From: Streptomyces sp. IMTB 2501
GTDB lineage: Bacteria; Actinomycetota; Actinomycetes; Streptomycetales; Streptomycetaceae
Direction of reading: 5' to 3'
DNA: 64,000 bases
Assembly: GCF_001953885.1 (NCBI RefSeq)
Contig: NZ_MQUS01000028.1
Location: 14,535-78,534 of the forward strand
Part shown: positions 1 to 64,000 of the stretch, one piece after another
Numbering within the stretch: position 1 is the first letter of the stretch
Layout: each line of letters starts with the position of its first letter
Program-made: the position numbers and the translations under genes
The notes under the pieces: model-generated
The model's input: only the letters and a program-made list of their open reading frames with translations
The model's database searches: none
What the model was told of the DNA's origin: nothing

Positions 1-398
1 GGTCCGACGGCGAACTCACCCTCTACACCAACGTGGGCGCCGGAAGCTTCGGGCAGGAGCACAGGCTCAAGGCCGCCAACTCCACATGGACCCGCGCCAC
101 GTTGCTGACCGCCGGCGAGTTCTCCGGCAACCAGAAGTGGGACCTGATGGTGCGGTGGTCGGACGGCGAGCTCGACAACTACGTCGGCACCAGCGCCTCC
201 GCCCTCGGCGCCGAGGCGCGCATCCAGAACCCCAACGGGCTGGGGACCCACAACGCGGTGATGACCACCGGCAACTTCACGGCCGATCACCGTACCGACG
301 ACCTGGTCGTCCGCTGGTCCGACGGCGAGACGACGATGTACGCCGACACCGGCAAGAACACCCTGGGCACCGAACAGAACCTGGTTCCCCACGCCTGA
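1..398 (+). CDS. C-terminal part of a WSDGE-repeat (FG-GAP/VCBS-like) protein, 5' truncated by window edge
   Basis: Only the C-terminal ~131 residues are present; the frame is already open at base 3. The visible part has three copies of a repeat built around (V)RWSDGE followed by a Tyr/Thr-rich strand: WSDGELTLYTN, RWSDGELDNYVG and RWSDGETTMYAD, each trailed by a GN/GEF(S)G..(K/R).DDL(V/M)VRW strand. This resembles the beta-propeller FG-GAP/VCBS-type repeats at the C terminus of secreted Streptomyces hydrolases. The catalytic or N-terminal part lies outside the window, so the enzyme type cannot be named. The gene ends in HA-stop and is followed by a large hairpin. Confidence 0.75.
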   Translation, partial: SDGELTLYTNVGAGSFGQEHRLKAANSTWTRATLLTAGEFSGNQKWDLMVRWSDGELDNYVGTSASALGAEARIQNPNGLGTHNAVMTTGNFTADHRTDDLVVRWSDGETTMYADTGKNTLGTEQNLVPHA

Positions 399-421
399 GG
401 CCATCCGGAAGCACGCGTACG

Positions 422-476
422 GCGCCCCGTCGCCGGACGGCCCTGCGAGGGCGGTCCGGATTCTTCGGCGGGGCGC
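422..476 (+). terminator. Nested hairpin after the WSDGE-repeat gene
   Basis: Outer arms GCGCCCCG (422-429) and CGGGGCGC (469-476) enclose an inner stem CCGGAC..GTCCGG (433-444 with 448-459, one mismatch). No clear U tract follows, which is common in Streptomyces terminators. Confidence 0.5.
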
Positions 477-559
477 TTCGCCGCGAAGAACCCGAGCCCG
501 ACTACGCGCCGGACACCCTGCCCGGCGGCCGCAGTGGCTGGACTGAGCCCGCTCGTACG

Positions 560-596
560 ACGGCGCCCCCTGCCTGTGCGAAGCAGGGGGCGCCGT
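560..596 (-). terminator. Terminator hairpin of the Fe-S oxidoreductase gene
   Basis: Perfect 14-bp stem, ACGGCGCCCCCTGC (560-573) with GCAGGGGGCGCCGT (583-596) and a 9-nt loop. It begins 18 bases past the stop codon of the minus-strand gene ending at 614. Confidence 0.75.
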
Positions 597-613
597 ACGT
601 CAGGGAGCCGTTG

Positions 614-2896
614 TCACTTCACCGGCTCGGGCTCCGGCTCGTTCTCGGCCTCGGTCTCGCCCGCCGGGTCGAGCGGGGTCTTCACCGAGTCGAGGAGCAG
701 CTGGGCGACGTCCACGACCTGGATGGACTCCTTGGCCTTGCCGTCGTTCTTCTTGCCGTTCACGGAGTCCGTGAGCATGACCAGGCAGAACGGGCAGGCG
801 GTGGAGACGATGTCCGGGTTGAGGGAGAGGGCCTCGTCGACGCGCTCGTTGTTGATGCGCTTGCCGATCCGTTCCTCCATCCACATCCGGGCGCCGCCGG
901 CGCCGCAGCAGAAGCCGCGCTCCTTGTGGCGGTGCATCTCCTCGTTCCTGAGGCCCGGGACCTTGCCGATGATCTCGCGCGGGGGCGTGTAGATCTTGTT
1001 GTGGCGGCCCAGGTAGCAGGGGTCGTGGTAGGTGATGATGCCCTCGACCGGGGTGACGGGGACGAGCTTGCCCTCGTCGACCAGGTGCTGCAGCAGCTGG
1101 GTGTGGTGGATGACCTCGTAGTCGCCGCCGAGCTGCGGGTACTCGTTGCCGATCGTGTTGAGGCAGTGCGGGCAGGTGGCGACGATCTTCTTCGCGGACT
1201 TCGGCTTCTTGGTCGACTCGTCCACCTCGCCGTCCTCGTTGAGGGACTCGCCGAACGCCATGTTCAGTGCGGCGACGTTCTCCATGCCGAGCTCCTGGAA
1301 CAGGGGCTCGTTGCCGAGGCGGCGGGCGGAGTCACCGGTGCACTTCTCGTCGCCGCCCATGATCGCGAACTTCACGCCCGCGATGTGCAGCAGTTCGGCG
1401 AAGGCCTTGGTGGTCTTCTTGGCGCGGTCCTCCAGGGCGCCGGCGCAGCCGACCCAGTACAGGTACTCGACTTCGGAGAGGTCCTCGATGTCCTTGCCGA
1501 CGACCGGGATCTCGAAGTCGACCTCCTTGGTCCACTCCAGGCGCTGCTTCTTCGCCAGGCCCCAGGGGTTGCCCTTCTTCTCCAGGTTCTTGAGCATCGT
1601 GCCCGCCTCGGACGGGAACGCCGACTCGATCATGACCTGGTAGCGGCGCATGTCGACGATGTGGTCGATGTGCTCGATGTCGACGGGGCACTGCTCGACG
1701 CAGGCGCCGCAGGTGGTGCAGGACCACAGGACGTCCGGGTCGATGACGCCGTTCTCCTCGGCGGTGCCGATCAGCGGGCGCTCGGCCTCGGCGAGAGCCG
1801 ACGCGGGAACGTCCTTGAGAGCCTCGGCAGAGGCCTTCTCCTCGCCCTCCACGGTCTTGCCGCCGCCGGCCAGCAGGTACGGCGCCTTGGCGTGGGCGTT
1901 GTCCCGCAGGGACATGATCAGGAGCTTCGGGGAGAGCGGCTTGCCGGTGTTCCAGGCGGGGCACTGCGACTGGCAGCGGCCGCACTCGGTGCAGGTGGAG
2001 AAGTCCAGCAGGCCCTTCCAGGAGAACTGCTCGACCTGGGAGACACCGAAGACGTCGTCCTCGCCGGGGTCGGTGAAGTCGATCGGCTTGCCGCCGGAGG
2101 TCATCGGCAGCAGCGCGCCGAGGGAGGTCTCACCGGTGGCGTTGCGCTTGAACCAGATGTTCGGGAACGCGAGGAAGCGGTGCCAGGCCACACCCATGTC
2201 GGTCTTCAGGGCGACCGTGATCATCCAGATGAAGGAGGTCGCGATCTTCAGCCCGGCGAAGAAGTAGGTGAGGTTCTGGAGCGTGGAGACGCTCATGCCC
2301 TTCAGCCACGCGACGACCGGGTACGAGATGAAGAACGAGGCCTCGTAGCCGTTCACGTGGTGCTGGGCGCCCTCCAGGGCGTGCAGCATGAAGATGCAGA
2401 TGCCGACGATGAGGATGACGGCCTCGACGAAGTACGCCTGGCCGAAGTTGGAGCCGGCGAAGCGGGACTTGCGGCCCGGCTTGTTCGGCTTGCTCAGCTG
2501 CCGGATGACGATGAGGGTCAGGATGCCGAGCGTCGTCATGGTGCCGAGGAACTCGACGAAGACGTTGTACGGTGCCCAGTCACCGATGATCGGCAGGATC
2601 CAGTCCGCCTGGAACAGCTGCCCGATCGCGTTGACGATCGTCAGCAGCAGCGAGAAGAAGCCCACCGCCACGAACCAGTGCGCCACACCGACGATGCCCC
2701 AGCGGTTCATCCGGGTGTGGCCGAGGAACTCCCTGACCACGGTGACGGTGCGCTGTGCGGGGTCGTTGGTCCGCGTCCCGGCCGGTACCGGCTGGCCGAG
2801 CCGCATGAAGTTGAAGATCTGCAGGAGGGCGCGGCCGAACAGTGCCACGCCGACCACGATCAGGACCAGCGACACGATGATCGCGGCGAGTTGCAT
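614..2896 (-). CDS. Membrane-anchored Fe-S oxidoreductase (HdrD/GlpC-like, CCG domains)
   Basis: A 760-residue protein. The N-terminal ~265 residues contain several hydrophobic segments (starting MQLAAIIVSLVLIVVG) resembling a NarI-like cytochrome b or membrane anchor. Two ferredoxin-type 4Fe-4S motifs follow, CTECGRCQSQCP (about residue 300) and CTTCGACVEQCP (about 390). The C-terminal half carries cysteine-rich CCG-type motifs (CPHCLNTIG, DPCYLGRHN, GFCCGAGGARMW, CPFCLVML) as in heterodisulfide reductase subunit D, GlpC and LutA. It probably moves electrons between a quinone or donor and an unknown substrate at the membrane. The start follows AGGAG six bases upstream. The tail is acidic (E/P-rich). 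The gene is monocistronic and divergent from the next gene. The physiological substrate is not evident from sequence. Confidence 0.85.
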   Translation of the reverse strand: MQLAAIIVSLVLIVVGVALFGRALLQIFNFMRLGQPVPAGTRTNDPAQRTVTVVREFLGHTRMNRWGIVGVAHWFVAVGFFSLLLTIVNAIGQLFQADWILPIIGDWAPYNVFVEFLGTMTTLGILTLIVIRQLSKPNKPGRKSRFAGSNFGQAYFVEAVILIVGICIFMLHALEGAQHHVNGYEASFFISYPVVAWLKGMSVSTLQNLTYFFAGLKIATSFIWMITVALKTDMGVAWHRFLAFPNIWFKRNATGETSLGALLPMTSGGKPIDFTDPGEDDVFGVSQVEQFSWKGLLDFSTCTECGRCQSQCPAWNTGKPLSPKLLIMSLRDNAHAKAPYLLAGGGKTVEGEEKASAEALKDVPASALAEAERPLIGTAEENGVIDPDVLWSCTTCGACVEQCPVDIEHIDHIVDMRRYQVMIESAFPSEAGTMLKNLEKKGNPWGLAKKQRLEWTKEVDFEIPVVGKDIEDLSEVEYLYWVGCAGALEDRAKKTTKAFAELLHIAGVKFAIMGGDEKCTGDSARRLGNEPLFQELGMENVAALNMAFGESLNEDGEVDESTKKPKSAKKIVATCPHCLNTIGNEYPQLGGDYEVIHHTQLLQHLVDEGKLVPVTPVEGIITYHDPCYLGRHNKIYTPPREIIGKVPGLRNEEMHRHKERGFCCGAGGARMWMEERIGKRINNERVDEALSLNPDIVSTACPFCLVMLTDSVNGKKNDGKAKESIQVVDVAQLLLDSVKTPLDPAGETEAENEPEPEPVK

Positions 2897-2934
2897 TGGG
2901 GCTCCTGGGGCGGCCTCGAATTAACCGAGCGACA

Positions 2935-2948
2935 TTACTAAGCGGTAA
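2935..2948. promoter_or_regulatory. Possible operator TTAC-N6-GTAA
   Basis: TTAC TAAGCG GTAA lies in the divergent intergenic region, about 40 bases upstream of the Fe-S oxidoreductase start. The arms are only 4 bp, so this is a weak call. TetR-type regulators of lipid and redox genes often use TTAC/GTAA half sites. Confidence 0.2.
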
Positions 2949-3083
2949 CTTATTCAGTCCGTCTGAGACTACCCCCATCTTCCGCCGGGATGCAGCCGAG
3001 CGCGGGGTGATGCGCATCATCCCACGGGTCATCGGATCGTGTTATTCGTACCGAATTGCTACATTCGCCCCTACCTTAGGGCT

Positions 3084-4103
3084 GTGCTCTACGGGATCGC
3101 CGCCGCCACCGCAGCCCTCCTTCTCGCCGCCCTCCTCGCGGCGCTGCTCAGGGTGCCCGCGCTGCGGGCGGGCATCGTCGACCGGCGTCTGCACCGGCGG
3201 CTGCCGCTGCTCGGCGGGCTCGCCGTGGTGCTCGTCACCTGTCTCGTCGCCGGGGTCGGGCAGTGGACCGGGGTCGCCCCGCTCGGGGAGGGCGTCTGTG
3301 AACTGGTCGTCGCGGCCGCTTCGGTCGCCGCGCTGGGCCTGGTCGCCGACGTCTGGCGGCTCCGCCCGCGCGTGCTCGTCGCCGGTACGGCCGTGGCGGC
3401 GCTCTGCGTGGTGCCGTACGGCGAGACGGGGGTGCTGGGCGGGATGCTGGCCGTGGGGTGGATCGTCGCGGCCTCGCTGGCCTTCAAGGGGCTCGACCAC
3501 GCGGACGGGCTGGCCGGCACCGTCGGGGTCGTCACCGCCTTCGGGGCGGGGGCCTGCGCCGCCGCCGAGATCATGGACGGGCTCGCCGTCCTGCTGAGCG
3601 TGTTCGCCGCCGCCCTCACCGGCTTCCTGATGCACAACTGGCATCCCGCGCGGATCGGGCTCGGCAACTGCGGCTCGCTGTTCACCGGGTTCCTGCTGTC
3701 GTCCTCCCTGGTCTTCACGCGTGCGGGGTACGACCTCGCATCGAGTGCGGCGGTGATGTTCTGCCTCGGTGCGGTGGCCCTCGCCGACGCCCTCCTCGTG
3801 GTCCTGGCCCGGGGGCTGGCCCGGCGTCCGCTGCTGCGGCGCGGCCCCGACCATCTCGCGCACCGGCTGCGGCGGCTCGGGCTCACCCCGCCGGGCTCGG
3901 TCGTTCTGCTGGGTGCGGGCTCCTTCTCGGCGGTGCTCGTGGGGGTGCTCGTGCACACCGGATGGACGGGCGAGGGGGCCGTGCTCTGGGTGGCCGGAGG
4001 GGCGCTGCTGGTGGTGGTCGTACTCCTTGGGATTCCTGTCCAGTCGTCCCAGCAGACGGTATCGACGCAGGTCAGCAGCCAGTTGCGTGTAAGGAACGGA
4101 TAA
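3084..4103 (+). CDS. MraY/WecA-like membrane glycosyltransferase homologue (GT family 4) with altered motif
   Basis: Polytopic membrane protein of 339 residues with about ten hydrophobic segments. It matches the phospho-N-acetylmuramoyl-pentapeptide/undecaprenyl-P GlcNAc-1-P transferase family: an Asp-rich loop FKGLDHADGLAG (D138, D141), the HPARIGLGNCGSLFTGF loop (equivalent of the GDSGS motif) and PDHLAHRL near the C terminus. The family's catalytic Asp in GDxGS is Asn195 here, so transferase activity is uncertain. The upstream in-frame GTG at 3039 is followed directly by a rare TTA codon. The GTG at 3084 is preferred because TACCTT sits six bases before it, as in leaderless Streptomyces transcripts. 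The gene ends two bases before the first HspR operator of dnaK. Confidence 0.8.
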   Translation: MLYGIAAATAALLLAALLAALLRVPALRAGIVDRRLHRRLPLLGGLAVVLVTCLVAGVGQWTGVAPLGEGVCELVVAAASVAALGLVADVWRLRPRVLVAGTAVAALCVVPYGETGVLGGMLAVGWIVAASLAFKGLDHADGLAGTVGVVTAFGAGACAAAEIMDGLAVLLSVFAAALTGFLMHNWHPARIGLGNCGSLFTGFLLSSSLVFTRAGYDLASSAAVMFCLGAVALADALLVVLARGLARRPLLRRGPDHLAHRLRRLGLTPPGSVVLLGAGSFSAVLVGVLVHTGWTGEGAVLWVAGGALLVVVVLLGIPVQSSQQTVSTQVSSQLRVRNG

Positions 4104-4105
4104 GA

Positions 4106-4126
4106 CTTGAGCCCGCCCGACTCAGG
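4106..4126. promoter_or_regulatory. HspR operator (HAIR) 1 of the dnaK operon
   Basis: CTTGAGC-N7-ACTCAGG, matching the HAIR consensus CTTGAGT-N7-ACTCAAG at 12 of 14 arm positions. It lies 92 bases upstream of dnaK, overlapping the region before the -35 box. Confidence 0.85.
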
Positions 4127-4130
4127 TCTG

Positions 4131-6710
<2,580 letters not shown>

Positions 6711-6743
6711 CGACGACACTGAGGGGAAGGAGGGACGTCGAGG

Positions 6744-7913
6744 ATGAGCACCAAGGACTTCATCGAGAAGGACTACTACAAGGTCCTCGGCGTCCCCAAG
6801 GACGCCACCGAGGCCGAGATCAAGAAGGCGTACCGGAAGCTCGCCCGCGAGTTCCACCCGGACGCCAACAAGGGCAACGCCAAGGCCGAGGAGCGCTTCA
6901 AGGAGATCTCCGAGGCGAACGACATACTCGGCGACCCCAAGAAGCGCAAGGAGTACGACGACGCGCGCGCCCTGTTCGGCAACGGCGGCTTCCGCCCCGG
7001 GCCGGGCGCCGGCGGCTCCTTCAACTTCGACCTGGGCGACCTCTTCGGAGGCACCGGAAACACCCAGGGCGGAGGCTTCGGCGGCGGAATCGGCGATGTC
7101 TTCGGGGGACTGTTCAACCGTGGCGGCGCCACCGGCACGCGGACCCAGCCGAGGCGCGGCCAGGACATCGAGTCCGAGGTCACGCTGAGCTTCACGGAGG
7201 CCATCGAGGGCGCCACGGTGCCGCTCAGGATGTCCTCCCAGGCGCCCTGCAAGGCCTGCTCGGGCACCGGCGACAAGAACGGCACGCCGCGCGTGTGCCC
7301 GACCTGCGTCGGCACCGGCCAGGTGGCGCGGGGCTCGGGCGGCGGCTTCTCGCTCACCGACCCCTGCCCCGACTGCAAGGGGCGCGGCCTGATCGCCGAG
7401 CACGCCTGCCCGGAGTGCAAGGGCAGCGGCCGTGCGAAGTCCTCGCGCACGATGCAGGTCCGCATCCCGGCGGGCGTCACCGACGGGCAGCGGATCCGGC
7501 TGCGCGGCAAGGGCGCGCCCGGCGAGCGGGGCGGCCCGGCGGGCGACCTGTATGTGGTCGTGCACGTCGGCGAGCACCCGGTGTTCGGGCGCAAGGGCGA
7601 CAACCTCACGGTGACCGTCCCGGTGACCTTCGCCGAGGCGGCCCTCGGCGGCGAGGTGCGGGTGCCGACCCTCGGCGGCCCGTCCGTCACCCTGAAGCTG
7701 CCCCCGGGCACTCCCAACGGCCGTACGATGCGCGCCCGGGGCAAGGGCGCGGTCCGCAAGGACGGCACCCGCGGCGATCTGCTGGTCACCGTAGAGGTGC
7801 GTGTTCCCAAGGACCTGTCGGGGAAGGCTCGTGACGCACTTGAGGCGTATCGCGAGGCGACCGCGGGCGAGGATCCGCGGGCGGACCTGTTCGAGGCCGC
7901 GAAGGGAGACTGA
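6744..7913 (+). CDS. dnaJ: Chaperone DnaJ (Hsp40)
   Basis: 389 residues. The J domain has HPD at 38-40, followed by a Gly/Phe-rich linker with several GG-F segments. Four zinc-binding CxxCxGxG motifs are present (CKACSGTG, CPTCVGTG, CPDCKGRG, CPECKGSG), then the C-terminal substrate-binding domains with VRIPAGVTDGQRIRLRGKG. It delivers substrates to DnaK and stimulates its ATPase. It starts 33 bases after grpE with GGGAAGGAGGGACG upstream and is four bases from hspR, so it is in the same transcript. Confidence 0.97.
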   Translation: MSTKDFIEKDYYKVLGVPKDATEAEIKKAYRKLAREFHPDANKGNAKAEERFKEISEANDILGDPKKRKEYDDARALFGNGGFRPGPGAGGSFNFDLGDLFGGTGNTQGGGFGGGIGDVFGGLFNRGGATGTRTQPRRGQDIESEVTLSFTEAIEGATVPLRMSSQAPCKACSGTGDKNGTPRVCPTCVGTGQVARGSGGGFSLTDPCPDCKGRGLIAEHACPECKGSGRAKSSRTMQVRIPAGVTDGQRIRLRGKGAPGERGGPAGDLYVVVHVGEHPVFGRKGDNLTVTVPVTFAEAALGGEVRVPTLGGPSVTLKLPPGTPNGRTMRARGKGAVRKDGTRGDLLVTVEVRVPKDLSGKARDALEAYREATAGEDPRADLFEAAKGD

Positions 7914-7916
7914 GAG

Positions 7917-8363
7917 ATGGACGGCCGTCGACGTAATCCGTATGAACTGACCGAGGAGACCCCGGTCTACGTCATCTCGGTGGCGGCCCAGCTCTCCGGC
8001 CTGCACCCGCAGACGTTGCGCCAGTACGACCGCCTGGGCCTGGTCTCCCCGGACCGCACCGCGGGCCGGGGCCGCCGCTACTCGGCCCGCGACATCGAAC
8101 TGCTGCGCACCGTCCAGCAGTTGTCGCAGGACGAGGGCATCAACCTGGCCGGTATCAAGCGCATCATCGAACTGGAGAACCAGGTCGCCGCCCTGCAGTC
8201 CCGCGTCGCGGAGCTGGAGGCGGCCCTGGACGGCGCGGCGGCCGCGATGCAGCAGCGTGAGGCCGCCGTCCACGCCTCCTACCGCCGCGACCTGGTCCCG
8301 TACCAGGAGGTCCAGCAGACCAGCGCACTGGTGGTGTGGCGACCGAAGCGACAGCAGGACTGA
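7917..8363 (+). CDS. hspR: Heat-shock repressor HspR (MerR family)
   Basis: 148 residues. An N-terminal MerR-type winged helix-turn-helix (VISVAAQLSGLHPQTLRQYDRLGLVSPDRT, then GRGRRYSARDI) is followed by a coiled-coil helix (IIELENQVAALQSRVAELEAAL). HspR represses its own operon and clpB by binding HAIR inverted repeats, which are visible in this window before dnaK (two) and clpB (one). It is the last gene of the operon, four bases after dnaJ, and is followed by a strong terminator. The position makes it an autoregulatory feedback gene. Confidence 0.97.
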   Translation: MDGRRRNPYELTEETPVYVISVAAQLSGLHPQTLRQYDRLGLVSPDRTAGRGRRYSARDIELLRTVQQLSQDEGINLAGIKRIIELENQVAALQSRVAELEAALDGAAAAMQQREAAVHASYRRDLVPYQEVQQTSALVVWRPKRQQD

Positions 8364-8548
8364 ACACCGGCAGAACGAACACGGCGAGGGCCGGGAGGAA
8401 CGATCCTCCCGGCCCTTTCCTGTGCCCGTGGAACCGCCGGTCGGTCCAGCTGCTCCGTCGAGCCGTCCGGATGGACCAGGAGGCGGATGGTGCCGCCGTG
8501 GGGCGGCGCGGTGACCGGGGCGAAGGGGATCGGTGTCGGTTCGGTCAT
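8279..8548 (-). CDS. Questionable small ORF antisense to the hspR 3' end
   Basis: An 89-codon frame starting MTEPTPIPFAPVTAPPHGG with plausible composition for the first ~45 residues (TIRLLVHPDGSTEQL). Its ATG overlaps the TGA of the winged-helix-like frame at 8545-8760 (ATGA), which favours translation. Against it, the frame runs through the hspR terminator hairpin and 85 bases into hspR on the opposite strand, where the composition becomes Arg/Cys-rich and unconvincing. The true product, if any, is probably shorter or decayed. No function is recognised. Confidence 0.25.
   Translation of the reverse strand: MTEPTPIPFAPVTAPPHGGTIRLLVHPDGSTEQLDRPAVPRAQERAGRIVPPGPRRVRSAGVQSCCRFGRHTTSALVCWTSWYGTRSRR
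8388..8418 (+). terminator. Terminator of the dnaK-grpE-dnaJ-hspR operon
   Basis: Perfect 11-bp stem GGGCCGGGAGG / CCTCCCGGCCC with a 6-nt loop (AACGAT) and a short T run, beginning 25 bases after the hspR stop. Confidence 0.9.
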
Positions 8549-8957
8549 CGGATCCTCGGTGCGGTGGGGCCGGCGGGGTCCCCGTGCCCGGCCCGTGCGT
8601 AGGTGCCGCGCGAAAGCCGTTGCAGGCGGCCCGCCTTGACCAGGGCGGACAGCACGTTGCTGATCGTCTTGGCCGGGTCGCCGCAGACACCCGGCGGCAG
8701 CGTGCGCCGCACGTCGGCGGCGGAGAACGGGCCGGGGAACGCCTCCACCGCCCGCTCCACGGCGGCGCGGATGCTGGGCGCCGCGGGCGGACGGCGGTGC
8801 GGCTCCGGGGCGGCCGTCCCCGTGCCGTGGCCGGGTGGGTTCGTCCGAGGGCGCCGGGCGGGGCAGGTGGACGCGCAGCCTGTGCACGGCCGTGCGGATG
8901 GTCGTCAGCAGGGCGTCGTCGCCGTCGCCGTGGCGGCCAGGTGACGGAGGCGGCCAT
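8545..8957 (-). pseudogene. Degenerate or frameshifted winged-helix-like gene
   Basis: The intact part is a 71-codon frame (GTG at 8760 to TGA at 8545) reading FSAADVRRTLPPGVCGD then NVLSALVKAGRLQRLSRGTYA, which looks like a winged-helix DNA-binding fold. Directly upstream, protein-like sequence continues in another frame (DALLTTIRTAVHRLRVHL, about 8830-8920), and a plausible ATG at 8957 (MAASVTW) is in a third frame. The simplest reading is a gene of ~130 residues interrupted by two frameshifts. A short intact gene starting at 8760 is the alternative. Function unknown. Confidence 0.35.
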
Positions 8958-9380
8958 GCTGCTGCCCTGGCCGTTCCAGCCGCACTCGGGGTCCGCGGCG
9001 GCGGCTGTCTCCCGCTGCCCCTGATCGGGTCCCTGGACGCGGCCGCCAACCTATGCCGCCGGCGTGCCCTGCCCGTCCGTGTCCACGGCGGTGGCGTCTG
9101 CGACACCCGGTTCCTGGACGACCTGAGCGAGCCGGCGGGCGAGTCCGAGCGGCGCGAGTACCGGACCAGTCGCGTCCGTCCCCGCGCAAGTATGACCCGA
9201 GGGCGCTGTGACCGAGAACGTTCGGTCGGGTGTACGAGGCCGGTGTGGGTCGGTGAAGGGTCCGTAAAGGGCGTTTGGCTGTGGATTCACGTGATTTTCC
9301 TGGGCCTTCACGCGCTGCGCGGAGCGTGATGTTGCCATCTCGTTAAGTAGTTCACCTTGACGCCGGGTGTGGCATCCGCG
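8958..9380. other. Unassigned stretch between the broken regulator and the sugar-binding protein
   Basis: About 420 bases with no frame I would defend on either strand. The plus-strand frame through 9000-9200 has mixed composition without recognisable motifs. It becomes less GC-rich after 9290 (TTCACGTGATTTTCC, GTTAAGTAG), which suits a promoter region. Confidence 0.5.
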
Positions 9381-9410
9381 TTGTCTTTTCAGACACCTGG
9401 GTCGTATAGC
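9381..9410 (+). promoter_or_regulatory. Possible promoter of the sugar-binding lipoprotein gene
   Basis: TTGTCT (9381-9386), an 18-bp spacer and TATAGC (9405-9410), about 40 bases upstream of the ATG at 9450. A second -35-like TTGACG lies at 9356. Confidence 0.35.
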
Positions 9411-9449
9411 AGCCCCCGAGTCCGGAACGCACCTGAAGTGAGCCCTCGA

Positions 9450-10556
9450 ATGCGTCGTATCGCCCTGTCCGTGGCCGCGTCCACGATGACCCTCTCGCTC
9501 GCCGGCTGTGGCGTGCTGAACGCGACGGGGAACGGCGCGGACGCGAGCCCGAGCAAGGGCAACGACCTCACCGTGGGCCTGCTGCTGCCGGAGAAGGCCA
9601 ACACCCGTTACGACAAGTTCGACTACCCCATCATCAAGAGCAAGGTCGCCGAACTCACCGGCAAGAAGGGCGGCGTCGAGTACGCGAACGCGAACGCGGA
9701 CGCCTCCCAGCAGGCCACCCAGCTGCAGAAGATGATCGACGACAAGGTCGACGTCATCCTGCTCGACGCCGTCGACTCGCACGCCATCGCCCCCGAGGTG
9801 AAGAAGGCCAAGGACGCGGGCATTCCGGTCATCGCCTACGACCGTCTCGCCGAGGGCCCGATCGACGCCTACGTCTCCTTCGACAACGAGCTGGTCGGCG
9901 AGGTGCAGGGCCGCACCCTGCTGCAGGGCCTCGGCTCAAGCGCCGACAGCTCCAGCAAGGTCGTCATGGTGAACGGCTCGCCCACCGACCCGAACGCCAA
10001 GCAGTTCAAGGAGGGCGCGCTCTCGGAGCTGAACGGCAAGGTGACGATCGCGGCGACGTACGACACCACGGACTGGAAGCCGGAGCTCGCCGAGACCGAG
10101 ATGGCCAAGGCCATCGACGCGATCGGCAAGAACAACATCGCCGGCGTCTACGCCGCCAACGACGGTATGGCCGGCGGCGTCATCAAGGCCCTGAAGGCCG
10201 TCGGCGTCACGAACCTGCCCCCGGTCACCGGCCAGGACGCGGAACTCGACGCGGTCCAGCGGATCGTGGCCGGTGAGCAGTACATGAGCGTCTACAAGGC
10301 CTACCCGGACGAGGCCGAGGCCGCCGCGCAGATGGCGGTCGCAAAGGTCCAGGGCAAGGACATCCAGTTCGACGCGCTCACCCAGGACAAGGTCGACAGC
10401 CCCAGCCAGAAGGGCATCCCGGCCAAGCTGATCCAGCCGGTCGCCCTGACCAAGAGCAACATCAGGTCCACGGTCGTCGCGGACGGCATCTACACCGTGG
10501 GCGACATCTGCACCGCCAAGTACAGGACGGCCTGCGCGGCGATCGGCCTGAAGTAG
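9450..10556 (+). CDS. Sugar ABC transporter substrate-binding lipoprotein (XylF/ChvE-like)
   Basis: 368 residues. A lipoprotein signal peptide (MRRIALSVAASTMTLSLAGC, lipobox LAGC) is followed by a type I periplasmic-binding fold: DLTVGLLLPEKANTRYDKFD, a DVILLDAVDSHAIAP segment, VIAYDRLAEG, IAGVYAANDGMAGG and VTGQDAELDAVQRI. These are typical of D-xylose and related monosaccharide-binding proteins. It would capture a sugar outside the membrane for an ABC importer, but no permease or ATPase is adjacent, so it is an orphan or works with a distant system. The ATG at 9450 is chosen over the in-frame start at 9357 because the signal peptide begins there and GAAGTGAG precedes it. An in-frame GTG lies at 9438. 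Confidence 0.9.
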   Translation: MRRIALSVAASTMTLSLAGCGVLNATGNGADASPSKGNDLTVGLLLPEKANTRYDKFDYPIIKSKVAELTGKKGGVEYANANADASQQATQLQKMIDDKVDVILLDAVDSHAIAPEVKKAKDAGIPVIAYDRLAEGPIDAYVSFDNELVGEVQGRTLLQGLGSSADSSSKVVMVNGSPTDPNAKQFKEGALSELNGKVTIAATYDTTDWKPELAETEMAKAIDAIGKNNIAGVYAANDGMAGGVIKALKAVGVTNLPPVTGQDAELDAVQRIVAGEQYMSVYKAYPDEAEAAAQMAVAKVQGKDIQFDALTQDKVDSPSQKGIPAKLIQPVALTKSNIRSTVVADGIYTVGDICTAKYRTACAAIGLK

Positions 10557-10889
10557 GCCCTTCGCGCACCGCCCTGCCGCCTCGGCCGGGCTTCCCGCAT
10601 CGCGTCACCCCCGTGGACGCGATGCGGCGGCCCCGACGCGGCGGGGGGTGCCAGGCCGGGGCCACTCCGGGTGTCCCCGGACACCTGGGGAAGCGGGATC
10701 AACGATGCCGTGGCGTGATCCGGCCCACCACCTTCAGCTTGTTGCAATGCGAGGGGTGGAGCATGGTCGATACCCGCACATAACGGTGTTTTGCGACAGC
10801 CCTGTTGGAGTGAGCCGTGTTGCGGACCCGGTCGGCGCCGCGCATAGTTGCGCTGCGGAAGTGGCAGCACACCGGGGGTGAAATGCACG
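10557..10889. other. Intergenic region before the first LuxR-type regulator
   Basis: 333 bases. It holds the hairpin at 10595-10627 and, further on, less GC-rich sequence (CACATAACGGTGTTTTGCGACAG) that probably contains the regulator promoter. No reading frame is convincing. Two loosely similar GTGTTxxGCG segments (10787 and 10818 areas) may be half sites. Confidence 0.5.
10595..10627 (+). terminator. Terminator hairpin after the sugar-binding protein gene
   Basis: Perfect 12-bp stem CCGCATCGCGTC (10595-10606) with GACGCGATGCGG (10616-10627) and a 9-nt loop, 38 bases after the stop codon. No U tract. Confidence 0.7.
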
Positions 10890-11936
10890 ATGGCCGGGCG
10901 CGGGGCGGAGCAGCATCCACACGGCGCCGACCGACTGTGCGCGGCCGGGGATCGGGTGTACTCACGGGCCGTACGCCGCGGGCGTGTGCCCCGCACTGAT
11001 GCCGAGGCGGTGCCCTGCCTGCTGGAGCTGGCCCTGCTGCACCCGGACCCGGACGACATGGACTGGCTGGTGCCGACCTCCCCGCAGGAGGTCATGACCA
11101 GGCTGCTGCGCGGGGTCTACGACGAGGTCAGCGAGAGCCAGCGCCGGGTGGGCTCGGCGGTGGCCGCCTTCGAGTGGTACGCCGGTCTCGGCCGCCAGCT
11201 GGGTGCTCTGGCCGCACCGGCCGAGGGCAGCGCGATCCGGGTGCTGGACGGGCTCTCCCGGATCCAGGCCGCGATGGACGAGGCGACCGAGGCGTGCACC
11301 ACCGAGGTCCTCACCGTGCAGCCCGGTGGCATCCGCCGGGAGGCCGAGCTGACCGAGGGGCTGCACCGGGCGCTGGCCCTGCGCGGCCGGGGCGTGCGTA
11401 TGCGCGACCTGTACACGCACGTGGCCCGGCACGGGCAGGGGCTGCTCAACTACCTGGAGCTGATGGGCGACACGGTCGAGGCCAGGACGCTGGACGAGGT
11501 GATCGACCGCCTGATCCTGTTCGACCGTACGGTGGCCTTCATCCCCGCCAACGCCGACCGCACGATGGCCCTGGAACTGCGCCATCCGGCCCTCGTGGAG
11601 TACCTGGTGACGGTCTTCGAGCGACTGTGGCGCCTCGCGATCCCCCTGACGGCCCCCCTCCCCGACACCGGCATCGAGGGCATCTCGCACCGCGAGCAGT
11701 CCATCGCCGCGCTGCTCGCCGAGGGCCACCAGGACGCGGTCATCGCCGAACGGCTCGGCATCAGCGTGCGCACCTGCCGTGCGCACATCGCCCGCCTGTC
11801 GGAGACCCTCGGCGCCGCCAGCCGCACCCAACTGGGCGTGCGGATCGCCCAGGTCGGCCTGGACGGCCACCGCGGCCGCGCCCTGCCGGCCGGCGCGTTC
11901 ACGGCTCCTGATCAAGAATCCCCGAGCGTGCGATGA
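10890..11936 (+). CDS. LuxR-type HTH regulator with TrmB/PLD-like sensor region, paralogue 1
   Basis: 348 residues. The N terminus carries a family motif shared with two neighbours: CAAGDRVYSRAVRRGRVP then AVPCLLELALLHPDPDDMDWL. A central region (LDGLSRIQAAMDEATEACTTEVLTVQPGG, then DLYTHVARH, IDRLILFDRTVAFIP and ELRHPALVEYL) resembles the effector domains of TrmB-like regulators. The C terminus has a LuxR/NarL-type helix-turn-helix (ISHREQSIAALLAEGHQDAVIAERLGISVRTCRAHI). The ATG at 10890 follows GGGGGTG. It faces and overlaps by 38 bases the 3' end of paralogue 2 on the other strand. Ligand and targets are unknown; a role in controlling the neighbouring DSSW-peptide operon is an inference from proximity. 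Confidence 0.85.
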   Translation: MAGRGAEQHPHGADRLCAAGDRVYSRAVRRGRVPRTDAEAVPCLLELALLHPDPDDMDWLVPTSPQEVMTRLLRGVYDEVSESQRRVGSAVAAFEWYAGLGRQLGALAAPAEGSAIRVLDGLSRIQAAMDEATEACTTEVLTVQPGGIRREAELTEGLHRALALRGRGVRMRDLYTHVARHGQGLLNYLELMGDTVEARTLDEVIDRLILFDRTVAFIPANADRTMALELRHPALVEYLVTVFERLWRLAIPLTAPLPDTGIEGISHREQSIAALLAEGHQDAVIAERLGISVRTCRAHIARLSETLGAASRTQLGVRIAQVGLDGHRGRALPAGAFTAPDQESPSVR

Positions 11937-12897
11937 GATAGCCCAGCTGGGCCCGGCTGTCGCTGCCGAGGGTGGCCGCGAGCTTGGCGATGTGCAGCCG
12001 GGCGGTGCGGACGTTCATACCGAGGCGGTCGGCGATGACGGCGTCCGTGTGGCCCTCGACCAGCAGGGCCGCGATGGCGCGCTGGCGGGGCGTGACGCCG
12101 TCCACCGACGGCGGCTGCACCGCCTTCGGGAACATCGGCGTGGCCAGCCGCCAGAGCCGGTCGAAGGTCGTGACGAAGTACTTGATCAGGGCCGGGTGGC
12201 GGACCTCCAGGGCGAGGCTGCCGTCCTCGTTCGCGGGGACGAAGGCGACCTTGCGGTCGATGACGATGAGCCGGTCCGGCACCTCGTCGAGGCTGCGGGC
12301 CTCGGTGTCGCCGTGCCGGAAGTGCTCCAACGGCCCGTACACGAGCGGCACATGGCGCACGGTGTGCTGGTAGAGGATGCGGATCCGCCCGCCGCGGTCC
12401 AGCAGGGCCCGGTCGCGCGGGAAGGCGGTGTCGCGGGCCGCCTCGCCGCGGGCGCCGATGAGGCCGGAGTGCGGCTGAATGGTGAGGGACTCCTGGGTGG
12501 CGTCGACCATCGCGTCGGTGATGGCCCGGTTGATCTGCTCGGTGCCGCTCAGCAGGCGCAGCATCGAGGTGCCGCCACCGGCGCCGGCGCCGGGTGTCCG
12601 CTGCCGTACGTCGATCCGCATGAGCGGCTCGAACCGCGCCACCAGCCGGTCCTCGCGTCGACGTTCCTCGGCGACGCGGGCCGCGGAGGTGCGCAGCAGC
12701 CGGTGCAGGGCCGCGGCCGGCGCCACCGGTTCGAGCAGTCCGAGGTCGTCGAGGGCGGGGTGGAGCAGGCCGAAGTCGGTCAGACAGGGCACGTCGGCGG
12801 CGTCGGTGACGGGGATCCGTCCGTCGCGCAGGGCGCGTTCGTACACCTCCTGGCCGGCGGTGCACAGCTCCTCCACACCGTGCTCCCGATGCGTCAC
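11899..12897 (-). CDS. LuxR-type HTH regulator with TrmB/PLD-like sensor region, paralogue 2
   Basis: 332 residues with the same layout as its neighbours: CTAGQEVYERALRDGRIP and DVPCLTDFGLLHPALDDLG at the N terminus, a central MLRLLSGTEQINRAITDAMVDATQESLTIQPH region with LYQHTVRHVP and PDRLIVIDRKVAFVP, and a C-terminal HTH (VTPRQRAIAALLVEGHTDAVIADRLGMNVRTARLHIAKLAATLG). The GTG at 12897 follows GGGAGGGTGAGCGC. It lies 61 bases downstream of paralogue 3 on the same strand, so the two may be co-transcribed. Its start codon overlaps the end of a short frame that looks like the N-terminal motif of yet another copy. Confidence 0.85.
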   Translation of the reverse strand: MTHREHGVEELCTAGQEVYERALRDGRIPVTDAADVPCLTDFGLLHPALDDLGLLEPVAPAAALHRLLRTSAARVAEERRREDRLVARFEPLMRIDVRQRTPGAGAGGGTSMLRLLSGTEQINRAITDAMVDATQESLTIQPHSGLIGARGEAARDTAFPRDRALLDRGGRIRILYQHTVRHVPLVYGPLEHFRHGDTEARSLDEVPDRLIVIDRKVAFVPANEDGSLALEVRHPALIKYFVTTFDRLWRLATPMFPKAVQPPSVDGVTPRQRAIAALLVEGHTDAVIADRLGMNVRTARLHIAKLAATLGSDSRAQLGYLIARSGILDQEP

Positions 12898-12956
12898 GCG
12901 CTCACCCTCCCGTCGCGCAGGGCGCGGCCGTACAGTTCCGGTCCCGTTTCGCCGGG
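12894..12956 (-). pseudogene. Remnant N-terminal motif of a fourth LuxR-type paralogue
   Basis: Between paralogues 3 and 2, one frame reads TPGETGPELYGRALRDGRVSA then stop. This aligns with the conserved N-terminal motif of the three regulators (CTAGQEVYERALRDGRIP, CEDGRRLYGNALRTGRLA, CAAGDRVYSRAVRRGRVP). It has no start codon and no continuation, so it looks like debris from tandem duplication and deletion. Confidence 0.55.
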
Positions 12957-12958
12957 TG

Positions 12959-13942
12959 TCAGAGGTCCTGCTCCAGCATCCCCGACTGCGCGATGAGGAA
13001 GCCGAGTTGGGCCCGGCTGCCGCTGCCCAGCGCGGTGGCGAGCTTGGCGATGTGGGCCCGGCAGGTGCGTACGTTCATGCCCAGCCGCCGGGCGATGGCC
13101 TCGTCGACGTGCCCCTCGACCAGGAGCTTGGCGATGGAGTGCTGGATCTCCGTGATGCCGTCGGGGGCGGTCTCGTAGGGGGCGCCGGCGCTCAGTGGGA
13201 CCGCGCGGGCCCACATGAACTCGAAGACCTTGATCAGATAGCGGACGAGCCCCGGGTGCCGGAGTTCCAGGGCGATCTCCCCGTCGTCGCGCGTCGGGAT
13301 GAAGGCCACGGTCTCGTCGCAGATGATCAGCCGTTCGACGAGTTCGTCGATGGTGCGGTACTCCACCTTGCCGTCGGTGAACTGGGCCACGTACGCCAGC
13401 GTCTCCGGGCTGTAGCGGGCCGGGTGCTGGTACAGCGTCCTTATGCGGCAGCCGCGTTCGATCAGCGGGCGGTCGCGCTCCAGCGCCTTGGTGAGGGTCT
13501 GTTCGAGCCGCCGGCGGCTCGGCTGCACGGTGAGCATCTCGGTCTGGCACTGGGTCGTGGCCAGATCCAGTGCCGCGTTGATCCGGTCGAGGCCTTCCAG
13601 CACGGTGATCGAGTGCGTGGACGACGTCGGCTGGGCGCTGATGCTCATGAACGGCTCGAAAGCATCGGCCAGTTCGATTGACTGCCGCCTGCGCTGGTTG
13701 ATCTCGTGCTCGATCGGGTTGAGCCGCTGGGCCAGGGCGATCGAGGGGGGTACCGGGCGCAGCCAGTTCGGGTCGTCGGGGTCGGGATGCAGGAGGGCGA
13801 ACTCCATCAAACACGGCGCGGGTTCCACATCCGCACGGGCCAGTCGTCCCGTCCGGAGAGCGTTCCCATAAAGGCGGCGCCCGTCCTCGCACAGGTCGGT
13901 CAGCCCGTGGGGATGTGTCCGCTTAGTCTCATTTATCGCCAA
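12959..13942 (-). CDS. LuxR-type HTH regulator with TrmB/PLD-like sensor region, paralogue 3
   Basis: 327 residues. N-terminal motif CEDGRRLYGNALRTGRLA then APCLMEFALLHPDPDDPNWL; central part VLEGLDRINAALDLATTQCQTEMLTVQPS, TLYQHPARYSPETLAY, ERLIICDETVAFIPTRDD; C-terminal HTH GITEIQHSIAKLLVEGHVDEAIARRLGMNVRTCRAHIAKLATALG. The only start giving the family's N-terminal length is TTG at 13942 with GGTGGAG just upstream, so the exact start is uncertain. It is divergent from the DSSW-peptide operon, with a 14/16 palindrome between them, which makes it the best candidate regulator of that operon. Confidence 0.82.
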   Translation of the reverse strand: MAINETKRTHPHGLTDLCEDGRRLYGNALRTGRLARADVEPAPCLMEFALLHPDPDDPNWLRPVPPSIALAQRLNPIEHEINQRRRQSIELADAFEPFMSISAQPTSSTHSITVLEGLDRINAALDLATTQCQTEMLTVQPSRRRLEQTLTKALERDRPLIERGCRIRTLYQHPARYSPETLAYVAQFTDGKVEYRTIDELVERLIICDETVAFIPTRDDGEIALELRHPGLVRYLIKVFEFMWARAVPLSAGAPYETAPDGITEIQHSIAKLLVEGHVDEAIARRLGMNVRTCRAHIAKLATALGSGSRAQLGFLIAQSGMLEQDL

Positions 13943-13959
13943 ATCTCCACCCCCCAGGG

Positions 13960-13975
13960 TCCTGAACGTGCAGGA
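13960..13975. promoter_or_regulatory. Near-perfect 16-bp palindrome between paralogue 3 and the DSSW-peptide gene
   Basis: TCCTGAACGTGCAGGA is identical to its reverse complement at 14 of 16 positions. It is centred in the divergent promoter region, 18 bases from the regulator's start and 80 bases before the peptide gene, as expected for an operator serving both. Confidence 0.5.
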
Positions 13976-14055
13976 ACATGATGCATCGATTGTGTGGCCA
14001 TGACGTGCCGGAATGGGCCATCGTCGTATTCGGACGGGGGAGAGGTGACCTTCAA

Positions 14056-14310
14056 ATGAGGACGAAGCCGACTATGCATAAGAGAATGCTTCGCTCGGCG
14101 CTTGTCGCCGCCTTCTCCGCCGCACTGGCCTTCGGGGCGCTGACCGGCCACGCGGGGACGAAGAGTGATGTCGCGCAGGACAGCAGTTGGCGCGTGGCTG
14201 CCGCCGGTTCGGGTGACAGCAGTTGGGTGATCGCGGCATCCGATGTCCCGGGTGACAGTTCGTGGGTCGCCCCGAGCCCGAGTGACAGCAGCTGGATCGT
14301 GCAGTCATGA
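14056..14310 (+). CDS. Secreted small protein with four DSSW repeats
   Basis: 84 residues. Basic N region (MRTKPTMHKRMLRS) and hydrophobic core (ALVAAFSAALAFGALTG) form a Sec-type signal peptide with probable cleavage around residues 33-36 (HAG-TK). The remaining ~48 residues carry DSSW four times, at 42-45, 54-57, 67-70 and 77-80, each followed by a hydrophobic pair (RV, VI, VA, IV) and separated by Gly/Ser/Ala/Pro linkers. The ATG at 14056 follows AGAGGTG by eight bases. The stop codon overlaps the next gene's ATG (ATGA). I recognise no family. The repeat layout resembles a multi-core precursor or a small secreted signal, but that is inference. Confidence 0.75.
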   Translation: MRTKPTMHKRMLRSALVAAFSAALAFGALTGHAGTKSDVAQDSSWRVAAAGSGDSSWVIAASDVPGDSSWVAPSPSDSSWIVQS

Positions 14311-14642
14311 CCACTCCACCCGACGATCGTTCCTTCCGCCGCGAAATGGCCACGGCATACCGCTCCGGCTGGCACTTCATCGACCTGGTCACCGCCATCC
14401 CCCACAGTGGTGACTCGCTGATGGTGACCGTGTTCGGTGAGCCGGTCGTCGTGACGCGGAACGAGGACGAGGACGTGCAGGCGTACCGGTGCCTGCGCAA
14501 GCCGCGGGGCGCGCCCCAGCCGGTGCGGTGTGCCGTCCGGTACGGAATGATCTTTGTGAATCTTGACCAGCGGGACCACCGGCTTGCCGAGCCGGCGGAC
14601 CAGGACGTGAGGACCATCTCGGCCACCCCCCGCAGTGCCTGA
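14307..14642 (+). CDS. Small Rieske-like protein with both His ligands replaced by Arg
   Basis: 111 residues, translationally coupled to the DSSW-peptide gene (ATGA). The order WHFIDLVTAI, LMVTVFGEPVVVTRNEDEDVQAY, RCLRKPRG, RCAVRYGMIFVNL follows the Rieske domain of ring-hydroxylating oxygenases. In a Rieske centre the cluster is held by CxH and CxxH; here the corresponding positions read C62-L-R64 and C75-A-V-R78. Either the cluster is lost, or it is held by Cys and Arg. No catalytic domain follows, and there is no signal peptide. It is probably cytosolic; it could act on or with the peptide precursor, but nothing in the sequence proves this. Confidence 0.7.
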   Translation: MTTPPDDRSFRREMATAYRSGWHFIDLVTAIPHSGDSLMVTVFGEPVVVTRNEDEDVQAYRCLRKPRGAPQPVRCAVRYGMIFVNLDQRDHRLAEPADQDVRTISATPRSA

Positions 14643-14685
14643 CGCGATTCCCCCGTCGTAAAAGATCGCTCAGGTGCTTCCCCCC

Positions 14686-14726
14686 GCAGCGGCGTCACCG
14701 TGACCTGAACACGGTGACGCCGCTGC
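14686..14726. terminator. Strong bidirectional terminator hairpin
   Basis: Perfect 17-bp stem GCAGCGGCGTCACCGTG (14686-14702) and CACGGTGACGCCGCTGC (14710-14726) with a 7-nt loop. It lies between convergent genes and ends the DSSW/Rieske-like operon. Confidence 0.9.
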
Positions 14727-14789
14727 AGTTTGCGGGGATATGTATGGGTATGGATGTGCTGCCATGGTGGCTGAAATTTTTCGGTCATC

Positions 14790-15182
14790 TCAGCCGTTCC
14801 CCAGCGCTCGTTCCACCGCGATCTCGATCACCACGCGCGCCGGATTCGGCCTCGGTGCCCGTTCGTAGCGCTCGGCATAGCGCCGCACCGCCTCGGCGAC
14901 CCGTTCCGGTTCCGTCCTCACCCGTGCGCGCCCTTCCAGCGTCGCCCAGCGCCGGCCGGCCACCTGGCACACCGCCACCCGGGCGCCCTCGGGCCCGGCC
15001 GCGCGCACATGCCGCACCTTCGCGCTGGTCCCCGCGGTGATCACTCTGGCCAGTCCGGCCTCCGGGTCGTACGTCACCCCCACCGGCACCACATGCGGGC
15101 TGCCGTCGGGACGGAGCGTCGTCAGGGTGCACAGGTGGCGTTCTCGCCAGAACTCCAGGTACTGCTCAGAGTGGATCGCCAT
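14790..15182 (-). CDS. PPOX-class (F420/FMN-dependent) enzyme
   Basis: 130 residues of the split beta-barrel pyridoxamine-phosphate-oxidase fold: LCTLTTLRPDGSPHVVPVGVTYDP near the N terminus, AKVRHVRAAGPEGARVAVCQVAGRRWATLEGRARV in the middle and RVVIEIAVER at the end. These actinobacterial proteins usually bind F420 or FMN and reduce small organic molecules or act in redox protection. The ATG at 15182 (MAIHSEQY) is chosen over an ATG nine bases upstream. It is divergent from clpB and shares its operator region. Confidence 0.8.
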   Translation of the reverse strand: MAIHSEQYLEFWRERHLCTLTTLRPDGSPHVVPVGVTYDPEAGLARVITAGTSAKVRHVRAAGPEGARVAVCQVAGRRWATLEGRARVRTEPERVAEAVRRYAERYERAPRPNPARVVIEIAVERALGNG

Positions 15183-15219
15183 GCCCCGCAACCTAGCCCC
15201 CGCACGGCTTCCCGCCTAC

Positions 15220-15240
15220 CTTGAGCGGAATAGACTCAAC
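15220..15240. promoter_or_regulatory. HspR operator (HAIR) upstream of clpB
   Basis: CTTGAGC-GGAATAG-ACTCAAC, 12 of 14 arm matches to the HAIR consensus, 59 bases before the clpB start codon. A further partial CTTAAGT lies at 15254. Confidence 0.85.
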
Positions 15241-15299
15241 TTTGTGTACGCTGCTTAAGTCAGCAGTGGAGAGTGTGGCCGAGGAGGAGAACGGACGAC

Positions 15300-17897
15300 G
15301 TGGACGCCGAGCTGACCAACAGGAGCCGGGACGCGATCAACACGGCGAGCAACCGGGCCGTGACCGAGGGGCACGCGGACCTCACCCCTGCTCACCTGCT
15401 CCTGGCCCTGCTCCAGGGGCAGGACAACGAGAACATCATCGATCTGCTCGCGGCCGTCGACGCCGACCAGGCGGCCGTGCGCGCCGGTGCGGAAAAGCTG
15501 CTGGCCGCGCTGCCCAGCGTGACCGGATCCACGGTTGCGCCCCCGCAGCCGAGCCGTGAGCTTCTCGCCGTGCTCGCCGACGCCGGCGAGCGCGCCAAGG
15601 ACCTCGGTGACGACTACCTGTCGACCGAGTATCTGCTGATCGGCATCGCCGCCAAGGGCGGAACCGCCGGTGAGCTGCTGGCAGGCCAGGGCGCCGACGC
15701 GAAGAAGCTGCTGGAGGCCTTCAAGAAGGCCAGGGGAGGACGCCGCGTGACCACCGCCGATCCCGAGGGCCAGTACAAGGCCCTGGAGAAGTTCGGCACC
15801 GACTTCACCGCCGCCGCCCGCGAGGGCCGGCTGGATCCGGTCATCGGGCGGGACCAGGAGATCCGGCGGGTCGTGCAGGTGCTGAGCCGGAGGACCAAGA
15901 ACAACCCCGTGCTCATCGGTGAGCCCGGCGTCGGCAAGACCGCCGTGGTGGAAGGGCTCGCGCAGCGGATCGTCAAGGGGGACGTGCCCGAGTCGCTGAA
16001 GGACAAGCGGCTCGTCGCGCTCGACCTCGGTGCCATGGTCGCCGGTGCCAAGTACCGCGGTGAGTTCGAGGAGCGGCTCAAGGCCGTCCTCGCCGAGATC
16101 AAGGGCTCGGACGGGCAGATCATCACCTTCATCGACGAGCTGCACACCGTCGTCGGGGCCGGCGCCGGCGGCGACTCCGCGATGGACGCGGGCAACATGC
16201 TCAAGCCCATGCTGGCCCGCGGTGAGCTGCGTATGGTCGGCGCGACCACGCTGGACGAGTACCGGGAGCGGATCGAGAAGGACCCCGCACTGGAGCGCCG
16301 CTTCCAGCAGGTGCTGGTCGCCGAGCCGACCGTCGAGGACACCGTCGCGATCCTGCGCGGTCTCAAGGGCCGGTACGAGGCCCACCACAAGGTGCAGATC
16401 GCCGACAGCGCGCTGGTGGCCGCCGCGACCCTCTCCGACCGCTACATCACCTCCCGCTTCCTGCCCGACAAGGCCATCGACCTGGTCGACGAGGCCGCCT
16501 CCCGCCTCCGCATGGAGATCGACTCGTCCCCCGTCGAGATCGACGAACTCCAGCGCGCCGTCGACCGGTTGAAGATGGAGGAGCTGGCGATCGGCAAGGA
16601 GACCGACCCCGCCTCGCTCGCCCGGCTGGAGAAGCTGCGCCGCGACCTCGCGGACAAGGAGGAGGAGCTGCGGGGCCTGACCGCCCGCTGGGAGAAGGAG
16701 AAGCAGTCCCTCAACCGGGTCGGCGAGCTGAAGGAGCGCCTGGACGACCTGCGCGGCCAGGCCGAACGCGCCCAGCGCGACGGCGACTTCGACACCGCCG
16801 CCAAGCTGCTCTACGGCGAGATCCCGCAGCTGGAGAAGGAGCTGGAGGCCGCCTCCGAGGCCGAGGAGGAGGCGGCCAAGGACACGATGGTCAAGGACGA
16901 GGTCGGCTCGGACGACATCGCCGACGTCGTCGCCGCCTGGACCGGCATCCCGGCCGGCCGTCTCCTGGAGGGCGAGACACAGAAATTGCTGCGCATGGAG
17001 GACGAGCTGGGCCGGCGGCTCATCGGCCAGACCGAGGCCGTACGGGCCGTGAGCGACGCCGTACGGCGCTCCCGCGCGGGCATCGCCGACCCCGACCGCC
17101 CCACCGGCTCCTTCCTCTTCCTCGGCCCGACCGGTGTCGGCAAGACCGAACTCGCCAAGGCGCTCGCCGACTTCCTCTTCGACGACGAGCGGGCCATGGT
17201 CCGCATCGACATGTCCGAGTACAGCGAGAAGCACAGCGTGGCCCGCCTGGTCGGCGCGCCCCCCGGGTACGTCGGGTACGAGGAGGGCGGCCAGCTGACG
17301 GAGGCGGTGCGCCGCCGCCCGTACACCGTCGTTCTGCTGGACGAGGTGGAGAAGGCCCACCCGGAGGTCTTCGACATCCTGCTCCAGGTGCTGGACGACG
17401 GCCGCCTGACGGACGGTCAGGGCCGCACGGTCGACTTCCGCAACACCATCCTGGTGCTCACCTCCAACCTGGGCAGCCAGTACCTGGTCGAGCCGACGAC
17501 CAGCGAGCACGAGAAGAAGGAGCAGGTCCTGGAGGTCGTACGGGCCTCCTTCAAGCCGGAGTTCCTCAACCGGCTCGACGACCTGGTCGTCTTCTCGGCG
17601 CTGACCCAGCCCGAGCTGGAGCGGATCGCGCAGCTCCAGATCGACCGCCTGGGCAGGCGGCTCGCCGAGCGCCGGCTCACCCTGGAGGTCACCCCCGAGG
17701 CGCTGGCCTGGCTCGCCGAGGAGGGGAACGACCCGGCCTACGGCGCCCGCCCGCTGCGCCGCCTCGTCCAGACCGCCATCGGCGACCGCCTCGCCAAGGA
17801 GATCCTCTCCGGCGAGGTCAAGGACGGCGACACGGTCCGCGTCGACCGTTTCGGCGAGGGACTTCTGGTGGGCCCGTCGACCGGGAAGACGCTCTAG
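15300..17897 (+). CDS. clpB: ATP-dependent disaggregase ClpB (Hsp100)
   Basis: 865 residues. The N domain ([33 protein letters not shown]) is followed by NBD1 with Walker A GEPGVGKT and Walker B TFIDELH, and a coiled-coil middle domain (about residues 400-520) typical of ClpB rather than ClpA/C. NBD2 has GPTGVGKT and [14 protein letters not shown], then a C-terminal D2-small domain. It works with DnaK/DnaJ to solubilise aggregates. The GTG at 15300 follows GAGGAGGAGAACGGACGAC; a GTG at 15273 is in frame but sits before the RBS. The HAIR element upstream places it in the HspR regulon with dnaK. Confidence 0.97.
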
Positions 17898-17922
17898 CGA
17901 GGGGTACCCGTAGGCGGAGGGT

Positions 17923-17973
17923 CCCCGGCGGCTGGAACAAAGTCAGCCCTGGGCTGACACGGGACCGCCGGGG
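17923..17973. terminator. Nested inverted repeats after clpB
   Basis: An outer 9-bp stem CCCCGGCGG/CCGCCGGGG (17923-17931, 17965-17973) encloses GTCAGCCC-T-GGGCTGAC (17942-17958). It could be a clpB terminator or, given the perfect inner palindrome, an operator for the next gene. No U tract. Confidence 0.5.
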
Positions 17974-18034
17974 CTTGCCACCCCCCTCCCCGGATGGGGG
18001 AGGATGGCGGAATCCGCATGAAGGGAAAAACACG

Positions 18035-18589
18035 GTGAGCATCGACCCGTCCTCGATTCCGAACTTCGGGGGCCAGCCCGAGCCAGAGCCCCAGGGACCG
18101 GCCGGCCCCGTCCTCCCGGATCAGGACCTTGTGAAGCAGCTCCTCGACCAGATGGAGCTGAAGTACGTCGTCGACGAGGAGGGCGACCTCGCGGCTCCGT
18201 GGGAGCAGTTCCGCACCTACTTCATGTTCCGAGGGGAGGACGAGCAGGCGGTCTTCTCGGTGCGGACCTTCTACGACCGCCCCCACAAGATCGACGAGAA
18301 GCCGCAGCTGCTGGAGTCCGTCGACGACTGGAACCGCCGCACCCTGTGGCCCAAGGTGTACACCCACACCCATGACGACGGCACGGTCCGCCTCATCGGC
18401 GAGGCCCAGATGCTGATCGGCACGGGCGTCGACATCAACCACTTCGTCTCCTCCACGGTCAGCTGGGTGCGGGCCGCGATCGAGTTCGACAAGTGGCTCG
18501 TCGAGCAGCTCGGCCTGGAGGAGGCCGTCAACGAGGCGGACAAGCCCGAGGGCGACGGCGAAGCCGGATCCGAGGGCGACGCCGAATAG
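18035..18589 (+). CDS. YbjN-domain protein
   Basis: 184 residues. A Pro/Glu-rich start (IPNFGGQPEPEPQGPAGP) is followed by a YbjN/type III chaperone-like alpha-beta fold: LVKQLLDQMELKYVVDEEGDL, YFMFRGEDEQAVFSVRTF, ESVDDWNRRTLWPKVYTHT, VRLIGEAQMLIGTGVDINHFV, IEFDKWLVEQLGLEEAV. A short acidic tail follows. The GTG at 18035 follows AAGGGA by eight bases. YbjN proteins are stress-related in enterobacteria; the actinobacterial role is unknown. Its stop is 30 bases from the 3' end of the convergent gene. Confidence 0.85.
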   Translation: MSIDPSSIPNFGGQPEPEPQGPAGPVLPDQDLVKQLLDQMELKYVVDEEGDLAAPWEQFRTYFMFRGEDEQAVFSVRTFYDRPHKIDEKPQLLESVDDWNRRTLWPKVYTHTHDDGTVRLIGEAQMLIGTGVDINHFVSSTVSWVRAAIEFDKWLVEQLGLEEAVNEADKPEGDGEAGSEGDAE

Positions 18590-18619
18590 GCCCCGCACGG
18601 GGGTGAGCCCCGCCACCGC

Positions 18620-19795
18620 CTACAGCGGTGCCTGCGCGTACACCACCAGGTACGCGCCGTAGAGATAGCTGAGCCCGGCCAGGGCCGCGACCAGCACGGT
18701 CGCGTGCCAGGGCCGGGTTCTTGCCGTCCGGACCAGGCCCTGGGCGAGCGGCAGCAGCAGCGGAAACGCCGGCAGCAGGAACCGCGGCTTGGACTCGAAG
18801 AACCCCGAGCCGCCGAGCGCGATCAGCAGCAGCATCCCGCCGTACACGAGCAGCGGCAGCGGAGCGCGGTCCAGCAGCAGCACCACGTACAGCAGCGTCC
18901 CCACCGCCACGACGGCGAGCGCCATCGGGACCACGAACTGGCTGCCCTCCAGCAGCATCGCGCGCGTGTACTGCAGCGAACCCCGCCCGAAGTCGAACTT
19001 CGACCCCCAAAGCCGCTGCACCTCGAAGTAGCCGCCCAGCACATCGCCCTTGCGCCGGCCCACCCACAGCACATACGCCGTCCAGCCCAGCGGGGCGAGC
19101 GCCGCGCCTGTCCACAGCCTGTGGGAAACTTTTCCGCGCGCCCGCCACACCTCGGCTCCGGCCGCGGCCAGCACCGCGGCGGCGACCGCGAACCCGTTCG
19201 GCCGGGACAGCCCCGCGAGCGCCGCGAGAACGCCCGCCCACAGCCATTTCCCGGCCAGCACCGCGTACAGCGACCAGGCCGCGAACGCGGTCAGCACCGG
19301 CTCGGTGTACGCCATCGACAGCACCACCGAGTGCGGCAGCAGCGCCCACAGCAGCACCAGCGCGATACCGGTGGCCCGCCCGTGCAGCCAGGAGCCGACC
19401 GCGTGGATCCCGGCGGCGGCCACGGCGGCCGCGGTCCACGAGAACAGCAGCCCGATCGCGCCGCCGCCGAACGGGGTCAGCGTGGTCATCGCACGGACCA
19501 GCGCCGGGTACAGCGGGAAGAACGCCAGGTCGCTGTGCGGGCCGGGGTCGTGCGAGGGCAGGTCATGGCCGTAGCCGTGCGTGGCGATGCCCAGGTACCA
19601 GACCGAGTCCCAGGACCGGGCGAGCAGCGTCAGAGGATGCTTGCCGACGTTGTGCGCGACGAGGGCGAGCACGGCGGTCCCGGTGAGCCGGGCGCCGAGG
19701 AAGAGGCCCACGGCGACCCAGCTCGCCCGCACGGTACGCTGCGCCGGCTTCGGCGCGGCTACGGGCTGGGCTAGTGCGGTGCTGGCGTGGGTCAC
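18620..19795 (-). CDS. Membrane mannosyltransferase-like protein (PIG-V/GT-C type)
   Basis: 391 residues with about ten hydrophobic segments. Near the N terminus is LLARSWDSVWYLGIATHGYG, where the acidic WDSxWYL loop matches the first-loop motif of GT-C enzymes, and it is followed by DLAFFPLYPALVR, typical of PIG-V-like transferases. Such enzymes use a polyprenyl-phosphate sugar on the outer membrane face. The acceptor is unknown. The GTG at 19795 (MTHASTAL) is the chosen start; there is no strong RBS. Convergent with the YbjN gene and upstream of the aminotransferase on the same strand. Confidence 0.75.
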   Translation of the reverse strand: MTHASTALAQPVAAPKPAQRTVRASWVAVGLFLGARLTGTAVLALVAHNVGKHPLTLLARSWDSVWYLGIATHGYGHDLPSHDPGPHSDLAFFPLYPALVRAMTTLTPFGGGAIGLLFSWTAAAVAAAGIHAVGSWLHGRATGIALVLLWALLPHSVVLSMAYTEPVLTAFAAWSLYAVLAGKWLWAGVLAALAGLSRPNGFAVAAAVLAAAGAEVWRARGKVSHRLWTGAALAPLGWTAYVLWVGRRKGDVLGGYFEVQRLWGSKFDFGRGSLQYTRAMLLEGSQFVVPMALAVVAVGTLLYVVLLLDRAPLPLLVYGGMLLLIALGGSGFFESKPRFLLPAFPLLLPLAQGLVRTARTRPWHATVLVAALAGLSYLYGAYLVVYAQAPL

Positions 19796-19865
19796 ACCTG
19801 AGCACCTTGCGTGACGATGTGCTGCGACCGTGCGGTGACGCGCCGCTGTGCTGTCCGTCGTCGCC

Positions 19866-19944
19866 CGTCTGCGGGTGCGTCGTGGCTGGTCGCTCCCACG
19901 CGGCGGAGCCGCATGTCGATACGGCCGCGCGCCCCTCGGGGGCG
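19866..19944. repeat. Common Streptomyces-type intergenic sequence with terminator-like hairpin
   Basis: The segment GCGTCGTGGCTGGTCGCTCC through CGGCGGAGCCGCATGTCGAT to GCGCCCCTCGGGGGC is a boilerplate intergenic sequence I recall from many Streptomyces genomes. Its end folds as CGCCCC/GGGGCG (19930-19935, 19939-19944) and can terminate the minus-strand aminotransferase gene, whose stop lies at 19962. Confidence 0.5.
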
Positions 19945-19961
19945 TTCCCCTCGCGGCGCTT

Positions 19962-21146
19962 CTACAGCGCCCGCAGCCTCTCTGCCGCCTCCCTGAGGAC
20001 CTCCTCGCGCTTGCAGAACGCGAACCTCACGAACGGTGCCCCGGCCTCCCGGTCGTCGTAGAAGACGGCGTTCGGGATGGCCACCACGCCCGCTCGCTCC
20101 GGCAGGGCGCGGCAGAAGGCGAAGCCGTCCTTTTCGCCGAGGGGGCGGATGTCGGTGGTGATGAAGTACGTGCCGGCCGGCCGGAAGACCTGGAAGCCGG
20201 CCGCCGTGAGGCCCTCGGCGAGGATGTCCCGGCGGGCCAGCATGGAGCGGCGGAACTCCTCGAAGTAGGAGTCGGGCAGGGCGAGCGCCTCGGCGACCGC
20301 GTACTGGAAGGGGCCGGAGGAGACGTACGTCAGGAACTGCTTCACCGAGCGGACCGCGCTGACCAGCTCCGGCACGGCCGTGACCCAGCCGACCTTCCAG
20401 CCGGTGAAGGAGAACGTCTTTCCGGCCGAGCCGATCGTCACCGTGCGCTCGCGCATACCGGGGAAGGAGGCGAGCGGCAGATGCTCCGCGTTGTCGAAGA
20501 CCAGGTGCTCGTAGACCTCGTCCGTGACCACCAGCAGGTCCCGCTCCACCGCCAGCTCGGCGATCGCGGCCAGCTCCGCGCGGGTGAGGACCGTACCGGT
20601 CGGGTTGTGCGGGGTGTTGACCAGCAGCAGCCTGGTGCGGTCGGTGACGGCCGCGCGCAGCTCGTCCAGGTCGAGGCGGAAACTCCCGTCGTGGGGGCGC
20701 AGGGTCACCGGGACCCGGCGCCCGCCCGCCAGCGCGATGCTCGCCGCGTAGGAGTCGTAGTACGGCTCCAGGGCCACCACCTCGTCACCCGGCTCCACCA
20801 GCGCCAGCAGCGAGGCCGCGATCGCCTCCGTCGCGCCCGCCGTGACCAGCACCTCGGTGTCGGGGTCGTACGACAGCCCGTAGCGGCGCAGCTGGTGCGC
20901 GGCGATCGCGGCGCGCAGCTCCGGGATGCCCGGGCCCGGCGGGTACTGGTTGCCGCGGCCCTCGCGCAGCGCCCGCACCGCCGCCTCCCTGACCTCCTCG
21001 GGGCCGTCGGTGTCCGGGAAGCCCTGGCCGAGGTTGATCGAGCCGGTCGCCACGGCGAGCGCGGACATCTCCGCGAAGATCGTCGTCCCGAACTCGGCGA
21101 GCCGGCGATTGAGGTGAGGGCGTGCGCTGGAGGTCATGCCGGCCAT
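19962..21146 (-). CDS. PLP-dependent class I/II aminotransferase (DapC-like)
   Basis: 394 residues, fold type I. Visible are INLGQGFPDTDGPEEV, NQYPPGPGIPELRAAIA, the cofactor loop VTAGATEAIAASLLALVEPGDEV, NTPHNPTGTV, VVTDEVYEHLVFD, the Schiff-base Lys in TIGSAGKTFSFTGWKVGW and a C-terminal FVRFAFCKREEVL. This matches actinobacterial N-succinyldiaminopimelate/aspartate aminotransferases, which would place it in lysine/peptidoglycan precursor synthesis, but related enzymes act on glutamine or kynurenine, so the substrate is not certain. The MAGMTSS start is kept; a second ATG lies three codons in. Monocistronic. Confidence 0.88.
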   Translation of the reverse strand: MAGMTSSARPHLNRRLAEFGTTIFAEMSALAVATGSINLGQGFPDTDGPEEVREAAVRALREGRGNQYPPGPGIPELRAAIAAHQLRRYGLSYDPDTEVLVTAGATEAIAASLLALVEPGDEVVALEPYYDSYAASIALAGGRRVPVTLRPHDGSFRLDLDELRAAVTDRTRLLLVNTPHNPTGTVLTRAELAAIAELAVERDLLVVTDEVYEHLVFDNAEHLPLASFPGMRERTVTIGSAGKTFSFTGWKVGWVTAVPELVSAVRSVKQFLTYVSSGPFQYAVAEALALPDSYFEEFRRSMLARRDILAEGLTAAGFQVFRPAGTYFITTDIRPLGEKDGFAFCRALPERAGVVAIPNAVFYDDREAGAPFVRFAFCKREEVLREAAERLRAL

Positions 21147-21264
21147 CCTCCGCCCAAGCTCTGGAGTTCCTCAACTCTGCTTTGCGCCTCCGGGGGGCCG
21201 GGCATCTGCGGGTCACGGCGGTCCACGAGGGGCCGCTTCGGGGGAACGGAAGGAGGGTGACGCC

Positions 21265-21609
21265 ATGGGAATCGGCATCATCTTCATCGTGGCCGTGGCC
21301 GCGTTCGTGACCGTAGGGGCGCTGAGGAGCGAGTCCAGGAAGCGCCGGGCGCGGGTGTCGCTCGGCAAGAGCGGCCGCGGCCGCTCCCGGTCGTCCCGCT
21401 CTTCGTCCGCGTCGTCCACGTCGTCTTCGTCGTACGACGGCGGCGGCAGCTGGTGGGCGGGCACCGCCGACTCCGGCTCGTCGGGCGGGCATCACGGCGG
21501 CCACCACGGAGGGCACTCCTGCGGCGGAGGCCACTCCTGCGGAGGGCACTCCTCCTGCGGCGGGGGTTCGTCGTGCGGTGGCGGAGGCGGATGCGGGGGA
21601 GGCAGCTGA
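21265..21609 (+). CDS. Small membrane-anchored protein with Gly/His/Cys-rich tail
   Basis: 114 residues. One N-terminal transmembrane helix (MGIGIIFIVAVAAFVTVGAL) is followed by a basic, Ser/Arg-rich linker (GRGRSRSSRSSSASSTSSSS), then from about residue 75 a tail of HHGGHHGGHSCGGG, HSCGGH and SSCGGG units with six His and six Cys. The ATG at 21265 follows AAGGAGGG. The tail could bind Zn, Cu or Ni, or be redox active. Similar TM-plus-GHC-tail proteins occur in Streptomyces without known function. It is followed by a strong terminator, so it is a single-gene unit. Confidence 0.75.
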   Translation: MGIGIIFIVAVAAFVTVGALRSESRKRRARVSLGKSGRGRSRSSRSSSASSTSSSSYDGGGSWWAGTADSGSSGGHHGGHHGGHSCGGGHSCGGHSSCGGGSSCGGGGGCGGGS

Positions 21610-21929
21610 CACGGGGCAGCTGAGCTTCCGGGGGAACCACATCCGGGTCGCACACGAGCGCCCGCCGGGCGAAGGCAGCCGGCGGGCGCTCGCCGTGCTT
21701 TTCCCGCGCCAGGCGTACGCCATGGTTGAACAGTTGAGCAGTGGAGCCCTCTGAGGGATGGAAACCCCACGAAGATGGGTAAAAACGCTGTGGGGGCGCC
21801 TCTGTTCATGATTCCCTCTCAATCGCCAACGCAGCCCCTCGGACGTCAATGAGACTCCCCACCCGGCCGAGCCGGCTGGGCTGACATGGCCGATCTCCCC
21901 CCTCATCGCGTGTTATGCGGAGCCGATCC
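21610..21929. other. Intergenic region before the DUF2617 gene
   Basis: 320 bases holding the terminator at 21656-21691 and then comparatively AT-rich sequence (GGTTGAACAGTTGAGCAG, GATGGGTAAAAACGCTG, TGTTATGC near 21910) suited to promoters. No protein-like frame is seen. Confidence 0.5.
21656..21691 (+). terminator. Terminator after the Gly/His/Cys-tail gene
   Basis: Perfect 13-bp stem GAGCGCCCGCCGG (21656-21668) and CCGGCGGGCGCTC (21679-21691) with a 10-nt loop, followed by GCCGTGCTTTTCC. Confidence 0.85.
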
Positions 21930-22511
21930 ATGCTCACGACCCTGAACACCTCCTATACCGATACGCGCGCTGCCGACCTGGCCTGGGCTCTGGGACGCGA
22001 GCCGCTGCCCGCCCTGGCCACCCTCGACCTGGAACTCACCGGAGCGAAGCTCCAGTTGAGACTGCTCGGCGCCTCCCACCAGGTGCTGCTGGAGGAGAAG
22101 CACGGCAGCTGTTCGGAGACGGTCGCATGCATTCCGGGCTCCAGCACCCCGCTGCCGCTCGGCGTCGCCAAGCGGGTCGGCGACTGGGAGTACGAGTTCG
22201 CCGCACGCGTCGAGGTGCTCACACCCGGCTCGTTCGCGGGCCGCGCCCAGGAGTTGCTCGCCCTTGTCTCCGACCACCCGCACGGCCTCGCGGGCGTCTT
22301 CCCCGGCAGCCCGCACGCCTTCACCGCGATGCTGGCCCAGTACCACGAGGGCCAGGTGCACTGGCGCACCTGGCACGCCTACCCGCAGGACGGCCAGTTG
22401 GTGGCCACCCGCACCCGGGTCGGGGCGCGCGTGCCGAGGGCGGAGCCGGACAGCCGGCCCGAGCACCCCGCACGGAACAAGACCCACCACTCCACGCGGA
22501 CGCAAAACTGA
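21930..22511 (+). CDS. DUF2617 family protein
   Basis: 193 residues. Matches the actinobacterial DUF2617 pattern as I know it: LTTLNTSYTDTRAADLAWALG at the start, LELTGAKLQLRLLGASHQVLLE, KRVGDWEYEFAARVEVL and HPHGLAGVFPGSPHAFTAMLA, WRTWHAYPQDGQLVATRTRV. The last ~30 residues are an unconserved polar tail. The ATG at 21930 is chosen over 21915 because conserved sequence begins there. No known function; it precedes a spermidine-synthase-like gene. Confidence 0.8.
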   Translation: MLTTLNTSYTDTRAADLAWALGREPLPALATLDLELTGAKLQLRLLGASHQVLLEEKHGSCSETVACIPGSSTPLPLGVAKRVGDWEYEFAARVEVLTPGSFAGRAQELLALVSDHPHGLAGVFPGSPHAFTAMLAQYHEGQVHWRTWHAYPQDGQLVATRTRVGARVPRAEPDSRPEHPARNKTHHSTRTQN

Positions 22512-22559
22512 ACACCCCACACGAACATAAACCCCTACGACGTCAACTGCCCCCAGATA

Positions 22560-22569
22560 CACACGTGTG
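22560..22569. promoter_or_regulatory. 10-bp perfect palindrome CACACGTGTG
   Basis: Perfect palindrome 41 bases upstream of the aminopropyltransferase-like gene, near its -35 region. It could be an operator; short palindromes also arise by chance. Confidence 0.25.
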
Positions 22570-22609
22570 GGTGACGAAGCGTACCGAGCATGTGACGTAA
22601 CGTCGCAGC

Positions 22610-24247
22610 GTGATCGAACCGCACGCCCCCGCGCCCCCGGGCGCCCCGGCCTCCTGGACGGGCCCCGCCCGGCTGCCCGTCCGGCCCGGCACCGGGCGGT
22701 TTCTGGTCCTCGTGTGTGTCTTCGTCTGCGCGGCCTGCGGGCTCGTGTACGAGCTCGAACTCGTCGCGTTCGCCTCGTACTTGATCGGTGACTCGGTCAC
22801 CCAGGCCTCCGTCGTGCTGTCCGTGATGGTGTTCGCGATGGGCATCGGCTCTCTCGGCGCCAAGCGGCTGCGCTGGCACGCGGCCGTCGGCTTCGGCGCG
22901 ATCGAGACCGTCCTCGCCCTGGTCGGCGGGTGCAGCGCGATGGCGCTCTACGCCGTCTTCGCCTGGACCGGCGGCTGGGGCGGGCTGTGGGCCGAGGGCC
23001 CGCGCTGTCTGCTGGTCGCCTTCTCCCTCGCCATCGGCCTGCTCATCGGCGCCGAAGTCCCGCTGCTGATGGAGCTGATCCAGCGCATCCGCCACCAGGA
23101 CGCGGGCGGCGCGGTGGCCGACCTGTTCGCCGCCGACTACGTGGGCGCGCTGGTCGGCGGCCTCGCCTTTCCCTTCCTGCTCCTGCCCTTTCTCGGCCAG
23201 TTGACGGGCGCACTGCTCACCGGCACGGTCAACGTCGTCGCGGGCGGCGCCCTGGTGCTCGGCCTCTTCCGCCGCGACCTGACCTGCCGGGCCCGCTGGA
23301 CCCTGCTGCTCGGCGGCCTCGTCGTCCTGGGCGTCCTCGGCTCCGCCGCCGCTCTGGCCGACGACTTCGAACGCGCCGCCCGGCACGCCGTCTACGGCAA
23401 GGACGTCCGGGTCGCCGAACAGACCGACGTCCAGGAGGTCGTCCTCAGCGGCGGCACCGACGGCACGCCCCTCGACCTCTTCCTGGACGGCCGGCTCCGG
23501 GTCGGCGGCCGCGACGAACGCCGCTACCACGAGGCTCTCGTCCACCCCGCGCTGTCCGGCGGAGCGCACGCGCGCGTGCTGATCCTCGGCGGCGGCGACG
23601 GCCTGGCCGCCCGCGAGGTGCTGCGGCGGCCCGGGGTGCGCCGCCTGGACATCGTCGAACTCGACTCCGGCCTGCTCCGCCTGGCCCGCCACGACCCCGG
23701 CCTCGCCGCCGCCAACGCCCACGCCTACGACGATCGGCGCGTCCACACCACCACGGCCGACGCGCTCGGCTGGCTGCGTCAGGCGCGGGGGCGGTCGTAC
23801 GACGTCGTGATCGCCGACCTCCCCGACCCCTGCATCACCGCCAGCACCAAGCTGTACTCCCAGGAGTTCTACGGGCTGGCCCGCCGCGTCCTCGCCCCCG
23901 GCGGCCGGCTCGTCGTGCACGCCGGGTCCGTCGCCACCCGTCCCCGCGTCTTCTGGACGGTCGCCGCGACCCTGCGCGCGGCGGGCTTCGCCGCCTCCCC
24001 CTACCGGGTCCTCGGTCATGACTCCGGCTTCCCGGCTGGCCCCGACCGCTCGGCGGGCACCTCCGGACCCCCGCACGACTGGGGGTTCCTGCTGGCGGAG
24101 CCGGGGGCCACCGCGCCGTCCCTGCGGCTGGGTCCCTGGCACCCGCGCTCACTGACACAGGCCGGGCTGACGGCGGACGCGCGGGCGGCGCAGCGGACCC
24201 GGGTCGGGGGGCTGCCGGCGTCCACGCTGGTCCATCCCCGCTACTGA
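22610..24247 (+). CDS. Membrane-fused spermidine synthase-like (polyamine aminopropyltransferase-type) protein
   Basis: 545 residues. The N-terminal ~230 residues hold about seven transmembrane helices ([46 protein letters not shown] and others). The C-terminal half is a Rossmann spermidine-synthase domain: [83 protein letters not shown]. The substrate-binding GGGDG and the acidic D-P-D positions are present. Such membrane-fused forms are common in actinobacteria and may make polyamines or modify another amine. The GTG at 22610 lies six bases after TAACGT, so a leaderless transcript is likely. Confidence 0.85.
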
Positions 24248-24312
24248 GCCGGTACTGACGGGCCGGTCAGGTGGGGGTACTTTCCGGTCACACCTGGGTA
24301 GGCTCAGCCGAC

Positions 24313-25116
24313 ATGGAGCACCAGGTCTTCGTCCCGGTCCCGGTCGAGCAGCTCAAGGACGCCCTGGCCGACCCCGCGCGCGTCGCCCGGGCGGTCCCCG
24401 GTCTGCAGCAGGACGCCGGTGCCGAACCCATCGCCGGACGCCTGAAACTGCGCGTCGGCGGACACTCCGTCACCTACCGGGGCAGAGCCCGGGTGGTCGC
24501 CCGCGAGGACGGCACGTACGCCGTCGAGGGCGACGCCGCCGAGGCCCGCGGCACCGGCACCGCGAAGCTCGCCCTCACCCTGCGCCTCGCGGAGACCGAG
24601 GGCGGTACGACGGTCACGATCGAGGGCACGGCGGACGCGGACGGCCGCATCGCCGAGCTGCCGCCGGACACGGTGGCCACGGCACTGACCCGCCTGCTGA
24701 ACCGCTTCGTGGAGAGCCTGGCGACGGCCCCGGAGGAGAAGGCGCCCGAGCGCGAGCCGGAGTCCGAGCCGGGGCCCGAGGACGCGGGTGCGGGTGCGGG
24801 TGCGGGTGCGGACGAGCACACCTCCGTCTTCGACACCGAGGTCCCTCCGCCCTCGCTGGACCCGGCGGCCGACCGCCTCGCGGACGACTTCGCCGACACC
24901 GGCGAGCCCCCGGCCGAGGCCGCACACGCACGCCGGACGATGATCGGCCGCAGCGCGGAGGAGGTCGACCACGCCCCACCCCGCGGCCGCTACGCCCCGG
25001 TCCCGGCCCCCCAGACGGTCACGGCGACATCGGCGTTGCGCTGGGCGGCACCGGCGGCGGCGCTGGTGGTGGCATCGGCGATCGTCGTAGGAAGGGCCCT
25101 GCGCAAGAGACGTTGA
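24313..25116 (+). CDS. SRPBCC/CoxG-like protein with C-terminal membrane helix
   Basis: 267 residues. Residues 1-~150 form a START/SRPBCC fold of the CO-dehydrogenase subunit G (CoxG) type: MEHQVFVPVPVEQLKDALADPARVARAVPG, VTYRGRARVV, TTVTIEGTADADGRIAELP. An acidic Pro/Glu/Gly linker includes a run of Ala-Gly repeats, and the end is a tail-anchor-like helix (LRWAAPAAALVVASAIVVGRALRKRR). No cox genes are nearby, so the CO link is not implied. The ATG at 24313 lies eight bases after TAGGCT, consistent with a leaderless start. Confidence 0.75.
   Translation: MEHQVFVPVPVEQLKDALADPARVARAVPGLQQDAGAEPIAGRLKLRVGGHSVTYRGRARVVAREDGTYAVEGDAAEARGTGTAKLALTLRLAETEGGTTVTIEGTADADGRIAELPPDTVATALTRLLNRFVESLATAPEEKAPEREPESEPGPEDAGAGAGAGADEHTSVFDTEVPPPSLDPAADRLADDFADTGEPPAEAAHARRTMIGRSAEEVDHAPPRGRYAPVPAPQTVTATSALRWAAPAAALVVASAIVVGRALRKRR
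24780..24809 (+). repeat. Hexanucleotide tandem repeat (GCGGGT)n inside the SRPBCC gene
   Basis: About four GCGGGT units encode an Ala-Gly run in the linker. Six-base units keep the frame, so length changes would only change linker length. Confidence 0.7.
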
Positions 25117-25149
25117 ATTCCCGGCCGATCCCCCCAGTACTGTCATCCC

Positions 25150-25956
25150 GTGAGTAACGAAGACATCACGCTGACAGCAGGCAACGCAGAGGTACACGTC
25201 AGCCCTGCCGACGGTGGCCGTATCAGCGGCCTCAAGGTCGACTCCCTGGAACTGCTGAGGCAAGGGCACCGCTACGGCTGCTTCCCGATGGTGCCCTGGT
25301 GCGGCCGAATCCGGGACGGCCGCTTCCTCGACGGCGGAGCCCTCCGCCAGATGCCGCTCAACGCCCCGCCGCACGCCATCCACGGCACCGCCCGTGACGG
25401 CGCCTGGCGCGTCGCGCGCGTCGCGGAGAACGAAGCGGTGATCACGTACGACCTGGTCGAGCCCTGGCCGCACCCCGGCCGTGTCACCCAGGTCGTCACG
25501 CTCACCGAGGACAGCCTGACGCTGACCATGTCGGTGGAGGCGCGGGACGACTCGTTCCCGGCGCAGATCGGCTGGCACCCCTGGTTCAACCGAACCCTCG
25601 CGGGCGAGGACGGTGCGGCCGGCGAGGACGTGGCACTGGACTTCAAGCCCGCCTGGCAGGAGGAGCGCGGCGCCGACCATCTGCCGACCGGCAACCGCGT
25701 CGACCCGAGGCCCGGCCCCTGGGACGACTGCTTCGGCATGCCCGACGGCGTCGACGTCACCCTCACCTGGCCGGGGCAGCTGGAGCTGAAGGTGACCAGC
25801 CGCGAGGAGTGGGTGGTCGTCTACGACGAGCAGGAAGAAGCCGTGTGCGTCGAGCCGCAGACCGGCCCGCCCAACGGCCTGAACACCGCTCCGCGCCTGG
25901 TCACCCCGCTGGAGCCGCTGGAGGCGACGACGACCTGGAGCTGGCGGCGCCTCTAG
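25150..25956 (+). CDS. Aldose 1-epimerase family protein
   Basis: 268 residues, beta-sandwich galactose-mutarotase fold: VSPADGGRISGLKV, MVPWCGRIRDGRF, the catalytic His region PHAIHGTARDGAW, FPAQIGWHPWFNR, DDCFGM and the acidic VCVEPQTGPPNGLN near the C terminus (family catalytic Glu). It interconverts anomers of aldoses, though many members act on unknown sugars. The GTG at 25150 is six bases after TACTGT, indicating a leaderless transcript. Its TAG stop is the first three bases of a repeat element. Confidence 0.88.
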   Translation: MSNEDITLTAGNAEVHVSPADGGRISGLKVDSLELLRQGHRYGCFPMVPWCGRIRDGRFLDGGALRQMPLNAPPHAIHGTARDGAWRVARVAENEAVITYDLVEPWPHPGRVTQVVTLTEDSLTLTMSVEARDDSFPAQIGWHPWFNRTLAGEDGAAGEDVALDFKPAWQEERGADHLPTGNRVDPRPGPWDDCFGMPDGVDVTLTWPGQLELKVTSREEWVVVYDEQEEAVCVEPQTGPPNGLNTAPRLVTPLEPLEATTTWSWRRL

Positions 25957-26175
25957 GGCCTGTCCGGCCGACCACGCCGACTCCGACGAACGGCGCCTCG
26001 TGATCATCCTGAGCGGGGTCTGGTGCGTGCGGCTGCAAGGCGGAGGAGGGAGCCGACGATGGGGGTCCCCCGCGCGAGTGCGTTCGAGCGTGGGGGAGCG
26101 TCGACGAGTGACGACAACGCCGCAGATGCGCGTGCCAGACCCCGCGGCCACGGGTGGTCCGCCGGAGAGGCCCTA
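25954..26175. mobile_element. MITE-like element, copy 1
   Basis: 222 bases bounded by 15-bp terminal inverted repeats, TAGGGCCTGTCCGGC and GCCGGAGAGGCCCTA (14/15 match). It has no coding capacity. The interior shares a 21-bp identical block (26030-26050) and other blocks with the element at 44843-45104 in inverted orientation. CTAG occurs at both ends (25953-25956 and 26173-26176), suggesting a TA or CTAG target duplication. The left end supplies the stop codon of the epimerase gene and the right end the TA of the pyrE -10 box. Confidence 0.75.
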
Positions 26176-26179
26176 GGCT
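26174..26179 (+). promoter_or_regulatory. Likely -10 box of a leaderless pyrE transcript
   Basis: TAGGCT followed by seven bases and the pyrE ATG, the spacing seen for leaderless Streptomyces mRNAs. Its first two bases belong to the inverted-repeat element. Confidence 0.5.
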
Positions 26180-26186
26180 GGTCGGC

Positions 26187-26735
26187 ATGACGGACGTACG
26201 CGGCGCGCTGCTGCAGCAGATCAAGGACAAGGCCGTGGTGCACGGCAAGGTGACCCTTTCCTCGGGTCTTGAGGCCGACTACTACGTCGACCTGCGCCGC
26301 ATCACCCTCGACGGCGAGGCCGCCCCGCTCGTCGGCCAGGTGCTCCTGGACCTGACCGCGGACCTGGAGTTCGACGCGGTGGGCGGCCTGACCATGGGTG
26401 CCGACCCGGTCGCGGCCGCCATGCTGCACGCCGCCGCAGCGCGCGGGAAGAAGCTGGACGCGTTCGTCGTCCGCAAGGCGGCGAAGGCGCACGGCATGCA
26501 GCGGCGGGTCGAGGGCCCCGAGATCAAGGGCCGCCGGGTCCTGGTCGTCGAGGACACCTCCACCACCGGCGGCTCCCCGCTCACCGCCGTGGAGGCCGTG
26601 CGCGAGGCCGGTGCCGAGGTCGTCGCCGTCGCGACCATCGTGGACCGGGCCACCGGCGCCGCCGAGAAGATCGAGGCCGGCGCGGGGGTTTCGTACCGTT
26701 TCGCCTTCTCGAAGGATGAACTGGGTCTGGACTGA
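26187..26735 (+). CDS. pyrE: Orotate phosphoribosyltransferase
   Basis: 182 residues, normal for bacterial PyrE. Key parts: VTLSSGLEADYYVDLRRITLDG, GGLTMGADPVAAAM, a KAAKAHGMQRRVEGP flexible loop and the PRPP-binding VLVVEDTSTTGGSPLTAVEAV. It joins orotate to PRPP to give OMP in pyrimidine synthesis. The ATG at 26187 (MTDVRGALL) is used, not the upstream GTG at 26154, which lies inside the repeat element. Other pyr genes are not nearby. Confidence 0.95.
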   Translation: MTDVRGALLQQIKDKAVVHGKVTLSSGLEADYYVDLRRITLDGEAAPLVGQVLLDLTADLEFDAVGGLTMGADPVAAAMLHAAAARGKKLDAFVVRKAAKAHGMQRRVEGPEIKGRRVLVVEDTSTTGGSPLTAVEAVREAGAEVVAVATIVDRATGAAEKIEAGAGVSYRFAFSKDELGLD

Positions 26736-26878
26736 CCGCGCGGTGTGACCTGGACTTGACCGGTGCGTCGACCGGGCCGCCATGTCTGGAAAGATGGGCA
26801 CGACGATGACGTCACCCCCCAGGTCTAGGTCAGGGCCGTAACGCAGAACCTCTCACCCGCAACACAAGGAGCGGACAG

Positions 26879-27910
26879 ATGCCCATCGCAACCCCCGAGG
26901 TCTACAACGAGATGCTCGACCGGGCGAAGGCAGGCAAGTTCGCCTACCCGGCCATCAACGTCACCTCGAGCCAGACCCTGAACGCGGCGCTGCGCGGCTT
27001 CGCGGAGGCGGAGAGCGACGGCATCGTCCAGATCTCGACCGGCGGTGCCGAGTTCCTGGGCGGCCAGTACAGCAAGGACATGGTGACCGGCGCGGTCGCG
27101 CTCGCCGAGTACGCGCACATCATCGCCGAGAAGTACCCGGTCAACATCGCGCTGCACACCGACCACTGCCCGAAGGACAAGCTCGACGGGTACGTCCGTC
27201 CGCTGATCGCGGTCTCCGAGGAGCGCGTGAAGGCCGGCAAGAACCCGCTGTTCCAGTCCCACATGTGGGACGGCTCCGCCGAGACCCTCGCCGACAACCT
27301 CGCCATCGCCCAGGAGCTGCTGGAGCGCACCCGCGCCGCCCGCATCATCCTTGAGGTGGAGATCACCCCGACCGGCGGCGAGGAGGACGGCGTCTCGCAC
27401 GAGATCAACGACTCCCTGTACACGACGGTCGAGGACGCGATCCGCACCGCCGAGGCCCTGGGCCTCGGCGAGAAGGGCCGCTACCTGCTGGCCGCCTCCT
27501 TCGGCAACGTGCACGGCGTGTACAAGCCGGGCAACGTCGTGCTCCGCCCCGACCTGCTGAAGGAGCTGAACGACGGCGTCGCCGCGAAGTTCGGCAAGGC
27601 TGCTTCTCCTGGTCCCTTCGACTTCGTCTTCCACGGCGGCTCCGGCTCCTCCGAGCAGGAGATCCTCACCGCGCTGGAGAACGGCGTCGTGAAGATGAAC
27701 CTGGACACGGACACCCAGTACGCCTTCACCCGCCCGGTCGCCGCCCACATGTTCCAGAACTACGACGGCGTCCTGAAGGTCGACGGCGAGGTCGGCAACA
27801 AGAAGGCCTACGACCCGCGTACCTGGGGCAAGCTGGCCGAGGCGTCCATGGCCGCGCGCGTCGTCGAGGCCACGCAGAACCTGCGCTCGGCGGGCAACAA
27901 GATCAAGTAA
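26879..27910 (+). CDS. fba: Class II fructose-bisphosphate aldolase
   Basis: 343 residues. Metal and substrate motifs of class II aldolases are present: AYPAINVTSSQTLNAAL, IALHTDHCPKDKLD (zinc His and catalytic Asp), SHMWDGSAETLADN, LEVEITPTGGEEDGV, ASFGNVHGVYKPGNV and FHGGSGSSEQEI, NLDTDTQYAFTRPV. It cleaves fructose-1,6-bisphosphate in glycolysis and runs in reverse in gluconeogenesis. The ATG at 26879 follows AAGGAGCGG. A possible promoter has TTGACC at 26756. A terminator follows. Confidence 0.96.
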   Translation: MPIATPEVYNEMLDRAKAGKFAYPAINVTSSQTLNAALRGFAEAESDGIVQISTGGAEFLGGQYSKDMVTGAVALAEYAHIIAEKYPVNIALHTDHCPKDKLDGYVRPLIAVSEERVKAGKNPLFQSHMWDGSAETLADNLAIAQELLERTRAARIILEVEITPTGGEEDGVSHEINDSLYTTVEDAIRTAEALGLGEKGRYLLAASFGNVHGVYKPGNVVLRPDLLKELNDGVAAKFGKAASPGPFDFVFHGGSGSSEQEILTALENGVVKMNLDTDTQYAFTRPVAAHMFQNYDGVLKVDGEVGNKKAYDPRTWGKLAEASMAARVVEATQNLRSAGNKIK

Positions 27911-27930
27911 GGCGTCGTACGACCTCTGTG

Positions 27931-27965
27931 GCGGGCCCGGTGACTGTCCAAGTCGCCGGGCCCGC
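27931..27965 (+). terminator. Terminator after fba
   Basis: 15-bp stem GCGGGCCCGGTGACT / AGTCGCCGGGCCCGC (14/15 paired, the exception a G-T pair) with a 5-nt loop, followed by GCCGTTTCCC. Confidence 0.85.
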
Positions 27966-27998
27966 GCCGTTTCCCTCGTGCGGCTGTATACCTGGGGC

Positions 27999-29489
27999 AT
28001 GCCCGATGTCCGGCTGGCCTCGCGCCAGGGCAAGTGGATCCTGCTCACCACGGTCCTCGGCTCCAGCATGGCCCTGCTGGACTCGACCGTCGTCAACGTG
28101 GCGCTGCCACGCATCGGCCGCGACCTGGGCGCGAGCCTCACCGCGCTGCAGTGGACGGTCAACGCGTACATGGTCACGCTGGCCGGTCTGATCCTGCTGG
28201 GCGGTTCGCTGGGGGACCACTACGGGCGCCGGAAGATCTTCGTGCTGGGTGTGGTGTGGTTCGCGGCGGCGTCCCTGCTGTGCGGTGTGGCGCCGAGTCC
28301 GGGGATCCTCATCGCCGCGCGGGCGTTGCAGGGCATCGGCGGCGCGCTGCTGACTCCGGGGTCGCTGGCGATCATCCAGGCCACGTTCCACCCCGACGAC
28401 CGCAGCCGGGCCGTCGGCCTCTGGTCCGGCTTCGGGGGGATCGGCGCGGCGGTCGGCCCGTTCCTGGGCGGCTGGCTGGTGGCCGGACCCGGCTGGCGCT
28501 GGGTGTTCCTGCTGAACGTCCCGCTGGCGCTGCTGTGCGTACCGGTGGCACTGCGGCACGTGCCCGAGTCGGCTCAGGGCACCTCCCCGCTCGAACGCGG
28601 TCGAGAGCCGGGGGGAGGGGGTGAGCACGCCCGGTTCGACGCCCTCGGCGCGGCGCTGGGCGCGCTGGCCCTGGCCCTGCTGACGTACGCGCTGATCGAG
28701 GCGAGGGCCGGTTCACTGGTGGTGGCGTTGAGCGCGGTCGCGGGTCTGGCGGCGGCGGTGGCCTTCGTGTACGTCGAACGGCACCGCACGGACCCGATGC
28801 TCCCGCCGGACATCTTCGCCTCGCGCCAGTTCACGGCGGTCAACCTGGTCACCCTGTGCGTGTACGCGGCGTTCGGCGGCTACTTCTTCCTCACCGCGCT
28901 GCAACTGCAGGTGGTGTCGGGCTACTCGCCCCTGGCCGCCGGTACGGCGTTGCTGCCGACGACGGCCCTGATGCTGCTGTTCTCGGCCCGCTCCGGCGCC
29001 CTGGCCGACCGCACGGGCCCCCGCCTGCCCCTCACCGCCGGCCCGCTCCTCTGCGCGGCGGCGATGCTCCTGATGCTCCGGGTGGGCCCGCACGCCGGCT
29101 ACCTGACGGACGTCCTGCCGGCCGTCCTGGTCATGGGCGCCGGCATGGTCACGCTCGTCGCTCCCCTGACCGCCACGGTCCTGGCCTCGGTGGACACCAC
29201 CCGGGCGGGCCTGGCCAGCGGCATCAACAACGCGGCGGCCCGGGCGGCGGGCCTGATCGCGGTCGCGGCGCTACCGCTGCTCGCGGGGATGGGCCCGGAG
29301 GCGTACCGCTCCCCGTCGGCCTTCAACTCGGCGTTCGACAGGGCGATGCCCATCTGCGCGGGTGTGCTGGTGCTGGCCTCGGCCCTGGCTTTCGCCCTGG
29401 TCCGGCGTCCGGCTCCGGGGTGCCGCCGCCCGGAATGCCGCACGCATGGAAGCGTCACGGCTCCGCCGTTGGAGGGGCGAGGCCGATAG
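27999..29489 (+). CDS. MFS drug-efflux transporter (DHA2, 14-TM type)
   Basis: 496 residues. Starts SRQGKWILLTTVLGSSMALLDSTVVNVALP, the motif D1 signature of DHA2 pumps (EmrB/QacA), then WTVNAYMVTLAGLILLGGSLGD, GDHYGRRK (motif A) and ARALQGIGGALLTPGSLAII. A charged loop of ~25 residues (ESAQGTSPLERGREP) lies between two helices mid-protein. It probably exports hydrophobic compounds by proton antiport; the substrate is unknown. The ATG at 27999 lies shortly after TATACC, so leaderless transcription is possible. An in-frame GTG at 27978 is the alternative start. Confidence 0.88.
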   Translation: MPDVRLASRQGKWILLTTVLGSSMALLDSTVVNVALPRIGRDLGASLTALQWTVNAYMVTLAGLILLGGSLGDHYGRRKIFVLGVVWFAAASLLCGVAPSPGILIAARALQGIGGALLTPGSLAIIQATFHPDDRSRAVGLWSGFGGIGAAVGPFLGGWLVAGPGWRWVFLLNVPLALLCVPVALRHVPESAQGTSPLERGREPGGGGEHARFDALGAALGALALALLTYALIEARAGSLVVALSAVAGLAAAVAFVYVERHRTDPMLPPDIFASRQFTAVNLVTLCVYAAFGGYFFLTALQLQVVSGYSPLAAGTALLPTTALMLLFSARSGALADRTGPRLPLTAGPLLCAAAMLLMLRVGPHAGYLTDVLPAVLVMGAGMVTLVAPLTATVLASVDTTRAGLASGINNAAARAAGLIAVAALPLLAGMGPEAYRSPSAFNSAFDRAMPICAGVLVLASALAFALVRRPAPGCRRPECRTHGSVTAPPLEGRGR

Positions 29490-29617
29490 GGGCCCGGGTC
29501 CCGCCCCGCGCCCCCAGGGGCTTGCAGCGCCGTCGGCCTGACAGCGCACCCACCAGCACAGCCCGCCTGCACACGGCAGCAGCACAGCGCAGCGCCACGT
29601 GAGCCAGACTGGACTCC

Positions 29618-30031
29618 ATGACGATTCACGAAAACCTCCTCGGCGGCCCGCCCCCGACCCACCTCCCCCACGACCCGGAGCCCCGCGAACTCCTCGCGAC
29701 CGGCACCGCCCCCGCGGACGTCGCCGCCAAGTACCCCACCTCCTCCCTCGCCTGGGCCCAGCTGGCCGACGACGCGTTCGAGCGCGGCGCGGTCGTGGAG
29801 TCGTACGCCTACGCCCGTACGGGCTACCACCGCGGCCTCGACGCCCTGCGCCGCAACGGTTGGAAGGGCCACGGCCCGGTCCCCTGGGAGCACGAGCCGA
29901 ACCGCGGCTTCCTGCGTGCCCTGCACGCCCTCGCCCGCGCCGCGCAGGCGATCGGCGAGCAGGAGGAGTACGAGCGCTGCGCGCAGTTCCTGAAAGACTC
30001 CTCGCCCACGGCCGCCCAGACCCTGGGCTGA
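29618..30031 (+). CDS. DUF3151 family protein
   Basis: 137 residues, matching the actinobacterial DUF3151 pattern: MTIHENLLGGPPPTHLP, ELLATGTAPADVAAKYPTSSLAWAQLAD, SYAYARTGYHRGLDALRRNGWKGHGPVPWEHEPNRG and a final RCAQFLKDSS. Alpha-helical, no signal or membrane segment. Function unknown. It starts seven bases after CAGACT, a weak leaderless-type arrangement, and is followed by a strong terminator. Confidence 0.85.
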   Translation: MTIHENLLGGPPPTHLPHDPEPRELLATGTAPADVAAKYPTSSLAWAQLADDAFERGAVVESYAYARTGYHRGLDALRRNGWKGHGPVPWEHEPNRGFLRALHALARAAQAIGEQEEYERCAQFLKDSSPTAAQTLG

Positions 30032-30056
30032 CCCCTACGGGGAGTTCCCCCGATGT

Positions 30057-30082
30057 GGCCCGTCTGGCAGCAGACGGGCCTT
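30057..30082 (+). terminator. Terminator after the DUF3151 gene
   Basis: Perfect 10-bp stem GGCCCGTCTG / CAGACGGGCC with a GCAG loop and TT tail, 26 bases after the stop codon. Confidence 0.9.
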
Positions 30083-30186
30083 GCCGTATCCGGTGGGATT
30101 GCGGAGGATTCCGCTTGGGGACCGGGGCCCCCGTGCCGGAATCGGCAGGGGCGGACCGCTACCCGGAGTAACAACAGGAGACAGCG

Positions 30187-31071
30187 ATGTCCCAACAGGC
30201 TCACCCCCCTCTCCAGGCCGCTGAGCCCGAGGCCCCGCATCTCGCACAGAACCCCGACGGCACCCTCGACCCGAACCTCGACTTCGCGGGTACGACGCCG
30301 TACGAGGACTACGTCAGAGCGGACGTGCTCACCCACCTCCAGCACACCCTCTCCGACGACCCCGGAGAGATGGTCTTCCTGGTCACCACCCAGGTCATGG
30401 AACTGTGGTTCACGGTGATCGTGCACGAGTGGGAGACCGCCGCGAACGCCCTCCGCTCGGACGACGTCCCGACCGCCGTCGCCGCGCTCAAGCGCTCCGT
30501 ACGGGAGCTGGAGGCTCTGAACGCCTCCTGGAAGCCGCTCGGCCAGCTCACTCCCGCCCAGTTCAACTCCTACCGCTCCGCCCTCGGCGAGGGCTCCGGC
30601 TTCCAGTCGGCGATGTACCGCCGGATGGAGTTCCTGCTCGGTGAGAAGTCCGCGTCCATGCTCGTCCCGCACCGCGGCGCCCCGCGCGTCCACGCGGAAC
30701 TGGAGAAGGCGCTGCACGAGCCGAGCCTGTACGACGAGGTCGTCCACCTCCTCGCACGCCGCGGCCACGCGATCCCCGAGTCCGTCCTGAACCGGGACGT
30801 TTCCCGGCGCCACGACGCCGACGCCGCCGTCGAGTCCGCCTGGACCGCGATCTACTCCGCCGACCAGGACACCGAACTCGCCCGCCTGGGCGAGGCTTTG
30901 ACCGACGTGGCCGAACTGGTCTGGCGCTGGCGCAACGACCACCTGGTCGCCACCCGCCGCGCGATGGGCGCCAAGCCCGGCACGGGCGGCTCGGCCGGCG
31001 TGGCCTGGCTGGAGAAGCGCGCCCGCAAGAACGTGTTCCCGGAGCTGTGGACGGCGAGGTCCCATGTCTGA
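30187..31071 (+). CDS. kynA: Tryptophan 2,3-dioxygenase
   Basis: 294 residues. Family marks: TPYEDYVRADVLTHLQ, the heme-pocket region VTTQVMELWFTVIVHEWE, PLGQLTPAQFNSYRSALGEGSGFQSAMYRRMEFLLG and WRWRNDHLVATRRAMGAKPGTGGSAGVAWL, where the distal-face and substrate residues sit. It opens the indole ring of L-Trp to N-formylkynurenine. The ATG at 30187 follows AGGAGA. Its 3' end overlaps kynU by 8 bases, so the two are co-translated. An inverted repeat GCGGAGGATTCCGC lies in the leader (about 30098-30111). Confidence 0.95.
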   Translation: MSQQAHPPLQAAEPEAPHLAQNPDGTLDPNLDFAGTTPYEDYVRADVLTHLQHTLSDDPGEMVFLVTTQVMELWFTVIVHEWETAANALRSDDVPTAVAALKRSVRELEALNASWKPLGQLTPAQFNSYRSALGEGSGFQSAMYRRMEFLLGEKSASMLVPHRGAPRVHAELEKALHEPSLYDEVVHLLARRGHAIPESVLNRDVSRRHDADAAVESAWTAIYSADQDTELARLGEALTDVAELVWRWRNDHLVATRRAMGAKPGTGGSAGVAWLEKRARKNVFPELWTARSHV

Positions 31072-32248
31072 ACTGACGCTGCGGGCAGAGAAGCTGGACG
31101 CCGCGGACGACCTGGCCCCGCTCAGGAACCGCTTCGTCCTCGACGACGTTGTCTACCTGGACGGCAACTCGCTCGGCGCGCTGCCCGCCCACGTCCCCGA
31201 CCGCGTGGCCGATGTGGTCCGCCGCCAGTGGGGCGAACTGCGCATCCGCTCCTGGGACGAGAGCGGCTGGTGGACCGCGCCCGAGCGGATCGGTGACCGG
31301 ATCGCCCCGCTGGTCGGCGCGGCGGCCGGACAGATCGTCGTGAGTGACTCCACAAGTGTCAACGTTTTCAAGGCACTTGTGGCGGCGGTACGGATGTCGC
31401 ACGAGACTCGGACCGAGATCCTGGTCGATGCGACGACCTTCCCCACGGACGGCTACATCGCCGAGTCGGCGGCCCGTATGACCGGCCGCACCCTGCGCGC
31501 GGTGACACCGGCGGAGGTGCCGGCCGCCCTGAGCGACCGTACGGCGGCCGTACTGCTGAACCACGTCGACTACCGCACCGGCCGCCTGCACGACCTGCCG
31601 TCCCTGACGGCCTCGATCCACGAGGCCGGAGCCCTGTCCGTCTGGGACCTGTGCCACAGCGCGGGCGCGCTGGAGGTGGGCCTGGACCGGCACGGGGTCG
31701 ACCTGGCGGTCGGCTGCACCTACAAGTACCTGAACGGCGGCCCGGGTTCACCGGCGTACCTGTACGTCCGCAGGGACCTGCAACCCCGCTTCGACTCGCC
31801 CCTCCCCGGCTGGAACTCCCACACCGACCCCTTCGGCATGAGCCCGTCCTACACCCCCGCACCGGGCGCCCTGCGCGGCCGCGTAGGCACCCCGGACATC
31901 CTCTCCATGCTGGCCCTGGAGGCGGCGCTGGAGATCTGGGACGACGTCTCGATCTCCGCCGTCCGCACCAAGTCCCTCGCCCTGACGGACTTCTTCCTGC
32001 GCTGCGTGCGGGCGTACACCGAGCCGGGCCGCGTCGAGTCGGTGACGCCCGAGCGCCATGCGGAGCGCGGCAGCCAGATCGCCCTGCGCTGCCCGGACGC
32101 CGGCGAGGTGATGCGACGCCTGATCAGCCGAGGCGTCGTGGGCGACTTCCGCCACCCCGACGTTCTCCGCTTCGGCTTCACCCCGCTGTACGTGACCTTC
32201 GCCGACACGGAACGAGCGGCCAGGATCCTGAGCGAGGAACTGGCGTAG
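31064..32248 (+). CDS. kynU: Kynureninase
   Basis: 394 residues, PLP fold type I. Visible: VYLDGNSLGALPAHVPDRV, RSWDESGWWTAPERIGDRIAPL, VSDSTSVNVFKAL, TFPTDGYI, VLLNHVDYRTGRLHDL, VWDLCHSAGALEVGLDRHGVDLAVGCTYKYLNGGPGSPAYLYV with the PLP Lys in TYKYLNGGPG, and a C-terminal LISRGVVGDFRHPDVLRFGFTPLY. It cleaves kynurenine to anthranilate and alanine, so with kynA it can feed anthranilate-dependent pathways or NAD-independent Trp breakdown. Overlaps kynA by 8 bases. Confidence 0.95.
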   Translation: MSELTLRAEKLDAADDLAPLRNRFVLDDVVYLDGNSLGALPAHVPDRVADVVRRQWGELRIRSWDESGWWTAPERIGDRIAPLVGAAAGQIVVSDSTSVNVFKALVAAVRMSHETRTEILVDATTFPTDGYIAESAARMTGRTLRAVTPAEVPAALSDRTAAVLLNHVDYRTGRLHDLPSLTASIHEAGALSVWDLCHSAGALEVGLDRHGVDLAVGCTYKYLNGGPGSPAYLYVRRDLQPRFDSPLPGWNSHTDPFGMSPSYTPAPGALRGRVGTPDILSMLALEAALEIWDDVSISAVRTKSLALTDFFLRCVRAYTEPGRVESVTPERHAERGSQIALRCPDAGEVMRRLISRGVVGDFRHPDVLRFGFTPLYVTFADTERAARILSEELA

Positions 32249-32250
32249 GG

Positions 32251-32295
32251 GAGGGGCCGGGGGCCGGACCTTCCCGCCCGGTCCCCGGCCCCCTC
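32251..32295 (+). terminator. Terminator after kynA-kynU
   Basis: Long GC-rich stem: GAGGGGCCGGGGGCCGGACC (32251-32270) pairs, with small bulges, to GGTCCCCGGCCCCCTC (32280-32295). Confidence 0.8.
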
Positions 32296-32441
32296 GTGGA
32301 GAACCGTTTATCCCTAACCCTGCGTCACATCCCCATGCCCCCGCACATGACTGGCCTGATACCGTCCCGCCAACGGCGAACGAAAATTCCTCACCTGGTC
32401 CGCCACACGCCAAACACGTTCCATCGCTGAGAGGTTGGAGC

Positions 32442-33401
32442 ATGCCGGACGACGCCGCAGCTGCCCGCGCTGCCGCCGAAGAGGAGTCGGCCTTCTCGCA
32501 CCCCCCGGTCGACCCCGACGTGACCTCCATGTACGGCGACCACCCCGACCAGGTGATCGACTTCTACGCTCCCCGAACCGCCCCGGACTCCCTCGTTCCC
32601 CTGGTGGTCGTCCTGCACGGAGGCGCCTGGCGGGCCCGCTACGACCGCCGCCACATCACACCGTTCGCGGACTATCTGGCCCGCAGGGGCTTCGCGGTGG
32701 CCAACGTCGAGTACCGACGCGGCGGCGCCCCCTTGATCCCCGACCAGGACAAGGGCGACCAGGACACGGGCGACCAGGACAAGGCCGATCAGCGCACGGG
32801 CGCGGAAGCCACCCCTCCGGCCGCCGAAGCCACGCCTCCGGCCGGCTGCTGGCCAGACACCTTCGACGACGTCGCGGCCGCCCTGGACGCGCTGCCCGCG
32901 CTGATCCGCGAGGCGCTCCCGCAGGCCGACCCGCGCCGTACCGTGCTCACCGGCCACTCCGCCGGCGGCCACCTCGCCCTGTGGGCCGTGGCCCGCCACG
33001 TCCTGCCCGCGGACTCCCCTTGGCGCACCGGCCGCCCGGCCCCGCTGCGCGGTGTCGTCGCCCTCGCCCCGATCGCGGACTTCGAGGTGGCGGAGAAGCT
33101 GGACGTCTGCGGCAACGCGAGCCTCCAACTCCTCGGCGGCCACGACACGTTCGCCGAGCGCCGCCCCTACGCCGACCCCGTCCTCCTCCTCCCGACGGGC
33201 ATCGCGACGACACTCGTCCAGGGGCGCACGGACCTGGTGGTACCGCATACGGTGGCCGAGTCGTACGCGGACGCGGCGGCGAAGGCGGGCGAGGTGGTGG
33301 GCCTGACGCTCCTGGAGGACGTGGGCCACTTCCCGCTGATCGACCCGGCGGCGGACGCGTGCGCGGTGGTGGCGGAGGAGATCGCCCAACTGGCGTGGTG
33401 A
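32442..33401 (+). CDS. Alpha/beta hydrolase, possible kynurenine formamidase
   Basis: 319 residues. The oxyanion-hole motif LVVVLHGGAWRARYDRRH (HGGAW) and nucleophile GHSAGGHLALW are as in the esterase/arylformamidase (BD-FAE) group, and a C-terminal VLEDVGHFPLID supplies the His. The position right after kynA-kynU suggests it hydrolyses N-formylkynurenine, which those genes otherwise lack; this is inference. A repetitive insert of ~35 residues (DQDKG, DQDTG, DQDKA, DQRTG, then EATPPA twice) interrupts the fold after VANVEYRRGG. The ATG at 32442 follows GAGAGGTTGGAG. It has its own promoter region after the terminator. Confidence 0.8.
   Translation: MPDDAAAARAAAEEESAFSHPPVDPDVTSMYGDHPDQVIDFYAPRTAPDSLVPLVVVLHGGAWRARYDRRHITPFADYLARRGFAVANVEYRRGGAPLIPDQDKGDQDTGDQDKADQRTGAEATPPAAEATPPAGCWPDTFDDVAAALDALPALIREALPQADPRRTVLTGHSAGGHLALWAVARHVLPADSPWRTGRPAPLRGVVALAPIADFEVAEKLDVCGNASLQLLGGHDTFAERRPYADPVLLLPTGIATTLVQGRTDLVVPHTVAESYADAAAKAGEVVGLTLLEDVGHFPLIDPAADACAVVAEEIAQLAW
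32742..32846 (+). repeat. In-frame tandem repeats inside the hydrolase gene
   Basis: Four 15-bp units (32742, 32757, 32772, 32787) encode DQ(D/R)(K/T)(G/A), followed by two 21-bp units (32805, 32826) encoding EATPPA(A/G). All keep the frame. Confidence 0.85.
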
Positions 33402-33439
33402 AGCGGGTGGTCCGACCCGTACTGCTCGCCCCGGGTGAT

Positions 33440-33457
33440 ACCCGTAGTACCTGAGAG
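33440..33457. promoter_or_regulatory. 18-bp motif ACCCGTAGTACCTGAGAG, copy A
   Basis: Identical over all 18 bases to 38366-38383. Here it lies 108 bases upstream of the secreted alpha/beta hydrolase gene and is extended by CTACCTCGTAGG, giving GTAG/CTAC inverted half sites. Probably a binding site for a regulator acting on both promoters, such as one of the two NarL-type response regulators. Confidence 0.55.
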
Positions 33458-33564
33458 CTACCTCGTAGGACAGCTCCCTGGCGGGACGCCGACGACAGGC
33501 CCGGATCCCTAATTTTCCTTCTCAGAGAAGCCCGACGGCCGGGCCATCTGAAAGGACCCCGCCC

Positions 33565-34785
33565 ATGGGCCACCCTCCCACGCCCTCCTCCACCCCCCGC
33601 CACTCACCAGCGGACACAAACCCCCTCACCCCCGAGCGCCGGCAGCCGGCACTCACAGCCCCCGCCTCCGGCAACCGACAGCAGCTGACGAGCACGGATT
33701 CCTCCTCCACGGACCCGCAGTCGCCGGCGGCGAGGTTGCCCCGCGGGGGCCACCCGCATCCGACGACGAAACTGTCACGGCTGGTGCGGGCGGGAAACCG
33801 GATCCCGTCGAAGGCGCCTCGGGCCACCCGCACCCAAAGATGGCGCCGCACCCTACTCGCCGCCTTCCTCACGGCAGCCATCGCCGCCCCCCTCTCCGGC
33901 GCAGCCCGCCCCCAGATCCCCGCCCCCGCCCCCGCAACGCTCCCCTCACTCACAGCCACCACTCTCCACGCCGCCTACGAGACCAGCCGAGCCAACGCCA
34001 CCCAGGCCGCCCACATGGCCGCCACTCACGGCGACTCCCACCGCGCCGCCGCCGACCAGGCCCTCGCCGCCCCGTCCCGAAACCTCCTGACCTTCGACGG
34101 CCGAGGCACCGGCCGGGCCACGGAGGTCCTCGGCGACCTCGCCCACGCCGACCACATCGCGGTCCTGGTCCCCGGCTCGGACACCTCCCTGGACACCTAC
34201 TCCCGCTTCCACACGGCGGCCACGGCCCTGTACGCGGACCTCACCCACCGCGCACCCCACGGCACCACGGTGGCCGTCATAGCCTGGCTCGGCTACGAAG
34301 CACCGGCCACGGTCAGCACCACGGTCACGACGACCGCCCGAGCCGACGAAGCCGCCCCCCACCTGCGCGCCTTCATACGCCACCTGCGCGCCGCGACCCC
34401 GCCGCAGGCACACATATCCCTGCTCTGCCACTCGTACGGCACGGTGGTCTGCGGCCGCGCCGCCCCCGGCCTGGACGCCGACGACATCGCCCTCGTCGGC
34501 AGCCCCGGCACCGGCGCGGACTCGGCCGCGGCCCTGCACACGCACGCCCGCATCTGGGCAGCCCGTGGCAGCGGCGACTGGATCCGGCACGTCCCGCACA
34601 CCAGCGCCGACCTCTTCGGCACCACCATCGGCTTCGGCACCGACCCGGTCTCCCGCGCCTTCGGCGCCCAGGTCTTCGACGCGGCTGACGCCGACCACAG
34701 CGGCTACTTCACCCCGGGCTCGGCCTCCCTCGCCAACCTGGCCCGGATCACCCTCGGCGAGACCTCGGAGGTGACCCGTGCCTGA
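33565..34785 (+). CDS. Membrane-anchored or secreted alpha/beta hydrolase (DUF1023 type)
   Basis: 406 residues. A long polar N region of ~90 residues precedes a membrane or signal segment (RRTLLAAFLTAAIAAPLSGAA). The hydrolase domain has LLTFDGRGTGRATEVLGDLAHADHIAVLVPGSDTSLDTY, VAVIAWLGYEAPA and the nucleophile ISLLCHSYGTVVCG (SHSYG-type, here CHSYG), with an IALVGSPGTGAD strand and a late DHSGYF His. This matches actinobacterial DUF1023 lipase/esterase-like proteins. The stop overlaps the acyltransferase start by 8 bases, so the two likely form a unit with the following sensor kinase. Confidence 0.8.
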   Translation: MGHPPTPSSTPRHSPADTNPLTPERRQPALTAPASGNRQQLTSTDSSSTDPQSPAARLPRGGHPHPTTKLSRLVRAGNRIPSKAPRATRTQRWRRTLLAAFLTAAIAAPLSGAARPQIPAPAPATLPSLTATTLHAAYETSRANATQAAHMAATHGDSHRAAADQALAAPSRNLLTFDGRGTGRATEVLGDLAHADHIAVLVPGSDTSLDTYSRFHTAATALYADLTHRAPHGTTVAVIAWLGYEAPATVSTTVTTTARADEAAPHLRAFIRHLRAATPPQAHISLLCHSYGTVVCGRAAPGLDADDIALVGSPGTGADSAAALHTHARIWAARGSGDWIRHVPHTSADLFGTTIGFGTDPVSRAFGAQVFDAADADHSGYFTPGSASLANLARITLGETSEVTRA

Positions 34786-36070
34786 GCAGACAGCCGGCAC
34801 CCGCCGTACCCCTCCGCACGACACCGCGCCCGCCACCTTCACCCCCACTGCCCCGCGCCGTACCCACGCTCCCCTCACCCCTGCCACCGCCGTCCACGCC
34901 CTCCGCCGAGCCGCCGACCAGGTCGACGCCGCCACCCCCGCGTCCCGGGACCGCGCGATCGACGCCCTCCGCGCCCTCGCGATCCTCGGGGTGGTCCTCG
35001 GGCACTGGCTGGTGACGGCGCTGGTCGCACAGGACGGCGGACTGCACACGGTGAGCCCGCTGCAGCACCTGCCCTGGCTGGCGCCGGTGTCCTGGCTGTT
35101 CCAGACGCTGGCCGTGTTCTTCCTGGTGGGCGGCCAGGTGGCGACGCGAAGCCTGGCCTCGGCCCGCAGCAGAGGCGACACATACGCCTCCTGGCTGCGC
35201 GCCCGTCTGACCCGCCTCCTCCGCCCGGTGGCCGCGCTGCTCGGTCTGTGGTCGGTGGCGGCCGTGGCCCTCCTTCTCACCGGCGCACCCCTGTCCACGA
35301 TCCACACGCTGCTCAAGCTGGCGCTGTCCCCGCTGTGGTTCCTGCTGGTCTTCGCCGCGCTGACGGCAGCCACGCCCCTGGTCGCGCGCCTGAACCCGCT
35401 CTGGCCGCTCGCCGTCGTCCTGCACGTGGACGTCCTCCGCTTCGGCCTGCACCTCGGCCCGTCCTGGCTCGGCTGGGTGAACGTGGCGGCGGGCTGGCTG
35501 GTCCCGTACACCCTGGGCGCCGCCTGGGCCCGGGGCGAGCTGCGCAGCCGCCGCTCGGCCTGGGCCCTGCTGCTCGGCGGTACGGCGGCCACGGCCCTGC
35601 TGGTCACCTGCGCGGACTACCCGGCGTCCATGGTCGGCGTCCCCGGCGCGGCGATCTCCAACCTCAACCCGCCGACCCTGGCGGCCGTCACCTTCGGCCT
35701 GGCCCAGTGCGGCCTCGCCCTCCTGCTCCGCGACCGCCTGCGCCGCGCGATGGCCCGACCCCTGGCCTGGGCGGCGACGGCCTTCGTCAATCTCTCCGCG
35801 ATGACCATCTTCCTGTGGCACCAGACGGCCATGATGGCGACCACGGCGACCGGCCTGCTGGCCGGCCGGCTGCCCGGCCTGCACACCCCGCCGGACTCCG
35901 TCGCCTGGGTGGGGTCCCGCCTCGCCTGGCTCCCCGTCTTCGCGTTGGCCCTCGCGTTGTGCTGGACGGCGTTCCGCCACCACGAGCAGGGCCCCGCCCG
36001 CCCCCGGAACCGCGCATCGCACGTGGTCCGGCGTCATGTGCCCCCGACGAGGTCCTCGCGCCATGCCTAG
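34778..36070 (+). CDS. Membrane acyltransferase (OafA/acyltransferase-3 family)
   Basis: 430 residues with about ten transmembrane helices. The first helix region reads DRAIDALRALAILGVVLGHWLV, where RALAILGVVLGHW is the acyltransferase-3 signature with its conserved His. QTLAVFFLVGGQVA and TIFLWHQTAMMA are further family marks. It probably transfers an acyl group across the membrane to a cell-surface or lipid acceptor. The GTG start at 34778 overlaps the hydrolase gene by 8 bases. It is followed after 10 bases by a histidine kinase. Confidence 0.82.
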   Translation: MPEQTAGTRRTPPHDTAPATFTPTAPRRTHAPLTPATAVHALRRAADQVDAATPASRDRAIDALRALAILGVVLGHWLVTALVAQDGGLHTVSPLQHLPWLAPVSWLFQTLAVFFLVGGQVATRSLASARSRGDTYASWLRARLTRLLRPVAALLGLWSVAAVALLLTGAPLSTIHTLLKLALSPLWFLLVFAALTAATPLVARLNPLWPLAVVLHVDVLRFGLHLGPSWLGWVNVAAGWLVPYTLGAAWARGELRSRRSAWALLLGGTAATALLVTCADYPASMVGVPGAAISNLNPPTLAAVTFGLAQCGLALLLRDRLRRAMARPLAWAATAFVNLSAMTIFLWHQTAMMATTATGLLAGRLPGLHTPPDSVAWVGSRLAWLPVFALALALCWTAFRHHEQGPARPRNRASHVVRRHVPPTRSSRHA

Positions 36071-36080
36071 AGTTACGTCC

Positions 36081-37559
36081 GTGATGTCCGTGGATCCCGA
36101 GAACCTGACCGGCCGTCCCGGCGACGCCGGCCGCGCGACCTCACCCGCTTCCCGGCTCCCGTCCGAGACCGAAACCGAGACCGAGACCGAGACCGAGACC
36201 GCCCCGGTCACCCCTTCCCGTGCCGCTCGCCTCGGTGCCTGGCTGGGTGAGACCCCCTCGCCCCAGTCACCCCCCTTCTCGAAGTACCGCTGGCTGCGTC
36301 TCCTCACCTATCTGCTCATCAGCTGGCTGGCCCTCGGCATCGCCCTGGCCGGCGCCGAGGAACTGTCCAACAGCTACGGCTTCACCTACGCCGTGGCCTT
36401 CCTGAGCACGTTCCTGCAGGCCGGAGCCGTCGTCCTGGCTGTCCGGCGCCCGGTCCCCGCCTGGGCCCTGTCCCTGGCGGCCGCCACCGCCACCGCGCTG
36501 CTGGCCCGCCAGAACCTGGCCTCGCTCGTGCTGCCGAGCCCCAACTGGCCCTGGCCCGCGCCCATTCTGCTCGCCCACATGGCCGTGTTCCTGCTCCTCG
36601 CCCTGCGTGTCCGCCCCCGCAGCACCCTCGCGGCTTTCGCCGTGACCGCCTTGACGACCTACGTCGTCGAAGGCGGCATCGGAGCGCAGAAGTACTCCGC
36701 GACGGGCCCCGTCGCCCTCGCCCTGTTCGCCGTCGCCGCCGTCATCGGCGCCACCCTGCGCAGCCGGAGCGAGGCCCGTACCGAACTGGTCCAGCAGACG
36801 ACGATCACCGCGGAGGAGCGGGCCCGTCGCACCCTCCTGGAGGAGCGCAGCCGTATCGCCCGGGAGCTGCACGACGTGGTCGCCCACCACATGTCGGTGA
36901 TCTCCATCCAGGCCCAGGTGGCGCCCCACCTGGTGGAGAACCCCTCGGAGGAGCTGAAGGAGAACCTCGCGGGCATCCGCAACAACGCCCTGGAGGCCCT
37001 GACCGAGCTGCGTCGCGTGCTCGGCGTGCTGCGTTCCGAGAGCCCGGACGAACCGGAGGCCGTCGAGGACTCCACTCGGCTGCCCGCGCCCGGCACCGGC
37101 CCGGCCCCCGACGCCCCGCAGCCGAACCTCGCCCGTCTGGACGCCCTGCTGGAGAACACCAGGGCGGCCGGCCTGGACGTGGTGAAGGCCGAGGAGGGGG
37201 ATGCGCGCGGCTACTCGCCGGGGGTGGAACTGTCCGCGTACCGGATCGTCCAGGAGGCCCTGAGCAACGTCCTGCGGCACGCGCCGGGGGCGAAGGTCCG
37301 CGTGGACATCGCCCACCTGCCCAACGGGATATACCTGAGTGTCAGCAACTCCCGCCCCAGCCGTCCGGTGCCACCGTTCCGGGGCAGTGGTCACGGCCTG
37401 CTGGGCATGCGGGAGCGCGCGGCGATGCTGGGCGGGCAGGTCGAGGCGAAACCGACCCGGCACGGCGGTTTCCTGGTGACGGCGTTCCTCCCCCGCGGGG
37501 GCGCCCCCGAACCGGCCGAGCCCGGACCGACCGGCCCCGCACCTCCCGCGCTGCCCTGA
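36081..37559 (+). CDS. NarL-type sensor histidine kinase 1
   Basis: 492 residues. A polar N region contains a Glu-Thr repeat (six GAGACC-type units), followed by about six transmembrane helices (LRLLTYLLISWLALGIALAG onward). The HisKA_3 dimerisation domain has the phospho-His in EERSRIARELHDVVAHHMSVIS, and a HATPase domain contains AYRIVQEALSNVLRHAPGAKV and GHGLLGMRERAAMLGG. It pairs with the response regulator 81 bases downstream. The GTG at 36081 is chosen because TAGAGT lies seven bases upstream (leaderless pattern). Input signal unknown; likely cell-envelope stress, by analogy. Confidence 0.88.
   Translation: MMSVDPENLTGRPGDAGRATSPASRLPSETETETETETETAPVTPSRAARLGAWLGETPSPQSPPFSKYRWLRLLTYLLISWLALGIALAGAEELSNSYGFTYAVAFLSTFLQAGAVVLAVRRPVPAWALSLAAATATALLARQNLASLVLPSPNWPWPAPILLAHMAVFLLLALRVRPRSTLAAFAVTALTTYVVEGGIGAQKYSATGPVALALFAVAAVIGATLRSRSEARTELVQQTTITAEERARRTLLEERSRIARELHDVVAHHMSVISIQAQVAPHLVENPSEELKENLAGIRNNALEALTELRRVLGVLRSESPDEPEAVEDSTRLPAPGTGPAPDAPQPNLARLDALLENTRAAGLDVVKAEEGDARGYSPGVELSAYRIVQEALSNVLRHAPGAKVRVDIAHLPNGIYLSVSNSRPSRPVPPFRGSGHGLLGMRERAAMLGGQVEAKPTRHGGFLVTAFLPRGGAPEPAEPGPTGPAPPALP
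36165..36200 (+). repeat. Hexanucleotide repeat (GAGACC)6 in the kinase N terminus
   Basis: Six consecutive units, one with an A variant (GAAACC), encode an alternating Glu-Thr run. The frame is preserved by any copy-number change. Confidence 0.85.
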
Positions 37560-37640
37560 CCCCGGCCCTGGCCGCCCCTTTGGTATCCGACCCGTACAGC
37601 CCCGAGCCCCGAGCCCGAGCCCCGACAGGAGAACAGACCC

Positions 37641-38321
37641 ATGACGAGCGGCGCCGGCACCATCCGCGTACTGATCGCCGACGACCAGCAGATGGTCCGG
37701 CAGGGCTTCACCGTGCTGCTCAACACCCAGCCCGACATCGAGGTGATCGGGCAGGCGGTGGACGGTCTGGACGCGATCGCCCGGACCGCCGAGCTGGCGC
37801 CGGACGTGGTGCTGATGGACATCCGGATGCCCGAACTCGGCGGTATCGAGGCGACCCGGCGGATCACCGTGGAGCATCCCGCGGTGAAGGTGCTGGTGCT
37901 GACCACGTTCGACCTGGACGAGTACGTGTACGAGGCGCTGCGGGCCGGGGCCTCCGGCTTTCTGCTCAAGGACGCCTCCGCGGACCAGCTGGCCGAGGCG
38001 GTACGGGTCGTGGCCGCGGGCGACGCCCTGCTCGCGCCCGGCATCACCCGCCGTCTCATCGCCGAGTTCTCCCGTCTGGACGGCAGCCGCCGGGCCCCGC
38101 TCAAGCAGCGCGTCGGCGACCTGACCGAACGGGAGACGGAGGTGCTCGCGCTGATCGCGCAGGGCCTGTCGAACGCGGAGATCGCCGAGCAACTGGTGGT
38201 GGCCGAGCAGACCGTGAAGACGCACGTGGGCCGCATCCTGGTGAAGCTGGGGCTCAGGGACCGTACCCAGGCGGCGGTCTTCGCCTACGAGTCCGGCCTG
38301 GTCCGCCCCGGCGGCCGCTGA
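37641..38321 (+). CDS. NarL/FixJ response regulator 1
   Basis: 226 residues. Receiver domain: VLIADDQQMVRQGF (acidic pair), phospho-Asp in PDVVLMDIRMPELGG, Thr in VLVLTTFDLDEYV, Lys in GFLLKDAS. C-terminal LuxR-type HTH: LTERETEVLALIAQGLSNAEIAEQLVVAEQTVKTHVGRILVKLGLRDR. Partner of the kinase upstream. The ATG at 37641 follows AGGAGAACAG. It is about three-quarters identical by eye to response regulator 2 at 39801, so the two pairs look like a tandem duplication. Confidence 0.93.
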   Translation: MTSGAGTIRVLIADDQQMVRQGFTVLLNTQPDIEVIGQAVDGLDAIARTAELAPDVVLMDIRMPELGGIEATRRITVEHPAVKVLVLTTFDLDEYVYEALRAGASGFLLKDASADQLAEAVRVVAAGDALLAPGITRRLIAEFSRLDGSRRAPLKQRVGDLTERETEVLALIAQGLSNAEIAEQLVVAEQTVKTHVGRILVKLGLRDRTQAAVFAYESGLVRPGGR

Positions 38322-38365
38322 CTCCTCCGTCGCCCCCTTCGCCCCTCTCGCGCCCTTGCGGGGCG

Positions 38366-38383
38366 ACCCGTAGTACCTGAGAG
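38366..38383. promoter_or_regulatory. 18-bp motif ACCCGTAGTACCTGAGAG, copy B
   Basis: Identical to 33440-33457. It lies 66 bases upstream of kinase 2 and about 50 bases before its putative -10 box (TACCGT at 38436), a typical activator-site distance. Confidence 0.55.
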
Positions 38384-38448
38384 GGACCCCCGAGGACCCC
38401 CCTCCAAGGTGACGACCGCGCCCCCGGCCTCCGCCTACCGTTTTGTAC

Positions 38449-39804
38449 GTGACCGAGACGACGCACACGCAGACGACGACGCCGGGCCCGGCCGGCCGGC
38501 CGCGCAGCCCGGAGTTCCGGCTCGCCGCGGACGCCCTGCGGGGCCTGCGGCAGGACCTGTTCCAGGACGCCTTCGCCTACCGCCCGCTGCCCCGCACGGG
38601 CGTCGACGGCGCGCTGACCCGCCGCCTGTCCGGCCGTCCGCGGTGGTACGCGGGCTGGACACCGCACGCGGTGGTGGCCGCCCTGGGCGTGATGTCGATG
38701 ATGCTCGCCCTGTCGGGCTCCTTCGATTCCGGTCCTTTCGTCCTGCTGTGCGGGTTGCTGGCGCTGGCGCCGGTGCTGCTGACGCTGGTCCGTCCGGTGG
38801 GGGCGTTCTGGATCTCGCTGGGCGCGAGCACGGTTGCCGCCGTGCTCGGCCGGGGCGGCTGGTCCGACTGGCCGTGGCTGCCGGGCAGCTTCCTGGCCCA
38901 CCTGGTGGTGCTCACGGTCGTCGCCCTGCGCACCCGCCCGCGTGTCGCGGCCTCGATGTGGGTGATGACCGCGGTCTACGGCTTCGTCTTCGGCAACGCC
39001 ATCGGCGGGCACCGGTACGACACCAATGTCACCCCGATGCTGTTCCTGTCCGCGCTGAGCCTGCTGATCGTCGCGGTCTGGCACATACGCCGGGAGGCCG
39101 CGCAGGAGGTGACCGCCCAGCAGACGGTCACCGAGCACGAGCGCTCCCGCCGCACCCTGCTGGAGGAGCGCACGACCATCGCGCGGGAGCTGCACGACGT
39201 GGTCGCCCACCACATGTCGGTGGTCGCCATCCAGGCGGAGGCCGCGCCCTACCGGGTGGAGAACCCGCCGGAGGAGCTGGAGAAGGCGTTCGCCACCATC
39301 CGGGAGAACGCGGTGGCGGCCCTGAACGAGCTGCGCCGGGTCCTCGGCGTCGTGCGCGCGGAGGGCTACGCGGCGCCGGACGCCCCGCAGCCGACCCTGG
39401 CCGACCTGGACGGACTGCTCGCCAATGTGCGCGAGGCGGGCCTCACGGTGGAGAAGGCGGTGACCGGAGCGGTGCGCGAACTGCCGCAGGGTGTGGAGCT
39501 GTCGGCGTACCGCATAGTCCAGGAGGCTCTCAGCAACACTCTGCGACATGCGCCGGGAGCGAGCGCCCGCGTGGAGATCGGCTATGTTCTGGGCGGGCTG
39601 GGCCTGCGCATAGTCAACACCCCGCCCCCCGCCCCCCACCTGATAAAGCCCTCGCCGGGTGCCGGACACGGCATCACGGGCATGCGGGAACGCGTCTCGA
39701 TGCTGGACGGCGAGATGACGACGGGCCCGACGGAGGACGGCGGTTACGAGCTGACGGTATTCCTTCCCGTAGCGACCGCCACGGTGATCGAAGAGGACGC
39801 ATGA
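38449..39804 (+). CDS. NarL-type sensor histidine kinase 2
   Basis: 451 residues. A short cytosolic start precedes about five or six transmembrane helices (AVVAALGVMSMMLALSGS to LFLSALSLLIVAVW), HisKA_3 (EERTTIARELHDVVAHHMSVVAIQAEAAP) and HATPase (VELSAYRIVQEALSNTLRHAPGASA, GHGITGMRERVSMLDGE). Compared with kinase 1 it lacks the Glu-Thr repeat and has a short, variable linker. The GTG at 38449 lies seven bases after TACCGT (leaderless pattern). The stop overlaps the next response regulator's ATG (ATGA). Confidence 0.88.
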   Translation: MTETTHTQTTTPGPAGRPRSPEFRLAADALRGLRQDLFQDAFAYRPLPRTGVDGALTRRLSGRPRWYAGWTPHAVVAALGVMSMMLALSGSFDSGPFVLLCGLLALAPVLLTLVRPVGAFWISLGASTVAAVLGRGGWSDWPWLPGSFLAHLVVLTVVALRTRPRVAASMWVMTAVYGFVFGNAIGGHRYDTNVTPMLFLSALSLLIVAVWHIRREAAQEVTAQQTVTEHERSRRTLLEERTTIARELHDVVAHHMSVVAIQAEAAPYRVENPPEELEKAFATIRENAVAALNELRRVLGVVRAEGYAAPDAPQPTLADLDGLLANVREAGLTVEKAVTGAVRELPQGVELSAYRIVQEALSNTLRHAPGASARVEIGYVLGGLGLRIVNTPPPAPHLIKPSPGAGHGITGMRERVSMLDGEMTTGPTEDGGYELTVFLPVATATVIEEDA

Positions 39805-40466
39805 CCATCCGCGTACTGATAGCCGACGACCAGATGATGGTCCGCGAGGGCTTCTCGGTCCTGCTGAACGCGATGCCGGACATCGAGGTCGTCGGCGAGG
39901 CCGTCAACGGAAGGGAGGCGGTGGAACGGGTCCGTGAACTCGCCCCGGACGTCGTTCTGATGGACATCCGGATGCCGGAGCTGAACGGCATCGAGGCGAC
40001 CCGCGAGATAGTCGCCGCGGACGACGGGGCGAAGGTACTGGTCCTGACGACGTTCGACCTGGACGAGTACGTGTACCAGGCGCTGCGGGCGGGAGCCTCC
40101 GGCTTTCTGCTGAAGGACGCCTCGGCGCGCCAGCTGGCGGACGGCGTCCGGGTGGTGGCGTCGGGCGAGGCCCTCCTGGCCCCCTCGGTCACCAGACGTC
40201 TGATCACGGAGTTCTCCCGCCTGGCGGAGCCTCCGCGGCTGATGCCGTCGGCCCAGGCGTCCTACGGCGAGCTGACGGAACGGGAGACGGAGGTGCTGGT
40301 CCTGATCGCGCAGGGCCTGTCGAACGCGGAGATCGCCGAGCGGCTGGTGGTGGCGGAGTCGACGATCAAGACCCATGTGAGCCGCATCCTGGTGAAGCTG
40401 GGCCTCAGAGACCGCACCCAGGCAGCGGTGTTCGCCTACGAGGCCCGCCTGGTGACACCGGGCTGA
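39801..40466 (+). CDS. NarL/FixJ response regulator 2
   Basis: 221 residues. Receiver: VLIADDQMMVREGFSVLLNAMPDIEVVG, phospho-Asp in PDVVLMDIRMPELNG, VLVLTTFDLDEYVYQALRAGASGFLLKDAS. HTH: LTERETEVLVLIAQGLSNAEIAERLVVAESTIKTHVSRILVKLGLRDR. It overlaps the cognate kinase by 4 bases. The recognition helix differs only slightly from that of response regulator 1, so the two could recognise related sites, for example the shared 18-bp motif. Confidence 0.92.
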   Translation: MTIRVLIADDQMMVREGFSVLLNAMPDIEVVGEAVNGREAVERVRELAPDVVLMDIRMPELNGIEATREIVAADDGAKVLVLTTFDLDEYVYQALRAGASGFLLKDASARQLADGVRVVASGEALLAPSVTRRLITEFSRLAEPPRLMPSAQASYGELTERETEVLVLIAQGLSNAEIAERLVVAESTIKTHVSRILVKLGLRDRTQAAVFAYEARLVTPG

Positions 40467-40578
40467 CGGCGGGGCGCGCACCCGAGGGGCCGCCACGCGG
40501 GCCGAGGCTGAGCACATCAGGGCTGTCCAGGCCCCCAGACCCTGGCCAGGTGCTGGTCCGGCGGGTTAGCGTCCCGGC

Positions 40579-41802
40579 ATGGCTGGCTCCACCGACCCGA
40601 GCTTCGACCCCTGGGACCCGGCGTTCCTCGCCGACCCGTACCCGGCCTATGCCGAGCTGCGGGCTCGGGGCAGGGTGATCCGGTACGAGGCGACAGACCA
40701 GTGGCTGATCCCGCGCCACGCGGACGTCTCGGCGCTGTTGCGTGACCGGCGGCTGGGGCGGACGTATCAGCACCGGTTCTCGCACGAGGAGTTCGGCCGG
40801 AGCGCGCCTTTGCCGGAGCATGAGCCGTTCCACACGCTCAACGACCACGGGATGCTCGACCTGGAGCCGCCGGACCACACCCGGATCCGGCGCCTGGTCT
40901 CGAAGGCGTTCACACCGCGCACGGTGGAGCGGTTGCAGCCGTATGTCCAGGACCTGGCGAGCGACTTGGTGGCGGCGCTCGTCCGCGACGGCGGCGGCGA
41001 TCTCCTCACCGATGTGGCGGAGCCGCTGCCGGTGGCGGTGATCGCCGAGATGCTGGGCATTCCGGAGGAGGACCGGGGGCAGCTGCGCCCCTGGTCGGCG
41101 GACATCTGCGGGATGTACGAGCTGAACCCGTCCGAGGAGACGGCCGCGAAGGCGGTGCGGGCCTCGGTGGAGTTCTCGGAGTTCCTGCGTGAGCTGATCG
41201 CCGCGCGGCGCAAGGAGCCGGGGGAGGACCTGATCTCCGGGCTGATCGCGGCGCACGACGAGGACGACGACCGGCTGACCGAGCAGGAGATGATCTCCAC
41301 GGCGGTGCTGCTGCTCAACGCGGGGCATGAGGCCACGGTCAACGCCACGGTCAACGGCTGGTGGGCGCTGTTCAGCAACCCCGCCCAGCTGGCCGCCCTC
41401 CGCGCCGACCACTCCCTGATCCCCTCCGCGATCGAGGAGCTGATGCGCTACGACACCCCGCTCCAGCTCTTCGAACGCTGGGTGCTGGAAGACATCGAGA
41501 TCGACGGCACGACGATCCCGAGGGGTGCGGAGATCGCCATGCTCTTCGGTTCCGCCAATCACGACCCGGCCGTCTTCACCGACCCCGACCGCCTCGACCT
41601 GACCCGCACCGACAACCCGCACATCTCCTTCAGCGCGGGCATCCACTACTGCATCGGCGCACCCCTGGCCCGTATCGAACTGGCCGCCTCGATGACGGCC
41701 CTCCTCCAGCAGGCCCCCACCCTGGCCCTGGCGGCGGAGCCGGAGCGCAAGCCGAACTTCGTGATCCGGGGGCTGCGGGGGCTGAGCGTCGAGGTCGGGT
41801 GA
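40579..41802 (+). CDS. Cytochrome P450 (CYP107 family type)
   Basis: 407 residues, class I bacterial P450. I-helix LLLNAGHEATVNA (oxygen-binding A-G-H-E-A-T), ExxR in IEELMR, and heme-binding loop FSAGIHYCIGAPLAR with the Cys ligand. It needs external ferredoxin and reductase, which are not adjacent. The S. coelicolor gene at this position is, as I recall, CYP107U1, needed for normal development. The ATG at 40579 lies six bases after TAGCGT (leaderless pattern). Convergent with the ABC exporter (12 bases between stops). Confidence 0.92.
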   Translation: MAGSTDPSFDPWDPAFLADPYPAYAELRARGRVIRYEATDQWLIPRHADVSALLRDRRLGRTYQHRFSHEEFGRSAPLPEHEPFHTLNDHGMLDLEPPDHTRIRRLVSKAFTPRTVERLQPYVQDLASDLVAALVRDGGGDLLTDVAEPLPVAVIAEMLGIPEEDRGQLRPWSADICGMYELNPSEETAAKAVRASVEFSEFLRELIAARRKEPGEDLISGLIAAHDEDDDRLTEQEMISTAVLLLNAGHEATVNATVNGWWALFSNPAQLAALRADHSLIPSAIEELMRYDTPLQLFERWVLEDIEIDGTTIPRGAEIAMLFGSANHDPAVFTDPDRLDLTRTDNPHISFSAGIHYCIGAPLARIELAASMTALLQQAPTLALAAEPERKPNFVIRGLRGLSVEVG

Positions 41803-41814
41803 TCACCCGCCGCC

Positions 41815-43386
41815 TCAGGAGGCCAAGTCCCTCCGGCGTACGCCCGCGAGCCCCGTCGCCACCAGCACGGCGGCCAGCGCCAGCAGGAGTGACACCGGCC
41901 CCCACTCCATGCCCCCGCCCGGCAGCTTGGGCAGGTGGGCGAAGGGGGAGAGGTCCAGGACCGGCCGGGGAGCGTTCAGGGCGGGGCCGATCCAGCCGAT
42001 CAGGAGGACCGCGCCGGCCACACCCCAGGCTGCCATGGCCCCCTGCGGCAGGACGCCGAAGAGCAGGACGGCGATTCCGCCGATGACCCAGACGGCGGCG
42101 ACCTGGAGCAGGCAGGCGCCGATGACCGGCCCGATCTGCTTGCCGTAGCCGACGGCGAAGCCCAGCCCGGCGAGCAGCATGATCAGGGCCGAGCCGCCGA
42201 AGGAGATCAGCAGATGGCCGGACACCCAGCGCAGCCGGCCCACAGCGGCGGCCAGGACCGGCTCGGCGCGGCCCGAGGTCTCCTCGCCGCTCAGCCGGAG
42301 CACGGACGAGACGACGTAGAGCGCGGCGACCAGGCCGAGCACGCCGACCATCGCGGCCAGGAAGGCGTCCGTCAGGCCCGACTGGCCGCCCATCCGCTGG
42401 AAGATCTCCCGCGCCTTGGCATTGTCGCCGACGAGCCTGGCCGCGCCGTCCGTCATCCCGCCGTAGACGACTCCGGCGAGGAAGAAGCCGATCGACCAGC
42501 CGAGCACGCTGCCGCGCTGCAGCCGCCAGGCCAGCGCACCCGCCGTGCCGAGGCGCCCGGCCGCAGGTCCCGGCCGGGTCGGCAGGAAGCTCATACCGAT
42601 GTCCCGTCGGCCGGCCAACTCGTAGGCCACGGCGGCCTGGACGAGAACAGCCGCCGCGAACAGCAGCAGGACCCACCAGCGTTCGGCGGCGAAGGCGCGC
42701 AGGTTCTCCAGCCAGCCCAGCGGGGACAGCCAGGTCAGGACCGACGAGCCGTCGTTCGTCGCCGAGTCGCCCGCCGTGCGCAGGACGAAGGCCGTGCCGA
42801 GGCCCGCCGCCGTGAGCCCCCGGGCCAGTCGGGCGCTCTCCGTCAGCTGGGCGACGATCGCCGCCAGCGTGGCGAAGACCATGCCCGCGCCCGCCACTCC
42901 GAGCCCGAAGGCCAGTGCGCCGGCCGCGCCCTGCCCCGCCAGTCCGGCGATTGTCACGACGCCCAGGGCCGCGTTCGCGACCGCCGCCGTCAGCAGGGAG
43001 GCCGTCAGCGGGGCCCGGCGTCCCACCATCCCGGAGGAGATCAGTTCCTGTCGGCCGCTCTCCTCCTCGTCCCGGGTGTGCCGGACGACGACGAGCAGGC
43101 TGGTCACCGCGGCGAGCGCGGCCGCGTACACCCCGACCCGCCACGCGGTCAGTGCGCCGAGGGAGTCGTCGAAGACCGGGCCGACCATGGCGCGCAGCGA
43201 GGTGTTGGTGGCCATCTGGTGCAGCAGATCGGCGCGTTGGGCAGGGGTGCCGTAGAGGGTCTTCAGGGTGTTCGGCATGGAGAGGACCATCAGCGCGTTC
43301 ACCGCGACCCACACCGGGATCAGCAGCCGGTCGCGGCGCAGTGCGAACCTCAGCAGCGTTCCCGTGCCCGCCAGTTGGGAGGTCAT
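41815..43386 (-). CDS. ABC exporter permease subunit
   Basis: 523 residues with about twelve transmembrane helices in two similar halves ([26 protein letters not shown]..., [26 protein letters not shown]...), the layout of actinobacterial two-component polyketide/antibiotic exporters. The ATG overlaps the ATPase stop by 4 bases. It would form the membrane channel for the ATPase upstream. The substrate is unknown but is likely hydrophobic. Confidence 0.85.
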
Positions 43387-44276
43387 ACGGCCACCTCGTC
43401 CGCGTAGTGCCGTAGGAACAGCTCCTCCAGTGTCGGCGGTGTCGAGGTCAGCGAGCGAACCCCGGAGGCACTCAACGAGCGCAGTACTGCGTCCAGTTGG
43501 TCTGTGTCCACCTGCAGCCGGACCCGGTGGCCCTGCACATCGAGGTCGTGCACGCCCGGCAGGTGGGCCAATCCGTTGGGCGGGCCGACGAGTTCGGCGC
43601 TCACGCTCGTCCGCGTCAGATGCCGCAGGTCGGCCAGCGATCCGCTCTCCACCGTCCGCCCCTTGCGGATGATGCTGACCCGGTCGCAGAGCTCCTCGAC
43701 CTCGCTCAGGATGTGCGAGGAGAGCAGGATCGTACGGCCCCGGTCCCGTTCCTCCTCCACGCAGGTCTGGAAGACCTCCTCCATCAGCGGGTCCAGGCCC
43801 GAGGTCGGCTCGTCCAGGATCAGCAGGTCCACGCCCGAGGCGAAGGCGGCGACCAGCGCGACCTTCTGCCGGTTGCCCTTGGAGTAGGTGCGGCCCTTCT
43901 TGGTCGGGTCCAGCTCGAACCGCTCGATCAGCTCGGCCCGGCGCCGGGCGTCGAGCCCTCCGCGCAGCCGGCCGTAGAGGTCGATGACCTCGCCGCCGGA
44001 CAGGTTGCGCCACAGGGTCACGTCGCCGGGCACATAGGCGATCCTGCGATGCGCCTCCACCGCGTCCCGCCACGGGTCCTGGCCCAGCACCTGCGCGGCA
44101 CCCGAGTCGGCGCGCAGCAGTCCGAGCAGCACCCTGATCGTGGTCGACTTGCCGGCGCCGTTGGGGCCGAGGAAGCCGTGCACCTCACCCGCCTCGACGT
44201 CCAGGTCGAGGCCGTCCAGCGCATGCGTACGGCCGAAGGACTTGTGGAGCCCGGCGACCGTGATTGCCTTCGTCAT
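43383..44276 (-). CDS. ABC exporter ATPase subunit
   Basis: 297 residues. Walker [13 protein letters not shown]-loop region, signature [15 protein letters not shown] (a variant of LSGGQ), Walker [14 protein letters not shown] and switch His in [13 protein letters not shown]. The C-terminal ~70 residues are the DrrA-type extension. Drives export through the adjacent permease. Divergent from the MarR/GbsR-type regulator gene, with an AT-rich palindrome between them. Confidence 0.93.
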
Positions 44277-44296
44277 GGCTCCGAACGTACGCTTCT

Positions 44297-44312
44297 TTCA
44301 GAAATTTGTGAA
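44297..44312. promoter_or_regulatory. AT-rich palindromic operator between the ABC exporter and its regulator
   Basis: TTCAGAAATTTGTGAA matches its reverse complement at 14 of 16 positions (TTCA-n-AAATTT-n-TGAA). It lies 21 bases from the ATPase start and 38 from the regulator start. Its low GC makes it stand out; MarR-family operators are typically such palindromes. Confidence 0.65.
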
Positions 44313-44350
44313 GTTAAGGAAGCGCATGAATCTCGGATAGGGTGAACGGC

Positions 44351-44845
44351 ATGACGGAGTCGAGGACAGGCAGGGACCCGGAGTCGGTCTCACGGTTCGT
44401 GGAGCACTTCGCGGCTCAGCTCGTCGAGGCGGGGATGGCGCGCATGCCCTCCCGGGTCTTCGCCGCCCTCCTCGCCTCCGACACCGGCGCCCTGACCTCG
44501 GCCGAGCTGAGCGAACAACTGCAGATCAGTCCCGCGGCCGTCTCCGGCGCCGTGCGCTACCTCGCGCAGGTCCACATGGTGTCGCGGGAGCGGGAGCCCG
44601 GTTCGCGCCGCGAGCGGTACCGCGTACACAGCGACCAGTGGTACGAGGCCCTCACCAACCGCGAGGCCATCATCAAGCGCTGGGAGGAGGCCTTGCGGGA
44701 GGGTGTGGCCGGCCTGGGCGCCGGCACACCGGCCGGGCGCAGACTGGCCGAGACCCTGGACTTCTTCGAGTTCATCGAGAAGGACGTGGCCGAGATGATG
44801 GAACGCTGGCGCACCTATCGGGAGCAGAAGTACAACCGGCCCTAG
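44351..44845 (+). CDS. MarR/GbsR-type transcriptional regulator
   Basis: 164 residues. Winged-helix domain: VEHFAAQLVEAGMARMPSRVFAALLASDTGALTSAELSEQLQISPAAVSGAVRYLAQVHMVSREREPGSRRERYRV, then a helical dimerisation part (IIKRWEEALREGVAGLG, LDFFEFIEKDVAEMMERW). It probably represses itself and the divergent ABC exporter. The ATG at 44351 is seven bases after TAGGGT (leaderless pattern); the in-frame GTG at 44342 overlaps that -10 box. Its TAG stop is the first three bases of MITE-like copy 2. Confidence 0.88.
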   Translation: MTESRTGRDPESVSRFVEHFAAQLVEAGMARMPSRVFAALLASDTGALTSAELSEQLQISPAAVSGAVRYLAQVHMVSREREPGSRRERYRVHSDQWYEALTNREAIIKRWEEALREGVAGLGAGTPAGRRLAETLDFFEFIEKDVAEMMERWRTYREQKYNRP

Positions 44846-45104
44846 GGCCCGTCCGGCGATCCTGTCGCAGCCGCGGGGGCCGACACGCCCGTCTGTGGCG
44901 TTGTCGTCGGTTGCCGGCTCCTCCACGCTCGGCTTCTCCCCCACTCTCGACTTCGTTCGAGCGGGAGGGACCCCCACCGCGGGGGGACCCCCATCGTGTC
45001 GACGCCCTCCTCCGCCTTGCAGCCGGACGCACCAGCCCCCCCGCTCACCAGCGCCGATGAGGCGCCGGCGATGTCCTGCGACCTGATCCGCCGGACAGGC
45101 CCTG
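44843..45104. mobile_element. MITE-like element, copy 2
   Basis: 262 bases bounded by TAGGGCCCGTCCGGC (44843-44857) and GCCGGACAGGCCCTG (45090-45104), 13/15 inverted match. It shares with copy 1, in opposite orientation, a 21-bp identical block (45005-45025) plus the GATGGGGGTCCCCC and GACGACAACGCC blocks. It also has an internal hairpin near CTTCTCCCCCACTCTCGACT. Non-coding. The remaining bases to 45193 before the permease stop hold nothing recognisable. Confidence 0.72.
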
Positions 45105-45193
45105 GGGGCGCGGGGCTCTGTCCGGCATGCGGCCGCCGTCGCGCGGGAAGCCGCAGCCGACCGGCGACACATGGCGGCACCCCCGGCGGAGTG

Positions 45194-46705
45194 TCACCGC
45201 TCCTTCGTCTCCTCCAGTACCGTCCGCCCCAGCAGCGCATACCGCTCGGGCGCCCACCGCTTGAGATACAGGGCGTAGCCCACCCCGGTCGCCGCGACCA
45301 GCGCCACCAGCCAGGGCGTCGCCTTGAGCAGGAGCGACCCGGACTCCGGCCCCGCCGCAGCGCTCATGTTGGACACCAGCAGCACGACCACGCCCAGCAT
45401 CGCGATGCCCCCGACGAGCGGAGCGGCGAACGTACGGAACCAGTGGCGGCTCTCGGGGTGGTGAGAGCGGAAGTACACGAGCACCGCGAACGAGCACACC
45501 GCCTGGACCACCAGGATCGCCATCGTGCCGAGGATGGCCAGCAGGACGTAGAGCGCGTTGTACGGGTCCTTGCCCGCGATCCAGAACGCGGCGATCAGTA
45601 CGGCGCTCACGACCGTCTGCACCAGCCCGGCGATGTGCGGGGAGCCGTGCCGCGCGTGGGTGCGGCCGATCGTGTTCTTCAGCGAGGGCAGGACACCCTC
45701 CCGCCCGAGGGCGTACAGATAGCGGGCGGCGCAGTTGTGGAAGGCCATGCCGCAGGCCAGCGAGCCGGTGATCATCAGCCACTGCATGACGTCGACGGCC
45801 CAGTGGCCGACATAGCGCTCGGTGGGGTTGAAGAACATCGCGAGCGGGTTCGCGGAGGAGGCCGCCTTCACGGCCTCGGCCTCGCCGTTGCCGATGATGG
45901 CCATCCAGGAGACGAAGACGTAGAAGACGCCCACACCCAGGACACTGATCATCGTGGCCTTGGGGATGATCCGCTTCGGGTCGCGGGACTCCTCGCCGTA
46001 CATCGCGGTCGACTCGAAGCCGACCCAGGACCAGAAGGCGAAGAAGAGCCCGAGGCCGGCGGACGTGCCCTTGAAGGCGTTGACCGGGTCGACCGGCGCG
46101 AAGGAGAACCCGTGCGGGCCGCCGCCGTGGAAGGCGACGGACACCGCCATGGCCGCGAGCACGGTCACCTCGGTCGCCAGCAGCAGCACCAGGAGTTTCT
46201 CGGCGACGCTGATGCCGAACCAGGTGCCGGTCGCGTTGATCGCGAGCATCAGGATCGCGAAGGCCCACCAGGGCACGTGCACGCCCGTCTGGTCCTTCAG
46301 GGTGGTCGTGGCGAAGGTGGAGAAGATGCCGATCAGCGCCGGTTCGAAGACGACGTACGCGAAGGTCGCCAGCAGCCCGGAGGCGAGTCCGGCGGTGCGG
46401 CCGAGGCCGTACGAGATGAATCCGTAGAACGCGCCCGTGGACGTGATGTGCTTCGCCATCGATGTGAAACCCACGGAAAAGATTGCCAGGACGACCATTG
46501 CCACGAGATAGCTGGCGGGCGCCCCGATCCCGTTTCCGGACGACACCATGAAGGGCACATTGCCGGTCATCGCGGTGATCGGCGCGGCGGTGGCCACCGC
46601 CATGAAGACCACGCCGAGCAGGCCCACGGCGTTGGGCTTCAGCCGATGAACCGCTTCTCCGTCCGTACTGCCCGTCGCCGGGGCGACGCCCTCGTCCACT
46701 GCCAT
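45194..46705 (-). CDS. APC-family amino acid permease
   Basis: 503 residues with twelve predicted transmembrane helices. LKPNAVGLLGVVFMAVATAAPITAMTGNVPF at the start and GFTSMAKHITSTGAFYGFISYGLGRTAG are the APC superfamily signature around helices 1-2, and WSWVGFESTAMYGEESRDPKR is the consensus loop after helix 6. It imports amino acids or related amines by cation coupling; the substrate cannot be told. The ATG at 46705 follows GGAGGGGG by about seven bases; an in-frame GTG at 46786 would add 27 polar residues. Confidence 0.87.
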   Translation of the reverse strand: MAVDEGVAPATGSTDGEAVHRLKPNAVGLLGVVFMAVATAAPITAMTGNVPFMVSSGNGIGAPASYLVAMVVLAIFSVGFTSMAKHITSTGAFYGFISYGLGRTAGLASGLLATFAYVVFEPALIGIFSTFATTTLKDQTGVHVPWWAFAILMLAINATGTWFGISVAEKLLVLLLATEVTVLAAMAVSVAFHGGGPHGFSFAPVDPVNAFKGTSAGLGLFFAFWSWVGFESTAMYGEESRDPKRIIPKATMISVLGVGVFYVFVSWMAIIGNGEAEAVKAASSANPLAMFFNPTERYVGHWAVDVMQWLMITGSLACGMAFHNCAARYLYALGREGVLPSLKNTIGRTHARHGSPHIAGLVQTVVSAVLIAAFWIAGKDPYNALYVLLAILGTMAILVVQAVCSFAVLVYFRSHHPESRHWFRTFAAPLVGGIAMLGVVVLLVSNMSAAAGPESGSLLLKATPWLVALVAATGVGYALYLKRWAPERYALLGRTVLEETKER

Positions 46706-46852
46706 AGGGTGGCCCCCTCCGTGTCCGGTCCATGAGTCGTGATGGGTCTCCGGTGCGTCCTGCTGGAGCAGGATGGTGGACGACACGGGGGCACGGGAAG
46801 GGGTCGGCGCGGTTAAATATTTGTCACCAGACCTTTAGAGGTGCCGTGGGGG

Positions 46853-47677
46853 TCAGGAAGCAGTGGGCAGAGTGAGCCCCCAGGCCCCCTCCGCCACCCG
46901 CCACGTCCGCCGTCGCACCGGCCCCGCCACCGTCGCGTCCGCCCGGTACCGGAAGTCCGCGCCGGCCACCGTCACCGTCTGCCCGGACGCCTGGTACGGA
47001 GTCGCCTCCGCCCCCACCGACAGCGGCCGTACCTCCACCCGCGCCAGCCCGCCGGTGCCCGGTGTCACCGACACCGCCTGCACCGGCTGGCCCAGGTCCA
47101 CGACCGTCTCCCCGTCGACCTCGACCCGCAGCCGGGAGGGTCCCGGCGCCGGTACGGCGGGCAGCCGGGGCCGGCCCGGGGCGAGGGTGCGGACCAGCGA
47201 GCGGTACCAGGGCCGGCCCGCGGCCACGGCCACCGGTTCGGCGGCTGCCGCCCGCACCGGCTCCGGCGGAATGCCCAGCCCGCCGAGGACCACCCCGTCA
47301 CAGTCGTCGACCAGCAGATCCAGGCGCCGCTCGGCCCCGTCCAGCACGGCCCGCGCCGCCGCCACCGCGCCGCCCGGCACACCCAGCGACTCGGCGAGGG
47401 CGGTGTCCCCCACCGGGACCACCGACAGCGCACATCCGGCCAGCTCCCGCGTCCGGTGCAGCAGGGTCACGGCTCGCACCAGTGCCTGGTCGTCACCGAC
47501 CACCACCGGCCTCCTGGACCCCCGTCGGCCCAGTGCGCGGGCGAATTCCTCCGGCCCCTCCGGCAGGCACACCTTGGCTGCCGCACCCGCGCTGAGCACG
47601 TCTTTCGCGATCCGTACGGACTCCCCGTCCGTCTGCCGTGCCGCCGGATCGATGATCACCAGCAGCTGTTCGGACAT
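46853..47677 (-). CDS. Diacylglycerol-kinase-catalytic-domain-like protein, probably degenerate
   Basis: 274 residues. The order LLVIIDPAARQTDGESVRIAKDVLSAG, RPVVVGDDQALVRAVTLL, LSVVPVGDTALAESLGVPGGAVAAARAVL, RLDLLVDDCDGVVLGGLGI follows the DAG kinase/sphingosine kinase/NAD kinase fold. The usual GGDGT nucleotide loop reads VGDDQA, so ATP binding is doubtful. The C-terminal half is a beta-rich domain (RLRVEVDGETVVDLG). The ATG at 47677 (MSEQLLVII) is used. Divergent from purA. Confidence 0.7.
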   Translation of the reverse strand: MSEQLLVIIDPAARQTDGESVRIAKDVLSAGAAAKVCLPEGPEEFARALGRRGSRRPVVVGDDQALVRAVTLLHRTRELAGCALSVVPVGDTALAESLGVPGGAVAAARAVLDGAERRLDLLVDDCDGVVLGGLGIPPEPVRAAAAEPVAVAAGRPWYRSLVRTLAPGRPRLPAVPAPGPSRLRVEVDGETVVDLGQPVQAVSVTPGTGGLARVEVRPLSVGAEATPYQASGQTVTVAGADFRYRADATVAGPVRRRTWRVAEGAWGLTLPTAS

Positions 47678-47717
47678 CGCGAAAGTCGCCACCTCGGTCC
47701 TGCCTCGCTTCCTCGGG

Positions 47718-47762
47718 TAGCATCTTTGTGCAAGAGCCCCTTGCGCTATTGCGCCAGGGGCT
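47718..47762 (+). promoter_or_regulatory. Putative purA promoter and leader hairpin
   Basis: TAGCAT (47718-47723) could be the -10 of purA. Just after its expected start lies a hairpin, AGCCCCT (47735-47741) with AGGGGCT (47756-47762) and inner GCGC/GCGC. Both flanking genes point away, so it is not a normal terminator of either. It may be a leader RNA structure or a small RNA. Confidence 0.35.
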
Positions 47763-47889
47763 TCGTCTATTCCGGGGCATCCGGTCCGACGGTTGTGCGA
47801 CCAACGGCGGTCGCTGTGGCACGCGGCGGTGAACCTTACGCCCACGCCCCCGACCTTGGACATGCCCCGCCCGGAAGGGGTGTACGCGC

Positions 47890-49173
47890 GTGCCCGCACT
47901 TGTGCTGCTCGGTGCTCAGTGGGGTGACGAAGGCAAGGGAAAGGCGACCGACCTGCTCGGTGGCTCGGTGGACTATGTAGTGCGATACCAGGGCGGCAAC
48001 AACGCCGGCCACACGGTCGTCGTCGGCGACCAGAAGTACGCACTCCACCTGCTCCCTTCCGGAATCCTCTCGCCTACTTGTGTCCCGGTCATCGGCAACG
48101 GCGTCGTCGTCGACCCGTCGGTCCTGCTCTCCGAGCTGAGCGGTCTGAACGAGCGTGGCGTCGACACGTCCAAGCTCCTGATCAGCGGTAACGCGCACAT
48201 CATCACGCCGTACAACGTGACCGTCGACAAGGTGACGGAACGCTTCCTCGGGAAGAGGAAGATCGGCACGACCGGGCGCGGTATCGGTCCCACCTACGCC
48301 GACAAGATCAACCGCGTCGGTATCCGGGTCCAGGACCTGTACGACGAGTCGATCCTGACCCAGAAGGTCGAGGCGGCCCTCGACGTCAAGAACCAGATCC
48401 TCACCAAGCTGTACAACCGGCGCGCGATCGCCGTGGACCAGGTGGTCGAGGAGCTGCTGGGCTACGCCGACCAGATCGAGCCGTACGTCGCCGACACCGT
48501 GCTGGTCCTGAACCAGGCGCTGGAGGACGACAAGGTCGTCCTGTTCGAGGGCGGTCAGGGCACCCTGCTCGACATCGACCACGGCACGTACCCCTTCGTG
48601 ACCTCCTCGAACCCGACCGCCGGCGGTGCCTGCACCGGTGCCGGTGTGGGCCCGACGAAGATCAGCCGGGTCATCGGCATCCTCAAGGCCTACACCACCC
48701 GCGTCGGCGCCGGCCCGTTCCCGACGGAGCTGTTCGACGAGGACGGCGAGGCGCTGCGCCGCATCGGCGGTGAGCGGGGTGTGACCACCGGCCGTGACCG
48801 GCGCTGCGGCTGGTTCGACGCGGTGATCGCCCGCTACGCGACCCGCGTGAACGGCCTGACCGACTTCTTCCTCACCAAGCTGGACGTACTGACCGGCTGG
48901 GAGGAGATCCCGGTCTGTGTGGCGTACGAGATCGACGGCAGGCGCGTCGAGGAACTGCCGTACTCCCAGACCGACTTCCACCACGCGAAGCCGGTCTACG
49001 AGACCCTGCCCGGCTGGTCCGAGGACATCACCAAGGCGAAGTCCTTCGCCGACCTGCCGAAGAACGCCCAGAACTACGTCAAGGCGCTGGAGGAGATGTC
49101 CGGCGCCCCGATCTCCGCGATCGGCGTGGGCCCGGGCCGGGACGAGACGATCGAGATCAACTCGTTCCTGTAG
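47890..49173 (+). CDS. purA: Adenylosuccinate synthetase
   Basis: 427 residues, standard length. GTP P-loop [18 protein letters not shown], the IMP loop [51 protein letters not shown] and [31 protein letters not shown] for base recognition. It makes adenylosuccinate from IMP and Asp, the committed step to AMP. The GTG at 47890 follows GGAAGGGG by ten bases. A ~160-base leader with a hairpin precedes it, and a terminator follows. Confidence 0.97.
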
Positions 49174-49180
49174 GCACGGT

Positions 49181-49242
49181 CTGTCCGGACAGCGTGCGGG
49201 AGCGCCCGCCGGTCCGCCTTCGGGCGTGATCGGCGGGCGTTT
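49181..49242 (+). terminator. Palindrome and terminator after purA
   Basis: The perfect 12-bp palindrome CTGTCCGGACAG (49181-49192) is followed by stem CGCCCGCCG (49203-49211) / CGGCGGGCG (49231-49239) with a TTT tail. The inner loop region can form a second small hairpin. Confidence 0.8.
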
Positions 49243-49278
49243 CGCCGTGGTGGGCGCCTGGTGCGCGACAATCGGAAT

Positions 49279-49491
49279 ATGAGCCTCCGCCGGCAGGTGC
49301 TGTGCCGGGGACCGTACGGCGGTGAAGGCGGCGACGCCGACGGTACGGACTGCTCCGACCCTGCGCTTTTCGAGGTCGCCCGGTATCAGCTGCCTCCGCT
49401 CCGTGTGTGCCCCGTGCATCTCGGCCCCGCCCTGCTGATGGCGAGCAGGGTGCTGTGGCCGCCGGAGATCAGGCTTATCGGCCAACTCTGA
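49279..49491 (+). CDS. Small hypothetical protein with Cys residues
   Basis: 70 residues (MSLRRQVLCRGPYGGEGGDADG..., then CSDPALFEVARYQLPPLRVCPVHLGPALL). Three spaced Cys and one His could bind metal (C-x17-C...C-P-V-H). The ATG at 49279 lies six bases after GACAAT, a leaderless-type promoter. I recall a small gene here in other streptomycetes but no function. It cannot be assigned further. Confidence 0.6.
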   Translation: MSLRRQVLCRGPYGGEGGDADGTDCSDPALFEVARYQLPPLRVCPVHLGPALLMASRVLWPPEIRLIGQL

Positions 49492-49664
49492 TACCGGCCG
49501 TTTCCCCAGAGTTCGCACGGGACGCGCACTGACCCATACTTGACCCGGACATGACCTTTTCCTGGTTTCCGGCAATCGTGGGCGCTAGCAGCATCTACGC
49601 GGGTAGCCTCCGCACAGCACCGCCGCTGCTCGTCGCCAATCTCCAGCCGAAACAGGAGCCTCGA

Positions 49665-51482
49665 ATGCCCCTCAGTCCCATGAACCGCCGGGAGTTCGTG
49701 AAGAAGACGGCCGTCACCGGTGCGGCCGTCGCCGCCGCGGGAACCGCCGCGGCGGCCCCCGCGCAGGCGGCCGAGCAGCAGCGGGACTGTCACCCCCGCA
49801 CCTGGTCGTTCTCCATCCTCGGTACGACCGACCTGCACAGCCACGTCTTCGACTGGGACTACTACAAGGACGCCGCCTACACCGACAAGGCCGGCAACTC
49901 GGTGGGCGTGGCGCGTGTGGCCACCCTCATCAAGCAGCAGCGCGAGGCGAAGGGCGAGCACCGCGTCCTGCTCGTCGACGCCGGCGACATCATCCAGGGC
50001 ACCTCGCTCGCCTACTACTTCGCGCGCATCGACCCGATCACCGGCACCGGCGGCAAGAAGGGTCCCAGGCACCCGATGGCCGTGGCCATGAACCACATGC
50101 GCTACGACGCCGCCGCCCTCGGCAACCACGAGTTCAACTACGGCATCGAGGTGCTGCGCAAGTTCGAGAGCCAGTGCCACTTCCCGCTGCTCGGCGCGAA
50201 CGCCCTGGACGCGAAGACCCTGCGCCCCGCCTTCCACCCGTACACCGTCAAGCGGATCCGGGTCCCCGGCGCGCCCGACATCAAGGTCGGCATCCTCGGC
50301 CTCACCAACCCCGGTATCGCGCTGTGGGACAAGGACAACGTCAGCGGGAAGATGGTGTTCCCGGGCCTGGTGGAGCAGGCGAAGAAGTACGTCCCGCGCC
50401 TGCGTGCCCTCGGCTGCGACGTCGTCTTCCTGACCGACCACTCGGGCCTGGACGGCTCGTCCTCCTACGGCGATGAACTCCCGTACGTGGAGAACGCGTC
50501 GAACCTGGTCGCCGAGCAGGTGCCGGGCATCGACGCGATCCTGGTGGGCCACACGCACGTCGAGGTCCCGTCCTACACGGTGAAGAACGCGGAGACCGGC
50601 GAAGAGGTCCTCCTCTCCGAGCCGTACTGCTGGGGCTACCGCCTCAGCGTCTTCGACTTCGAGCTCGAACTGCACCACGGGCAGTGGAAGGTGACGAGCA
50701 AGAAGGCGCAGACCCTCAACCCCAACTCGGTGGACGAGGACCCGGAGATCAAGCAGCTCCTGCAGGCCGACCACGAGCTGGTCGTGAAGTACGTGAACAC
50801 GGCGGTCGGCACCTGCACGGCGGACCTCTCGGCGGCGGAGTCCTGCTGGAAGGACGTGCCGATCATGGACTTCATCCACAAGGTGCAGATGGAGAACGTG
50901 AAGGCGGGCCTGTCCACGGCCGACGCGGCGCTCCCGCTGATCTCGATGGCGGCGCCCTTCTCCCGCACGGCGGACATCCCCCAGGGCAACGTCACCATCA
51001 AGGACATCGCCGGCCTCTACATCTACGACAACACCCTGTACGGCAAGAAGCTCACGGGCGCCCAGCTCAAGGACTACCTGGAGTACGCGGCGAAGTACTA
51101 CCACCAGGTGCCGGCCGGCACGAAGGTCGACACGGCGACCCTCACCAACGCCAACAGCTTCTGGGACTACATGTACGACACGGCGGCGGGCGTCGACTTC
51201 GAGATCGACATCGCCCAGCCGGAGGGGTCGAGGATCAAGAACCTCAGCTACAACGGCAAGGCGGTCGCCGACGACCAGGTCTTCGTCGTGGCGGTGAACA
51301 ACTACCGCGCGAACGGCGGCTCCGGCTACCCGCACATCGCCTCGGCGCCGAACGCCTACAGCTCGACCAACGAGATCCGCCAGCTGATGATCGACTACGT
51401 CACGGCGAAGAAGACGCTGAACCCGGCGGACTTCGCGGTCACCAACTGGAAGCTCACGCAGAACGGCACGCCGGTCTTCTGA
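49665..51482 (+). CDS. Tat-exported 5'-nucleotidase / metallophosphoesterase
   Basis: 605 residues. Twin-arginine signal (MNRREFVKKTAVTGAAVAAAGTAAAAPAQA). The metallophosphatase domain has TTDLHSHVFDWDYY (D-x-H), DAGDIIQG, ALGNHEFNYGIE (GNHE), FLTDHSG and VGHTHVE metal ligands. The C-terminal 5'-nucleotidase domain has NVTIKDIAGLYIYDNTLYG, LKDYLEYAAKYY and YRANGGSGYP for base stacking. It hydrolyses nucleotides or cyclic nucleotides outside the cell to recover phosphate and nucleosides. The ATG at 49665 follows AGGAG by seven bases; an in-frame ATG at 49680 sits right before the RR motif. Confidence 0.93.
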   Translation: MPLSPMNRREFVKKTAVTGAAVAAAGTAAAAPAQAAEQQRDCHPRTWSFSILGTTDLHSHVFDWDYYKDAAYTDKAGNSVGVARVATLIKQQREAKGEHRVLLVDAGDIIQGTSLAYYFARIDPITGTGGKKGPRHPMAVAMNHMRYDAAALGNHEFNYGIEVLRKFESQCHFPLLGANALDAKTLRPAFHPYTVKRIRVPGAPDIKVGILGLTNPGIALWDKDNVSGKMVFPGLVEQAKKYVPRLRALGCDVVFLTDHSGLDGSSSYGDELPYVENASNLVAEQVPGIDAILVGHTHVEVPSYTVKNAETGEEVLLSEPYCWGYRLSVFDFELELHHGQWKVTSKKAQTLNPNSVDEDPEIKQLLQADHELVVKYVNTAVGTCTADLSAAESCWKDVPIMDFIHKVQMENVKAGLSTADAALPLISMAAPFSRTADIPQGNVTIKDIAGLYIYDNTLYGKKLTGAQLKDYLEYAAKYYHQVPAGTKVDTATLTNANSFWDYMYDTAAGVDFEIDIAQPEGSRIKNLSYNGKAVADDQVFVVAVNNYRANGGSGYPHIASAPNAYSSTNEIRQLMIDYVTAKKTLNPADFAVTNWKLTQNGTPVF

Positions 51483-51485
51483 CCG

Positions 51486-51677
51486 TCAGGGCGTCCGGCG
51501 GGTGGCGCCGAAGTGTGTCTCGTGCGACCAGACATGGTGGCACGCCGGACACTGCAGGTGCAGCAGGCTGCCGGTGTTGGACAGCAGGTAGCGCCACCCG
51601 CGCCGGTCGTCGCAGTCGGGGCAGTCCACGCCCCAGGCGCGCCGTCCTGTGTCGGCCTGCGGATCAAGCGGCAGCAT
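51486..51677 (-). CDS. Small zinc-ribbon-like protein
   Basis: 63 residues: VDCPDCDDRRGWRYLLSNTGSLLHLQCPACHHVWSHETHFG. Two CPxC knuckles separated by about 23 residues form a zinc ribbon. The ATG overlaps the end of the DUF6400-type gene by 14 bases in another frame, so it is co-expressed with it. The function of such ribbons varies (nucleic acid or protein contact); unknown here. Confidence 0.7.
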   Translation of the reverse strand: MLPLDPQADTGRRAWGVDCPDCDDRRGWRYLLSNTGSLLHLQCPACHHVWSHETHFGATRRTP

Positions 51678-51903
51678 CGCCCGGTCCCGCGGGGAGCACA
51701 CCGGCCGCCACCAGCTCGTCGTAGATCCGCTGCTGCTCCGCGTCCAGGCCGGAGTAGAGCAGCGCCCGAGCCTCCTCCTCGCCACGGAGTGCCGCCGCGG
51801 GGTCCCAGCCGGGGCCCAGGGCGGCCATGACGTGGGTGCGCCGGAGCATCTCGTGTGCGCTGAGGTCGACGGTGAAGTCGAAGGCGGAGTCGTCGGGGGA
51901 CAT
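51664..51903 (-). CDS. DUF6400-like small protein
   Basis: 79 residues: MSPDDSAFDFTVDLSAHEMLRRTHVMAALGPGWDPAAALRGEEEARALLYSGLDAEQQRIYDELVAAGVLP. This fits a small helical Streptomyces family I recall as DUF6400. The ATG at 51903 is seven bases after TACGTT on the minus strand (leaderless pattern). It precedes and overlaps the zinc-ribbon gene, suggesting a two-gene unit of unknown role. Confidence 0.7.
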   Translation of the reverse strand: MSPDDSAFDFTVDLSAHEMLRRTHVMAALGPGWDPAAALRGEEEARALLYSGLDAEQQRIYDELVAAGVLPAGPGDAAA

Positions 51904-51981
51904 GCCACCGAACGTAGGTGTGCATTTCCCCCACGACAAGAACAGGTGGGTGAAATCACACCAGTCCGGCGAGCGGCCTTC

Positions 51982-52632
51982 TCAGCTGAAGACGATCATC
52001 GAGCCCTGGGCCAGGGAACGGGTCGCCGCCGCGTGCAGCCCCAGCCATACGTGCCGTTCGCGGGCGAACGGGCTCGGGTCGTACGGCGCCGGGATCGCCG
52101 GTTCCTCCAGTTCCGTGGGAGCCATGGGCGGAGCCGGGGCCGCCGGGGGGTTGGCCGGGTCGATGCCGATGGTCGGGGCGACGTACTCCAGTTCGCGCAG
52201 CAGCGTCTGCGAGGAGCCCAGCGGACCGCCGCCCGCCAGCAGCTCCTCGTTGGACAGCGGCTGCGGGAAGTCGACCGGGACGTACGCGCCCGCGTGGTCG
52301 TAGTGCCAGACCAGGTGGGACTGCTGGGCCGTGGACTCGAACATCTCCAGCAACTGCTCGTAGTCACCGCCCAGTTCGTCCACCGGGGTCACCGCCAGCC
52401 CGCACACCTGGAGGAGATACGCGCGGCGCAGGAAGTGGAGGGCGTCGTAGTCGAAGCCGGCCACGGGCGCGACCTCGCCGGACAGGCCCGGCATGTACTG
52501 GTACACCGGCACCGGGGGCAGCCCGGCCGCCGTCAGCGCGTTGTTGTACTGAGCGAGTTCTTCGGCGAACGGGTTGTCCGGGGTGTGGCACAACACGTCC
52601 ACGAGCGGCACCAGCCACAGGTCACAGGCCAA
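51982..52632 (-). CDS. Conserved hypothetical cytosolic protein
   Basis: 216 residues, no signal or membrane segment: ACDLWLVPLVDVLCHTPDNPFAEELAQYNNALTAAGLPPVPVYQYMPGLSG, FLRRAYLLQVCGLAVTPVDELGGDYEQLLEMF, SHLVWHYDHAGAYVPVDFPQPL, then a Pro-rich linker and HVWLGLHAAATRSLAQGSMIVFS. The composition is that of a real protein, but I do not recognise the family. The start is TTG at 52632 with GAGGAG seven bases upstream. Confidence 0.7.
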   Translation of the reverse strand: MACDLWLVPLVDVLCHTPDNPFAEELAQYNNALTAAGLPPVPVYQYMPGLSGEVAPVAGFDYDALHFLRRAYLLQVCGLAVTPVDELGGDYEQLLEMFESTAQQSHLVWHYDHAGAYVPVDFPQPLSNEELLAGGGPLGSSQTLLRELEYVAPTIGIDPANPPAAPAPPMAPTELEEPAIPAPYDPSPFARERHVWLGLHAAATRSLAQGSMIVFS

Positions 52633-52708
52633 AGAGGGCTCCTCACACAGAGAAGGTGGTCAGGGCAGGGTAATCGGTGATGTGCAGGTCCCATACCCCC
52701 TCGCCCCG

Positions 52709-53404
52709 TCAGCTACCGGCCAGGTGTTCCAGCAGCGCCAGCGAGTGGGCGTTGGAGGCGGCGACGATCGAGCGGGCGGTGTCGGACTCGCGGCGGGCCA
52801 GCGCGTCGACCAGGTCCGTGTGCCCGGCCCACAGGCGCCCGCGCAGGTCGGGCAGGCGGAGCAGATGCTGCACCGCGCACACCCAGGACTGCACGCGCAG
52901 CCGGTCGAGGAAGTCGCCGAGGTAGGGATTGCCGAACAGGGCGCTCAGCTCGCGCCAGAAGCGGAGGTCGTAGCCGATGAGGATGGTGAGGTCGCCGGCC
53001 GCCGCCGCCCGCTGGGCCTCCTCGCCGCGGCGGCGCACGGTGGCCAGGGCCGCGGTCGTGCGCGGGTCCTCCGGCGGGGTGTGGAAGGCGGGGTGGCCGG
53101 TGCTGAGGGCCTGGAACATGCCGTCGGTGACCAGGCTGCGGGCCTCGATCATGTTCCGGTAGTCGGTGAGGGTGTACTCCGGCACGCGGAATCCGCGGTG
53201 CTGGTCGGCTTCCAGGATGCCCTGTGCGGACAGGTCGACCAGCGCCTCGCGCACGGGCGTGGCGGAGACGCCGTACTGCTCGGCGATCTCCTTGACCGTG
53301 AACGCCCGTCCCGGCCGCAGCCGCCCCGCCAGCACCTCGTCACGGAGCGCGTCCGCGATCTGCTGGCGCAGGGTGCTGCGCGTCACGGCACCGGTGCCGG
53401 GCAT
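52709..53404 (-). CDS. GntR-family (FadR/FCD-type) regulator
   Basis: 231 residues. N-terminal winged helix: TLRQQIADALRDEVLAGRLRPGRAFTVKEIAEQYGVSATPVREALVDLSAQGILEADQHRGFRV. C-terminal helical FCD ligand domain with IEARSLVTDGMF, FWRELSALFGNPYL and WAGHTDLVDALARRE, where Asp/His residues bind metal in this class. The start at 53404 follows GAGGAG. A long inverted repeat lies in its promoter, and the aminotransferase gene immediately upstream on the same strand is a probable target. Confidence 0.9.
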   Translation of the reverse strand: MPGTGAVTRSTLRQQIADALRDEVLAGRLRPGRAFTVKEIAEQYGVSATPVREALVDLSAQGILEADQHRGFRVPEYTLTDYRNMIEARSLVTDGMFQALSTGHPAFHTPPEDPRTTAALATVRRRGEEAQRAAAAGDLTILIGYDLRFWRELSALFGNPYLGDFLDRLRVQSWVCAVQHLLRLPDLRGRLWAGHTDLVDALARRESDTARSIVAASNAHSLALLEHLAGS

Positions 53405-53428
53405 CGTCGGAGTCTCCTCGCGCGTAGA

Positions 53429-53461
53429 TGACGTACTCGCCTACCTCTTACGAGCACGTCA
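53429..53461. promoter_or_regulatory. 33-bp inverted-repeat operator upstream of the GntR gene
   Basis: TGACGTACTCG (53429-53439), an 11-bp spacer and CGAGCACGTCA (53451-53461); 10 of 11 arm positions are complementary. It lies 25 bases from the regulator's start codon and is probably autoregulatory. Confidence 0.65.
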
Positions 53462-53502
53462 CCTTACGCGTTCGAGCCTGCCCGACGTCAGCCGCTGTTC
53501 GG

Positions 53503-53550
53503 TTACGCCCTGTACCGCACCGTGAACTGCGCCGTGAACTACGCCGTGTA
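53503..53550 (-). repeat. Four 12-bp tandem repeats at the aminotransferase 3' end
   Basis: Units at 53539-53550, 53527-53538, 53515-53526 and 53503-53514, read on the minus strand as TACACGGCGTAG, TTCACGGCGCAG, TTCACGGTGCGG, TACAGGGCGTAA. The first contains the gene's TAG stop, so the repeats extend the C-terminal codons into non-coding sequence. Confidence 0.75.
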
Positions 53551-54894
53551 CTCGTCGGCCACGGTCAGTGCCGCGTCCAGGGCGGCGAAGCCCTCCTTCA
53601 GTTCGGCCTCCGTGACCGTGCACGGCGGGACGACATGCGTCCGGTTCATGTTCACGAAGGGCCACACGCCGTGCTGCTTGGCGGTGGCCGCGAACGCGGC
53701 CATGGGGGCGTTCGCCTCGCCCGTGGCGTTGTAGGGCACCAGCGGTTCGCGGGTCTCGCGGTTCCTCACCAGGTCCAGCGCCCAGAACATGCCGACACCG
53801 CGCACCTCGCCGACGCTCGGGTGCCGCTCGGCCAGCTCGGCCAGGGCCGGGCCGACGACGCTCTCGCCGAGCCGCGCGGCGTTCTCGACCACGCCCTCCT
53901 CCGCCATCACGTTGATCGTGGCGACGGCGGCGGCACAGGCCAGCGGGTGCCCGGAGTAGGTCAGACCGCCCGGGTAGGGCCGCTTGCCGAAGGTCTCGGC
54001 GATCTTCTCGGAGATCGCGACGCCGCCGAGCGGGACGTAACCCGAGTTCACGCCCTTGGCGAAGGTCAGCAGGTCGGGTACGACACCGAAGAGATCGGCG
54101 GCGAACCACTCGCCGGTGCGCCCGAAGCCGGCCATGACCTCGTCCAGGATGAAGACGATGCCGTACTTGTCGCAGATCTCCCGGACACCGGCCAGATAGC
54201 CGGGCGGCGGGACCATGATCCCGGCCGTACCGGGGACGGTCTCCAGGATGATCGCCGCGACCGTGCCCGGCCCCTCGAAGGCGATCGTCGTCTCCAGGTG
54301 CTCCAGCGCCCGCGCGGTCTCCTGCTCTTCCGTCTGCGCGTAGAAGCGGGAGCGGTAGAGGAACGGCGTCCAGAAGCGGACGACGCCGTTCGTGGCGGTG
54401 TCGCTCGCCCAGCGACGCGGGTCGCCGGTGAGGTTGATCGCCTGCTGGGTGCCGCCGTGGTACGAGCGGTAGGCCGAGAGCACCTTCGGGCGGCCCGTGT
54501 GCAGCCGGGCCATCCGCACCGCGTGCTCGACGGCGTCCGCGCCGGCGTTGGTGAAGAAGATCTTGTCCAGGTCGCCGGGGGTCCGCTCGGCGATCAGCCG
54601 GGCCGCCTCCGAGCGCGCCTCGATCGCGAAGGCGGGCGCGAAGGTCGTCATCGTGGCCGCCTGCTCCTGAATGGCCGCGACGACCTTCGGGTGCTGGTAG
54701 CCGATGTTCGTGTAGACGAGCCCGCTGGTGAAGTCCAGGTACCGCTTGCCGTCGTAGTCCCAGAAGTACGACCCCTCGGCGCCGGCGACGGCGAGCGGGT
54801 CGATCAGGTCCTGCGCGGACCAGGAGTGGAAGACGTGCGCACGGTCCGCGGCCTTCACTGCGGCGCCGGCATCGGGGTTGGGCTGAGGGGTCAT
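53539..54894 (-). CDS. Class III (omega-type) PLP aminotransferase
   Basis: 451 residues. VFHSWSAQDLIDPLAVAGAEGSYFWDYDGKRYLDFTSGLVYTNIGYQHPKV at the start, FFTNAGADAVEHAVRMARLHTGR, SYHGGTQQAINLTGDPRRW, IFILDEVMAGFGRTGEWFA (here VFILDEV) and PLP Lys in LTFAKGVNSGYVPLGGVAI. It resembles beta-alanine/taurine-pyruvate or 4-aminobutyrate-type enzymes; substrate uncertain. The GntR gene 134 bases downstream may regulate it. The ATG at 54894 is six bases after TACGCT on the minus strand (leaderless pattern). Confidence 0.9.
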   Translation of the reverse strand: MTPQPNPDAGAAVKAADRAHVFHSWSAQDLIDPLAVAGAEGSYFWDYDGKRYLDFTSGLVYTNIGYQHPKVVAAIQEQAATMTTFAPAFAIEARSEAARLIAERTPGDLDKIFFTNAGADAVEHAVRMARLHTGRPKVLSAYRSYHGGTQQAINLTGDPRRWASDTATNGVVRFWTPFLYRSRFYAQTEEQETARALEHLETTIAFEGPGTVAAIILETVPGTAGIMVPPPGYLAGVREICDKYGIVFILDEVMAGFGRTGEWFAADLFGVVPDLLTFAKGVNSGYVPLGGVAISEKIAETFGKRPYPGGLTYSGHPLACAAAVATINVMAEEGVVENAARLGESVVGPALAELAERHPSVGEVRGVGMFWALDLVRNRETREPLVPYNATGEANAPMAAFAATAKQHGVWPFVNMNRTHVVPPCTVTEAELKEGFAALDAALTVADEYTA

Positions 54895-55209
54895 GCGGCG
54901 AGCGTAAATGTCCGCGATGCGGAAGGCCTATCGGCGTCTTGTTCTGTGGACGGGGGGATTCCGCGACAGGTTGTCCACGCGTGTGTGGCTACGACAGCCT
55001 CGGCGACCGGGAGCGGGGCACACGACCGCCTGCCTCGCCCGCGCCGGGTACGAGGTCCCGAGCGGCTGAGTGGCCTGTTACTGAACCGTAGGCGCCGGGC
55101 CGCGCGACTCCCCCGAGGGGCCGGATTATTCTCGGTCCGTCGTACACGTATGCGTGGCTGCGGGGCGCGTGCGGGGTGTCCGGGGTACGGGGGGAAGGCG
55201 GGGCGGGCC
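54895..55209. other. Divergent promoter region between the aminotransferase and Ser/Thr kinase genes
   Basis: 315 bases. Near 54905 is the -10-like TACGCT for the aminotransferase. For the kinase, GGATTATTCTCGGTCCGT (about 55122-55140) is the least GC-rich stretch and likely holds its promoter. No protein-like frame on either strand. Confidence 0.5.
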
Positions 55210-57063
55210 ATGGAGAAGCTGGGGGCGGGGGATCCGCCGCACATCGGCGGCTACCGGCTGCTGGCACGGCTGGGCGCGGGCGGCATGGGGCAGGTGTATC
55301 TGGCCCGCTCGGAGCGGGGTCGTACCGTCGCCGTGAAACTGGTCCGCGAGGAACTCGCCGCACAGGAGGAGTTCCGGGCGCGCTTCCGGCAGGAGGTGCA
55401 GGCCGCGCGGCGGGTCGGCGGGTACTGGACCGCGCCCGTGCTCGACGCCGACACCGAGGCGCCGGTGCCGTGGGTGGCCACGGGATACGTCGCCGGGCCG
55501 AGTCTGCAGCAGGTCGTCGGCCACGATCACGGGGCGCTGCCCGAGCGGTCGGTACGGATCCTCGCGGCGGGGCTCGCGCATGCGCTGAAGGACATCCATG
55601 CTGCGGGGATCGTGCACCGGGATCTGAAGCCGTCGAACGTGCTCGTGACCATCGACGGGCCGCGCGTGATCGACTTCGGGATCGCGCGGGCGCTGGAGAC
55701 GACGTCGCCGGGCGGGGAGGGACTGACCCGGACCGGGTCGCTGGTCGGATCGCCGGGGTTCATGGCGCCCGAGCAGGTGCGGGGGGACCGGATCACGCCG
55801 GCCTGCGATGTGTTCTGCCTGGGGTCCATGCTCGCCTACGCGGCTACGGGGGCGATGCCCTTCGGGACCGCCGACAGCGGTGCGCACGCGTTGATGTTCC
55901 GGATCGCTCAGGAGGAGCCGGATCTGGCGGGGGTGCCGGAGGGGATCGCGGACCTGGTCCGGGATTGCCTGCGCAAGGATCCGGGGGCCCGGCCTTCGCT
56001 GGATGCGTTGCTGGAGCGGACCGGGGCGGAGGACACCGTGTCCGGGGGGCGGTCCCGGGATCCCTGGCTGCCGGGGGCGTTGGTCGCTCAACTCGGGCGG
56101 CATGCTGTGCAGTTGCTGGAGGTTGAGGATCCGGAGGGGGAGGACGCTTCCGGGGGCGGGGCGCCGTCCGGTGCCGGTGCGCCGGAGGGCACCCGGCCTC
56201 CGGCCGGGTCCGGGTTCCCGGCCGTACCAGCCGTACCGCCGTCGTCGGGTGCGGATGGTGGCGCCTCGGAGGCCGGCCGTGAGGGGGTGCCCGAGCATGC
56301 TGCCGTCTCTGATGCGCCGGTCGGGGGCGTGGAGCATCTGCCGACCGTCGTTTCGGGGCAGGCTCCGCCGGTCGCTCCCGGGTTCGGGTACGGGTACGCC
56401 CAGCAGCATCCCCAGTCGGGTGGCGGTGCCTACGGCTATCCGCAGCAGGCCGGGGGGCAGCAGCCGTACCCCTCCTATGGCGGGGCGCCGGAGGCGGAGC
56501 GGCGCAGTGGACGGTCCACCGCGCTGCTCGTCGTGGTCGCGCTGGTGGTGGCGCTGGGTGCGGGCGGCTCGGTGTACGCGTTGATGAACAACGGGGGCGG
56601 TGGCCACGCCCAGGGAGGCGGGAAGGTCGGTCCCGCGCCTACCACAACCCCTGATCCCACCGCGTCCACGCCGTCCGACTCCGCCTCGGCCTCCGCGCCC
56701 ACGGACGGGGATGTCCCCGGCGGCTATCTGGGCACCTGGAAGGCGACGATCGACTCCGACGCGGGGATCAACACCCGCCAACTCACCATCCGGCAGGGCA
56801 AGGTGGGCGACAGCGTGCTGACGCTGATCGCGGACGGGCCGACGAACGACGGCGGCATGTACCACTGTGTCTTCGAGGCCAGGCTCACTCGACAGCCGGG
56901 CGCGGACGGCACGTTGGAGATCGGTCCGTCCACCGTCACCAGCGGCGAACCCGCCACCTCCTGCACCCCGGGCGAGGCCACCGAGGTCACGCTGCTGCCG
57001 AGCGGCAGTCTGAAGCGGGCGAAGGCGAGCGGCGGGGAGAGCCTGACGTACACCAGGCAGTGA
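55210..57063 (+). CDS. Membrane Ser/Thr protein kinase (PknB-like)
   Basis: 617 residues. Kinase domain ~10-270: GYRLLARLGAGGMGQVYLA (glycine loop), VAVKLVREE (Lys), GIVHRDLKPSNVLV (catalytic HRD), VIDFGIARALE (DFG), GSPGFMAPEQ. A Pro/Gly/Gln-rich linker (about 290-425) precedes one transmembrane helix (STALLVVVALVVALGAGGSVYAL). The extracellular ~160 residues have a Thr/Ser/Pro stalk and a small beta domain (GGYLGTWKATIDSD...TRQLTIRQGK) with two Cys (MYHCVF, TSCTPG). It senses an external signal and phosphorylates cytosolic targets. The ATG at 55210 is chosen because the kinase domain begins there. Convergent with the SLATT gene, 2 bases between stops. Confidence 0.9.
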   Translation: MEKLGAGDPPHIGGYRLLARLGAGGMGQVYLARSERGRTVAVKLVREELAAQEEFRARFRQEVQAARRVGGYWTAPVLDADTEAPVPWVATGYVAGPSLQQVVGHDHGALPERSVRILAAGLAHALKDIHAAGIVHRDLKPSNVLVTIDGPRVIDFGIARALETTSPGGEGLTRTGSLVGSPGFMAPEQVRGDRITPACDVFCLGSMLAYAATGAMPFGTADSGAHALMFRIAQEEPDLAGVPEGIADLVRDCLRKDPGARPSLDALLERTGAEDTVSGGRSRDPWLPGALVAQLGRHAVQLLEVEDPEGEDASGGGAPSGAGAPEGTRPPAGSGFPAVPAVPPSSGADGGASEAGREGVPEHAAVSDAPVGGVEHLPTVVSGQAPPVAPGFGYGYAQQHPQSGGGAYGYPQQAGGQQPYPSYGGAPEAERRSGRSTALLVVVALVVALGAGGSVYALMNNGGGGHAQGGGKVGPAPTTTPDPTASTPSDSASASAPTDGDVPGGYLGTWKATIDSDAGINTRQLTIRQGKVGDSVLTLIADGPTNDGGMYHCVFEARLTRQPGADGTLEIGPSTVTSGEPATSCTPGEATEVTLLPSGSLKRAKASGGESLTYTRQ

Positions 57064-57065
57064 GC

Positions 57066-57815
57066 CTAACGGGGCTCCGGCGGGCGCTGGCGGGGCATGT
57101 TCGGACGGGTGCCGTTCGCCGGGGGCAGGGGGAAACGGCCGCCGGAGCCCGCGGCTTCCTGTCGTGGCACATACGACACCGCCGCCTGGATCCCCAGCGG
57201 AGCCGCCCCGGTGCGGAACTCGACCATCCAGTCGGTGGTCTCCGTGCGCACCAGTTCCGTGATGTCCTCCGAGAAGCGCCGCAGCACCCCGAGGCACCGC
57301 TCGGACGCCTCGCTCGCCGTGCCCTCCGCCGGGCCCAGGACCTCCCGGATGCTCTCGGAGGCCCAGTCGAACTGCAAGGCCTGAAGGCGGCGCTGCACCG
57401 CCTGGGCCGTGGCCACGTCCCGCATCCAGCCCGACGTCACGCCGAAGAACCGGTCGATGCCGGCACAGGCCACCGCCAGCAGCAGCGCCAGACAGCCCCA
57501 CGGCGCCACCCCGCGCGCCGCGCCCGCCAGGTCCAGCAGTGGCAGCGCGGCACCGGCCACCGCACCCGCCGCCGCGGCCGACCGCAGTGCCCGCGCGCCG
57601 CGCCGCTTCCACACCCGGTCCCGCAGATACCAGGACGCCGTGTCCAGCGCCCCGCGCTCCACCCACCGGTACAGCTCGTCGAGCCGCTCGGCGGGCTCCC
57701 CCCAGTCCCCGAGCGGAAAGGCCCGCCCGGTCAGATCGCCCGGCCGCAGCCCGGCCGCATCCTCGCCCCGCCCGTCCTGTGGCGGACCCTCGGGCTGCAT
57801 CTCCGGCTGACCCAC
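57066..57815 (-). CDS. SLATT-domain membrane protein
   Basis: 249 residues. DWGEPAERLDELYRWVERGALDTASWYLRDRVWKRRGARALRSAAAAGAVAGAALPLLDL, then GCLALLLAVACAGIDRFFGVTSGWMRDVATAQAVQRRLQALQFDW: two transmembrane helices flanked by helices, the SLATT (SMODS- and SLOG-associating two-TM effector) arrangement. A C-terminal cytosolic helix and polar tail follow. SLATT proteins are effectors of nucleotide-signal immunity, but no nucleotide cyclase is adjacent here. The GTG at 57815 follows AGGGAG; a GTG at 57836 is also in frame. It abuts the Ser/Thr kinase gene tail to tail. Confidence 0.8.
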   Translation of the reverse strand: MGQPEMQPEGPPQDGRGEDAAGLRPGDLTGRAFPLGDWGEPAERLDELYRWVERGALDTASWYLRDRVWKRRGARALRSAAAAGAVAGAALPLLDLAGAARGVAPWGCLALLLAVACAGIDRFFGVTSGWMRDVATAQAVQRRLQALQFDWASESIREVLGPAEGTASEASERCLGVLRRFSEDITELVRTETTDWMVEFRTGAAPLGIQAAVSYVPRQEAAGSGGRFPLPPANGTRPNMPRQRPPEPR

Positions 57816-58019
57816 CCGGCACTCCCTACTGATCACTGATCACGACCGGTCACGCAGCGTGACACACCCTTCCGACGTGCGGCACCCTTCCTACCGCCCA
57901 ATGGGTGGCGAAGAAGGAGCTTTCCCGGCTTTTCCGCCCGGAAGAGGGTCTTGATCAGGTATAGGCGTCGTGCACTTCTCACTCGAAAGAGTGGCGGGGC
58001 GACGGGGGCCTGGACCACG

Positions 58020-58025
58020 TAGGCT
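58020..58025 (+). promoter_or_regulatory. -10 box of the ybaB-recR-DUF5063 unit
   Basis: TAGGCT at 58020-58025 would start transcription near 58032 and give a ~28-base leader with a GAGGAG ribosome site for the GTG at 58060. Confidence 0.4.
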
Positions 58026-58059
58026 CATGCTCAAGGAGAAGAACGTAGAGGAGCTGATC

Positions 58060-58422
58060 GTGATCCCCGGTGGTGGCCAGCCCAACATGCAGCAGTTGCT
58101 CCAGCAGGCCCAGAAGATGCAGCAGGATCTCCAGCGGGCGCAGGAGGAACTGGCGAACACGGAGGTCGACGGGCAGGCGGGCGGCGGTCTGGTCAGGGCC
58201 ACCGTGACCGGCGCCGGTGAGCTGCGGGCGCTGAAGATCGACCCGAAGGCCGTGGACCCGGAGGCTGCATCCGTCGAGGAGACGGTCGAGACCCTCGCCG
58301 ACCTGATCGTGGCGGCCGTACAGGCGGCGAACGAGAACGCGCAGACGCTCCAGCAGCAGAAGCTCGGCCCGCTGGCCCAGGGCCTCGGCGGCGGCACAGG
58401 CATCCCCGGTCTGCCGTTCTGA
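58060..58422 (+). CDS. YbaB/EbfC nucleoid-associated protein
   Basis: 120 residues: [58 protein letters not shown], then a C-terminal dimerisation helix and a Gly-rich tail ([12 protein letters not shown]). Binds DNA as a tweezers-like dimer. As in many bacteria it lies directly upstream of recR. The GTG at 58060 follows GAGGAG by six bases; an ATG at 58027 lies before the expected transcription start and is rejected. Confidence 0.92.
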
Positions 58423-58473
58423 GGCCGGGCCAACTACGGTACGAACCGAAAGGTCTCCAGGAAGGGCAGTCCG

Positions 58474-59073
58474 GTGTACGAAGGCGTGGTCCAGGACCTC
58501 ATCGACGAGCTGGGGCGGTTGCCCGGCGTCGGTCCCAAGAGCGCGCAGCGGATCGCCTTCCACATCCTGCAGGCCGAGCCGACGGACGTGAAGCGGCTCG
58601 CGCAGGCGCTGATGGAGGTCAAGGCGAAGGTCCGCTTCTGCGCGACGTGCGGCAACGTGGCGCAGGAGGAGCTGTGCGGCATCTGCCGTGACCCGCGCCG
58701 GGACCCCTCGGTCATCTGCGTGGTGGAGGAGCCGAAGGACGTCGTCGCCATCGAGCGCACCCGCGAGTTCCGCGGGCGCTACCACGTCCTGGGCGGCGCC
58801 ATCAGCCCGATCGAGGGTGTCGGTCCCGACGACCTGCGTATACGAGAACTTCTCGCGCGGTTGGCCGACGGGACGGTCACGGAACTGATCCTGGCCACGG
58901 ACCCGAATCTGGAGGGCGAGGCGACGGCGACGTACCTCGCTCGCATGATCAAGCCCATGGGCCTGAAGGTCACCCGCCTGGCCAGCGGCCTCCCGGTGGG
59001 TGGCGACCTGGAATACGCGGACGAGGTCACACTCGGCCGCGCCTTCGAGGGGAGACGACTCCTAGATGTCTGA
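58474..59073 (+). CDS. recR: Recombination mediator RecR
   Basis: 199 residues. The N-terminal helix-hairpin-helix [17 protein letters not shown] is followed by zinc finger [19 protein letters not shown], Toprim domain [17 protein letters not shown]...[15 protein letters not shown] and C-terminal [24 protein letters not shown]. With RecF/RecO it loads RecA at gaps. GTG start at 58474. It overlaps the next gene by 8 bases. Confidence 0.97.
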
Positions 59074-59728
59074 CGCCACACTGCACGCGACCGCTCAGAA
59101 CCCGGACGATTTCGTGGTTCAGATCGCGGACCAGGTCGAGAGCTTCCTGGTGGCCGTCGCGGAGGTATCGAGAGGCGACGAGCCGGGCTCGACCGTGCCC
59201 TTCCTCCTCCTGGAGGTCTCCCAGCTGCTGCTGGCCGGCGGCCGCCTCGGCGCGCACGAGGACATCGTCCCCGAGGAGCGCTACGAGCCCGACCTGGGCC
59301 CGGAGCCGGACGTCGACGAACTGCGGGAGAACCTGGCCCGCCTCCTTGAGCCGGTCGACGTCTACTCCGAGGTCTTCGACCCCTACGAGCCGCGCAAGGC
59401 GCCCGTCCCGGCCCGTATCTCCGACGACCTGGCCGACGTCATCACCGACCTGCGCCACGGCATGGCCCACTACCGCGCCGGCCGCACCACGGAGGCCCTG
59501 TGGTGGTGGCAGTTCTCCTACTTCTCCAACTGGGGCCCGACGGCTTCCGCCGTGCTGCGCGCCCTGCAGTCGGTCCTCATCCACGTCCGTCTCAACCAGC
59601 CCCTGGAAGAGCTCGACGGCCTCGACACCGACCAGGCCACCATGGGCGACGAGACCCTGGAGTTCGAGGCGGGCCGCGTCATGGCGGAGGAGATCGGCGG
59701 ACCGCTGGGGATCCGTCCGGGGAAGTGA
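59066..59728 (+). CDS. DUF5063 family protein
   Basis: 220 residues. [48 protein letters not shown], then [71 protein letters not shown]. Soluble and helical, conserved after recR in streptomycetes as I recall. Function unknown; co-translation with recR (8-base overlap) suggests a DNA-repair or nucleoid link, but this is inference. Confidence 0.85.
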
Positions 59729-59831
59729 AGCCGGACAGGTCCAACTCGTCCACATCTACGGTGACTTCAGGCTTCGTGTCCGCGTAGTCGTCCGCGCCCA
59801 TGTCGCCGTCCTCCAGCAGAAGTACGCGCAC
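59679..59831 (-). CDS. Possible 50-residue acidic protein antisense to the DUF5063 3' end
   Basis: Reads [20 protein letters not shown], then [20 protein letters not shown] and a basic end. The GTG at 59831 is seven bases after TAGGGT on the minus strand, the leaderless pattern common in this window. The composition (acidic, amphipathic, few Arg runs) is unlike the usual shadow frames. The last 17 codons overlap the DUF5063 gene on the other strand. No family is recognised. Confidence 0.45.
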
Positions 59832-59841
59832 GGCTTGCACC

Positions 59842-60570
59842 CTAGTGTCCGGGCCACATCCCCCACAGGCCCTTCGTCATCGCCGTGGCGCCGCCCGCCA
59901 GGGCCAGGGTGAGGACCAGGTGGCGGGCGCGGCGCTCGGGGATGCGGGCGGCGATCGTGTGGCCGGTCAGGGCGCCGATCGTCATCGCCGCGCCGGTGAC
60001 GGCCCATTGGGGCCCGGTCAGACGGGGCGTGCCGTTGGCGGCCAGGGAGAACGCGTTGACGGCGACGCCGTAGAACTGGGCGTTGGGGACGAACTCCCGT
60101 ACCGTCCAGCCCGCGTTGAGAGCGTAGAGGGAGACGGGCGGGCCGCCCACGCCCGCCGCCGCGTTCATGAAGCCGCCCAGCGCGCCCGCCGTCACCGCTC
60201 CCGCGCCGCCCCGCAGGGCCGGGACACGGGCGCCGCGCAGCACGAGCAGCACGGCCACCGTCACCAGGGCCCCCATCACCAACAGCAGGACAGGACGCGG
60301 GAGTTGGCGGGTCATCCAGGCGCCTGCCGGGACCGTGCAGGCGGCCGCCAGACACAACGGCACCATCGCCGCCGGGCGGACGCGCCGCCAGCCGCCCGCC
60401 AGGCCCACGACGCTGATGGCGCCGGCGGCACAGTTGGCGAGCACCACCCCGTCGGCGGGCCCGAGCAGCAGCACCAGCGCCGGCACGGCGACCAGCGCGA
60501 AGCCCATGCCGGTCAGCCACTGCACGCTCGCGCCGAGCAGCACGATCGCCGCGAGCGGGATCTCCGCCAT
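59842..60570 (-). CDS. TauE/SafE (TSUP) family permease
   Basis: 242 residues with about eight transmembrane helices: [33 protein letters not shown] at the start and [24 protein letters not shown] starting the second half, which is the TSUP repeat signature (G-x-G-G-P-P). Members export or import sulfite, sulfoacetate or other sulfur/organic anions; the substrate here is unknown. The ATG at 60570 follows GGGGG. Upstream it is divergent from ask. Confidence 0.82.
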
Positions 60571-60801
60571 GCCGCCCCCTGTGCCGTCATGCCGCACCAC
60601 CCGGCGGTGGAAACGTGGAAACAGTGGTTGAAACCTAACGCTGTTACGAGTGTGACGCGGGGCACTTTTCCGCGTGGTACGGCGGAGGCTGGGCAGATGC
60701 GGAACGCGGACGTCCGACGTCTCACCATGCGGGAGCAGGGTGGTGGAATTCGGGCGCTCGTTAGACTGAGCCGACACAAACGAACCGAGCGAGGAGCGCA
60801 C

Positions 60802-62073
60802 GTGGGCCTTGTCGTGCAGAAGTACGGAGGCTCCTCCGTAGCCGATGCCGAAGGCATCAAGCGCGTCGCCAAGCGGATCGTGGAAGCGAAGAAGAACGGC
60901 AACCAGGTTGTCGTCGTCGTTTCCGCGATGGGCGACACGACGGACGAGCTGATCGATCTCGCCGAGCAGGTTTCTCCGATGCCTGCCGGGCGTGAATTCG
61001 ACATGCTGCTGACCGCCGGAGAGCGGATCTCCATGGCCCTGCTGGCGATGGCGATCAAAAACCTGGGCCACGAGGCCCAGTCCTTCACCGGCAGCCAGGC
61101 AGGCGTCATCACCGACTCGGTCCACAACAAAGCCCGGATCATCGACGTCACGCCCGGCCGGATCCGGGACTCGCTCGACAAGGGCAACATCGCGATCGTC
61201 GCCGGTTTCCAGGGCGTCAGCGCCGACAAGAAGGACATCACCACGCTGGGCCGTGGCGGTTCCGACACGACGGCCGTGGCGCTCGCCGCCGCGCTCGACG
61301 CCGAGGTCTGCGAGATCTACACCGACGTCGACGGCGTGTTCACCGCCGACCCGCGTGTGGTGAAGAAGGCGAAGAAGATCGACTGGATCTCCTTCGAGGA
61401 CATGCTGGAGCTCGCGGCCTCCGGTTCCAAGGTGCTGCTCCACCGCTGTGTGGAGTACGCCCGCCGCTACAACATCCCGATCCACGTCCGGTCCAGTTTC
61501 AGCGGGCTGCAGGGCACGTGGGTCAGCAGTGAGCCGATTGGGGACAAGAAGGTGGAGCAGGCCATCATCTCCGGTGTCGCGCACGACACCTCCGAGGCCA
61601 AGATCACGGTCGTCGGCGTGCCGGACAAGCCGGGTGAGGCTGCCGCGATCTTCCGGACGATCGCCGATGCCGCGATCAACATCGACATGGTCGTGCAGAA
61701 CGTGTCCGCCGCCTCCACCGGCCTGACGGACATCTCCTTCACGCTGCCGAAGACCGAGGGCCGCAAGGCCATCGACGCGCTGGAGAGGAACCGGCTGGGC
61801 ATCGGATTCGATTCCCTTCGGTACGACGACCAGATCGGCAAGATCTCGCTGGTCGGCGCGGGCATGAAGACCAACCCGGGTGTCACGGCCTCCTTCTTCG
61901 AGGCGCTGTCCGACGCGGGCGTGAACATCGAACTGATCTCGACCTCCGAGATCCGTATCTCGGTCGTCACCCGCAAGGACGACGTGCCGGAGGCCGTCCG
62001 TGCCGTGCACACCGCCTTCGGCCTGGACTCCGACACCGACGAGGCCGTCGTCTACGGCGGCACCGGCCGATGA
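60802..62073 (+). CDS. ask: Aspartate kinase
   Basis: 423 residues. Catalytic domain [77 protein letters not shown]; two C-terminal ACT domains ([42 protein letters not shown]) that bind Lys/Thr for feedback control. Phosphorylates Asp, the first step toward Lys, Met, Thr and DAP. In actinomycetes an internal start gives a separate beta subunit, which is possible here. The GTG at 60802 follows GAGGAG. A -10-like TAGACT lies at 60763. It is 31 bases from asd. Confidence 0.97.
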
Positions 62074-62104
62074 CCGTCTCCACGACGCACGGAGGCGTAC
62101 GACG

Positions 62105-63157
62105 ATGACCGGCAGGCCGACGCTCGCGGTCGTGGGAGCGACCGGAGCCGTCGGTGCGGTCATGCTCCAGATCCTGTCCCAGCACGCGGACATCTGGGGC
62201 GAGATCCGCCTGATCGCCTCCCCGCGCTCGGCCGGCCGCAAGCTGGCCGTGCGCGGGGAGGAGATCGAGGTGGTGGCCCTGAGCGAAGAGGCCTTCGACG
62301 GGGTCGACATCGCGATGTTCGACGTCCCGGACGAGGTCGCCGAGCAGTGGGCGCCGATCGCCGCCGCACGCGGAGTGGTCGTCGTGGACAACTCCGCCGC
62401 CTTCCGGCTGCACCCCGAGGTGCCGCTCGTGGTGCCCGAGGTCAACCCGCACGCCGTGCGGACCCGCCCGCGCGGGATCATCGCCAACCCCAACTGCACG
62501 ACCCTGACGATGATCGTCGCCCTGGGCGCGCTGCACGCCGAGTTCGGGCTGCGCGAGCTGGTGGTGTCGTCGTACCAGGCGGTGAGCGGGGCCGGCCGGG
62601 CCGGCGTGGACACCCTGCGGGCCCAGCTGTCCCTGGTGGCCGGGACCGAGCTGGGCACCAAGCCCGGAGACGTACGGCGGGCCGTCGGCGAGGACACCGG
62701 GCCGTTCCCGGAGCCGGTCGCGCTGAACGTCGTACCGTGGGCCGGGTCGCTGCGGGAGGACGGCTGGTCCTCGGAGGAGATGAAGGTCCGCGACGAGGCC
62801 CGCAAGATCCTCGGGCTGCCGCAGCTGCCGGTCGCCGTGACCTGCGTACGCGTCCCCGTGATCACCACCCACTCCCTCACCGTCCATGCCCGCTTCCAGG
62901 GCGAGGTGACGGTCGACCGGGCCCGGGAGATCCTCGCGACCGCGCCCGGAGTGGTGCTGTGCGACGACCCGGCCGCCGGTGAGTTCCCCACCCCCGCGGA
63001 CGTCGTGGGCACCGACCCGACCTGGGTGGGACGGCTCCGGCGGGCCCTGGACGACCCGACCGCGCTGGAACTCTTCGTGTGCGGGGACAACCTCCGCAAG
63101 GGGGCGGCGCTGAACACCGCGCAGATCGCGGAGCTGGTGGCGGCGGAGTTCTCCTGA
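62105..63157 (+). CDS. asd: Aspartate-semialdehyde dehydrogenase
   Basis: 350 residues. NADP-binding [25 protein letters not shown], the active-site Cys in [17 protein letters not shown], a [14 protein letters not shown] loop, then [22 protein letters not shown] and [16 protein letters not shown] with the catalytic His. Converts aspartyl phosphate to the semialdehyde, following ask in the same transcript. The ATG at 62105 follows GGAGG. A strong terminator follows. Confidence 0.96.
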
Positions 63158-63257
63158 GTGCCGTTTGTAGGATCTCCGTAAGAAATGTGTTGAGAAGCAT
63201 GGTCCGGACCACTTGAACCAGGCCTGTACGGCAACGGAAGATCACCCCAGGAATCTC

Positions 63258-63300
63258 CTCCCCGCCCCGCGCAACCGCTTGCAGGGCGGGGAGCGTCTTT
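63258..63300 (+). terminator. Terminator after ask-asd
   Basis: Perfect 10-bp stem CTCCCCGCCC (63258-63267) / GGGCGGGGAG (63284-63293), a 16-nt loop able to pair further, then CGTCTTT. Confidence 0.85.
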
Positions 63301-63337
63301 GCGGTCACTCCTGCGGGGCTGTGGGCGTGAGGATCCT

Positions 63338-63372
63338 GGCGTGGGGACGCCATGATCGGGCGTGGGGACGCC
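63338..63372. repeat. Direct repeat of GGCGTGGGGACGCC, 21 bp apart
   Basis: Two identical 14-bp copies (63338-63351 and 63359-63372), each itself an inverted repeat (GGCGT-GGGG-ACGCC). The 21-bp period equals two helical turns, so the copies face the same side of DNA. They lie ~120 bases before the sigma factor start and may be operators. Confidence 0.6.
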
Positions 63373-63492
63373 CGTTCAAACAGGACATAAGGGAAGAGCG
63401 GGACGCATGACGGCACTTGAGGCACGGCCGGATGTCGCACATGTGACACCCGGCACGTACAACCCTGGTGGGGGGAGGCGTGTCCAACTGGC

Positions 63493-64000
63493 GTGGCAGA
63501 GGTACTCGAACTCAGCGCGGCCCGCGGTGCGGCGGCCCTTCGGCCGCCCCGTGCGCTCCGGCCCCGCACGCCCGGCGGCATGCCGGTGATCGCGCCCATG
63601 CCCGCAGCGCGGCCCGCCCGCATACCAGGTCAGCGTGACGGCTCCGACGAGGCCGCGGCGACCGCCGCCGCCGGTACGACCGTCGACCACCTCACCGAGA
63701 CCTACCGGGCGCACTACCGCTCGCTGCTGGGTCTCGCCGCGCTGCTCCTCGACGACACCGCCTCCTGCGAGGACGTCGTCCAGGAGGCCTTCATCCGCGT
63801 CCACTCCGCCCGCAAGCGCGTCCGTGACCCCGAGAAGACCCTCGCCTACCTCCGCCAGACGGTCGTCAACCTCTCCCGCTCCACGCTGCGCCGGCGCATC
63901 CTCGGCCTGAAACTGCTCTCCAAGCCGATGCCGGACATGGCGAGCGCGGAGGAGGGCGCCTACGACCAGCTGGAGCGGCGCGACCTCATCAAGGCGATGA
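63493..64000 (+). CDS. ECF-type RNA polymerase sigma factor, 3' truncated by window edge
   Basis: About 169 residues are present. An extended low-complexity N region of ~60 residues is followed by sigma region 2: LTETYRAHYRSLLGLAALLLDDTASCEDVVQEAFIRVHSARKRVRDPEKTLAYLRQTVVNLSRSTLRRR. Region 4 has not been reached (the frame continues past LERRDLIKAM). The start is uncertain: GTG at 63493 (MAEVLELSAA) or ATG at 63580 (MPVIAPMPAA). An ATG at 63408 with strong AAGGGAAGAG opens a different frame of about 60 codons that I do not trust. Target genes unknown; any anti-sigma gene lies outside the window. Confidence 0.85.
   Translation, partial: MAEVLELSAARGAAALRPPRALRPRTPGGMPVIAPMPAARPARIPGQRDGSDEAAATAAAGTTVDHLTETYRAHYRSLLGLAALLLDDTASCEDVVQEAFIRVHSARKRVRDPEKTLAYLRQTVVNLSRSTLRRRILGLKLLSKPMPDMASAEEGAYDQLERRDLIKAM

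Follow-up and report, generated by a model that had tools for sequence, protein, structure and literature searches.

A Rieske base domain without cluster ligands at a putative tetrapeptide pheromone-receptor locus of Streptomyces

We propose that a small protein of Streptomyces sp. IMTB 2501, hereafter called the mini-Rieske, is the base domain of a Rieske oxygenase alpha subunit and quite likely constitutes the near-constant third part of a polymorphic locus for a tetrapeptide pheromone and its receptor. Four features can be read from the sequences: the loss of the cluster ligands, the conserved gene order, the identity of the peptide repeats, and a code linking two residues of a neighbouring regulator, at positions 136 and 157, to the peptide. 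We give even chances to the wider picture, in which most members of the genus would carry such a pheromone locus beside clpB, with dozens of [DN]xxW words that vary from species to species, a receptor code for the second letter in an intracellular TrmB-LuxR regulator, and a de-metallated Rieske domain as the output.

Organization and distribution of the locus

The window, i.e. the whole stretch of 64,000 nucleotides that was analysed, contains the following features of interest (LuxA, LuxB and LuxC are labels coined in this analysis):

10848..11936, + strand: LuxC, a LuxA paralogue, about 48% identical, convergent with LuxB
11899..12897, - strand: LuxB, a LuxA paralogue, about 44% identical, found in some of the loci
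12959..13942, - strand: LuxA, with a predicted TrmB-like wHTH, coiled coil, PLD-like sensor and C-terminal LuxR-type HTH
13944..13985, no strand assigned: conserved intergenic block TCTCCACCCCCCAGGGTCCTGAACGTGCAGGAACATGATGCA between LuxA and the precursor gene, a candidate promoter/operator
14056..14310, + strand: putative pheromone precursor gene, 84 aa, with a hydrophobic secretion-type leader (by eye) and four DSSW repeats
14307..14642, + strand: mini-Rieske gene, 111 aa, encoding the Rieske base domain from the N-terminus of an oxygenase alpha subunit, without the cluster-binding segment and the catalytic domain

The reading frame of the mini-Rieske is the one described in the initial annotation, running from ATG to stop on the + strand and including C62-L-R64 and C75-A-V-R78. 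Its start overlaps the stop of the precursor gene (ATGA), and in all 142 loci with a precursor found (of 151) the end of the precursor gene overlaps the start of the mini-Rieske or lies within 5 nt of it. Of 149 mini-Rieske loci, some of which repeat one genome, 144 have a LuxA homologue at most 900 bp away; the other five are the orphan copies L121 and L074, a locus cut by a contig end (L070), and L026 and L051. Of the 151 loci, 73 have flanks that suffice to judge the order of genes, and it is the same in every one, with a LuxA-family gene on the - strand upstream and ClpB on the + strand downstream; these loci hold two to five LuxA-family genes, and in 65 of the 73 a PPOX gene lies in between. 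In the window, an F420-dependent PPOX-class oxidoreductase (TIGR03618, above cut-off) is encoded at 14790-15191 on the - strand, between the mini-Rieske and clpB. The opposite strand and the absence of this gene from 8 of the 73 flanked loci suggest that it lies outside the operon. In a distant clade (L116, L118 and L119), with 41-43% identity in the mini-Rieske, the order of the locus is kept and PPOX is absent. The surplus mini-Rieske copies in L121 (2195-2518) and L074 (1876-2208) have neither a precursor nor an adjacent LuxA, and one of them is found near the end of its own contig (G023, about base 93,000).

The intergenic block at 13944-13985 is nearly identical across the sampled loci and includes GCAGGAACATGATGCA, which in L116 and L118, both from the distant clade, retains 15 of its 16 bases. 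In the genome, the core of the block has 3 sites compared with 6 for the reversed control, with one exact site and near matches no more frequent than for the control; a search for a regulon by this core was therefore uninformative, and no regulon was seen.

The mini-Rieske was found, as a matched stretch free of stops, in 122 of 150 sampled genomes of the genus, including its own; 125 genomes had matched, and G048, G055 and G086 were set aside as holding full-length oxygenase frames only. In the family-level sample it was matched in 51 of 200 genomes at E 1e-5, within one of 17 genera, and in the phylum-level sample in 8 of 296 genomes at E 1e-6, all from the same genus, together with one full oxygenase. 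It was not found outside the genus among these 200 family and 296 phylum genomes, and a plasmid collection yielded no match at E 1e-5. In 23 genomes of the genus that lack the mini-Rieske, no LuxA-like protein above 43% identity was detected at E 1e-40, which suggests that the two tend to be lost or absent together. A role in defence was considered and rejected: PADLOC has no family for the mini-Rieske, and the CARF-associated matches of the regulators are weak (best E 0.0055).

Rieske kinship and the lost cluster ligands

The initial annotation regarded the 111-aa protein as a Rieske-like fold with both cysteines kept and both histidine ligands changed to arginine, hence as a cluster-free scaffold or an unusual Cys2Arg2 site, and suggested structure prediction and an alignment of homologues as checks. 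The kinship with Rieske proteins is borne out. All 20 matches listed in a PDB sequence search were Rieske oxygenases (best E 0.0021). The NCBIfam model GbcA matched with E 9.4e-7, yet with 27.6 bits, far under the cut-off of that model, and Pfam Rieske (PF00355) failed with 13.8 bits against a cut-off of 20.3. The AlphaFold model, of moderate confidence (pLDDT 70.5, pTM 0.60), is Rieske-like and lacks the cluster-binding part; the best 50 of its 623 Foldseek matches were Rieske oxygenases with probability 1.00 and E-values from 0.0029 to 0.03, none of them at or below 0.001. VIA with the same model retrieved NagG (Z 7.8, rmsd 3.4, 72 aligned residues), with Rieske ferredoxins and further Rieske proteins next in rank; model residues 19-96 cover NagG residues 46-182. 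The fold scores are weak on their own yet agree with the sequence, and we assign the Rieske beta fold to the mini-Rieske with moderate confidence. With the alpha subunit of Rieske oxygenases the protein shares the N-terminal helix, the base beta fold, the RGAP turn and the strand that follows the cluster (VRYGMIFVNL, compared with VREGLVFVHL in the oxygenase L117); unlike the alpha subunit, it has none of the four ligands, nor the segment between them, nor the catalytic domain.

The register was established against two streptomycete full-length oxygenases (L117 and L157), for which three MAFFT modes and the ungapped BLAST stretch agree in aligning QAYRCLRKPRGAP of the mini-Rieske to RAFRNSCRHRGAP of the oxygenase. 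R64 thereby stands opposite a ligand Cys and P66 opposite a ligand His, while C62 comes two residues early, at a non-ligand Asn. MAFFT puts VRCAVRYGMIFVNLD onto the strand VPCGVREGLVFVHLG that follows the cluster, and the alignment to benzene dioxygenase from the PDB search positions VRCAVRYGMIFVNLD likewise. A deletion of about 48 residues, which takes away CPYHSW and with it the CxxH segment, follows the RGAP turn, and C75 belongs to a later strand. Measured against the CxH...CxxH ligand pattern of Rieske proteins, the mini-Rieske thus has R64 and P66 at the first pair and a deletion in place of the second, and as it stops at residue 111 the mononuclear-iron catalytic domain is absent as well. 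In this register all four cluster ligands are lost. The two arginines do not replace the two histidines, R64 being at a Cys position and the CxxH segment deleted, and neither cysteine is a retained Rieske cysteine.

The alignment of homologues comprised 119 distinct rows including that of the window, after removal of identical proteins, of the full oxygenases L117 and L157, and of L123, a 193-aa frame. Both arginines are indeed conserved (R64 in 116 of 119 rows, the other three being without the segment; R78 in all 119), but neither occupies a ligand position, and their conservation is consequently uninformative on metal binding. The Rieske base fold and the conservation of C62 (116 of 119 rows) and C75 (118 of 119) might still recommend the mini-Rieske as the holder of an unusual Cys2Arg2 or Cys-only iron-sulfur cluster. 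However, no ligand position is occupied by either Cys, the segment for the second pair of ligands is missing, the distant clade keeps the core of the fold and the locus but has no C62-L-R64 segment, and C75 is replaced by Thr in L122 and by Ser in L123, so a Cys2Arg2 site is not a conserved feature. On the register and the deletion we reject the Cys2Arg2 half of the original alternative, and we regard an iron-sulfur cluster of either kind as extremely improbable; the cluster-free scaffold is the half that stands. The loss of the cluster and of the catalytic domain might also suggest a functionless, decaying remnant. Such a remnant, which we consider just as improbable, is hardly compatible with a pN/pS of about 0.10 (roughly residues 1-91; 600 random pairs), with retention of the gene in the large majority of the genus sample, or with the conservation of the C-terminal tail. 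Its distribution and substitution pattern indicate that the mini-Rieske is a real gene under purifying selection. The tail in question, TPRSA (14625-14639 of the window), has P108 and A111 in 119 of 119 rows and follows a variable linker with low model confidence; it is possibly a binding or degradation tail.

Tetrapeptide repeats and the LuxA residues that follow them

The 142 precursors, 130 of them distinct, have 396 core Trp residues, of which 392 lie within [DN]xxW, and 137 of the 141 motif-bearing precursors hold one motif type, in 1 to 10 copies, with 31 types overall. The search pattern itself fixes position 1 (D/N) and position 4 (W), leaving positions 2 and 3 free; within a precursor these are identical in 100% and 99% of comparisons, respectively, compared with 26% just before the motif and 56% just after it. 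Identical residues differ in their codon in 411 of 1057 pairs, and 36 of 496 Ser pairs show AGY/TCN switches, which argues that selection keeps the exact tetrapeptide; in some types the selected unit is possibly one residue longer. The leader is conserved (RTKPTM...LRSVLVAAF), basic and hydrophobic, and the core is variable. In 59 of 129 precursors the first copy directly follows an AxA-like signal peptidase site, the background being 29% of positions, and signal peptidase may thus set the N-terminus in some precursors, not in all.

In 9 of the 151 loci no precursor was found by the regular expression (L046, L074, L116, L117, L118, L119, L121, L124 and L157), and in L046, L116, L118, L119 and L124 it was identified by eye. 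The precursor of L043 is present and has no [DN]xxW. Precursors of the distant clade end in DPTW or DPAW, and the regulator there has Leu136 and Val157. Ten further LuxA-like loci (L158-L167) were scanned; three were flagged, of which L161 and L162 were kept, while in L160 the single DQPW of a 196-aa frame was taken as chance. The neighbourhoods of paralogues in the own genome (L171-L174) revealed no precursor with a repeated motif.

LuxA is predicted to combine the elements that define the TrmB family, namely a wHTH, a coiled coil and a PLD-like sensor. Its model (pLDDT 78.6, pTM 0.49) matches TrmBL2 in Foldseek with E 1.4e-13 and a TM-score of 0.35 over several domains, while the TrmBL2 sequence model gives just 13.6 bits. 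The sensor superimposes on the sugar-binding domain of TrmB (Z 15.8, rmsd 2.3 over 128 residues) and on the PLD-like domain of NucT (Z 17.7, rmsd 2.0 over 134), and the C-terminal HTH, of the tetrahelical fold, on that of VqmA (Z 11.6, rmsd 1.1 over 63 residues). With Pfam GerE, LuxA scores 17.0 bits and fails the cut-off of 23.5, which LuxB (24.5) and LuxC (38.6) pass. The sensor matches PLD-like and TrmB folds, with no TPR, the peptide-binding domain of RRNPP regulators, among the fold matches listed.

LuxA was compared with the motif in the 120 distinct loci among 132 complete ones. With clpB distance removed, LuxA distance correlates with motif mismatch (partial Mantel r 0.43, p 0.001), and the signal is strongest in LuxA residues 91-175 (r 0.50). 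The mini-Rieske itself shows weak covariation with the motif (r 0.10, p 0.018, and r 0.11, p 0.008 for third codon positions) and also covaries with LuxA given clpB (r 0.37, p 0.002), which counts against a strictly constant part. Among close relatives, defined by clpB differing by less than 5% of nucleotides, LuxA differs by 20% and the mini-Rieske by 1.8% in the 16 pairs with different motifs, compared with 3% and 1.7% in the 22 pairs with the same motif, these pairs not being independent.

A column scan picks out LuxA residues 136 and 157, with NMI of 0.78 and 0.61, the next of the 45 listed rows having 0.48. Throughout the 120 loci, Ser at motif position 2 is accompanied by Met136 (63 of 63) and any other residue by Val or Ile (57 of 57); at 157, Ser or Thr is accompanied by Asp (104 of 104) and an aliphatic residue (Val, Leu or Ile) by Gly, Ser or Ala (16 of 16). 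The alternation between Ser and non-Ser, distributed exactly as Met/non-Met at 136, amounts to 18 changes on a LuxA tree built without columns 136 and 157, and to 32 on the clpB tree. In the model, residue 136 is on strand 135-140 and residue 157 on helix 147-162 of the PLD-like part.

As the rule was derived on these 120 loci, new loci provide a fair test. A tblastn search on 41 loci gave 8 distinct new LuxA sequences above 60% identity and 10 below 60%, the remainder being already used or repeats; the code holds in all 8, and also in L124. L161, which comes from a different genus within the family, likewise obeys it: here a LuxA-like protein of 37% identity with Met136 and Asp157 accompanies DSIW. 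The precursor of L161 (genome G152, 2447-2830) ends in two DSIW copies, the first directly after an ASA site. No mini-Rieske was found in G152, which suggests that the pair of peptide and receptor is older or wider than the mini-Rieske. L162 has DRGW and DTGW with Ile136 and Asp157, which fits DTGW and not DRGW, and L043 and L046 have xTEW with Leu136 and Asp157, outside both the [DN] set and the Met/Val/Ile set. We infer, with strong support, that LuxA and the tetrapeptide form a matched receptor and signal.

Proposed signalling and its relatives

The course of events that we envisage starts with a precursor that is probably secreted and then trimmed to the tetrapeptide [DN]-x-x-W (DSSW here). 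The tetrapeptide would be re-imported and bound by LuxA in the PLD-like domain, where residue 136 (Met or Val) would tell Ser from larger residues at position 2 and Asp157 would bond the hydroxyl of a position-2 Ser or Thr. LuxA would act at the conserved block and control the shared intergenic promoter, so that the peptide and the mini-Rieske would rise together. The local operon is the only target that can be named, and the mini-Rieske would therefore most naturally serve as output or feedback, presumably working via protein contacts and not via redox chemistry. The existence of peptide-regulator pairs without it (L161, L162) indicates that it is not required for signalling as such.

The pairing of LuxA with the motif might have arisen with no recognition at all, by joint recombination of neighbours, in which case the tetrapeptide could be antimicrobial, act at the surface or have some other role. 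As the two genes are neighbours, linked exchange alone would yield part of the covariation, and both the divergent orientation and the block replacement seen in pairs with near-identical flanks are in keeping with it. On the other hand, exchange of this kind does not lead one to expect that just two columns follow position 2 without exception in 120 loci and through 18 to 32 changes at 136, that the residues paired with 136 and 157 make chemical sense, or that the rule extends to another genus at 37% identity; we consider it improbable that joint recombination is the whole explanation. A matched signal and receptor leaves room for another role of the mini-Rieske, that of a chaperone or recognition protein which binds the leader of the precursor and guides its export or processing, as in ribosomal peptide pathways. 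The overlap or near overlap of the two genes speaks for such a chaperone, as does the combination of a constant leader and a variable core with a mini-Rieske that barely differs across motif types; the precursor-regulator pairs of L161 and L162, which do without it, speak against, as does the lack of a modifying enzyme among the neighbours in the window, which are the LuxA paralogues, the PPOX protein and ClpB. The chaperone is a real if lesser possibility, nearly as good as our own assignment of the mini-Rieske as an output or feedback part, which is a guess.

The components of the locus resemble known kinds (a Rieske base, TrmB, a LuxR HTH and the logic of RRNPP). Rap-Phr, PlcR-PapR and Rgg-SHP are members of RRNPP. 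As described in passages of PMC10075063, the RRNPP systems of Bacillota couple a small gene for a secreted-type propeptide with an adjacent regulator gene of matched specificity, and at the present locus the propeptide gene is likewise adjacent to the regulator gene. RRNPP regulators bind the re-imported peptide, and what is observed here in this respect is the residue code at 136 and 157. Unlike RRNPP, the sensor of LuxA matches PLD-like folds, the host is an actinomycete, and the peptide comes, as a rule, in several copies with an unvarying Trp. The same passages give small molecules as the typical signals known in the phylum, while parts of a 2016 review (PMC4748050) name gamma-butyrolactones, together with peptides that are cyclic or modified, as the usual actinobacterial signals and call the LuxR proteins of the phylum intriguing. 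No description of this locus or combination was found in the open-licence literature, going by paper titles and the opening lines of abstracts.

Should the proposal be correct, it would add a new chemical language among antibiotic-producing Streptomyces, and kin-specific communication would be explained by a polymorphic peptide that is present nearly genus-wide and whose receptor code can be read. It would supply concrete candidates for the peptides that Streptomyces senses, and a synthetic tetrapeptide of each type would be a defined reagent to wake development or silent gene clusters. A TrmB-type receptor would join peptide quorum sensing, and the Rieske fold would have been reused without its cluster.

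A short peptide signal in Streptomyces has a counterpart in the 655 Da peptide of S. coelicolor imported by BldK, which is mentioned, along with possible strain-specific peptides, in sections of a pangenome paper (PMC9640686). The coelicolor-like precursor, with DTIW, has no unmodified motif-bearing fragment of 3-10 residues near 655 Da, the sole fitting fragment being VAEVPAA (655.35 Da), without the motif, and we claim no link to BldK.

With the archaeal TrmB/TrmBL2 proteins LuxA shares the wHTH, the coiled coil and the PLD-like sensor; it differs in the additional C-terminal LuxR-type HTH and in the proposed ligand, a peptide and not a sugar. VqmA, from LuxR-type quorum sensing, is similar in the C-terminal HTH and different in the sensor domain and the proposed signal. 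As to the paralogues, LuxC is often highly conserved across loci and LuxB comes and goes between species; the residues at 136 and 157 are Ser and Asp in LuxB, and Val and Ala in LuxC.
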